A DNA stretch of 32,170 nucleotides, from positions 724-32,893 of IMG/VR virus record IMGVR_UViG_3300030116_004053; one strand, 5' to 3'. The notes under the pieces were generated by a model, which was given only the letters and a program-made list of their open reading frames with translations, had not been told where the DNA came from and made no database searches. Position numbers and translations under genes: made by a program. This document shows positions 1-32,170 of this stretch, piece after piece; the first letter of the stretch is position 1; the number at the start of each line of letters is the position of its first letter. The stretch comes from a virus.

Positions 1-81
1 ACTTCTGGCAATGGATATGTTCAAACAACAACAGGCAGTACAAGTTTAGTTTTTGGTACTAATAGTACAGAAAGAATGAGA
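1..81. repeat. Left copy of the contig-end overlap
   Basis: Bases 1-77 match 32090-32166 exactly, base 78 is G against A at 32167, and 79-81 match. Because the repeat lies inside a single continuous reading frame, it most likely reflects a circular assembly whose ends were not trimmed, not a biological terminal repeat. Confidence 0.9.
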
Positions 82-819
82 GTTCATAGTTCTGGTAATA
101 TAGGAATAGGAGGAGAAACAAATCCTGCTGAAGCATTAACTGTTGTTGGTACAATAAGAGTTCAATCTGCTATTGGAGATACAGATGGATTGCATATATC
201 ATCAGATTCTAATGGAGATGCTTTAATAAATGCAGGATATTCAGTATCGGATTTAAAATTTGCTACTGCTGATGTAGTTAGATTTAGTATTGACAATACA
301 GGTGATGCACACTTGGCTAGATATTTAAGACATCAAGGAGATACTAATTCATACATTGGTTGGGGTGCTGGAGATGATTTTAGAATATTTGTTGGTGGTG
401 TTCAGATGTTAAGATATGATGAGGGTATAAGTGGTACTGATTACACACGAATGATGGATGATGAGTTTCGATTATATGCAAATGGTGATTTTCATGCTGA
501 TGGTGATATTGTTGGTTTCTCTACAACAGTAAGTTCTGATAAAAGATTAAAGAAAAATATTAAACCAATTGGTAATGCTTTAGACATGGTTAATAAACTA
601 CAAGGTGTGCATTTTGATTGGAAAGATAATAATGAAAAATCAATAGGTTATATTGCTCAAGATGTCGAAAAGATATTACCAGAGATGGTAAAAGAAAAAA
701 ATCATTTTGATAAAGGCGAGTATAAAACTGTAAACTATGCAGCAATGGTTTCTATAATGGGTGAAGCAATTAAAGAATTAAAAGCAGAAATTGAACAATT
801 AAAAAAACAAATTAAATAA
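1..819 (+). CDS. Tail fibre, C-terminal part with S74 intramolecular chaperone (partial, continues from window end)
   Basis: The frame is open from base 1 and is in register with the frame that runs off the right end, so this is the C-terminal part of the gene starting at 28517. The first ATG (76) is not a true start; the other copy of the overlap reads ATA there. Residues before about 178 are beta-rich fibre repeats, including the common SSGNIGIG-type motif. From codon 178 the protein shows SSDKRLKKNI, then a GYIAQDVE motif and a Lys/Glu coiled coil, which is the peptidase S74 intramolecular chaperone known from phage endosialidases and T5 L-shaped fibres. That domain trimerises the fibre and then cleaves itself off just before the Ser-Asp. 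The role in receptor binding is inferred. The stop TAA overlaps the next ATG (TAATG). Confidence 0.9.
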   Translation, partial: TSGNGYVQTTTGSTSLVFGTNSTERMRVHSSGNIGIGGETNPAEALTVVGTIRVQSAIGDTDGLHISSDSNGDALINAGYSVSDLKFATADVVRFSIDNTGDAHLARYLRHQGDTNSYIGWGAGDDFRIFVGGVQMLRYDEGISGTDYTRMMDDEFRLYANGDFHADGDIVGFSTTVSSDKRLKKNIKPIGNALDMVNKLQGVHFDWKDNNEKSIGYIAQDVEKILPEMVKEKNHFDKGEYKTVNYAAMVSIMGEAIKELKAEIEQLKKQIK

Positions 820-1337
820 TGGCTGTTCCTAACTCTGATATAAGTATTTTAAAATTAGCCAGAGAAAGAAAAGGTTTTGGTTATACAAGTTCAACTAATA
901 TTACAGCACCAATTTTTAACTCTGACTTGCATAGATTAACAGGTGGTAATTCAAGTGGTTCTGGCACAAGTTATCCAGCAATAAATACTTTAAATCCACA
1001 AGATGAACGACCTGATGGCAACCCACCAGAAAAATTTAGTGAATTTATTGGTTATGAACAAAATGTTACATTAACTGCATTTGATTTTATATATGCAATA
1101 GGCAACAGTAATGATGCATGTGTTTCTGGGTTGCCCTTTGATACACATTATCATGATGATGGTAATAATTTATATCCATCTGCTTTAGATGGCACTTTTA
1201 CTGCTTATCAAAATTCAACAGGTACACTTGTTGCATCTGCTGGTTTTTATCAAGTATATGCTAGTGGTGGTTCAACGACAGGTAAATTTATACAGGTAGG
1301 AAGCAATGGTTCTATAATTGGTGGTGGTAATTGTTAA
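819..1337 (+). CDS. Probable minor virion/tail-tip protein
   Basis: 172 residues, starting on the TAATG overlap with the tail-fibre stop, so probably translationally coupled. The N-terminal half has the pattern of a small phage virion module seen in tail-tip proteins: an opening with short polar residues, a central linker rich in Gly, Ser and Asn, then a PEKFSEFIGY segment resembling the SEFYGY-type end of that module. The C-terminal half is rich in Gly, Ser and Thr with aromatic residues, as expected for a beta-structured tail appendage. No enzyme motif is visible. Position directly after the fibre suggests a fibre-associated structural protein. The family link is from memory and is moderate at best. 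Confidence 0.55.
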   Translation: MAVPNSDISILKLARERKGFGYTSSTNITAPIFNSDLHRLTGGNSSGSGTSYPAINTLNPQDERPDGNPPEKFSEFIGYEQNVTLTAFDFIYAIGNSNDACVSGLPFDTHYHDDGNNLYPSALDGTFTAYQNSTGTLVASAGFYQVYASGGSTTGKFIQVGSNGSIIGGGNC

Positions 1338-1347
1338 AATATTTAAT

Positions 1348-1355
1348 TAAATTTG
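1348..1355 (+). promoter_or_regulatory. Candidate -7 promoter element (TAAATTTG)
   Basis: TAAATTTG matches the Bacteroidota -7 consensus TAnnTTTG and lies 13 bases before the ATG at 1369. A TTG at a normal -33 distance is not clear, so this is a candidate only. Confidence 0.35.
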
Positions 1356-1368
1356 TATAAAAATAATT

Positions 1369-1695
1369 ATGGGAATTTCATATTCATGGCATATTACACA
1401 ACTTGATGCCAAAATTCAACAAGATAATAAATCAAATGTAGTTCATACAGTTCATTACACTTATAAAGGTGTTAAGGATGGTGATAAAACTTTGTATTAT
1501 GATATATATAATTTTGTAACATTATCACCACCTAGTGATGAAGAATTTATTGAATATGATGATTTGACTAAAGAAAATGTAGTAAGCTGGATTGAATCAA
1601 TTGTAGATGTTGAAAAATTACAAGATGCTATTAAAGCAGAAATTGAACAAAAAGAAAATCCAACTGATACATATTTACAACCTAATTGGGATTAA
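1369..1695 (+). CDS. Small tail-associated protein (DUF7936-like)
   Basis: 108 residues. It opens with SYSWHITQLDAK, has a middle of beta-strand character, then an EFIEYDDLTKENVVSWIES segment, a C-terminal helix with EIEQKENP, and ends in PNWD. This layout (S-Y-x-W start, DLT.E.V..WI, helix ending Q.NP) resembles a small phage family recalled as DUF7936, often encoded near tail fibre genes. The biochemical role of that family is not known. It is followed after 16 bases by the next small gene, in the same transcriptional direction as the tail cluster. Confidence 0.6.
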   Translation: MGISYSWHITQLDAKIQQDNKSNVVHTVHYTYKGVKDGDKTLYYDIYNFVTLSPPSDEEFIEYDDLTKENVVSWIESIVDVEKLQDAIKAEIEQKENPTDTYLQPNWD

Positions 1696-1711
1696 TTTAA
1701 ATTATATATAA

Positions 1712-1951
1712 ATGGCAAAACTAGAAGAAAAGGAATTACAAGAACTTAAACAATCATTAGCTAAACCTCAACAAATTGCACAAGAAATAGGCATGAGAGT
1801 AATTGGTTATAAATCAATTGATAAATTGATAAACCAATGGGAAGATGCACAAAAAGAGCAACAAGATAAAATGAAAGAGATTGAAGAAAAGCATGGTAAA
1901 GGTTCATTGAATATTGATACAGGCGAAATAACTCCTTTAAAAGAGGAGTAA
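1712..1951 (+). CDS. Small coiled-coil protein in tail cluster
   Basis: 79 residues, mostly charged helix: about residues 1-60 carry Leu/Ile spacing within Glu/Lys/Gln stretches, consistent with a coiled coil. The tail end reads EEKHGKGSLNIDTGEITPL, a Gly-rich motif seen at the end of similar small coiled-coil proteins in other phage genomes. No signal peptide, membrane segment or catalytic motif. Its TAA overlaps the ATG of the first tail-tube-like gene (TAATG), so the two are probably translationally coupled. Function unknown; chaperone or minor structural roles are guesses. Confidence 0.6.
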   Translation: MAKLEEKELQELKQSLAKPQQIAQEIGMRVIGYKSIDKLINQWEDAQKEQQDKMKEIEEKHGKGSLNIDTGEITPLKEE

Positions 1952-2412
1952 TGGCATTAGTAAATGCAACGAGTTTTTTACTTGTTAAAGATACAACTGT
2001 TATTGGTCATTCAACTTCAACAAGTATATCTTTACAATTAGATTTACCTGATGCAACTACAAAAGAAAGTGGTGGTTTTGCAGAATATTTACCATGTATA
2101 AGAGGTGGTTCAATTTCAGTAAGTGGTCTTACAAATTATACCGATAATTTGAATTTTAATCAATTTACAAGTTTTATAATTACAAAAGAAATAAATACTT
2201 ATTTATTTAGAGACCCTAATGATGCAACAGGCACTATTTATAGAGGTAATGGTTTTATAACATCAGCTGATGAAACAGCAGACAATGAAACCATAACAGA
2301 ATTTAATTTAGAGATAACATTAAGTGGACCAATAACTGTTGGTAATCAAAATAATTGGGAAAATATATTTCAGTTTTGGGAAAATATTTCAACTAATTGG
2401 GAAAACACCTAA
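1951..2412 (+). CDS. Tail tube-like protein 1 (TP901-1-type major tail protein paralogue)
   Basis: 153 residues. It shares a clear pattern with the next gene: an N-terminal beta strand with the G-H-S/T-T-S/T-S-x-S turn, then LD-x-PDATTKESGGFAEY, a GxISxSGL strand, and a C-terminal IYRGNGFITS...L.G.I segment. These are features of the TP901-1-type phage major tail (tube) protein family, whose hexameric rings stack into the tail tube. It differs in its last 20 or so residues, which contain three Trp-Glu-Asn units (NWENI, FWENI, NWENT) absent from the neighbour. It could be the tube, a tube initiator or a decoration protein. Confidence 0.7.
   Translation: MALVNATSFLLVKDTTVIGHSTSTSISLQLDLPDATTKESGGFAEYLPCIRGGSISVSGLTNYTDNLNFNQFTSFIITKEINTYLFRDPNDATGTIYRGNGFITSADETADNETITEFNLEITLSGPITVGNQNNWENIFQFWENISTNWENT
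2350..2409 (+). repeat. Three imperfect WEN-coding repeats
   Basis: The motif TTGGGAAAA occurs three times at about 24-base spacing at the 3' end of the first tail-tube-like gene, encoding three Trp-Glu-Asn units. It looks like a short in-frame tandem duplication that created a Trp-rich tail. Confidence 0.75.
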
Positions 2413-2425
2413 ATTTTTTTATTTG

Positions 2426-2433
2426 TATATTTA
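2426..2433 (+). promoter_or_regulatory. Candidate late -7 element (TATATTTA)
   Basis: TATATTTAC lies 30 bases before the ATG of the second tail-tube gene, inside a 50-base A/T-rich gap. It matches the TAnnTTT[AG][CT] pattern found before several other late genes here. This would give the major tail protein its own promoter. Confidence 0.45.
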
Positions 2434-2462
2434 CAAAAAATTTAATCTAAAAATATATAACA

Positions 2463-2876
2463 ATGGCAGTATTTAATGGAACAAATTTATTGTTAAAAGC
2501 TATTACAAGTGGTGGTACATTAGCAACTATTGGTCACACAACATCAGCATCAATGTCTTTAAGCATGGACACACCTGATGCAACTAGCAAAGATTCATCA
2601 GGTTTTTCTGAGTTTATTGCTGGAGTTAGAAGTGGTGAGATTTCTTTTGAAGGATTAGTTGACCATACTGATGCAGCTGGGTCTGATGCAATTTCTGGTT
2701 ATTTAGTTAACAGAACTAAAATTGACTGGTCATTTTCAACTGGCACAACTGGTGATGAAATTTATTCAGGAAGTGGATTTATTTCTAGTTGTGAAATTTC
2801 AGCTGAAATGGAATCACCTGTAACATATTCAGGCACTATAACAATAACTGGTACAATTACACAAGGAACTAATTAA
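2463..2876 (+). CDS. Major tail tube protein (TP901-1-type family)
   Basis: 137 residues with the family layout: NGTNLLLK strand, IGHTTSASMSLSMDTPDATSKDS, a GFSEFIAGVRSGEISFEGLVDH core, an IYSGSGFISSCEI loop and a final alternating Thr/Ile strand (TITITGTI). It is the compact, canonical version of the pair and has its own candidate promoter, so it is the likelier major tube protein, present in many copies per tail. It is followed by a hairpin and then the tail assembly chaperone gene, the classic order tube, chaperones, tape measure. Confidence 0.82.
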   Translation: MAVFNGTNLLLKAITSGGTLATIGHTTSASMSLSMDTPDATSKDSSGFSEFIAGVRSGEISFEGLVDHTDAAGSDAISGYLVNRTKIDWSFSTGTTGDEIYSGSGFISSCEISAEMESPVTYSGTITITGTITQGTN

Positions 2877-2898
2877 TATTAGTTAGATAAAATATAAC

Positions 2899-2924
2899 AG
2901 GCACATGGATAAAACTGTGTGCCT
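2899..2924 (+). terminator. Hairpin downstream of tail tube gene (attenuator-like)
   Basis: AGGCACA (2899-2905) pairs perfectly with TGTGCCT (2918-2924) around a 12-base loop, followed by ATAATTTTAT, which is not a pure T run. It may partly terminate transcription or protect the mRNA 3' end, giving more tube protein than chaperones. Confidence 0.55.
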
Positions 2925-2940
2925 ATAATTTTATAACATT

Positions 2941-3315
2941 ATGGCAAATAAGAAAAGAGGTTATTACACTATTAAAATGGGTGGTAAGAAAAGAACCATG
3001 CATTTTTCTATGAACTTTTGGTCAAACTTTACAGATGACCTAAACATTCCTTTAGACAAACTTGGTGATATATTTTCTGATGGTGTTGCATTATCAACCA
3101 TTAGGTCATTGATATATTCTGCATTATTAGCTAATGACCAGGAAAATAAATTACTAATTGACTATGATAAATTTGATGTCGGTGTTTGGATGGAAGATTT
3201 AGAAAATGATGATTTAGATAAAATAGTTGCAGCAATGATGGAATCTAGAATATTAGGCAATGATTTAAATGCTGGTATGGCAAGGAATGTCAAACAATCA
3301 ACCAAGGGAAAGTAA
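2941..3315 (+). CDS. Tail assembly chaperone, short form (gpG-like)
   Basis: 124 residues, mostly helical after a short beta N-terminus, with no catalytic motif. It lies between tail tube and tape measure, the position of lambda G and its functional analogues, which coat the tape measure during tail assembly. Its last two sense codons, GGA AAG, are part of the heptamer G GGA AAG (3306-3312), which is followed immediately by the TAA stop. Without frameshifting the product ends here; with a -1 slip it is extended into the frame ending at 3656. The position and heptamer, not sequence similarity, give the identity. Confidence 0.82.
   Translation: MANKKRGYYTIKMGGKKRTMHFSMNFWSNFTDDLNIPLDKLGDIFSDGVALSTIRSLIYSALLANDQENKLLIDYDKFDVGVWMEDLENDDLDKIVAAMMESRILGNDLNAGMARNVKQSTKGK
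3306..3312 (+). promoter_or_regulatory. Programmed -1 ribosomal frameshift site GGGAAAG
   Basis: The heptamer G GGA AAG is in the X XXY YYZ register relative to the upstream gene and is identical to the slippery sequence of the phage lambda G/T gene pair. The zero frame stops at the very next codon (3313-3315), while the -1 frame stays open for 114 codons. Confidence 0.85.
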
Positions 3316-3656
3316 ACACCCAGCTGACTTGGGATTCACTAATTGATTATTATGTAGGTCAAGCTGGGATAACACCAAATGATTTTTGGTTAAACACTTG
3401 GAAAGAGAATCACTTACAAGGCGAATCATGGCAATTAAAAGAAAATTTAGAGTGGGAAAGAATTAGGTATTTAAGTACCATGATTTATAATGTCAATTGT
3501 CAGAAAAAATCACAAATGATTAGACCTGATAAATTATTCCCATTACCACAGGATGTATATTTAGAGAGAGGTAAACCACAATCCACAAAAGAACAAATGG
3601 AAGCATTTGAAAAAAGAGTTGCTAAAACTAAATTTGACAAAAAACTAGAACTTTAA
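3312..3656 (+). CDS. Tail assembly chaperone, frameshift extension (gpGT-like, made as fusion from 2941)
   Basis: In the -1 frame, reading from GTA at 3312 gives 114 residues with no stop until TAA at 3654-3656. The segment begins VNTQLTWDSLIDYYVGQAG and ends FDKKLEL. It has no convincing start codon near its 5' end, so it is expected only as a fusion of about 238 residues with the 124-residue protein encoded from 2941. In lambda the T part of gpGT recruits the tail tube protein to the chaperone-coated tape measure, and the same role is inferred here. It sits directly upstream of the tape measure gene, as in lambda-like tails. Confidence 0.85.
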   Translation, partial: VNTQLTWDSLIDYYVGQAGITPNDFWLNTWKENHLQGESWQLKENLEWERIRYLSTMIYNVNCQKKSQMIRPDKLFPLPQDVYLERGKPQSTKEQMEAFEKRVAKTKFDKKLEL

Positions 3657-3663
3657 TTATTTG

Positions 3664-3671
3664 TATTTTTG
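3664..3671 (+). promoter_or_regulatory. Candidate late -7 element (TATTTTTG)
   Basis: TATTTTTG fits TAnnTTTG and lies 16 bases before the tape measure ATG. A TTG at 3634-3636 is somewhat far for a -33 box, so strength is uncertain. Confidence 0.4.
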
Positions 3672-3686
3672 TGATAAATCTAAAGT

Positions 3687-6323
3687 ATGGCAGATAATAA
3701 ATTAAGGTTTTTTCTTACAGGTGATTCTAAACAGTTTCAACAATCATTAACACAAGCAGAAAATAAGCTAAAAGCATTTGGTTCTAAGTTGTCAAGTGTT
3801 GGTCGTAGCATGACTATGTTTGCTGCACCTGTTGTGGCAGCTGGTGTTTCATCTATAAAGATGGCAGCTAGTTTTGATAAGTCAATGACTAAAATTAAAA
3901 CTTTAGTTGGTGAAGCATCTGATAAAGTTGATGACATGAGAGCTGGTGTTATACAAATGGCAAAAGATACTGGGTCTAGTGCTGATGAAGCAGCTGAGGC
4001 ATTGTTTTTTATTACATCAGCTGGTATAAAAGGTAAAGAAGCCATGAAGGTTTTAAATGCATCTTTGAAAGCTAGTGCTATTGGATTAGGTGATGTCGCT
4101 ACTGTTGCTGATAGTGCAACCTCAGCCATGAATGCTTATGGTAAAGAAAATTTATCAGCTACTATGGCAACAGATGTTTTAACAAACTCTGTTAGATTGG
4201 GTAAATTATCTAGCGAAGAATTGGCTGGGTCTATTGGTCAAGTAATTCCAATAGCCTCTAACTTAGGTGTTGAATTTCATGAAGTTGGTGCAACATTGGC
4301 AGCCATGTCTAGAACAGGTACAAATGCTGCAACAGCATCTATGCAGCTTAAAAACATTCTTATTTCAATTTTAAAACCATCTAAAGAAGGCGCTGAAACA
4401 CTTGAAAAAATGGGATTGTCAAGTCAAAAGCTAAGACAACAAATTAAAGAAAAAGGATTGCTAAATGTTTTGACAACATTAAAAGGTAGGTTTGAAGAAA
4501 ATGAAGATGCACAAGCTAAGGTATTTGGTAGTTCTAGAGCATTGATGGGGGTTATGGACTTATTAGGTAAAGGATTCAAAGACACAGAGAAAATATTTGC
4601 TGACATGGCTAATAGTGCTGGAGTTACAGCAGAAGCATATGAAGAATTACAGAATAGTGCTGAGTTTAAGTTGAGAAAAGCAATGACTGAGGTTAAAGAA
4701 ACATTTAGAGAGACTGGTGCAACATTAATGGAAGCATTGTTACCAGCAATACAAATGGCTGCTGAATTTGTTAAAAATTTACTTGAACGATTTAATGGGT
4801 TAAGCACAAATACTAAGAAATTTTTTGGCATTTTAACAATGGCTGCATCTATAATTGGACCTTTTTTAATTGTTTTAGGTAGTGTTGTGAGTGCAATCGG
4901 TACTTTAATTGGTGGACTTAAAGCAGCTAGAATTGCAATGATAGCATTTAATACAGCAGTAAAAGCTAATCCATATATAGCAGCTGCAAGTGCAATCATG
5001 GCTATTGCTAGTGCAATTTTTATGGTTGGTAATGCTAGAAAAAAAGCTAGGTTAGAAGAATTTAACGCTGAATTAGGCACAATGACTTTAGAAGAAGCTG
5101 AAAAAGCAACCATTGATTTATCAAAACAAATAGATGAACAGAATGCAAAAATAAAACACCTAACTGAAAATAGAAGCAGAAACAGAAGGGGTGCTGCTAA
5201 TGGCATAAGACAAGCTAGAGAAGAAATTGAGGTTTTAAAAGAACAAAAAAATAGTGTTGACAAGTTAATTAAGTCTAAACAAGAAATGATTGAAATGATG
5301 AAAGTTGACCCTCTAGATGTGCCTCAGATTGATTTAGGTACTGGAGACAATGATACTGGTCCTTCTGCTTCTGAAATAGCATCAATGACTGCTAAGGCAA
5401 TATTGACTACTAAAGAAAAACAATTTGCAGCAGAAATTGCAGCTACAAAAGCACATTATGATAATCTTAAAAAACTTAATGAAGGGAATGCTGAAGTGCA
5501 ACAGCAATTAGAAATTTCTAAAGGTGAAAAATTAAAAGAAATATCCGATGGCTATTATGCTGGTTTAATAACAAATCTGCAATCATTTTTTGATAAAAGG
5601 GATTCACTACAAAAACAAGTAGAAGATGCAGCAGCAGTCACAGATGAACAAAGAAAAGCATTAGAAATACAAAGGACCAGAGAATTTTATACAAATCTAA
5701 TAGAACAAGCAAAACAGTTTAATTTAGATTATTCAATGCTTAACGAAGCAATGTTATTAAAAATTAAAGAAATAACAGATTCAATGACTGAACAAACTAC
5801 AACTTTTGCATCTGCTCAAGAAAATATTAATGAAGTTTTAAAAGGCAGTTTCAGCAGTTTAGGTAATCAATTAGCAAACACATTTGGTAATTCAGGAACT
5901 ATATTCGGTGCATTTTTATCAAACTTTTTACAAACAGCTACAAGCATTATGGCAGCTAATTTAGCAACATCACAAGCTGATGCTACAAAAGGTGCTACTC
6001 AAACTGCTTTAAGTTTTGGTCCAGCTGCATCATTTGTATTACCAGCATTAGTAGCTGGTGCAATTGGTGTTGTAACAAAAGCATTTAGTGGTATAAAGAA
6101 ATTTGCAAGTGGTGGTATTGTTAGCACACCAACAATGGGTTTAATGGGTGAATATCCAGGTGCTAGAAGCAATCCTGAAGTTATTGCACCTTTAGATAAA
6201 TTAACTGGTATGATAGGTGGCACACAATCTAATGTTCAAGTTGGTGGTGAATTTACATTAAGAGGTCAAGATTTAGTAGTTGCTTTACAAAGAGCAGATA
6301 GAAACAGAGAAAGAATTAAGTAA
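3687..6323 (+). CDS. Tail tape measure protein
   Basis: 878 residues, the second-longest gene. Residues 1-300 match the TP901-type tape measure pattern: long Ala-rich helices with SFDKSMTKIKTLVGEASDKV, TGSSADEAAEALFFITSAG and an ASMQLKNILISIL segment. Hydrophobic stretches at about 379-413, 428-449 and 778-800 fit the membrane-inserting parts of tape measures that help DNA enter the cell. Coiled-coil regions lie at about 455-540 and 570-720. The C-terminus has the familiar SGGIVSTPTMGLMGE and NPEVIAPLDKL motifs. Length sets tail length; at about 1.5 angstrom per residue this predicts a tail near 130 nm (inference). The TAA overlaps the next ATG. Confidence 0.92.
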   Translation: MADNKLRFFLTGDSKQFQQSLTQAENKLKAFGSKLSSVGRSMTMFAAPVVAAGVSSIKMAASFDKSMTKIKTLVGEASDKVDDMRAGVIQMAKDTGSSADEAAEALFFITSAGIKGKEAMKVLNASLKASAIGLGDVATVADSATSAMNAYGKENLSATMATDVLTNSVRLGKLSSEELAGSIGQVIPIASNLGVEFHEVGATLAAMSRTGTNAATASMQLKNILISILKPSKEGAETLEKMGLSSQKLRQQIKEKGLLNVLTTLKGRFEENEDAQAKVFGSSRALMGVMDLLGKGFKDTEKIFADMANSAGVTAEAYEELQNSAEFKLRKAMTEVKETFRETGATLMEALLPAIQMAAEFVKNLLERFNGLSTNTKKFFGILTMAASIIGPFLIVLGSVVSAIGTLIGGLKAARIAMIAFNTAVKANPYIAAASAIMAIASAIFMVGNARKKARLEEFNAELGTMTLEEAEKATIDLSKQIDEQNAKIKHLTENRSRNRRGAANGIRQAREEIEVLKEQKNSVDKLIKSKQEMIEMMKVDPLDVPQIDLGTGDNDTGPSASEIASMTAKAILTTKEKQFAAEIAATKAHYDNLKKLNEGNAEVQQQLEISKGEKLKEISDGYYAGLITNLQSFFDKRDSLQKQVEDAAAVTDEQRKALEIQRTREFYTNLIEQAKQFNLDYSMLNEAMLLKIKEITDSMTEQTTTFASAQENINEVLKGSFSSLGNQLANTFGNSGTIFGAFLSNFLQTATSIMAANLATSQADATKGATQTALSFGPAASFVLPALVAGAIGVVTKAFSGIKKFASGGIVSTPTMGLMGEYPGARSNPEVIAPLDKLTGMIGGTQSNVQVGGEFTLRGQDLVVALQRADRNRERIK

Positions 6324-8278
6324 TGGCGTATGGTGTTAAATTTCGTTTAGAGTTTTCTGATGACAACCTTAAAGGTAAAAAGGTTGAAATCTTAAAAGAT
6401 GGTTATACAGGTAGTGTATTAGACCTTATAGGTACAGACAATCCTGTTGAAATAGATTGGAATCAGGATGATGATTTTTATAATCCTATTATTGGTTCTA
6501 CTTGCACATTAAATTTATTTGATACAGATACAACTAACTATGATGATTTCTATGAAGCAGATGAAAGAGAATATAAAATCAAAATATCTTATAAAGATTC
6601 AAGTAATAATTATCAAACATACTGGGAAGGTTGGTTATTAGTTGACCAATTTAGAGAAGCTGTTACACATAAACCATTTGCAATCACACTTAAAGGTTAT
6701 GATGGTTTGGGAAGTTTAAATGGTTTTACTCAACCATTATCAGGTGCTACATTTTTGACTGCTATAACAAACATACTTGCTAATATTAATTTAGGACTAG
6801 ATGTTTATGTTTCTAATGACATACAAAGAGATAGTCCAATAAGTGGTTATAATGTTTTTGACCAAGTTAGTTTTAGTGCTAAACAGTTTTTTAAATCTGG
6901 TGTTGACCCAAGAAATTGTAAAGAGGTTTTAGAACAAATTTTAAAATTTACAAATTCTAGGATATTTCAAAGTTATGGTAGATGGTATTTAATAAACAAC
7001 TCAAGTTATAGTGAACAATCTGTTAAAGATTCATCAGCTACAACAGCTAATAGTGGTACAATACCAACAGGTATTAGAGCAGCAGAAACATCATCTTTAC
7101 AAACTAATAATGATGAAGATGTCAAATTTCAAATATATAATTCAAGTGGTGTTTTTCAATCAGAAAGTACAGTCAATGTATTGCATAGTGTGCCAACAAA
7201 TTTACAACCAATAGGTAATAATTTAACAAAAGAATATATAAGACCATTAAAAGAGTACATACAGGAGGTCGATATGGATGGTTTTTTTGATTCAAACATT
7301 ATACAGAATCCTGGTTTTGAGTTTGGAAGTACAAGTTGGACTTTAACAAACAGCAGTATTGTAAGTGATTTTAGTTTCCAAGGTGACAAATCACTAAAGT
7401 CAACAAATATTAAAACAAGTGAAGGTGCAACAGGTGTTACAGCAGAACTTGCTAATTTTATAGATACAGCTGGTGTTGACCATATTGCTTTTAAATTAAA
7501 ACTTAATAATTTTTTTAAATCAACTAATACTGTTGCCAGAGGTTTCAGATTCCAGCTTAAATTAATAGCAGTAGTTATACCTGGTGACCCAGCTGTTGCT
7601 GATAGATATTGGTCAAATTCATCTAATGCTTGGATAACATCTAATACTGTAAATACAGTAGATGTAGTTACCAATAATAGATGGAAAAGTTATGATTTTA
7701 ATATTGCTAGTTTACCTAATGGTAATTGGCAATTGTATTTTTATTTATATGACCCATTCCAAAATGGTACAACAACTGGTTTTACCGATTGTCATTGGGA
7801 TAGTATAATTTTGGAACAACAGTATATTGATGATAATAATAACAGAACAGATTTATTTGAAAAATTTGATTTTTTACAATTTATTAGAAGAAGAACTGGT
7901 AATTTTACAGGTGTAAAAAAATTAGATAAAATTATATTGACTAATGGTCAATATGGTAAGATATTTGGTAATTTTTTTCGTTCTAGAGATAAAACTAATT
8001 ATTTAAAATCTTTAGAAGAAATTACAACACAACAAGTACTAAATGATTTTAGGAACTTTGTTATAAGATATGAAGGTGATTTATATAATAATAGTAATGA
8101 CCCTATTGGTTTACATAATAAAGCATGGATTAATTTTGGCACTACTGTCTTACAAGAACCAGTCAGTTGCTATATTGATGGCATGACTTATAATGTAAAA
8201 AGAAATATATACAGCATGATAATGCATGTGCCAAATCAAGATGATGACTTAACATCTGATTTTATAGTGAAATTTTAA
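6323..8278 (+). CDS. Distal tail/baseplate protein with carbohydrate-binding-like domain
   Basis: 651 residues, coupled to the tape measure gene by TAATG. Residues 1-150 are beta-rich (EIDWNQDDDFYNPIIGSTCTLNLF, then a YWEGWLLVDQFRE strand), resembling the large distal tail proteins encoded after the tape measure in Bacteroidota phages and prophages. Residues about 325-495 (NIIQNPGFEFGSTSWTL onward, with a WDSIILEQ strand at the end) look like a galactose-binding-fold carbohydrate-binding module. The C-terminal part ends with a short beta domain and resumes the hub-like region. Inferred role: tail-tip hub that also touches surface glycans. It is the last gene before a strong terminator. Confidence 0.7.
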   Translation: MAYGVKFRLEFSDDNLKGKKVEILKDGYTGSVLDLIGTDNPVEIDWNQDDDFYNPIIGSTCTLNLFDTDTTNYDDFYEADEREYKIKISYKDSSNNYQTYWEGWLLVDQFREAVTHKPFAITLKGYDGLGSLNGFTQPLSGATFLTAITNILANINLGLDVYVSNDIQRDSPISGYNVFDQVSFSAKQFFKSGVDPRNCKEVLEQILKFTNSRIFQSYGRWYLINNSSYSEQSVKDSSATTANSGTIPTGIRAAETSSLQTNNDEDVKFQIYNSSGVFQSESTVNVLHSVPTNLQPIGNNLTKEYIRPLKEYIQEVDMDGFFDSNIIQNPGFEFGSTSWTLTNSSIVSDFSFQGDKSLKSTNIKTSEGATGVTAELANFIDTAGVDHIAFKLKLNNFFKSTNTVARGFRFQLKLIAVVIPGDPAVADRYWSNSSNAWITSNTVNTVDVVTNNRWKSYDFNIASLPNGNWQLYFYLYDPFQNGTTTGFTDCHWDSIILEQQYIDDNNNRTDLFEKFDFLQFIRRRTGNFTGVKKLDKIILTNGQYGKIFGNFFRSRDKTNYLKSLEEITTQQVLNDFRNFVIRYEGDLYNNSNDPIGLHNKAWINFGTTVLQEPVSCYIDGMTYNVKRNIYSMIMHVPNQDDDLTSDFIVKF

Positions 8279-8303
8279 CTTTTTTCTTTTCCTGTTTGCT
8301 ACT

Positions 8304-8341
8304 GGGTATTCTCTTTTAATTAAGGGAGTACCCTATTTTTA
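8304..8341 (+). terminator. Rho-independent terminator after tail genes
   Basis: GGGTATTCTC (8304-8313) pairs with GGGAGTACCC (8324-8333), with two G-U pairs, around a 10-base loop. It is followed by TATTTTTAT. It ends the tail transcription unit. Confidence 0.75.
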
Positions 8342-8344
8342 TAT

Positions 8345-8382
8345 AAAATATTTTTTTATTTATTAAATTATTTTTATATTTG
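8345..8382 (+). promoter_or_regulatory. Phage promoter: AAAATATTTT palindrome plus TATATTTG
   Basis: AAAATATTTT at 8345-8354 and TATATTTG at 8375-8382 are 30 bases apart start to start, the same as at 9493 and 22596. It drives the start of the replication block. Confidence 0.65.
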
Positions 8383-8400
8383 ATAGCTAAACTTAAAACT

Positions 8401-8589
8401 ATGTTTAAATATTATTTTGATGAGGACCGAAAAAAATTAGGTCTGAAAAAAAATGTTGTTGCTAGTATGTTACAATGTACTATGCCAACACTACAAAGCA
8501 GATTGGAAAATCCTGGCACATTTACAGTAGCCGAAATTAAGATATTAAAAGACAATGGGTTTGAACAATCTATGAATCGTTTAATTTAA
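8401..8589 (+). CDS. Small HTH DNA-binding protein (XRE-like)
   Basis: 62 residues from the ATG at 8401. An upstream TTG at 8380 is in frame but overlaps the -7 promoter box (8375-8382), so it cannot be the start if that promoter is real. Residues about 20-55 (KNVVASMLQCTMPTLQSRL, then FTVAEIKILKDNGF) fit a lambda-repressor-like helix-turn-helix: a VASMLQC helix, a MPTLQSRLEN recognition helix, and a final helix. As the first gene after the promoter it is a candidate early regulator of phage transcription. No sensor or protease domain is present, so it is not a lambda CI-type repressor. Confidence 0.65.
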   Translation: MFKYYFDEDRKKLGLKKNVVASMLQCTMPTLQSRLENPGTFTVAEIKILKDNGFEQSMNRLI

Positions 8590-8604
8590 AATCAACAAAC
8601 ATTT

Positions 8605-9006
8605 ATGAAAATTTATCAAAAACTGTTTAAGTTGCAGCAAGAGATTGGTGCAATAAGTAAGGATAGTAAAAATCCTTTTTTCAAGTCAAGTTATTTTGAC
8701 ATCAACCAACTTGTAGATAAGTTGTTACCATTATTGAAACAGAACAAACTTTTGTTATTACAACCAATAGTGAAGAATGAAGTGTATGCAATAATCCAAG
8801 ATACCGAATCTGATGGTAGGGTTGTGAGCAGCATACCATTGCCTGAAATTCAAGACCCACAAAAAATAGGTGGTGCAATTACTTATTATCGTAGATATGC
8901 TTTAGTGTCTTTATTAGGATTACAAGCAGATGATGATGATGGTAATACAGCAACAGGCAAAACAAATCAAAGAGTAAATCAAAAATCAAATCAATTTAAA
9001 TTATAA
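8605..9006 (+). CDS. erf: ERF-family single-strand annealing protein
   Basis: 133 residues. The pattern KDSKNPFFKSSYFDINQLVDKL, a central short beta region, then KIGGAITYYRRYALVSLLGL and an acidic DDDDG segment is that of the ERF superfamily of phage recombinases (P22 Erf and relatives), which anneal complementary single strands during phage recombination and concatemer formation. It is shorter than typical ERF proteins (about 200), keeping the core and lacking an extended C-terminal domain. It is followed after 5 bases by an SSB-like gene, and a RecE-like exonuclease lies 1.1 kb downstream, forming a likely exonuclease/annealing pair. Confidence 0.82.
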   Translation: MKIYQKLFKLQQEIGAISKDSKNPFFKSSYFDINQLVDKLLPLLKQNKLLLLQPIVKNEVYAIIQDTESDGRVVSSIPLPEIQDPQKIGGAITYYRRYALVSLLGLQADDDDGNTATGKTNQRVNQKSNQFKL

Positions 9007-9011
9007 TTATT

Positions 9012-9299
9012 ATGGCAGAATTTATAAGAAAACCAGGCACATTTACAATTTTTAAAAATCATAACAAAGTGGAGGGTTCTAATCAACCTGACTATAAAGG
9101 CATAGGTAAGGACATGCAAGGCAACGACATTGAAATGCCAATTTGGATAAATAGGAATGATGATGGAAGTTTGAAACTAGACAAAAATGGTAATCCAATG
9201 CAAAATGGAAAGATACAAGAACCTTATGAAAAAGATGAACAACCTGTTCAAAAAGAATCAACTCAAAGCAATGCTAAAGTTGATGATTTACCTTTTTAA
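9012..9299 (+). CDS. Possible single-stranded DNA-binding protein (DDLPF tail)
   Basis: 95 residues. The N-terminal 60 residues look like a small beta-barrel (KPGTFTIFKNHNK, NQPDYKGIGKD, IEMPIWIN), with some resemblance to DUF736-type small proteins. Residues 60-90 are polar and disordered in character, and the protein ends DDLPF, closely matching the acidic DDxPF tip that bacterial SSB proteins use to recruit partners. Together with its place next to the ERF gene this suggests a phage SSB. There is no clear full OB-fold signature, so this is inference. A terminator follows 22 bases after the stop. Confidence 0.5.
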   Translation: MAEFIRKPGTFTIFKNHNKVEGSNQPDYKGIGKDMQGNDIEMPIWINRNDDGSLKLDKNGNPMQNGKIQEPYEKDEQPVQKESTQSNAKVDDLPF

Positions 9300-9321
9300 A
9301 TTGTAGCAAAAAGGGAGAGAG

Positions 9322-9348
9322 GGCAGCCATTTGGTTGCCTTTTTTTTT
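9322..9348 (+). terminator. Rho-independent terminator
   Basis: GGCAGCC (9322-9328) pairs with GGTTGCC (9333-9339, one G-U) around the loop ATTT, followed by nine T. It ends the ERF/SSB-like unit. Confidence 0.85.
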
Positions 9349-9386
9349 GGTTTTTAGTAAAACATAGAAATCAAATCTAAGCCTAT

Positions 9387-9414
9387 TTTTAAGCGTTTTA
9401 AGCGACTTTAGGCG
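9387..9414 (+). repeat. Three 9-bp iteron-like repeats
   Basis: TTTTAAGCG (9387-9395), TTTTAAGCG (9396-9404) and CTTTAGGCG (9406-9414) stand in near-tandem with about 9-10 base period, in a 200-base gene-free stretch between a terminator and a promoter. They may bind a replication or regulatory protein. Confidence 0.6.
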
Positions 9415-9492
9415 TTCTGGCATATACTAGCATCAAAAATCCGAGAAAGTGCATTAAACAAAAATCCCCTCTGTAAATATTTTTTATTTTTT

Positions 9493-9530
9493 AAAATATT
9501 TTTTTTATTTAAAAATATATTATATATTAG
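9493..9530 (+). promoter_or_regulatory. Phage promoter: AAAATATTTT palindrome plus TATATTAG
   Basis: AAAATATTTT at 9493-9502 and TATATTAG at 9523-9530, again exactly 30 bases apart; the -7 box has A for the third T of TTTG. It precedes the small genes leading into the exonuclease gene. Confidence 0.55.
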
Positions 9531-9553
9531 AAATCTAATTAATAAATAACATT

Positions 9554-9763
9554 ATGAATAATACAATTACTTACACAGAACAACAGCTTGAAGTGTTTAC
9601 ACAATTATATTCAAGCAACTTTGAAGCTAAATGTGTTCAAGAATTTGAACAAGAAAATTCTATTCATTTTGAATGGAAAGATTTTTCAGGCAAAAAAATA
9701 AAAGAAAAAATACAAGCATTTAACAAATACCTTATTTTCATTTCAATTAATAAAACATTATGA
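9554..9763 (+). CDS. Small protein of unknown function
   Basis: 69 residues, not recognised. It is polar and probably helical (TEQQLEVFTQLYSSNFEAK, then an FSGKKIKEKIQAFNKYLIF helix), with no cysteine pairs of note, no signal peptide and no membrane segment. It is the first gene after the promoter at 9493-9530, so probably an early product. It overlaps the next gene by four bases (ATGA), which supports its being translated. Confidence 0.6.
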   Translation: MNNTITYTEQQLEVFTQLYSSNFEAKCVQEFEQENSIHFEWKDFSGKKIKEKIQAFNKYLIFISINKTL

Positions 9764-10011
9764 ACTCAATAATACAATACAGAATTAAAAACAAAAAAGG
9801 TTTAAACTTAAACCATAAAAGAAATTGGGTGCAAACAGAAAAACACTCAAAGACATTTGACACAATAAATGAAGCAAAGCAAGAATTAAAAACTTTAAGA
9901 ACTGGTTTTATAGTTGCTGAAACAATTTATTATACATTCACAAAAGTTGGTAATTCAAAAGTTGTTTCATCTGAAATTAAATTAGAAAAATATGAAAAAA
10001 AGACAATATAG
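9760..10011 (+). CDS. Small basic protein of unknown function
   Basis: 83 residues, Lys-rich (net positive), not recognised. A pattern of short beta strands around one helix (TFDTINEAKQELKTL) resembles small domains in which an EAK.EL helix packs on a sheet, as in some phage host-takeover proteins, but this is too weak to name. It starts by ATGA overlap with the preceding gene, and its 3' end overlaps a short membrane-protein gene by 20 bases. Confidence 0.6.
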   Translation: MNSIIQYRIKNKKGLNLNHKRNWVQTEKHSKTFDTINEAKQELKTLRTGFIVAETIYYTFTKVGNSKVVSSEIKLEKYEKKTI

Positions 10012-10114
10012 AAGCAACCAGGGTCGTAATCCAAAACAACAAACTGAGACACTAAAAGTTTTGTCAATTGCAATAATTGGTTTAATATTAATAACAATTT
10101 ATTTAACATTGTAA
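9992..10114 (+). CDS. 40-residue single-pass membrane protein
   Basis: ATG at 9992, stop TAA at 10112-10114. Residues 1-22 are strongly basic (MKKRQYRSNQGRNPKQQ), followed by one hydrophobic helix (VLSIAIIGLILITIYLTL). The start lies inside the end of the previous gene, and its TAA overlaps the next ATG (TAATG), the coupling pattern used throughout this genome. The positive N-terminus suggests an N-in orientation. Function unknown; candidates are a superinfection or replication-membrane factor. Confidence 0.6.
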   Translation: MKKRQYRSNQGRNPKQQTETLKVLSIAIIGLILITIYLTL

Positions 10115-10881
10115 TGAGAATAGAAAAAGATAGTAACGACATTTACCACAGCCATGATTCAATTTCTGCAAGTGGTTTAAAGACCATAGCACAATATGGT
10201 ATTGAATATTATTTAACACAAACACATGCTGAATCTGAAGCCATGAAATTAGGTACAGCAATTCATACAGCTATATTAGAACCTGATACTTTTTTTGACA
10301 TTTATGAAGTCATGACTGAAAAGTTTGATTTAAGAACAAAATTAGGCAAAGAAAAAAAATTAGAGTTTGATGATAAAGCAAAGGGTAAAATTGTATTGCA
10401 AAAAGACCAGTATGATGTTGTAAAAAATTTAATGAAAAGATTAGATACAAATGCTTTAGCAAAAAAATATCTTAAAGGTGAAAAAGAATTATCACACTAC
10501 TTAGAATATGAAGGTATGCAAGTTAGAGTTAGACCTGATGTTATAAATCATGTTGAAGGTTTTATAGCAGATATAAAAAAAACAAGATTAACTGCATCAG
10601 ACAAAGATTTTACAAAAGCTGTAAGGCAATTTGGTTATCATATTCAAGCAGCATTTTATATGGATATGTTAGATGTTGATACATTTAGGTTTATTGTGTG
10701 TGAGGATAAAGCACCTTATACAATTGTTGTTCATGCATTATGTGATGAAACAATTGAAAAGGGTCGTAAAGCATGGAAAGATGCTTTTGAGCAATGGAAA
10801 AATTATAAGTTAACAGGACAAATAACATCATATCAACCAAAAAGAGTTGCTGATGATGGTGCATTTTTAATAACTATATAA
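10114..10881 (+). CDS. RecE/exodeoxyribonuclease VIII-like PD-(D/E)XK exonuclease
   Basis: 255 residues. The motifs follow the phage RecE/YqaJ-like nuclease layout: SASGLKTIAQYG near the N-terminus, KLGTAIHTAILEP (45-57), then VRVRPDVI with Asp142, IADIKKT with Asp153 and Lys155, and YHIQAAFYMDM with Gln178 and Tyr182. These form the metal-binding PD-(D/E)XK centre. The enzyme would resect double-stranded ends 5'-3' to make single strands for the ERF annealing protein. It starts on a TAATG overlap, and the next gene starts on the base after its stop. Confidence 0.85.
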   Translation: MRIEKDSNDIYHSHDSISASGLKTIAQYGIEYYLTQTHAESEAMKLGTAIHTAILEPDTFFDIYEVMTEKFDLRTKLGKEKKLEFDDKAKGKIVLQKDQYDVVKNLMKRLDTNALAKKYLKGEKELSHYLEYEGMQVRVRPDVINHVEGFIADIKKTRLTASDKDFTKAVRQFGYHIQAAFYMDMLDVDTFRFIVCEDKAPYTIVVHALCDETIEKGRKAWKDAFEQWKNYKLTGQITSYQPKRVADDGAFLITI

Positions 10882-11286
10882 ATGGAAAAGTATTTAAGAG
10901 TTGTTAATAAACATTTTGGTTTAGATATAACTGAAAAAACTAGAAAATTTGAGTATGTTTTTGCTAGAGCATGTTATTACTATTTATGTAGAAAGTTTGG
11001 TGGATTTAGTTACAGTAAAATAGGAATGTCAGTTAATAAAAATCATGCAACAGTTCTGCATGGTCTAAAAGAGTTACCATATATGATAAAGCATGATGAT
11101 GTTTGCCTTAAAAAGTATAATGCATTAATGAGTAAATTTGATGTCAATATGTGTGTGCAAAAAAATACTATTACTGTTGAAACTTTAGTTAGAGATTATA
11201 ATTTTTTATTATTAGAGAATGATAAATTAAGAGGCGAGAATGCCGAACTTAGAGAACTTATTTACAAATTAGCCGACTTAGATTAA
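10882..11286 (+). CDS. DnaA domain IV-like DNA-binding protein with coiled coil
   Basis: 134 residues. Residues about 22-65 (YVFARACYYYLCRKFGGFSYSK, then IGMSVNKNHATVLHGLKEL) closely follow bacterial DnaA domain IV, where the signature is xDHTTVLHAxxKI; the NKNHATVLHG segment is the DnaA-box recognition helix. The AAA+ ATPase domain of true DnaA is absent. Residues 95-134 are a leucine-rich coiled coil (LVRDYNFLLLENDKLRGENAEL) that could dimerise it. Probable role: recognising DnaA-box-like sites to redirect initiation to the phage origin or to interfere with host DnaA. The similarity is seen directly; the role is inference. Confidence 0.72.
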   Translation: MEKYLRVVNKHFGLDITEKTRKFEYVFARACYYYLCRKFGGFSYSKIGMSVNKNHATVLHGLKELPYMIKHDDVCLKKYNALMSKFDVNMCVQKNTITVETLVRDYNFLLLENDKLRGENAELRELIYKLADLD

Positions 11287-11294
11287 TTTTTCTT

Positions 11295-11302
11295 TAATTT
11301 TG
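11295..11302 (+). promoter_or_regulatory. Candidate -7 element (TAATTTTG)
   Basis: TAATTTTGT lies 16 bases before the TTG start at 11319 and matches TAnnTTTG. It would give the VRR-NUC gene its own start of transcription. Confidence 0.4.
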
Positions 11303-11318
11303 TAAGAAAATTTTAACA

Positions 11319-11690
11319 TTGGCTAATCCATATTATAAATATTTAGGTAACGAGGATAAATTACAACATAATGTGATGAAATATTTAAGCATACAATATC
11401 CAACAGCTTTATTTACACATATCCCAAATGAGGGTAAAAGAACTAAGTTTGAGCAATTTAAATTAAAATATTTAGGCACTAAACCTGGTGTGCCTGATGT
11501 GATGATATTCACACCAAACAAAAACAGGAATGGATTAGCAATAGAATTAAAAACTGGATATAATAAACCAACAGACAATCAAAAAATATGGTTGTCATTA
11601 TTGGCTAATGCTAATTGGTTCACACATTGGAGTAAAGATTTTGATGACTGTAAAACAATAATTGATAAATACTTTAATGATGAAATTTAA
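11319..11690 (+). CDS. VRR-NUC domain nuclease
   Basis: 123 residues from a TTG start; no ATG is available early in this frame, and the TTG GCT context matches the ATG GC starts of its neighbours. The VRR-NUC fold is visible: Glu12 in the N-terminal helix, HIPNEGKR, then KPGVPDVMIF with Asp60, LAIELKTG with Glu76 and Lys78, and Gln88. VRR-NUC proteins are PD-(D/E)XK enzymes, stand-alone in phages, that can resolve branched DNA. It probably acts in replication or recombination intermediates. It overlaps the next gene. Confidence 0.85.
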   Translation: MANPYYKYLGNEDKLQHNVMKYLSIQYPTALFTHIPNEGKRTKFEQFKLKYLGTKPGVPDVMIFTPNKNRNGLAIELKTGYNKPTDNQKIWLSLLANANWFTHWSKDFDDCKTIIDKYFNDEI

Positions 11691-11937
11691 TAAATCAAGG
11701 TCAATATATTTCCACGAGCCAACACAAAAAGTAAGATGGACAACAACTTGTAGTGAGAATTTTAAGATTGATTATATCTATGTAGGTGAAGCAACTGAAA
11801 ATGAATTTAATATTTTAGTTGATTTATTATGGTTTCTGCATGGTGAAAACTCAATGACTTATGATGAATTTTACAGAGTTTATTATGAACTCAGATTTTT
11901 TTGTGATAGGGTCATGGGACTTGTTGATGAAGTTTAA
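11677..11937 (+). CDS. Conserved-looking small protein of unknown function
   Basis: 86 residues from ATG 11677 (or 85 from 11680); an in-frame TTG at 11662 would add five residues. Both ATGs lie inside the end of the VRR-NUC gene. The protein is aromatic-rich (KVRWTTTCSENFKIDYIYVGE, then LVDLLWFLHGENSMTYDEFYRVYYELRFFC) with mixed alpha/beta character. No metal motif or signal peptide. Unknown; placed between a nuclease and the replication initiator. Confidence 0.6.
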   Translation: MMKFNKSRSIYFHEPTQKVRWTTTCSENFKIDYIYVGEATENEFNILVDLLWFLHGENSMTYDEFYRVYYELRFFCDRVMGLVDEV

Positions 11938-11940
11938 TTT

Positions 11941-12786
11941 ATGAAATACAATAAAATAATTAAACCTACCAAGTTTGATAGGTTCACCAATGTGCCTAAT
12001 TATATTTTTAGGCATAAAGGAATATCTATTGGTGCAACTGGATTATATGCCTGGATGTTTAGTCATAGACATGACCAACAAATTACTGTTGAATTTATGA
12101 TTAATCATTTTAAAGAATCTAAATCAGCTGTAAGGGCAAAGCTAAACGAATTAATTGAGCATGGTTATGTAGATAGAATTAGAGTTTATGAGAATGGAAG
12201 AATTAAAGGTTATAACTATAAATTAAAAGCAAAAGCTAAAAAGCTGGAAACAGAAAAGCTAGAGGCAGAAAACCTGGCTCTAGAAAATCAGCCACAAAGT
12301 AATACTAATAGTAATATATATATAAGTAATACTAATATAGAATCTATTTTAAAACATTTTATTGCCTTATTTGATTCAAGATTTCAGCCAAAAACAAAAG
12401 AACAAAAAGCTAAATGGATAAAGATATTAGACCAAATCCAAAGAATAGATAAATATGATTTAAGAGATGTTTATAAAATCTGTAAACATATTAGAGAAAA
12501 AGATTTTTGGAAAACACAATTTTTAAGTTTGCCTAAACTTAGAAACTCAGATAAAAATGGTGATAAATGGATTAATAGATTTTATGCTATTTATAAAGAT
12601 GACCATAAACCAGATGCATATAAAAAGATAAAAGATTTAATTGAGTTTAAATTATATGTTGATGTTGATGGTCAACAAAAATTAGGTGCTGTTACTAAAC
12701 TAACAAAATTAAATCAGTATAATCTTACACAGGTTTTAAGTGGTGGTGAAATATTAGAAGTTATAAAATATTTACAGAATGAATAA
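11941..12786 (+). CDS. Replication initiator/replisome organiser with winged-helix domain
   Basis: 281 residues. Residues 1-85 form a winged-helix DNA-binding domain (ISIGATGLYAWMFSHRHD, KESKSAVRAKLNELIEHGYV, then a hairpin with RIRVYENGRIKGYNY), like phage initiators of the DnaD/RepA type. A charged linker (LETEKLEAENLALEN) and an Asn/Thr/Ser-rich spacer, about residues 100-130, lead to a C-terminal part with KWIKILDQIQRID and a WKTQFLSLPKLRNSDKNGDKW segment typical of replisome organisers. The spacer DNA contains direct repeats, as in lambda O and TP901-1-type initiator genes. Likely role: bind the origin and help load the helicase encoded at 13295. Confidence 0.75.
   Translation: MKYNKIIKPTKFDRFTNVPNYIFRHKGISIGATGLYAWMFSHRHDQQITVEFMINHFKESKSAVRAKLNELIEHGYVDRIRVYENGRIKGYNYKLKAKAKKLETEKLEAENLALENQPQSNTNSNIYISNTNIESILKHFIALFDSRFQPKTKEQKAKWIKILDQIQRIDKYDLRDVYKICKHIREKDFWKTQFLSLPKLRNSDKNGDKWINRFYAIYKDDHKPDAYKKIKDLIEFKLYVDVDGQQKLGAVTKLTKLNQYNLTQVLSGGEILEVIKYLQNE
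12297..12337 (+). repeat. Direct repeats inside the initiator gene, candidate replication origin
   Basis: AAGTAATACTAATA at 12297-12310 is repeated exactly at 12324-12337, with a degenerate third unit GTAATATATATAT (12311-12323) between. The array is nearly pure A/T and lies in the linker-coding part of the initiator gene, the location of the lambda origin in gene O. Confidence 0.6.
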
Positions 12787-13171
12787 ATGGATTAGAAATA
12801 GCAAACAAGTAAAACAATCCATTGACTTTTATGGTATTGGTAATGATAAAATACATCCAACTGATATTGATGCTGTATTAGAATTTAATAATGAAGCATT
12901 AATATTATTTGAAGTAAAAAAAATAAACAACAAACTACCTACTGGTCAAAGATTATTATTAGAGAGATTAGTTGATTCTTGGCATACAGAAAAATCAATA
13001 GCACTTATTGTAAAACATAATTTTAGGAATGATAACCAAGACATTCCATTAGCTGAATGTTGGATGTGTGGTTATTATTTTAATAAAAAATGGTACAGCT
13101 GTAATGAGCCATTAAAAAAACAATTAAACAAAATTTTAAAAAAATGGAAAATATCAAAAATGCAATTATAA
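12779..13171 (+). CDS. PD-(D/E)XK nuclease-like protein (possible resolvase)
   Basis: 130 residues, overlapping the initiator gene by 8 bases. Motifs fit a compact PD-(D/E)XK nuclease: HPTDIDAVLEF with Asp29/Asp31, LILFEVKKIN with Glu45 and Lys47, and TGQRLLLERLVD with Gln57 leading the next helix. A C-W-M-C-G segment near 95-105 might bind metal but has only two cysteines close together. Stand-alone small enzymes of this type are often structure-specific endonucleases; a Holliday junction resolvase role would fit the block but is inference. Confidence 0.65.
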   Translation: MNKWIRNSKQVKQSIDFYGIGNDKIHPTDIDAVLEFNNEALILFEVKKINNKLPTGQRLLLERLVDSWHTEKSIALIVKHNFRNDNQDIPLAECWMCGYYFNKKWYSCNEPLKKQLNKILKKWKISKMQL

Positions 13172-13302
13172 AAATTTTAGGAATCGAAATTAATCAGAAT
13201 TATATAATAAAAATTCCAAAAAAATTTAAAAATAAAAAAGAATATTTAAGTTTTTTAAAAAAAACTAATACATTTATAGAAACAAAAGTGAAATATGATT
13301 GA
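13144..13302 (+). CDS. Small basic protein, 52 residues
   Basis: ATG at 13144 lies in the end of the preceding gene (28-base overlap), and the TGA at 13300-13302 overlaps the primase-helicase ATG at 13295 by 8 bases. The product is Lys/Ile/Asn-rich (IIKILGIEINQNYIIKIPKK), with alternating hydrophobics suggesting beta strands and then a basic helix. It is not recognised. Without it there would be a 123-base gap in an otherwise gap-free operon, which favours a real gene, but A-rich DNA gives long frames easily. Confidence 0.5.
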   Translation: MENIKNAIIKILGIEINQNYIIKIPKKFKNKKEYLSFLKKTNTFIETKVKYD

Positions 13303-14971
13303 AAAATTACAACAACTTGGGATACAATTAAACAGAAATACTGGCAATGTAAAAACTAAATGTCCAAAGTGTTCACACACTAGAAAAAATAAAAGTGATT
13401 TATGTTTGTCTGTTAATATTGATGAAGGTCTTTACAATTGTCATAACTGTGGCTGGAATGGTAATGTAAAATTTCAGCAGAAAAAAGAATATATATTACC
13501 ACCTAAAACAAATATAAACTTAACTGACCGAGTTATTAAGTGGTTTGGCAATAGAAATATAACTGAGCCAACATTGGCACATTATAAAATTGGGGAATCA
13601 GTTGAGTTTATACCTCAAGTAAAAGCTAAAAGAAAATGTATAAATTTTAATTATTATCGTGATAATGTTATTGTTAATGTAAAGTATCGTGATGGTCAGA
13701 AAAACTTTAAATTAGTTTCTGGTGCTGAATTAATATTTTATGGGCTTAATAATATTAAAGATGTAGAGAGGTGTTATGTAGTTGAAGGTGAGATGGATGC
13801 ATTAAGTTTACATGAAGCTGGTTTATATAGTGTTGTATCAGTACCAAATGGTGCATCTAAAGGCAATCAAAGATTAGAATATTTAGACAATTGTTTCGAA
13901 TATTTTGAAAACAAAAAAGAGATTATACTTTGTACTGATAATGATGATGCTGGTTTAGCATTAAGGAATGAATTAGCTAGAAGGTTTGGCACATATAGAT
14001 GTAAGTATGTAGATTTTGATGATTATAAAGATGCTAATGAAGTTTTAATAAGTAAAGGTCCTGAGTATTTAAGAAACATAATTAAAGATGCTAAAGATTT
14101 TCCATTAGAAGGTGTAATTGATATTAATTCTATTTGGCAAAATGTATTGAGTTACAATGAAAATGGTATTGAAAATTATGATATTGGTTTGCCTGGTGCA
14201 TCAGAGTTTTTTAAATTACAATTTGGTGAATGGAGTATAGTATCGGGCATCCCTAATTCGGGAAAATCTGACATACTTGACCAACTATTATGTAATGTTT
14301 CGACTAGATATAATTTTAGGTGTGCAATGTTTTCACCTGAGAGTTTTCCTTATGAAGGTCATATAAAAAGAATAGCTGATAAACTTATGTCAAAAAATTG
14401 TGATGCTGATGACTTAAATAGTGTAAAACATTTTATTGAACAGCATTTTTATTGGATTAAAATTGATTTAGAAAATCTAACACTAAAGGGCATATTAAAT
14501 GAGTTTAGACAATTGGTTTTTCAAAAGGGTATAAACATTTGTGTGATTGACCCATGGAATATGTTGGACCACTCAGCACAAAGAGATTTTAGTTATATAG
14601 GTCGTGAACTTTCACACATTACACAATTCTGCCAACAAACAAATACCCATGTATTTTTAGTGGCACATCCTAGAAAAATAGAAAGTGAAGGTGGTCAATA
14701 TAAAAAAGTTACAATGTATGATATTAGTGGTTCATCTGACTTTTTTAATAAGACATACAATGGTATAATTTGTCATAGAAATATAGGTCAAAAAACAAAA
14801 TATGGTAGTGATAGTGTTACAATATTTATAGAAAAAATTAAAAGAAAATCTAATGGTCAATTAGGTTCATTTGAGATAGCACCTGATTTTAAAAATGGTG
14901 GTGTTTACAAAGAAATTAATATGCGAGATAAAGGCATAACAATAATCAAAGATGAAAAATTACCTTTTTAA
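13295..14971 (+). CDS. Primase-helicase (T7 gp4/Twinkle type)
   Basis: 558 residues. A CHC2-like zinc finger at 23-52 (CPKC and CHNC, Cys23, 26, 49, 52) is followed by a TOPRIM primase domain (VVEGEMDALSL with Glu164; LCTDNDDAG with Asp215 and Asp217) and then a RecA-like helicase with Walker A GIPNSGKSD (318-326), Walker B INICVIDPWN (Asp419) and VAHPRK (His458). The order zinc, TOPRIM, DnaB-like helicase is that of T7 gp4 and mitochondrial Twinkle: it unwinds the fork and primes lagging-strand synthesis. The C-terminus ends EKLPF, similar to the DDLPF end of the SSB-like protein. No DNA polymerase is encoded nearby, so the host polymerase is probably used. Confidence 0.9.
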   Translation: MIEKLQQLGIQLNRNTGNVKTKCPKCSHTRKNKSDLCLSVNIDEGLYNCHNCGWNGNVKFQQKKEYILPPKTNINLTDRVIKWFGNRNITEPTLAHYKIGESVEFIPQVKAKRKCINFNYYRDNVIVNVKYRDGQKNFKLVSGAELIFYGLNNIKDVERCYVVEGEMDALSLHEAGLYSVVSVPNGASKGNQRLEYLDNCFEYFENKKEIILCTDNDDAGLALRNELARRFGTYRCKYVDFDDYKDANEVLISKGPEYLRNIIKDAKDFPLEGVIDINSIWQNVLSYNENGIENYDIGLPGASEFFKLQFGEWSIVSGIPNSGKSDILDQLLCNVSTRYNFRCAMFSPESFPYEGHIKRIADKLMSKNCDADDLNSVKHFIEQHFYWIKIDLENLTLKGILNEFRQLVFQKGINICVIDPWNMLDHSAQRDFSYIGRELSHITQFCQQTNTHVFLVAHPRKIESEGGQYKKVTMYDISGSSDFFNKTYNGIICHRNIGQKTKYGSDSVTIFIEKIKRKSNGQLGSFEIAPDFKNGGVYKEINMRDKGITIIKDEKLPF

Positions 14972-14973
14972 TT

Positions 14974-15324
14974 ATGAATAAAACAGAATATCAACAAATT
15001 AGAAAAGAACTTTTAGAATTTTGTGAAAAGATTATGAATCAGAAGCAACCTGAATATACTAATAATAATGAGGATGTATTGCATAATTTTAAATCAACAG
15101 CTAAAAGATTAAAACTACAACCTAATGAAGTTTGGGGTGTGTTTTTAGATAAACATATACAAGCTATACTAAGTCATGCTGGTAATCCTGATATGTTACA
15201 AGCAGAACCTATTGCATCAAGATATGCTGATGCTATAAATTATCTGCTACTTGGATTTGCATTGCACATAGATAATATGAAAAAAGAACATGAAGATTTA
15301 AAATTAATTTATAGAAATATATGA
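14974..15324 (+). CDS. Helical phage protein (DUF1599-like)
   Basis: 116 residues, starting 2 bases after the primase-helicase stop. The layout (a helix with LLEFCEKIMNQKQPEYTNNNEDVLHNF, an NEVWGVFLDKHIQAI helix, then RYADAINYLLLGFAL) resembles phage proteins of the DUF1599 type, linked by others to nucleotide modification or nucleotide pool control. It could also be a MazG-like all-alpha NTP pyrophosphohydrolase relative, but the usual EExxE metal motifs are not obvious. Placement at the end of the replication operon fits a nucleotide-related task. Moderate confidence in the family, low in the role. Confidence 0.5.
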   Translation: MNKTEYQQIRKELLEFCEKIMNQKQPEYTNNNEDVLHNFKSTAKRLKLQPNEVWGVFLDKHIQAILSHAGNPDMLQAEPIASRYADAINYLLLGFALHIDNMKKEHEDLKLIYRNI

Positions 15325-15536
15325 ACATTTATTTAGAAGCAAAATCCTGGTGTTTAGCAAATGGTATTAAGATTTATATTGTACCTATTAGAAACAGAAA
15401 AGAATGTTATGTCGAGGTTGATAATAATGGAAAAATCACTAGGTCACCCATAACTTATAGAAATCAAAGCATTGCAAGTGATAAAATTTGGGATTTAAAC
15501 CTACATATTTACAGAGTAAATAATAAAAAAACATAA
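15321..15536 (+). CDS. Small protein of unknown function
   Basis: 71 residues, joined to the previous gene by an ATGA overlap. Predominantly beta (KIYIVPIRNRKECYVEVDN, with a hairpin then ITYRNQSI) with one N-terminal helix (EAKSWCLANG). No motif recognised. Last gene of the replication transcription unit; no strong terminator follows before the next promoter. Confidence 0.6.
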   Translation: MNIYLEAKSWCLANGIKIYIVPIRNRKECYVEVDNNGKITRSPITYRNQSIASDKIWDLNLHIYRVNNKKT

Positions 15537-15553
15537 AAAATATTAAAAAAAGT

Positions 15554-15593
15554 AAAATATTTTTTGGTAATTAAAATATTCTTTTTATCTTTG
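15554..15593 (+). promoter_or_regulatory. Phage promoter: AAAATATTTT palindrome plus TATCTTTG
   Basis: AAAATATTTT at 15554-15563, a TTGG near 15564-15567 as a possible -33 box, and TATCTTTG at 15586-15593, a perfect TAnnTTTG match. Spacing from palindrome to -7 box is 32 bases here. Confidence 0.7.
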
Positions 15594-15622
15594 GTGTATA
15601 ATTAACACTAAATAACATTATT

Positions 15623-15907
15623 ATGAATAAATTAGAATTATTAAAAAAATTATCAGAAAGACTAGAATTTTCTTTTTTAGATAGAGATGGTCTTAGAGTA
15701 GTAGATTTTGTTGGTTATGACAACGAAAGTTCAAAAAGAAAAGGTTTAAAGTTTTTAGGTTTTTTAAATGAAGAACAAGAACTTAAAAAATTAGAAAACA
15801 AAGGTGAATTATGTATGTTTTTTGATGATGAATCTATGCATTTTAAATTTTATTTTGACAATCCTGAAGAGGTTTCAAACAAATTAAATTTAGAATTACA
15901 AGATTAA
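15623..15907 (+). CDS. Small single-gene unit of unknown function
   Basis: 94 residues, acidic, with several Phe-rich strands (FSFLDRDGLRVVDFVGYDN, KFLGFLNEE, MHFKFYFDN). Not recognised. It stands alone between its own strong promoter (15554-15593) and a perfect terminator (15932-15959), so it is transcribed independently of both the replication and head operons. That arrangement is typical of a moron-like or early host-interaction gene, but no function can be read from the sequence. Confidence 0.65.
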   Translation: MNKLELLKKLSERLEFSFLDRDGLRVVDFVGYDNESSKRKGLKFLGFLNEEQELKKLENKGELCMFFDDESMHFKFYFDNPEEVSNKLNLELQD

Positions 15908-15931
15908 CAACATCAATTATGTTTATTTTTT

Positions 15932-15959
15932 AGGTGGTTTTTTAACCACCTTTTTTTTT
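15932..15959 (+). terminator. Rho-independent terminator
   Basis: AGGTGGTT (15932-15939) pairs perfectly with AACCACCT (15944-15951) around TTTT, followed by a run of T to 15959. The next promoter element begins 4 bases later. Confidence 0.9.
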
Positions 15960-15962
15960 GTT

Positions 15963-15970
15963 TAAATTTG
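15963..15970 (+). promoter_or_regulatory. Candidate -7 element (TAAATTTG) before TerS
   Basis: TAAATTTGC matches TAnnTTTG and ends only 4 bases before the ATG at 15975, which would make the message leaderless or nearly so. Confidence 0.45.
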
Positions 15971-15974
15971 CAGT

Positions 15975-16331
15975 ATGAAATCGGACAAATCGGACACTAT
16001 AAAAAAGAAACTAATACATGCCTTAGAAACTAATTTAGGCATTGTTACAGCTGCTTGTAAACAAGCTGGGATAGCTAGGTCCACTTACTATGAATGGTAC
16101 AGTTCTGACAAAGAATTTAAAAAAGCTGTTGATGATGTAAGTGACCAGACATTAGATTTTGTTGAATCTAAACTACATGAAAAAATTAAAGATGGTGACA
16201 CTACTAGTATTATATTTTACTGCAAAACTAAAGGCAAGAAAAGAGGGTATATTGAAAGGCAAGAAATAAAACATGATGCAGATATTAAAAGCAAACTGAT
16301 TGAATGGAAACCAGCCAAAGACAAAGAATAG
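15975..16331 (+). CDS. Terminase small subunit (putative)
   Basis: 118 residues. An N-terminal helix-turn-helix (LIHALETNLGIVTAACKQAG, then IARSTYYEWYSSDKEF) resembles the phBC6A51/terminase small subunit type of DNA-binding domain; a helical middle (DQTLDFVESKLHEKI) would form the ring interface. It overlaps the large terminase gene by 28 bases. TerS binds the packaging site on concatemeric DNA and recruits TerL. The call rests on HTH pattern, size and position. Confidence 0.8.
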   Translation: MKSDKSDTIKKKLIHALETNLGIVTAACKQAGIARSTYYEWYSSDKEFKKAVDDVSDQTLDFVESKLHEKIKDGDTTSIIFYCKTKGKKRGYIERQEIKHDADIKSKLIEWKPAKDKE

Positions 16332-17482
16332 AACAATATTGCAATAAACAATTTTACGAGGCATTAGAATCAAATCAAAGATTAAAGATATTCCAAGGTG
16401 GTTCTAGGTCTGGTAAAACATATTCTATAATGCAATACCTATTGTATTTAATTACAATCACAAAAGAACCATTAGTTATAAGTGTAATAAGAAAAACTCT
16501 ACCAGCATTAAAAAGGTCAGTTCTTAGGGACTTTCTAAACATTTCTAAGGATACAGGTATATATTGGGATGGCATTTTTAATAAAGCAGAAAATACATTT
16601 AGTTATAATGGTCATACATTAGAGTTCTTTTCAGCTGATGATTCACAAAAGATTAGAGGTTCTGCAAGGGACATTGCATGGCTGAATGAAGGCAATGAAT
16701 TATTGTTAGAAGAATATAGACAAATAGCAATGAGGACCAGGACCAATATCATTATTGACTTTAACCCATCTGACCCTGTTCATTGGATTTATGATTTAAC
16801 TGAAAGAGATGATGCTGATTTGTTTTTATCTACATACAAAGACAATAAGTTTCTGCCAGAACAATTAGTTAAAGAGATTGAACGACTTAAAGCTAAAGAC
16901 CCTGATTATTGGAGAGTATATGGATTAGGACAAAAAGCTGTATTTAGTGAACGACAAATATTTAGGGACTGGCAATATATTCCTTTTGTTGAGTTTCCTG
17001 ATTTAGATGACTGGGGAGTTGGTATTGACTTTGGATTTAGTCAAGATAGTTGTGCAATTATTTTAGCTGGTAAAAAGAATGATAAAATATATGTGCATGA
17101 ACTATGTTACAAAAAAGGTATGACTAATAGAGATATTGCAGAGTTTTTAAAAACAAATAACTACAATCAGTATTTATGTTACTATGATTCAGCAGAACCT
17201 AAGAGTGGTGAAGAACTTAGACAAATGGACATATGGGCAAAACCAGCAATAAAAGGTCAAGGGTCAATCAATGCTGGTATATCATTATTAAAAGAGTTTG
17301 ACATCATTGGTTCATTAGAATCTAAGAACCTACAAAAAGAACAACAATCTTATGTATATGAACAATTAAAAGATGGGACTATAATTAATAAACCTGTTGA
17401 CAAGAACAATCATTTAATGGATGCATTGAGATATTTAATTTATTCTAAGTATAAAAATCGTAATGACTTTTTTGTTGTATAA
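16304..17482 (+). CDS. terL: Terminase large subunit
   Basis: 392 residues, the usual length for the PBSX/Terminase_3 group. ATPase domain: Walker A GGSRSGKT (32-39) and Walker B IAWLNE with catalytic Glu129, plus IIIDFNP as the coupling segment. Nuclease domain of RNase H fold: GIDFGFS with Asp242, YYDSAEP with Asp295, and NHLMDALRY with Asp373. The enzyme pumps DNA into the prohead through the portal and cuts the concatemer. Starting ATG lies inside the TerS gene. The packaging type (cos or headful) cannot be decided from sequence alone; the circular assembly would suit either. Confidence 0.95.
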   Translation: METSQRQRIEQYCNKQFYEALESNQRLKIFQGGSRSGKTYSIMQYLLYLITITKEPLVISVIRKTLPALKRSVLRDFLNISKDTGIYWDGIFNKAENTFSYNGHTLEFFSADDSQKIRGSARDIAWLNEGNELLLEEYRQIAMRTRTNIIIDFNPSDPVHWIYDLTERDDADLFLSTYKDNKFLPEQLVKEIERLKAKDPDYWRVYGLGQKAVFSERQIFRDWQYIPFVEFPDLDDWGVGIDFGFSQDSCAIILAGKKNDKIYVHELCYKKGMTNRDIAEFLKTNNYNQYLCYYDSAEPKSGEELRQMDIWAKPAIKGQGSINAGISLLKEFDIIGSLESKNLQKEQQSYVYEQLKDGTIINKPVDKNNHLMDALRYLIYSKYKNRNDFFVV

Positions 17483-17502
17483 TATAAGAATTTATTATTT
17501 TG

Positions 17503-17511
17503 TATTTTTAC
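17503..17511 (+). promoter_or_regulatory. Candidate late -7 element (TATTTTTAC)
   Basis: TATTTTTACAGAAAATTTTATATTA precedes the portal ATG. A nearly identical sequence, TAATTTTACAGAAAATT, precedes the prohead protease gene at 20583, which suggests a shared late element. Confidence 0.45.
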
Positions 17512-17527
17512 AGAAAATTTTATATTA

Positions 17528-19750
17528 ATGGCATCATTCTTTGAAAGGTTTAAAAATCTTATTGTAAAAAACACACAACAAACAGCCAAAGAATATAACC
17601 AAGCTATTTATAATTATCTAGGTCAAAGTGTTGTATGGAATCCTGAAAATGATGATAATTATATAAACGAAGGTTATAGGAAAAATGCGACTGTTTATTC
17701 AATTATAAATCTAATTGCTAAAGCTGCATCATCAGTACCTATTCAAGTTTATCAAAAGGTAAATGAGAATGAGTTAAAAAGATATAAAGCCATGACTAGT
17801 GGAATGGTTGATAGCACAATTATTCATAAAGCTAATTTGCTAAAAAAACATGCATTAGTAGAATTAGAACATACAGATTTACATGAACTCTTAGAACGAC
17901 CTAATCCAGCACAATCTTATGCATCCTGGATTACAGAATTAGTTGCCTTTGGTAAACTAACAGGCAATAGATATATTTATGGTATTGGTCCTGATACTGG
18001 TGACAATTTAGGTAAATACAAAGAATTATATGTAATGCCATCACAAATAATGGAAGTTATTTCTGGTGGTATATTAGAACCTGTTAAAGAATATAGAGTT
18101 GAGTACAATGGTCAATATTCAATCCAAGCTGATGCAATATGTCATATAAAAGATTTTAACCCTTATTACGATGGTAGTGGTTCACACCTTTATGGTCAAT
18201 CACCATTAAAAGCTGGATTTAGAGCAATGACTACAAACAATGAAGCATCTGAAACTGGTGTCAAGTATTTACAAAACCAAATGGCTAGAGGGGTCTTGAT
18301 GTCAGAGGAAGGTGATTTGAATGAGGTTCAGGCACAACAATTAAAAGATAAATTTAGGTCTAGCTATCAATCAAGTAGTAATGCTGGTGATGTAATAATA
18401 ACACCAAAGAAATTATCTTGGGTTAACTTTGGATTATCTGCATCTGACCTTTCATTAATAGAACAATATAATGCATCAGTAAAAGACCTTTGTAACATCT
18501 TCAATGTCCCAGTACAATTATTAAATAATACTGAATCATCAACATACAACAACCAAAAGAGTGCAAAAGCAGCATTATATCAACATGCAGTTATGCCTGA
18601 ATTATATAAAATTAGAGATGAACTGAATAGATGGTTGTCACCTAAGTTTGGTGAAAAGATTTACATTGATTTTGATTTTTCTGTTATACCAGAATTACAA
18701 GAAGATATGGACAAAGTTGTTGCTCAAATGACCCAAGCATGGTGGTTGACACCGAATGAAAAAAGAGCAGCAATGAGTTATGCTGAAGAAGATAATGATG
18801 CATTAAATGATTTTTATGTACCAGCTAATTTATTGCCAGTAAGTGGTGAAGATGTTGACATGCCAGAGCCACAACTCCCAGCTAAAGATGAGGAAGAAGA
18901 TATGGAAAAAATGCAAATAAAATATGAAGTAACTGGGATGCCAGACACTTATACAACTAGGGAAGAAGCTGAGGACAGAGCAAGAGAACTAGGTGGTTCA
19001 GGTAGCCATGTCCATGAAAGAGATGGGATGACTTATTATATGCCTTTTGATTCACATGATGAATATATTGAAAGAACAAAAAATTATCATGATGAAGAAG
19101 AAGAAGAAAAACAAGTATCTGCAAGAGTAGAAAAAGCATTAAAAAAAAAAGTTGAGGACCATAATGCAAGTGTAAGTGCTGCAAGTAAAAAAACAAATCT
19201 AAGAACATTAAAAGCTGTATTTAAAAGAGGTGTTGGTGCTTACAATACAAATCCACAAAGTGTTAGACCAACAGTAAGAAGTGCCGACCAATGGGCAATG
19301 GCTAGGGTCAATTCATATCTTTATGCATTAAAGAATGGTAAATTTAGAAGTGGCAAACATGATACAGATTTGTTACCAGAAGGACATCCAATGAGTTCTA
19401 AGAAACAACTAAAACAAGAAGGTTATTCTGATTATCCACAATCTGCAACTAACAATGCAAAGCGTGTAAAAAACTGGATTGATAAATATGGCAGAGATGA
19501 AGTTAAAGGCATGACTGAGGTAGGATTGGCTAGAATGAACCAGCTTATAGCTAGGGAAACATTATCACTATCAACTTTAAAAAGAACATTCAGTTTTTTA
19601 TCTAGAACCAAAGGTGGTGGCTACAATAAAATAAATCCTGATTTTGCAGACACTCCATGGCGTGATAAAGGTTATGTAGCATATTTAGGATGGGGTGGCG
19701 AAGCAATGCTTAATTATGCTGAACGAAAACTAAATCAACTTGATGAGTAA
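17528..19750 (+). CDS. Portal protein with long C-terminal extension
   Basis: 740 residues, against about 400-450 for typical HK97-type portals. Residues 1-435 are the portal: KNATVYSIINLIAKAASSVPIQVY, LLERPNPAQSYASW, then an EQYNASVKDLCNIFNVPVQLL segment and the STYNNQKSAKAALY motif. An acidic linker follows (436-465), then about 465-515 a small module with TTREEAEDRARELGGSGSHVH and YYMPFDSHDEY, and at about 555-740 a module with FKRGVGAYNTNP.SVRP, QWAMARVNSYL and a closing YLGWGGEAMLNYAERKL. Both extra modules resemble domains I recall in other phage head-region proteins; their function is unknown to me. It overlaps the next gene by 8 bases. Confidence 0.9.
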   Translation: MASFFERFKNLIVKNTQQTAKEYNQAIYNYLGQSVVWNPENDDNYINEGYRKNATVYSIINLIAKAASSVPIQVYQKVNENELKRYKAMTSGMVDSTIIHKANLLKKHALVELEHTDLHELLERPNPAQSYASWITELVAFGKLTGNRYIYGIGPDTGDNLGKYKELYVMPSQIMEVISGGILEPVKEYRVEYNGQYSIQADAICHIKDFNPYYDGSGSHLYGQSPLKAGFRAMTTNNEASETGVKYLQNQMARGVLMSEEGDLNEVQAQQLKDKFRSSYQSSSNAGDVIITPKKLSWVNFGLSASDLSLIEQYNASVKDLCNIFNVPVQLLNNTESSTYNNQKSAKAALYQHAVMPELYKIRDELNRWLSPKFGEKIYIDFDFSVIPELQEDMDKVVAQMTQAWWLTPNEKRAAMSYAEEDNDALNDFYVPANLLPVSGEDVDMPEPQLPAKDEEEDMEKMQIKYEVTGMPDTYTTREEAEDRARELGGSGSHVHERDGMTYYMPFDSHDEYIERTKNYHDEEEEEKQVSARVEKALKKKVEDHNASVSAASKKTNLRTLKAVFKRGVGAYNTNPQSVRPTVRSADQWAMARVNSYLYALKNGKFRSGKHDTDLLPEGHPMSSKKQLKQEGYSDYPQSATNNAKRVKNWIDKYGRDEVKGMTEVGLARMNQLIARETLSLSTLKRTFSFLSRTKGGGYNKINPDFADTPWRDKGYVAYLGWGGEAMLNYAERKLNQLDE

Positions 19751-20570
19751 ACATTGGAAAAAAGATTACGAAAAACAATTATCGTTAGCTGAAAAATCAA
19801 TATATCCAATGGTTAGAAAATATTATGAATCTAACTATTTTAAGGGCGTTGATAATTTTATAGCATCAGGCAATACTAATTACATATCGTTATTTAATTA
19901 TGGTGAATTAGAAAAACTTTATATTGATATGTATGAAACTGTTGCAATGAGATTTGCAAAATGGTATGCTCGTTATTTTGATAAATACGAACAAAAAGGT
20001 ACTGACCCAAATAAATTTATTACAATCTGGTTAATAGCATTTAATAATTATGCTAAACAAAATGCTGCAACTAATGTTGTATTAGTTAGTGGTACTGCAA
20101 AAAAAAGTTTAATTAAGATTACACAAAGATTAATGAGTGACCCAGATTTTGCAACCCTTGGTGCTGATGAAAGAGCAAGAATATTAAGAAAGCAATTCAA
20201 AAGATATTCTAGATTCCAGGCATTAAGATTAGTTAGAACTGAATCTGCAAGGGCTGGTAATTATGGAATAGAACAATCTGCATTAAAAGTATATGCTGGT
20301 AGAAAATTAAAAAAGAGATGGATGACATCAATGGATGGTAGAGAAAGGGCATGGCATGGTGCAGCTAATGGTCAAGAAGTTGATTTTGATAAACCATTTT
20401 TAGTTGATGGTGAATATATGCAAAGACCTGGTGAAGGTAGTGCAAGGAATGTTGTTAATTGTAGATGCTCAATGTTTCCTTTTCCAGTACCAGAACCAGC
20501 AAACCCTTTAGCTGGATTAGGTAATGTTGCAGCTGGTCTTATAGCTGGTGAACTCCTTACAACTGACTAA
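19743..20570 (+). CDS. Mu F-like/SPP1 gp7-like head morphogenesis protein
   Basis: 275 residues from ATG 19743 (an in-frame TTG at 19740 adds one residue). The C-terminal half carries the family hallmark: ALRLVRTESARAGNYG, then KRWMTSMDGRERAWHGAANGQ, a PFLVDGEYMQRPG strand and ARNVVNCRCSMFP. Members such as Mu F and SPP1 gp7 are minor head proteins that bind near the portal and affect early DNA ejection and assembly. The N-terminal helical half is typical. The gene lies between portal and prohead protease, the standard place. Confidence 0.88.
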   Translation: MSKHWKKDYEKQLSLAEKSIYPMVRKYYESNYFKGVDNFIASGNTNYISLFNYGELEKLYIDMYETVAMRFAKWYARYFDKYEQKGTDPNKFITIWLIAFNNYAKQNAATNVVLVSGTAKKSLIKITQRLMSDPDFATLGADERARILRKQFKRYSRFQALRLVRTESARAGNYGIEQSALKVYAGRKLKKRWMTSMDGRERAWHGAANGQEVDFDKPFLVDGEYMQRPGEGSARNVVNCRCSMFPFPVPEPANPLAGLGNVAAGLIAGELLTTD

Positions 20571-20582
20571 TTAAAAAATTAG

Positions 20583-20590
20583 TAATTTTA
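20583..20590 (+). promoter_or_regulatory. Candidate late -7 element (TAATTTTA)
   Basis: TAATTTTACAGAAAATTATAATT precedes the protease ATG and shares the ACAGAAAATT extension with the element at 17503. It lies in a 35-base gap between genes. Confidence 0.4.
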
Positions 20591-20605
20591 CAGAAAATTA
20601 TAATT

Positions 20606-21283
20606 ATGAATTTTATTTACAAAGCAGCACCACTTGGTGAATTATCTGACTATGATGAAAAGAACTCAGTTGTAAAAGGTTATGGTTCTTATTTTGATAA
20701 TAAAGATGCAGATAATGATGTCATCATGAGAGGTGCATATCAGAAAACAATAAAAGAGAATGGCGAAAGGGTCAAATACTTATATCAGCATAATATGATG
20801 CAACCTATTGGAAAAATGAATGAGTTGTATGAAGATGAAAAAGGTCTGATGTTTGTAGCTGAAGTGCCTAAAACTCAATTAGGTAAAGATGTTATCGAAC
20901 TTATGAAAGCTGGTGTGATAACAGAAAACTCTGTTGGAATATTACCAATACAAAAAGAAGATAGAGGTGATTACAGAGAATTAAAAGAAGTTAAATTGTT
21001 TGAGATTTCAGCTGTAACATTAGCTGCAAATGACCAGGCAAAAATAATGGATGTCAAAGGTTCTAAAGTAATTGATGACATATATAAAAGATACGATAAC
21101 CTTTGTAAGTTAATTCGTAAAGGTAACATCTCGGATGAGATGGGTTATGCCATAGAGGCAGAAATATACAAACTTAAATCTTTATTCATTGATGCTACTC
21201 AGCCAGTTATTGAAACTACTGAGCCAGTTGAACAAAAATCTGAGTTTGATGTTTATAAATATTTGTTGAATAATTTAAAATAA
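20606..21283 (+). CDS. HK97-family prohead protease
   Basis: 225 residues. The S78 protease layout is clear: VVKGYGSYFDNKDADNDVIM at the N-terminus, YLYQHNMMQPIG with His62, a LMFVAEVPKT strand, AGVITENSVGI with Ser109, and KLFEISAVTLAANDQA with Glu133; His, Ser and Glu form the likely triad. It cleaves the scaffold-like N-terminal part of the capsid protein during head maturation. The C-terminal 50 residues are helical and acidic, possibly targeting the protease into the prohead. It precedes the capsid gene by 11 bases. Confidence 0.92.
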   Translation: MNFIYKAAPLGELSDYDEKNSVVKGYGSYFDNKDADNDVIMRGAYQKTIKENGERVKYLYQHNMMQPIGKMNELYEDEKGLMFVAEVPKTQLGKDVIELMKAGVITENSVGILPIQKEDRGDYRELKEVKLFEISAVTLAANDQAKIMDVKGSKVIDDIYKRYDNLCKLIRKGNISDEMGYAIEAEIYKLKSLFIDATQPVIETTEPVEQKSEFDVYKYLLNNLK

Positions 21284-21294
21284 TTTTCTATAAA

Positions 21295-22503
21295 ATGGAA
21301 GAAAATGTAAAAAATCAGCTTGACCAATTAGGAAACATCATTGATGAAAAGATTGAGAAAGCTACTGGACAAGCACTAGAAAGTGCTAATGGTAAGGCAG
21401 ATTCAGCTTTAAAAGGTGAAATAGATAACCTTACTAAAAAATTTAACGAAAGATTTGATGCATTCGAAGTTGAAAACAAAAAAATGTTTGAGAAAAAGAA
21501 TGAATCTAAAAATTTCAGAACTAACTTGACAAAAGCAATCAATGAGGGTGCTATTGAAAATTTAGTAAAGGGTAATACAAATGCTGCTGCATTTGAAATC
21601 AATGCATATCTGCAAAAAAATGATATGACCATGAATGCTGATTTCAGTGGGGAAGTCGTACCAGCTGATAGAGTACCAGGATTTAAATTCGACCCTAACA
21701 GACCACAGAACATGAGACAAATCATTCCAAATGGTTCGACTGGTTCTGATGTTGTTAGATTCGTAAAAGAATCAGGATATTCTAATGGTGCTGCTGCTAA
21801 AGCTGAGGGTGCAACTCTTGGACAAACAGATTTCGATATGACTGCAACATCTGTGAATGTTGAGAAAATCGGCACATACCTTAGAATTTCTGAGGAGATG
21901 TTGGCTGATACTGCTCAACTTACAAGCTACATCTCAAACAGAGTACCAGCTAAACTTTTAGAAGTTGAAGATGACCAAATCTTAGGTGGTAATGGTTCTT
22001 CACCAAATCTAAATGGTTTATACAATTCAGGTACAAACTTTGATACATCAGCATCAGGTGCATTTTATCAATCAGTTGATAATGCAAATGAGTTTGATGT
22101 TCTTGTTGCTGCAATCAACCAGTTAGCATTGTCTAACTACAAGCCAAACTATATTCTTTTAAATCCAACTGACTTTCATAAAATCCTATTATTAAAGGAT
22201 AGCCAGTCAAGATATTTGAAAGACCAAGTTTATGCTGGATTACAACCATCATTTATGGGTGTACCTGTAATTATCAATAATGAGGTAAATTCAGGTTCCT
22301 TCTTAGTTGGTGACTTTAATTCTTGTCAATTATGGATTAGAGAAAACTTATCTGTATCATTCCATAGAGAAGATGGAACGAACATCAGAGATGGTTTCGT
22401 AACTGTAAGATGTCAAGAAAGAGTAGCACTTGCTACTTACCTACCATTAGGTATAATTGATGGTACATTTAGCACAGCTAAAACAGCACTAGAAACACCA
22501 TAG
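21295..22503 (+). CDS. HK97-fold major capsid protein with N-terminal delta domain
   Basis: 402 residues. Residues 1-75 are a highly charged coiled coil (LDQLGNIIDEKIEKATGQ, LTKKFNERFDAFEVENKK), the scaffold-like delta domain that the protease removes. The rest fits the HK97 fold: an N-arm around FRTNLTKAI, then VVPADRVPGFKF, VRFVKESGYSNGAA, VEKIGTYLRISEEML, the ILLNPTDFHKILLLKD spine helix region, an MGVPVIINNEV strand and VTVRCQERVALATYLP near the end. It is the main shell subunit. Codons here are slightly richer in C-ending forms (for example TTC, AAC, ATC) than in neighbours, as expected for a highly expressed gene. A strong terminator follows. Confidence 0.94.
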   Translation: MEENVKNQLDQLGNIIDEKIEKATGQALESANGKADSALKGEIDNLTKKFNERFDAFEVENKKMFEKKNESKNFRTNLTKAINEGAIENLVKGNTNAAAFEINAYLQKNDMTMNADFSGEVVPADRVPGFKFDPNRPQNMRQIIPNGSTGSDVVRFVKESGYSNGAAAKAEGATLGQTDFDMTATSVNVEKIGTYLRISEEMLADTAQLTSYISNRVPAKLLEVEDDQILGGNGSSPNLNGLYNSGTNFDTSASGAFYQSVDNANEFDVLVAAINQLALSNYKPNYILLNPTDFHKILLLKDSQSRYLKDQVYAGLQPSFMGVPVIINNEVNSGSFLVGDFNSCQLWIRENLSVSFHREDGTNIRDGFVTVRCQERVALATYLPLGIIDGTFSTAKTALETP

Positions 22504-22533
22504 TATTAGGTTTTTTATTGCTAAATAATATGA

Positions 22534-22560
22534 AAGGGGTATTTATTTACCCCTTTTTTT
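22534..22560 (+). terminator. Rho-independent terminator after capsid gene
   Basis: AAGGGGTA (22534-22541) pairs perfectly with TACCCCTT (22548-22555) around TTTATT, followed by T residues to 22560. Confidence 0.9.
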
Positions 22561-22595
22561 ATGAGGTAATATTAAAAAAATATTAATTATTTTAA

Positions 22596-22633
22596 AAAAT
22601 ATTTTGTTATTTAAAAAATAGTTTATATATTTG
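22596..22633 (+). promoter_or_regulatory. Phage promoter: AAAATATTTT palindrome plus TATATTTG
   Basis: AAAATATTTT at 22596-22605, TTTTG at 22602-22606 as possible -33 box, and TATATTTG at 22626-22633. Palindrome to -7 spacing is 30 bases. It starts the small-gene block inserted in the head region. Confidence 0.7.
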
Positions 22634-22664
22634 GGGTATGTTAATCAAATCAAATAATACACAA

Positions 22665-22934
22665 ATGAAAAAAAATTACAAATTAATCGATGCTATTTAT
22701 TCAGATAATTATGAAGATAACATTGACAAATATGGATATTCAGCTGGACCACAATGTCATTGCTGTGGAATCCCTTTAAAAAATGACAATTATTTATTAC
22801 ACATGACAACTGATGGAAAAATTATTCCTGAGAATGTTAATGAAGAAGATATTGAAGATTCACAAGGTTGGTTTGAAATTGGACCAGAATGTCAAAAGAA
22901 ATACCCATCAGAATATATTTACAAAAGAAAATAG
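22665..22934 (+). CDS. Small Cys-rich, possibly zinc-binding protein
   Basis: 89 residues from ATG 22665; an in-frame ATG at 22638 lies only 5 bases after the -7 box and would be at or next to the transcription start, so the inner start is preferred. A CHCCG cluster near residue 32 and a GPEC segment (WFEIGPECQKKYP) near the C-terminus are spaced as in small treble-clef or zinc-ribbon proteins, with an intervening beta hairpin around LLHMTTDGK. Similar Cys-x-x-Cys...GxxC small proteins occur in other phages without assigned function. First gene after a strong early-type promoter. Confidence 0.62.
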   Translation: MKKNYKLIDAIYSDNYEDNIDKYGYSAGPQCHCCGIPLKNDNYLLHMTTDGKIIPENVNEEDIEDSQGWFEIGPECQKKYPSEYIYKRK

Positions 22935-22936
22935 TT

Positions 22937-23041
22937 ATGAAAAAACTACTAGAAAAAATTATTTTGAGTGATGCATTTGTAAGGCTATTTGTCTATGCAT
23001 GTGCATTGCTCTTTACTTTAATATTAAGTATTGAGTTATGA
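22937..23041 (+). CDS. 34-residue membrane peptide
   Basis: ATG at 22937, two bases after the previous stop; TGA at 23039-23041 overlaps the next ATG (23038). A short amphipathic start (MKKLLEKIILSDAF) is followed by one hydrophobic helix (LFVYACALLFTLILSIEL). Too short to classify. The tight coupling on both sides supports translation. Confidence 0.5.
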   Translation: MKKLLEKIILSDAFVRLFVYACALLFTLILSIEL

Positions 23042-23265
23042 CCACTACTATACACATACAGGATTTACAATTTCAAGACACAGATATTGTGATTGAATAT
23101 AGATTCATAGAATCAGAACTAGATTATTTTTCTGGTACTGGTCAAACTAATGATGTTGAAATTTATGCAGTATATGTTGACAATGTTGACATCACTAGAT
23201 TAATGGAAGTTCATTTTGATGAACTTGAAAGCATTGTATTAGATAATCATTTAGGTAATTTATAA
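23038..23265 (+). CDS. Small acidic protein of unknown function
   Basis: 75 residues, acidic, beta-rich at the N-terminus (TIHIQDLQFQDTDIVIEYRF) with an EIYAVYVDNVDITRLM strand pair and a closing helix. Such sequences resemble small phage proteins with one antiparallel sheet, but I recognise no family. It starts on the ATGA overlap with the membrane peptide gene. Confidence 0.58.
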   Translation: MTTTIHIQDLQFQDTDIVIEYRFIESELDYFSGTGQTNDVEIYAVYVDNVDITRLMEVHFDELESIVLDNHLGNL

Positions 23266-23269
23266 TATT

Positions 23270-23473
23270 ATGAGTAGTCACGATAGAGCAAATTACGAAA
23301 TTATTAAGTTGACAAGTAAACTTAGAGAACAAGGTTGGACAAATCAAGAATTAGAAGATTTTATGGATTTACCTAAAGATGCTATGGAAATAGAAATCAG
23401 ACAATATAGAAAAGCAATAAATATTTTAAAAACAATTTATCTACTAGGGTTTAATCAATTAAATAAATTATGA
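23270..23473 (+). CDS. Small helical protein of unknown function
   Basis: 67 residues, charged and helical throughout (YEIIKLTSKLREQGWTNQEL, MEIEIRQYRKAINILKT). The WTNQELEDFMDLPKDAM portion is reminiscent of an HTH or a short helical hairpin, but there is no clear second recognition helix. Overlaps the next gene by 4 bases (ATGA). Confidence 0.55.
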   Translation: MSSHDRANYEIIKLTSKLREQGWTNQELEDFMDLPKDAMEIEIRQYRKAINILKTIYLLGFNQLNKL

Positions 23474-23718
23474 GTACAACAGATTTAGAAACAAGAAAAT
23501 ATTTTGAAATTGAAGTTACTACAACAGTTACTTTGTGGGCAGATTCAAAAGAAGAAGCCATTGAAAAATTTAATGATAAATATGTAAATGTTGACTGGCA
23601 AGAGGACCCTTATGCACCTGATTATGAATTTACAATGACTGGCAAAATTTGGCAAGTGCCATTTGTTGATGAGGGTAATTGGGTTAAATTATTAGTAAAC
23701 GAAAAAAAGGAAGTTTAA
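23470..23718 (+). CDS. Small protein with DpnD-like alpha/beta unit
   Basis: 82 residues. The segment YFEIEVTTTVTLWADSKEEA followed by an IEKFNDKY helix is a beta-strand then helix unit seen in small DpnD/PcfM-like and phage accessory proteins, where a strand ends in A-x-S/N-x-E-E-A and continues as a helix. It finishes with WVKLLVNEKKEV. Function unknown. Confidence 0.55.
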   Translation: MSTTDLETRKYFEIEVTTTVTLWADSKEEAIEKFNDKYVNVDWQEDPYAPDYEFTMTGKIWQVPFVDEGNWVKLLVNEKKEV

Positions 23719-23720
23719 TT

Positions 23721-23834
23721 ATGGCAGCTAAACAAACATTACTGCATACAATTAAAGTCAATAGGATGCTTAGAAAACTAAATCAAAGTAAACCTAAGAA
23801 TAAAGAACATAAACCAGTAGCAAATGGAAAATAA
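23721..23834 (+). CDS. 37-residue basic peptide
   Basis: ATG GCA start two bases after the previous stop, in the ATGGC context common in this genome. The product is strongly basic (TIKVNRMLRKLNQSKPKNK) and probably one helix followed by a disordered tail. The end overlaps the next gene's ATG (23824) by 11 bases. Possible nucleic-acid-binding or host-directed peptide; no family known. Confidence 0.4.
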   Translation: MAAKQTLLHTIKVNRMLRKLNQSKPKNKEHKPVANGK

Positions 23835-23970
23835 AAAACTGCCTTATTATTTAGGTGCAACACTATTGTTATTGTGTGTTAGGTCAACAGTAATTATAAA
23901 TGATTTATTAACAGCACTAGTGTTTCTTCTACTAGGCACATCAGTATTATATTATGGCACAAAATCATAA
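23824..23970 (+). CDS. 48-residue protein with two membrane segments
   Basis: ATG at 23824, stop TAA ending at 23970. Two hydrophobic stretches (YYLGATLLLLCVRSTVII and LLTALVFLLLGTSVLYYG) are separated by a short polar turn (ND), giving a hairpin with both ends on the same side. A small holin or immunity-type membrane protein is possible, but it lies far from the lysis genes. Its end overlaps the next gene by 17 bases. Confidence 0.48.
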   Translation: MENKKLPYYLGATLLLLCVRSTVIINDLLTALVFLLLGTSVLYYGTKS

Positions 23971-24112
23971 TGACATGGTTGATGATTGTGAACTATTTGT
24001 TAATAGTATTATAGGAGAGGATTGGCAAAAATTATCAGCTGTAAAAAAAATGATTATATTAAAGAAATTTAACGAAATACAAGAGATTGTAAAAAAGAAC
24101 TATTTTCAATAA
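23954..24112 (+). CDS. 52-residue acidic/helical protein
   Basis: ATG GCA at 23954 inside the end of the previous gene. The sequence is helical, with an acidic first half (MVDDCELFVNSIIGEDW) and a basic second half (VKKMIILKKFNEIQEIVKKN). Not recognised. Last member of the small-gene block; a terminator begins 29 bases downstream. Confidence 0.5.
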   Translation: MAQNHNDMVDDCELFVNSIIGEDWQKLSAVKKMIILKKFNEIQEIVKKNYFQ

Positions 24113-24140
24113 TAGTGTTATTTGGTTAATTAGTTGTTCT

Positions 24141-24172
24141 AAAAGGGATTGTTTCTTCAGTCCCTTTTTTTT
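24141..24172 (+). terminator. Rho-independent terminator
   Basis: AAAAGGGATTG (24141-24151) pairs with CAGTCCCTTTT (24158-24168, one G-U) around TTTCTT, followed by T residues. The next candidate -7 box overlaps its T run. Confidence 0.88.
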
Positions 24173-24179
24173 ATTTTTA
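24172..24179 (+). promoter_or_regulatory. Candidate -7 element (TATTTTTA)
   Basis: TATTTTTATACAGC lies directly between the terminator and the ATG at 24186, a spacing similar to that before TerS, so any transcript would have little or no leader. Confidence 0.35.
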
Positions 24180-24185
24180 TACAGC

Positions 24186-24560
24186 ATGAATGGTAATCAG
24201 AAAGGATGCTTTGCTGAATATCATTTCGCAACAACAGCTATCAAACAGGGATTTAATGTGTCTATGCCATTATTAGATTCAAGTATGTATGATTGTATTT
24301 TAGAAAAGAATGGCAAACTATTTAAATTCCAAGTTAAGTATCTAGGTGCGAATAGATATAAACATGGAAGGTCCATCCAAATAGTTTTAAAAAGAACAGG
24401 TACACCCAGCTATGATTCTAACTATGTTGATTACTTTGCTTTGTGGAGTGAAGAATTTAATGGTTTTTTTATTGTAAAAAATGAAGGTCAAAAATCCTTA
24501 CGATTATCTTTACATAATCAATATAAAGAAAATTTTAATAACTTTGCATGTATTTCATAA
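24186..24560 (+). CDS. PD-(D/E)XK nuclease, possible homing-type endonuclease
   Basis: 124 residues. Motifs follow the PDDEXK_5 group, related to archaeal Holliday junction resolvases and intron-type endonucleases: GCFAEYHFATTAIKQGF with Glu11 in the first helix, VSMPLLDSSMYDCIL with Asp31 and Asp36, and KFQVKYL with Gln49 and Lys51. The rest is beta-rich (SIQIVLKRTG, VDYFALWSEEF). It is bounded by terminators on both sides and lies among head genes, so it behaves like an independent insertion. Either a free-standing homing endonuclease or a resolvase would fit. Confidence 0.7.
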   Translation: MNGNQKGCFAEYHFATTAIKQGFNVSMPLLDSSMYDCILEKNGKLFKFQVKYLGANRYKHGRSIQIVLKRTGTPSYDSNYVDYFALWSEEFNGFFIVKNEGQKSLRLSLHNQYKENFNNFACIS

Positions 24561-24568
24561 ATGTTGTT

Positions 24569-24607
24569 AAGTGTCACTATCTTAAAATGTAGTGGCACTT
24601 TTTTTTT
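24569..24607 (+). terminator. Rho-independent terminator
   Basis: AAGTGTCACTA (24569-24579) pairs with TAGTGGCACTT (24590-24600, one G-U) around a 10-base loop, followed by T residues to 24607. Confidence 0.88.
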
Positions 24608-24614
24608 ATCTTTA
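24607..24614 (+). promoter_or_regulatory. Candidate -7 element (TATCTTTA)
   Basis: TATCTTTAC begins at the end of the terminator T run and lies 16 bases before the ATG at 24631. It would start the connector and tail-completion operon. Confidence 0.5.
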
Positions 24615-24630
24615 CACTAAATTTAAAATT

Positions 24631-24870
24631 ATGGGAGTAGTAAAAATTAAACTAAAAAAAGATTTAGACAACAATGGTCAGATTATTAAAGCTGGTGAAG
24701 TTGTTGAAATTTTATCAATGCACCTAGATAAATATGTTGATGGTGGATTAGGTGAGCCAGTTTCAAAAGAATCTAAACCAAAAGTAAAAAAAGAAGCAAA
24801 AGTTGAAAAAGAAACTAAAGAACTTAAAATAGATTCTAAAGAAACTAAAGATGAGGCAAATAAAAATTAA
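24631..24870 (+). CDS. Small protein with Lys/Glu-rich tail at start of connector operon
   Basis: 79 residues from ATG 24631; longer in-frame starts would fall in the terminator and promoter. Residues 1-45 look like a small beta unit (VKIKLKKDLDNNGQIIKAGE, then VEILSMHLDKYV), a pattern seen in small head-associated phage proteins encoded before the connectors. Residues 47-79 are almost only Lys, Glu, Ser and Thr, with repeated KxEKE-like units, and are probably disordered. Its end overlaps the head-tail connector gene by 20 bases. Confidence 0.6.
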   Translation: MGVVKIKLKKDLDNNGQIIKAGEVVEILSMHLDKYVDGGLGEPVSKESKPKVKKEAKVEKETKELKIDSKETKDEANKN

Positions 24871-25360
24871 TTCAACAACTGGGTCTGAAATTGTAACAGC
24901 ATCAGAGTTTAAAAGCTATGCTAGAATAAATTATTCTGATGATGATTCTATGATTGATAAGATGTTAGTACAAGCACGAATATGGTGTGAGAACTATATA
25001 TCAAGGGACATTGTAGCAAAAAACAGGACTTACTATCTAGATGAAACTCAAGGTGTTTTTGATTTACCATTTGGACCTGTTGCTAGTATTTCATCAGTTA
25101 CAATTGATGGGGTTGCTAATACAGATTTTACAACACCAGGCTTAGATAATGAAACTGTTGACATTGATGGTGCTGGTGACAAAGTTAAAGTCACTTATAT
25201 TACAGCTGGATTAGATGATAATTTATTACAACAGGCAGTTTTACAATTGGCAGCAACTTATTATGATAATAGACATGATTATGTAGTTGGTAAGGCAGTT
25301 AATGAAGTGCCATCATCTGTTAAAGATATTTTAAATTCTTATAAAAATATGTTTATATGA
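24851..25360 (+). CDS. Head-tail connector protein (HK97 gp6-like)
   Basis: 169 residues. N-terminal helices (ASEFKSYARINYSDDDSMID, LVQARIWCENYI) followed by a beta insertion (GVFDLPFGPVASISSVTIDG) and a C-terminal helix set with LLQQAVLQLAATYYDNRHDY are characteristic of the phage gp6/gp15 connector family, which forms a ring below the portal. The gene overlaps the next by 4 bases. First of four connector and tail-completion genes in canonical order. Confidence 0.85.
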   Translation: MRQIKINSTTGSEIVTASEFKSYARINYSDDDSMIDKMLVQARIWCENYISRDIVAKNRTYYLDETQGVFDLPFGPVASISSVTIDGVANTDFTTPGLDNETVDIDGAGDKVKVTYITAGLDDNLLQQAVLQLAATYYDNRHDYVVGKAVNEVPSSVKDILNSYKNMFI

Positions 25361-25689
25361 ATCCAGGCAAAATGAGAAATAAAGTTATTTTTTATACACC
25401 TTCTAAATCAGCTGATGGTTATGGTGGTTTTACTAGTAGCAGTAATTCAACATCTGCAACATTCTTTGCACATGCAGTTGAAAAGAGTGGTAAGATTGAA
25501 ACTAAGGATGGTAAGCAAAACTATTATAGAGAAATTGAAATAACTTTTCGCAGAGATGCATTTGGTACTGGTAGTGCTATTGGCAAAAAATTTACTGTTG
25601 ATGGTGCTGGATTTTATAAAGTAAATAATTATTATAACATTTTAAATAATGATGAGTACACTACTATTGTAGGTACATTAGAACCTTAA
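25357..25689 (+). CDS. Head closure/head-tail joining protein
   Basis: 110 residues with the Phage_H_T_join pattern: PGKMRNKVIFYTPSKSADGY at the start, GGFTSSSNSTSATFFAHAVE, a Y-Y-R-E-I-E-I-T-F-R strand and a final IVGTLEP. Members (such as SPP1 gp16) close the connector after packaging. Overlap with the next gene is TAATG. Confidence 0.82.
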   Translation: MNPGKMRNKVIFYTPSKSADGYGGFTSSSNSTSATFFAHAVEKSGKIETKDGKQNYYREIEITFRRDAFGTGSAIGKKFTVDGAGFYKVNNYYNILNNDEYTTIVGTLEP

Positions 25690-26048
25690 TGGCACAATTT
25701 TCAGCACATATTAGGAATGCAGATGTAAAAAACTTTAATCGTATTACATCTAATCTTAAAAAATATAGCAATGATGGTTTTTATAATGTATTACAAGATG
25801 GTGCATCTAAAATAGTTTTAAAAGCAAAAACTAGAGTGCCTGTTAAAACTGGTGACCTTAGAAGGTCAATTGGTGTTGATGGTGATAAAAGAAATATTAT
25901 TATAAAAGCTGACATGCAATATGCTGGTTATGTTGAATTTGGCACACAAAGACAAAAAGCAAAACCATATTTTTTTAATTCAATCAGACAAGGAATAAGA
26001 TTAATAAAAAGACAAGCATCAGAAAAACTTAGAAAAATATTGAGATGA
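25689..26048 (+). CDS. HK97 gp10-like tail/neck component
   Basis: 119 residues. Family motifs are clear: ASKIVLKAKTRVPVKTGDLRR, then MQYAGYVEFGTQRQKAKPYF, followed by an amphipathic C-terminal helix (LIKRQASEKLRKILR). HK97 gp10-like proteins act at the neck in tail attachment. It is basic and overlaps the next gene by 4 bases. Confidence 0.87.
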   Translation: MAQFSAHIRNADVKNFNRITSNLKKYSNDGFYNVLQDGASKIVLKAKTRVPVKTGDLRRSIGVDGDKRNIIIKADMQYAGYVEFGTQRQKAKPYFFNSIRQGIRLIKRQASEKLRKILR

Positions 26049-26485
26049 GGGAAGCAATGCATCACATACGAGCAAAAATTTATACAGCACTTAATGGCAA
26101 TGTAACATTAAATAGTGCTAGTGTCCCAATATTTAATAGAGTGCCAATGGATGCATCATATCCATATATTTGGATATATTCATTAAGCACAGATGAAGTT
26201 GACCAAAATGCTGAAAAATTTAATATGGAATGTGTTACAAGAATCGAATGTGTGACTAGATTTGATTCAGATGTAGGTGGTGATTTGGATGCCAACCTAT
26301 TAGTAAATTCTGTTGTATCTTTGCTTAGAACAAGAAGTGCTGGTTACTTTGATTTGAGTGCTAATAATTTTTCTGTTTATACATCAACAATAGAAAGTAT
26401 TAATTATGTGCAAGAAGATGAGGATGACCACACTTATTTTAGGGGTATTATAGAATTATCAAATAGAGTTGAACAAACAAGTTAA
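26045..26485 (+). CDS. Tail terminator/tail completion protein (DUF3168-like)
   Basis: 146 residues. The alpha/beta layout (a helix MHHIRAKIYTALNGN, a short VPIFNRVPMDASYPYIWIYS strand with the buried PYI, then VTRIECVTRFDSDVG, a VVSLLRTRSA helix and EDDHTYFRGIIELS) matches the DUF3168 family of tail completion proteins, which cap the tail tube at the head-proximal end. The TAA overlaps the ATG of the next, membrane-protein gene. Confidence 0.82.
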   Translation: MREAMHHIRAKIYTALNGNVTLNSASVPIFNRVPMDASYPYIWIYSLSTDEVDQNAEKFNMECVTRIECVTRFDSDVGGDLDANLLVNSVVSLLRTRSAGYFDLSANNFSVYTSTIESINYVQEDEDDHTYFRGIIELSNRVEQTS

Positions 26486-26643
26486 TGGCACAAATGAATG
26501 ACATAAAATTATATTTAATGAACTCAGCAGCATTTGCTATTTCAATGGCTGACTGGATTGTGGATTTATTAAGAATAACACTACTGGTTGTAACAATAGT
26601 ATATACAATTTTAAAAATTAAAAATCAATGGCAAAAAAAATAA
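26485..26643 (+). CDS. 52-residue membrane protein, possible holin component
   Basis: ATG at 26485 on a TAATG overlap; TAA at 26641-26643, overlapping the next gene (26628) by 16 bases. A polar N-terminus (MAQMNDIKLYLMNSAAFAIS) leads to a hydrophobic helix (LLRITLLVVTIVYTILKI) and a basic end (KNQWQKK). Similar small membrane proteins precede lysis genes in Bacteroidota phages, as I recall. The position at the start of the lysis region supports a holin or antiholin role, but this is inference. Confidence 0.58.
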   Translation: MAQMNDIKLYLMNSAAFAISMADWIVDLLRITLLVVTIVYTILKIKNQWQKK

Positions 26644-26936
26644 GTGAAGATACAGAGGTAAAACTTGACCTTAAAACAATAGCTATGATTGTTGGTGGTG
26701 CAATATCTTTAGCTAGTATGTGGTTTACATTACAAGGTGATATACAAGATTTAAGAAATCAGATTGATGATTTTAGTGGTGATGAGTTTGTTCAAAAGAT
26801 GGAATTTAAATTAAAAGATGAATTAATTAGGTCAAATGTTATTCAAATAGAAAAATCAACTGAGGTTTTGAAAGAAGATATTTTAGACAACAAACAATCA
26901 ATAAAAGAATTAGAAGATAAAGTTTATAAAAGATGA
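26628..26936 (+). CDS. Membrane-anchored coiled-coil protein in lysis region
   Basis: 102 residues: a short cytoplasmic-like N-terminus, one membrane helix (TIAMIVGGAISLASMWFTL, about residues 17-35), then a long charged coiled coil (DIQDLRNQIDDF; IQIEKSTEVLKEDILDNKQS). The shape resembles inner-membrane spanin subunits or the small membrane coiled-coil proteins beside phage holins. No lipobox partner is visible, so a spanin role is not established. Overlaps both neighbours. Confidence 0.62.
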   Translation: MAKKISEDTEVKLDLKTIAMIVGGAISLASMWFTLQGDIQDLRNQIDDFSGDEFVQKMEFKLKDELIRSNVIQIEKSTEVLKEDILDNKQSIKELEDKVYKR

Positions 26937-27286
26937 AACATTTAATTTTTGTAATATTTGTGTTATTCGTTTCAGCAATTACAAATGCTCAAGACATGAC
27001 CTTATTACATATTAATTCAAAATGGAACTCTGAGAATGATTATAAATATTTAAGACAATTAAAGGGTGTTGAAATATTAAAAGTAAAATTAGAGGACCAG
27101 CCACCAGCTATTAAAAATCAAATCAAATCTGTACCAACAATTATTTTATATGATACAAAAACTCAAAGACCTAAAGGTCAATGGGCAGCTGATTTATCAT
27201 TTACACTTAATATTGACCCAGAAGAGATACAAGAGTATATCAATAGATATAAAATGCAAGTGTCAAGAAGGGCAACATCAAATTAA
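26933..27286 (+). CDS. Exported thioredoxin-fold-like protein lacking catalytic cysteines
   Basis: 117 residues. Residues 1-19 are a typical signal peptide (MKHLIFVIFVLFVSAITNA, likely cut before Gln20). The mature part reads LLHINSKWNSENDYKYL, then a VEILKVKLED strand, IKSVPTIILYD with a probable cis-Pro at 68, and a C-terminal helix. This is the order of a thioredoxin fold (strand, active-site turn after Trp, helix, strand, cis-Pro turn), but the WCxxC site is WNSEN, with Asn in both Cys positions. It would act in the periplasm, probably by binding and not by redox chemistry. It lies directly before the endolysin. Confidence 0.6.
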   Translation: MKHLIFVIFVLFVSAITNAQDMTLLHINSKWNSENDYKYLRQLKGVEILKVKLEDQPPAIKNQIKSVPTIILYDTKTQRPKGQWAADLSFTLNIDPEEIQEYINRYKMQVSRRATSN

Positions 27287-27292
27287 TAGATT

Positions 27293-27757
27293 ATGATTAG
27301 TAAACACATTTCTGAAAAAGAAGCAACCAAATCGGTTACTGCTTTAAGATTAGGCATTGACAATACACCTGATGGTGATACACTTAATAACATGAGAGTT
27401 TTGGCTGAAAAAGTATTTGAACCTTTAAGAGAATGGGTTAGTGGTCCAATAAAAATAAATTCTTTTTATAGGTCATCAGCTTTAAATGAAGCTATTGGTG
27501 GTTCAACTAGGTCACAACATTGTAAAGGTCAAGCAATGGATATTGATGACATTTATGGTCATAAAACTAATAAAGAGATGTTTGAATGGATTAAAGAAAA
27601 TTTAGATTTTGACCAGATGATTTATGAATTTGGTTCCGAATCCAACCCAGATTGGGTTCATGTCAGTTATGTAAGTGAAGAAAAAAATCGTAATAAAATA
27701 TTAAAAGCTGTTAGAGATGATGGTAAAACAAAGTATATTGATATAACTAATGCCTAA
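27293..27757 (+). CDS. Endolysin: M15-family zinc peptidase
   Basis: 154 residues. The peptidase M15_3 motif is complete: SFYRSSALNEAIGG, SQHCKGQAMDID with His76 and Asp83 as zinc ligands, and DWVHVSY with His123 as third ligand. Such enzymes cut peptidoglycan stem peptides (D-Ala or L-Ala-D-Glu links). No signal peptide, so release depends on a holin. It is preceded by membrane-protein genes and followed by a holin gene. Confidence 0.9.
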   Translation: MISKHISEKEATKSVTALRLGIDNTPDGDTLNNMRVLAEKVFEPLREWVSGPIKINSFYRSSALNEAIGGSTRSQHCKGQAMDIDDIYGHKTNKEMFEWIKENLDFDQMIYEFGSESNPDWVHVSYVSEEKNRNKILKAVRDDGKTKYIDITNA

Positions 27758-27894
27758 TGGATTTTGGATTTGCTTTAATACCTAATGGATTATTACTTGG
27801 AATTGAATATTATCCAATTGAAGGCGAACAAGATTATAGTGAGTTAAATATTTATTTATTATTTTTGGTAATACATTTTAGGGTTTATTTATGA
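27757..27894 (+). CDS. 45-residue conserved-looking small protein
   Basis: ATG at 27757 on a TAATG overlap with the endolysin; TGA at 27892-27894 overlaps the holin ATG (27891). The product, MDFGFALIPNGLLLGIEYYP then an ELNIYLLFLVIHF strand, matches the pattern of very short Bacteroidota phage proteins I recall near lysis genes (an opening DFGF, central EYYP/acidic turn, closing hydrophobic strand with FR). Possible membrane-associated beta protein; function unknown. Confidence 0.6.
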   Translation: MDFGFALIPNGLLLGIEYYPIEGEQDYSELNIYLLFLVIHFRVYL

Positions 27895-28358
27895 GCAAAC
27901 CAAAAAAGAAATTTAAAGATAGTACAGTTGGCAAATTATTGTTTGGTGCTGCAAGTATTGTATCACCACAACTTGGTGCTGTTCTAAATGGTGTGACATC
28001 ACCAAAAGATGCAATCGCTGAAATTACAAAAGCAAAGATTCCAACTGAAGATAAAATAAAATTACAAACATTAATATATGAGCAACAGAATAAAGAGATG
28101 GAAGCAATTACATCTAGATGGGAAGCTGATTCAAAATCAGATTCTTGGCTTTCTAAAAATGTTCGACCTATGATATTAATATGGTGTATTGTTGTTTTTT
28201 CTTTTGCTGGTATATTAGATAGCATAGAAAGTATCCCATTTGTAATTCATGATAATTGGAATGATACTTTTGAAAAAGTCATGATGGCTGTTGTACTTGC
28301 TTATTTTGGTGGAAGGTCAACAGAAAAAGCAAGTAAAATTATTAAAGGCAATGGGTAA
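27891..28358 (+). CDS. Holin, GTA 3TM type
   Basis: 155 residues. A Lys-rich start and an amphipathic region (TVGKLLFGAASIVSPQLGAV) precede a helical linker with EAITSRWEADSKSDSWLSKN, then VRPMILIWCIVVFSFAGIL and a final FEKVMMAVVLAYFGGRSTEK. The RWEADSKSDSWLSKNVRP segment and the closing YFGGRSTEK are the signature of the GTA_holin_3TM family. It makes membrane holes that let the endolysin out. It overlaps the next small gene by 8 bases. Confidence 0.85.
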   Translation: MSKPKKKFKDSTVGKLLFGAASIVSPQLGAVLNGVTSPKDAIAEITKAKIPTEDKIKLQTLIYEQQNKEMEAITSRWEADSKSDSWLSKNVRPMILIWCIVVFSFAGILDSIESIPFVIHDNWNDTFEKVMMAVVLAYFGGRSTEKASKIIKGNG

Positions 28359-28482
28359 AAAAGGCATCTATATTCATTATACAAAACCTAAAAAAAAGCG
28401 ACCAGGTGTTCATTCTAAAAATGCTAGTCAAGGTCAAACTGGTTACAAAAAAAAGTATATAGGTCAGGGAAAAACTAACTAA
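28351..28482 (+). CDS. 43-residue very basic protein
   Basis: Start ATG GGT at 28351, inside the end of the holin gene; a longer in-frame start would lie well inside it. The sequence (KPKKKRPGVHSKNASQGQ, then GYKKKYIGQGK) is almost all Lys, Gly and polar residues. It matches a pattern (KRPG.HSK ... YKK.Y.GQG) I recall from many phage genomes, including marine flavophages, with unknown function. Possible nucleic-acid or ribosome-binding peptide. Confidence 0.62.
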   Translation: MGKKGIYIHYTKPKKKRPGVHSKNASQGQTGYKKKYIGQGKTN

Positions 28483-28493
28483 CCTTTATTTAG

Positions 28494-28501
28494 TATTTTT
28501 G
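28494..28501 (+). promoter_or_regulatory. Candidate late -7 element (TATTTTTG)
   Basis: TATTTTTGTAG lies 15 bases before the tail-fibre ATG in a 34-base gap and matches TAnnTTTG. Confidence 0.5.
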
Positions 28502-28516
28502 TAGTAAATTAATTCT

Positions 28517-31500
28517 ATGGGTACTACATTAACTGGCAAAAGAGTTCAAAATACTTATGATTCACTTTTAAAATTATCAGACAATGATAACCTTACTGGA
28601 GTAGCTAAAATTGTGGGTGATGGTCTTGGTAATAATTCACCTATATATTTAAGTACAACTCAAGTTGGAATTGGTGTTACACCATCCTATGAATTTCATA
28701 CTAACTCACATGCTAAGATTGGTGGTAATTTAATTGTTGGTGGTAATCTAACAGTTGATGGTACAACTACTATTGTTGATTCAACAGTTGTTGCTATTGG
28801 TGACAACATGATTGAATTAGCAAAAGATAATGTAGCTAATGTAAAAGATATTGGATGGTATGGCACAATAAATTCTAGTGGTGAAAAATATGTTGGAATG
28901 TTTTATGATGCATCCGATGGTGTTACTGTACCAACATTTAGAGTTGGTTTAGGCACATCTGAGCCAGGTTCTACAATGACACTAACCACTAAGGGTAAAT
29001 TAGTAATTGGTGGTTTAGATGCGACCACAGGAACATTTAGTGATGATTTAAATTTAAGTGATAATTCTGAATTACATATAGGGGATAATGCAGATTTTAT
29101 AATAAAACATGCTGGAACTAATACTACTATCAATCAAAAAACAGGTAATTTATTAATTTACCAATTACAAGATGATGGTGATATAAGATTTTTTAGTGAT
29201 GATTCTAATGGTGCTACAACTGAATATTTTAGAATAGATGGTGGTGTAGTGCAAAATAGAGTATTTCAAAACATGCGTTTTCAAGACAATGTTGAATTGC
29301 TTATAGGGACTGGTTCTGATTTAAGAATATATCACGATGGTTCAAATACTTTTTTACAAAATAGCACAGGTTCACTTGTTATCGAACAAACAAGTGGTGC
29401 AATAGCTTTACGACCAAAAACAGGTGAAAGTGGTGTGCTAATTATTGAAGATGGTGCAGTAGAACTTTATCACAATAATATTAAAAAGTTAGAAACAACA
29501 AGTTCAGGAGTTACAATTACAGGTGAACTAGAATTAGGTGATGGAACTGCAAACAAAATTCAATTTATTGGTGGACAAGGTAATTGGAGAATGAATATTA
29601 GTGATAGCGCAAATCAATTTGTTATACATTCTGAAAGTTTAGCTGCCGACTACTTTACAGTTATTGGTGGTGGTGGCATAAAGCTTAATGCTTATGGCTC
29701 AGGAAACAAAACAGGTACTATTGCAAAAAACTTAGCTGTTGATTCGAGTGGCAATATTATTGAAACAGATGGTGGTTTAGTCGATGGTAGTGGTACAGCT
29801 AATGATGTAGTAATGTGGTCAGATAGTAATACATTAACAGATGCACCAATAGCTATAAGTGGCAATGATGCAACCTTTGAAGGCAATGTAACAATAGATA
29901 ATACATCTAGTGGTGATGCAACATTAACACTAGTTACTACAACAGGTGGCGACCCTACAATAATATTTAATAGTGATGCTGCTAATAGAAGCGGATTAAT
30001 TAGGTATCAAGACAATGGTACTAATATAGGAAGAATTGAATATCTGCACAATGGAGATACATTAGCAATACAAGCAGGGTCAGCAACAGGTGCAACTTTA
30101 GAAGTAACTAATACTTTATTATATGTAAATGATGAAATAAGAGTTGGTACAAGTTCAGGTGCAGTAAATCAAACTGGAATAGTAAAAGAAAGTGGTACCA
30201 CCTATGGTTTAGGTTTATTTACTTGGGCAGATACAGCACCAATACAAATTGGTGGGGGTAGTGTTCTAATACAAAAAGAATCAGGTGCATCAACTAATTT
30301 AACTGTATCTGGTAATATTAGTGCTACAAAAGGATTTTTTACAGCTACAAATAATCAAATATCAATTGTTGATAGTGATGATAATCAAGATTTTAGATTA
30401 CAAACTAATCTTGGTAAGTTTAGTATTAAGGACCATACAAACACACAAACTATATTAAAAATAAATGCTAATTCTGGTGCTGATTCATTAGTAATAAGCA
30501 GTAGTGGTGCAGAATTTGGCAATAAAATAAGTGTTAATGCTGGGACAACTTTTGATTCAATGGTTACAATACAAGGTAATGAATCAGGTGGACAAACAGC
30601 TACATTTTTACATTTAAATTCAGGTAACAATACAACATTATATCCATTCTTAGCAACCTTAAATAATGCTGATATAAGTTCAGCAACATATGGTTGGTTA
30701 TTTGTAAACAGTAGTGTAAATGGTAATTTTGAATTATATAGACAAAATAATAGTTCTACAGCAGTCAAAGTTTGGGACATATCCAGGTCAACAGGTAATA
30801 TAACTTTTTCAGAGGATATACAAGCCGATAATATTGGTTTAGGAACATCGGCAGTATCATTTGGAACAGGTGTGCCAACTTTATTATTTAAAGGAACAAA
30901 CTCAACAAATGGTCGTGCTGGGGCATTATATTTTAAAGAAAATGATGGAACTGATACTGCTGCACTATATGTTACAGATGGCAATGATGGATATGGAACA
31001 GTTTTAACAGCTTATCAGGGTAGTTTAAAATTTGCAACAGGTAGTTTAACAGGCACAGTATTAACTCTTGACCAGAGTAACAATGCAACTTTTGCAGGTC
31101 AAAGTGTAAATATTTCACATAGTACAAATGCAGGTGCAGGTATGGGCTTAAATATAACCAATACAAACACATCTGGAAATAGTTTTGCAACAATAAATAT
31201 TGCAGGTGCTAATGGAACAGTAAACACACAAATATTTAGTGATGGTTCAGGAACAGGTGGTTTTGGTTCAGCAGGTGCAGTAATTAGAACAAGCACAAAT
31301 CACCCAATCTATATAGGCACAAATTCTACTACTGCCCTAACATTGGATACATCAGGTCGACAAGGATTAGGAACTGTTACTCCTCAAAAAACTTTACATA
31401 TTGAGGGCGAAACTGGTGCAAGTGCATCTCAATTATTAGTATGTGGACCTTCTGACACAATAGGACATACTGCTGGTATATTATTAAGAGCAGAAGGTGG

Positions 31501-32170
31501 TGAAGGAGATAGTTCATTAAGAGCAAAAGGGGGAATATTTTTTGAAAGAGAAGCAGCAAATGGATTGGGTAAATTACATTTATGTAATAACAACTCAAAT
31601 AACAATGATTCGGCTGATTTGTCAGATGCAGCATTGACAATAACACAAGATAAAAAAATTGGCGTAGGAACTACATTGCCTCAAAGTAGATTACATTTAT
31701 CTTCTACAGGTTTTAATGACCATATTACTTTAACTAGAAGCTCAGATGAATTAGGAATTTCAGTTTCGGCTGGGCAAATACTTGTAGAGGGTGGCTTATC
31801 ACCATTCAGTAATAGTGCAGAGAATTTAGGTAGGAGTGATAAACATTGGAGTGAGATTTATGTAGGTAGTGTGAGATCATCAGGTAATTTATTATTAAAA
31901 AGTAATGGCGACAATGTAAGAGTTATTATTGACAGTTCAGGAAATGTAGGTGTTGGAATGAGTACTACTCCTAGTTATAAGCTACAAGTTAATGGAACTG
32001 CTTATATTAATGAAACACTTTATGTTAATGGTGCAACTACAATAGATGCTGACTTAACAATTAGTGAAGCAAATGGTGAAATAAATTTCACTTCTGGCAA
32101 TGGATATGTTCAAACAACAACAGGCAGTACAAGTTTAGTTTTTGGTACTAATAGTACAGAAAGAATAAGA
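28517..32170 (+). CDS. Tail fibre, N-terminal part (partial, continues at window start)
   Basis: Open from ATG 28517 to the window end with no stop: 1218 codons, continued by 245 codons at 82-816 for a total near 1463 residues. The start MGTTLTGKRVQNTYDSLLKL probably docks the fibre to the tail. Then come beta-helix style segments: GNLIVGGNLTVDGTTTI, LRIYHDGSNTFLQNSTGSL, AVELYHNNIKKLETTSSGV and, near the end, VRVIIDSSGNVGVG. These are common in marine phage fibres ending in an S74 chaperone, which is found at the window's left end. Inferred trimeric receptor-binding fibre, the longest protein here. Antisense frames in this region are shadows. Confidence 0.9.
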   Translation, partial: MGTTLTGKRVQNTYDSLLKLSDNDNLTGVAKIVGDGLGNNSPIYLSTTQVGIGVTPSYEFHTNSHAKIGGNLIVGGNLTVDGTTTIVDSTVVAIGDNMIELAKDNVANVKDIGWYGTINSSGEKYVGMFYDASDGVTVPTFRVGLGTSEPGSTMTLTTKGKLVIGGLDATTGTFSDDLNLSDNSELHIGDNADFIIKHAGTNTTINQKTGNLLIYQLQDDGDIRFFSDDSNGATTEYFRIDGGVVQNRVFQNMRFQDNVELLIGTGSDLRIYHDGSNTFLQNSTGSLVIEQTSGAIALRPKTGESGVLIIEDGAVELYHNNIKKLETTSSGVTITGELELGDGTANKIQFIGGQGNWRMNISDSANQFVIHSESLAADYFTVIGGGGIKLNAYGSGNKTGTIAKNLAVDSSGNIIETDGGLVDGSGTANDVVMWSDSNTLTDAPIAISGNDATFEGNVTIDNTSSGDATLTLVTTTGGDPTIIFNSDAANRSGLIRYQDNGTNIGRIEYLHNGDTLAIQAGSATGATLEVTNTLLYVNDEIRVGTSSGAVNQTGIVKESGTTYGLGLFTWADTAPIQIGGGSVLIQKESGASTNLTVSGNISATKGFFTATNNQISIVDSDDNQDFRLQTNLGKFSIKDHTNTQTILKINANSGADSLVISSSGAEFGNKISVNAGTTFDSMVTIQGNESGGQTATFLHLNSGNNTTLYPFLATLNNADISSATYGWLFVNSSVNGNFELYRQNNSSTAVKVWDISRSTGNITFSEDIQADNIGLGTSAVSFGTGVPTLLFKGTNSTNGRAGALYFKENDGTDTAALYVTDGNDGYGTVLTAYQGSLKFATGSLTGTVLTLDQSNNATFAGQSVNISHSTNAGAGMGLNITNTNTSGNSFATINIAGANGTVNTQIFSDGSGTGGFGSAGAVIRTSTNHPIYIGTNSTTALTLDTSGRQGLGTVTPQKTLHIEGETGASASQLLVCGPSDTIGHTAGILLRAEGGEGDSSLRAKGGIFFEREAANGLGKLHLCNNNSNNNDSADLSDAALTITQDKKIGVGTTLPQSRLHLSSTGFNDHITLTRSSDELGISVSAGQILVEGGLSPFSNSAENLGRSDKHWSEIYVGSVRSSGNLLLKSNGDNVRVIIDSSGNVGVGMSTTPSYKLQVNGTAYINETLYVNGATTIDADLTISEANGEINFTSGNGYVQTTTGSTSLVFGTNSTERIR
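32090..32170. repeat. Right copy of the contig-end overlap
   Basis: Repeats 1-81 with a single difference: A at 32167 against G at 78, changing Met to Ile in the fibre frame. It marks the circular junction of the assembly. Confidence 0.9.

Follow-up and report, generated by a model that had tools for sequence, protein, structure and literature searches.

The window, by which we mean the whole stretch of 32,170 nucleotides analysed here (positions 724 to 32,893 of the IMG/VR virus record IMGVR_UViG_3300030116_004053), carries genes for a terminase, a portal protein, a prohead protease, an HK97-type capsid protein and a connector elsewhere on the contig, and by this gene content it is part of an HK97-like tailed phage known from metagenomes. 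Pfam and PHROG profiles gave the gene order tail tube, G, T, tape measure, with the overlapping pair of open reading frames (ORFs) G and T between the two structural genes (Table 1). The first 6.5 kb of the window, compared with phage records by blastn, yielded a tail-fibre match only, and no close relative was found in the phage record collection by blastn or tblastn. An Rfam search returned no family, and no tRNA genes were found. Two adjoining genes, 1951-2412 and 2463-2876, are both tail-tube-like (both phrog_1407, with a weak and a strong PF06199 match, respectively) and have perhaps arisen by duplication. At the other end of the window (28517-32170), a long ORF of at least 1218 amino acids runs off the end and has no Pfam match; given its position adjoining tail genes, it is perhaps a tail protein.

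Table 1. Positions of the G/T region in the window, with the supporting profile matches and pairing partners
Feature	Position	Strand	Remarks
Tail tube protein gene, 5' of G	2463..2876	+	PF06199 Phage_tail_2, E 3e-16; PHROG 1407 major tail protein, E 3e-25
G-like tail assembly chaperone, 124 aa, zero frame	2941..3315	+	phrog_2115; start ATG 2941
Slippery heptamer G GGA AAG, in register	3306..3312	+	Same heptamer as lambda
T-like extension, -1 frame, 114 codons plus stop	3312..3656	+	No own start codon near junction; phrog_16333
Zero-frame TAA, first codon after heptamer, within 6-nt spacer	3313..3315	+	Kept in surrounding clades
Predicted stimulatory stem, 5' arm CCCAGCT	3319..3325	+	6 nt after heptamer
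Inner stem, 5' side GACT	3326..3329	+	Pairs with 3357-3360; fold of window
Inner stem, 3' side GGTC	3357..3360	+	A3361 bulged
Predicted stimulatory stem, 3' arm AGCTGGG	3362..3368	+	Pairs with 3319-3325
Tape measure protein gene, 3' of T	3687..6323	+	PF10145, E 1e-30; phrog_1533 tail length tape measure, E 4.5e-72

The profile phrog_2115 ('tail protein') matches all 33 aligned members of the G family (best E 2e-10; window 5.5e-4), and phrog_16333 matches all 33 aligned members of the T family (best E 1.5e-10; window 3.9e-7). The predicted structure of G is a beta-hairpin plus helices (model pLDDT 68); fold matches to proteins named tail assembly chaperone reached E 0.025 or worse with this model, and a PDB fold search with G gave no match. 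Neither G nor T has a Pfam match above the cut-off, and tblastn with both proteins yielded no hit at E 0.001 in a set of 50,697 phage records. The likeness of G and T to named chaperone families is thus weak. Differences between near relatives lie mostly at the third codon position in both frames, as expected of two coding ORFs.

The zero-frame codons at the junction are ACC AAG GGA AAG TAA, and the first-pass annotation had correctly placed the heptamer at the last two codons of G, with the zero-frame stop as the next codon. It had also described the -1 frame as open for 114 codons without a start of its own: the frame begins with GTA at 3312 and ends with a stop codon at 3654-3656, and scanning it for ATG, GTG and TTG revealed none before the ATG at 3480. 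As that annotation anticipated, T would be missed by gene prediction based on start codons. The predicted GT fusion has 238 amino acids and a mass of 27.8 kDa, with the junction ...TKGKVNTQ..., which agrees with the earlier estimate of about 27 kDa and a GKVNTQ junction peptide. The heptamer by itself is not significant, since two copies of GGGAAAG were found in the window against 2.7 in shuffles; the second copy, at 3454, lies inside T and out of register. What goes beyond chance is the place of the heptamer (in register, at the end of G and opening the -1 ORF) and its conservation. Among 34 cluster representatives in which GGGAAAG abuts the stop, the Gly codon is always GGA, the Lys codon always AAG and the preceding codon always G-ending, against a background use of 14% for Gly-GGA, 18% for Lys-AAG and 14% for G at the third base; these codon statistics are descriptive, since the heptamer was itself the criterion for this class.

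Scans of IMG/VR and of GTDB genomes (MAGs) for distinct loci carrying both G and T yielded 222 relatives, and T lies in the -1 frame relative to G in all of them. GGGAAAG is in register in 138 of the 222, with the zero-frame stop at a distance of 0 (66 loci), 1 (20), 4 (8), 5 (24), 6 (19) or 9 (1) codons after it. The remainder include loci with A-rich heptamers and 13 with none; among the tree representatives, eight of 104 are without a canonical heptamer. The earlier note had named close relatives lacking the heptamer but keeping separate starts for T as evidence against its reading. All close relatives of the window keep GGGAAAG, and the T frames of most relatives are without a usable start near the junction.

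Several groups of relatives depart from the window type. In seven loci (L024, L031, L034, L037, L042, L043 and L053) T is in the -1 frame with no X XXY YYZ heptamer in the overlap; here GGCAAAG aligns with GGGAAAG, leaving an A_AAG tetramer only. One clade of about 40 distinct loci at offset 3 (examples are L149, L207, L209, L222, L228, L236 and L239) has a run of nine A residues in place of GGGAAAG and the stem described below; the mechanism here may be -1 slippage on A AAA AAA or slippage during transcription. Four loci (L036, L050, L052 and L057) have an A-rich heptamer abutting TAA or TAG and a different predicted hairpin (TTGGGA.../...TCCCAA) 3-4 nt downstream, possibly a separate route to an abutting stop. 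Finally, a relative of the G/T pair occurs in a contig binned with a Woesearchaeota archaeon MAG (L162, PBPJ01000031.1), which is probably a misbinned phage contig.

A hairpin following the slip site, which the first-pass annotation had missed, probably promotes the slip, as judged from its folding energy, spacing and covariation. The 60 nt after the heptamer in the window fold to -18.2 kcal/mol, with a z-score of -3.6 against dinucleotide shuffles. Because both arms of the stem consist of T codons, synonymous-codon shuffles were also used; they gave a z-score of -5.2 for the window and a mean of -3.3 over 43 loci, compared with -0.3 to -0.6 in four control windows of the same ORFs. The outer stem of 7 bp shows standard pairs in 301 of 301 cells over 43 distinct aligned sequences, without a mismatch, and sliding the arms drops pairing to about 50% or less. 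Three of its pairs are altered on both sides, including one swap between G-C and C-G (22 versus 21 sequences) and another pair that occurs as A-U, G-C or G-U; the covariation score of the outer stem is 0.371, against 0.195 +/- 0.016 when shuffled. The conservation of the stem partly overlaps that of conserved codons, an overlap addressed by the synonymous shuffles and the coordinated changes. The register of the inner stem differs between relatives. A pseudoknot found no support, since pairing of the loop with the 3' region is no longer than in synonymous shuffles (4.98 against 5.14 bp).

Leaving out the offset-6 class, 117 of 119 loci have a helix of at least 6 bp at a spacer of 4-8 nt, compared with about 10% of shuffles. 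For a stricter test the geometry was fixed, with the heptamer and the protein motif GQxG as anchors of the arms and six outer pairs scored. At a spacer of 6 nt, all six pairs form in 63 of 66 offset-0 loci and 7 of 8 offset-4 loci; at 5 nt they form in all 20 offset-1 loci and in 22 of 23 offset-5 loci, plus two offset-0 exceptions; at neighbouring spacers they almost never form. In total, 114 of 117 relatives with GGGAAAG, the offset-6 class left out, have the stem at 5-6 nt. The spacing of 6 nt in the window is within the canonical range of 5-9 nt between slip site and stem (PMC7618472). Pair changes were counted on a protein tree omitting the stem region, and the fixed-geometry counts replaced per-locus best-helix counts on this tree, which avoids a post hoc choice of pairs. 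The outermost pair changes 14 times on the 5' side, 13 times on the 3' side and 15 times jointly; sign tests on independent pairs did not reach significance, with too few starred branches. In the offset-6 class GGGAAAG is kept and the stem is absent (0 of 19), so that the stem is not needed throughout the family. Across the relatives compared, the hairpin is a more widespread component of the signal than the abutting stop.

These observations are best accounted for by a stem-aided -1 programmed ribosomal frameshift, which would very probably let a single start give rise to two tail assembly chaperones. Most ribosomes would translate G and terminate at the TAA directly after the heptamer. With the Gly (GGA) and Lys (AAG) tRNAs on G GGA AAG, the stem-loop 6 nt downstream would hold the ribosome at the mRNA entrance, and a minority of ribosomes would re-pair on GGG AAA and continue in the -1 frame to make the GT fusion. 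By analogy with lambda, G would coat the tape measure protein and the T part would recruit tail-tube subunits. Support at the level of sequence is given by the register of the heptamer, the -1 relation, the lack of a T start, the gene order, the conservation and the covarying stem at fixed spacing; from here we infer frameshifting itself, its rate, its stimulation by the stem and the chaperone roles. G_GGA_AAG is among the three most efficient heptamers when stimulators are present, in a ranking made in E. coli that may not be that of the host (PMC4066793). Related phage chaperone sites gave about 6-7% frameshifting in reporters (PMC3711429), and lambda needs about 30 G per GT (PMC5009743).

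The alternative that survives best, although we consider it unlikely, is that the shift is mainly post-translocational, with AAG in the P site and TAA in the A site, and that slow termination sets its rate, which would make the abutting stop a genuine element of the signal. GGGAAAG stands directly before the stop in 66 distinct loci, other heptamers also abut stops in a few relatives (A AAA AAA TAA in L036 and L050, A AAA AAG TAG in L057), and in Bacillus a shift on A_AAG produces an extended cytidine deaminase (PMC5009743). Clades were taken from the protein tree, and retention of the stop inside them was the only evidence on the stop that was used. All 38 GGGAAAG rows of the two largest clades that surround the window have the abutting stop, whereas at a conserved Val elsewhere in T at least 15 codon changes are counted among the 43 offset-0 rows; the stop is therefore retained. 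The universal GTA at T codon 1 was discarded as proof of selection for the stop, the argument being circular in loci chosen by their abutting stop. A second zero-frame stop in the window, TGA at 3325-3327, is near the stop position of the offset-4 relatives. Against a shift dependent on the stop, relatives whose stop lies 1, 4 or 5 codons further on have the identical heptamer and stem geometry, so that an abutting stop is not required, and slippage with AAG in the A site is already compatible with the 6-nt spacer. Since the stop offset differs among relatives that retain heptamer and stem, tuning of the product ratio by the abutting stop, as proposed in the first-pass annotation, is only a possibility. 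A combined scheme, to which we give a somewhat slimmer chance, is that the stop in the 6-nt spacer and the hairpin cooperate in the window's clade: termination would be slow under hairpin tension, and the Lys tRNA would slip from the P site. If this is true, release factor supply would tune the G:GT ratio, in contrast to lambda.

It is far less probable that T is a separate gene, translated by re-initiation or from a non-canonical start near the stop, with the heptamer incidental. The T frame contains CTG at 3324 and ATT at 3342, ribosomes commonly re-initiate after stops, and a few relatives have TTG or ATG 26-56 nt past the stop. However, ATG, GTG and TTG are absent near the junction in the window and in most relatives, conservation of the start of T extends back to the heptamer, and the heptamer is conserved in register with a stem at frameshift spacing. 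The idea that the -1 frame goes unexpressed, being a remnant of decay, a miscall or the product of an assembly indel, is hardly credible: beyond the missing start codon nothing was found in its favour, and it is strongly contradicted by sequence conservation, namely the -1 relation shared by 222 distinct contigs of many samples, the differences mainly at third positions and the phrog_16333 match of all 33 T members.

A stem-aided -1 frameshift would add a large group of uncultured phages to those with a chaperone frameshift of the lambda type, and in this group the covarying stem is a specific candidate for the element that determines the G:GT ratio. The relatives form a natural series, with one heptamer, stops at 0, 1, 4, 5, 6 and 9 codons, and a stem present or absent; with this series, the A9 clade included, the role of each signal element is open to testing.

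Phage lambda G/GT has the same arrangement: G GGA AAG, read in the same register, lies close to the 3' end of the upstream chaperone gene, T follows in the -1 frame, and the genes run in the order tail tube, G, T, tape measure. Lambda reads G GGA AAG followed by five sense codons and then TGA; hence the slip sites are identical, as had been claimed, and the stop is indeed tighter in the window, with no sense codons before it. The window also has a covarying stem at 6 nt (the stem was examined on the window's side alone), and the searches made showed no similarity of its G and T to those of lambda. The tail-chaperone genes of double-stranded DNA phages (Xu, Hendrix and Duda 2004; SEA-PHAGES TAC genes) resemble the window's pair in their position, in the -1 extension and in a heptamer near the zero-frame stop; slip site and stop are on average 26 nt apart in SEA-PHAGES and 36 nt apart in the Xu set (PMC10885494), in contrast to 0 in the window.

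In Cellulophaga phage phi18:2 and its relatives, gp54/gp55 is a syntenic pair (L321:1395-2106), both annotated as hypothetical proteins, and fold searches with G and with T both place phi18:2 proteins among the better matches. The gene order is alike, but an A9 run precedes the gp54 stop and gp55 is in the +1/-2 frame relative to gp54, and this pair is possibly an unannotated frameshift of another kind.

Bacterial signals such as those of E. coli dnaX and the IS3-family elements share with the window a heptamer followed, after a short spacer, by a hairpin. In dnaX, a Shine-Dalgarno-like element upstream of the slip site takes part as well; visual inspection of the stretch 6-17 nt upstream of the heptamer shows no such element in the window. 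Unlike these signals, the element of the window lies within a phage chaperone gene and has the zero-frame stop inside the spacer. A survey in E. coli sought hairpins 4-10 nt after the motif and predicted them in three of five phage clusters, one of them possibly relevant (PMC4066793). A hairpin element of the window's type is thus already known from other bacterial -1 signals, and the G/T pair of the window is, by its sequence features, a further case of the known lambda G/GT -1 frameshift.
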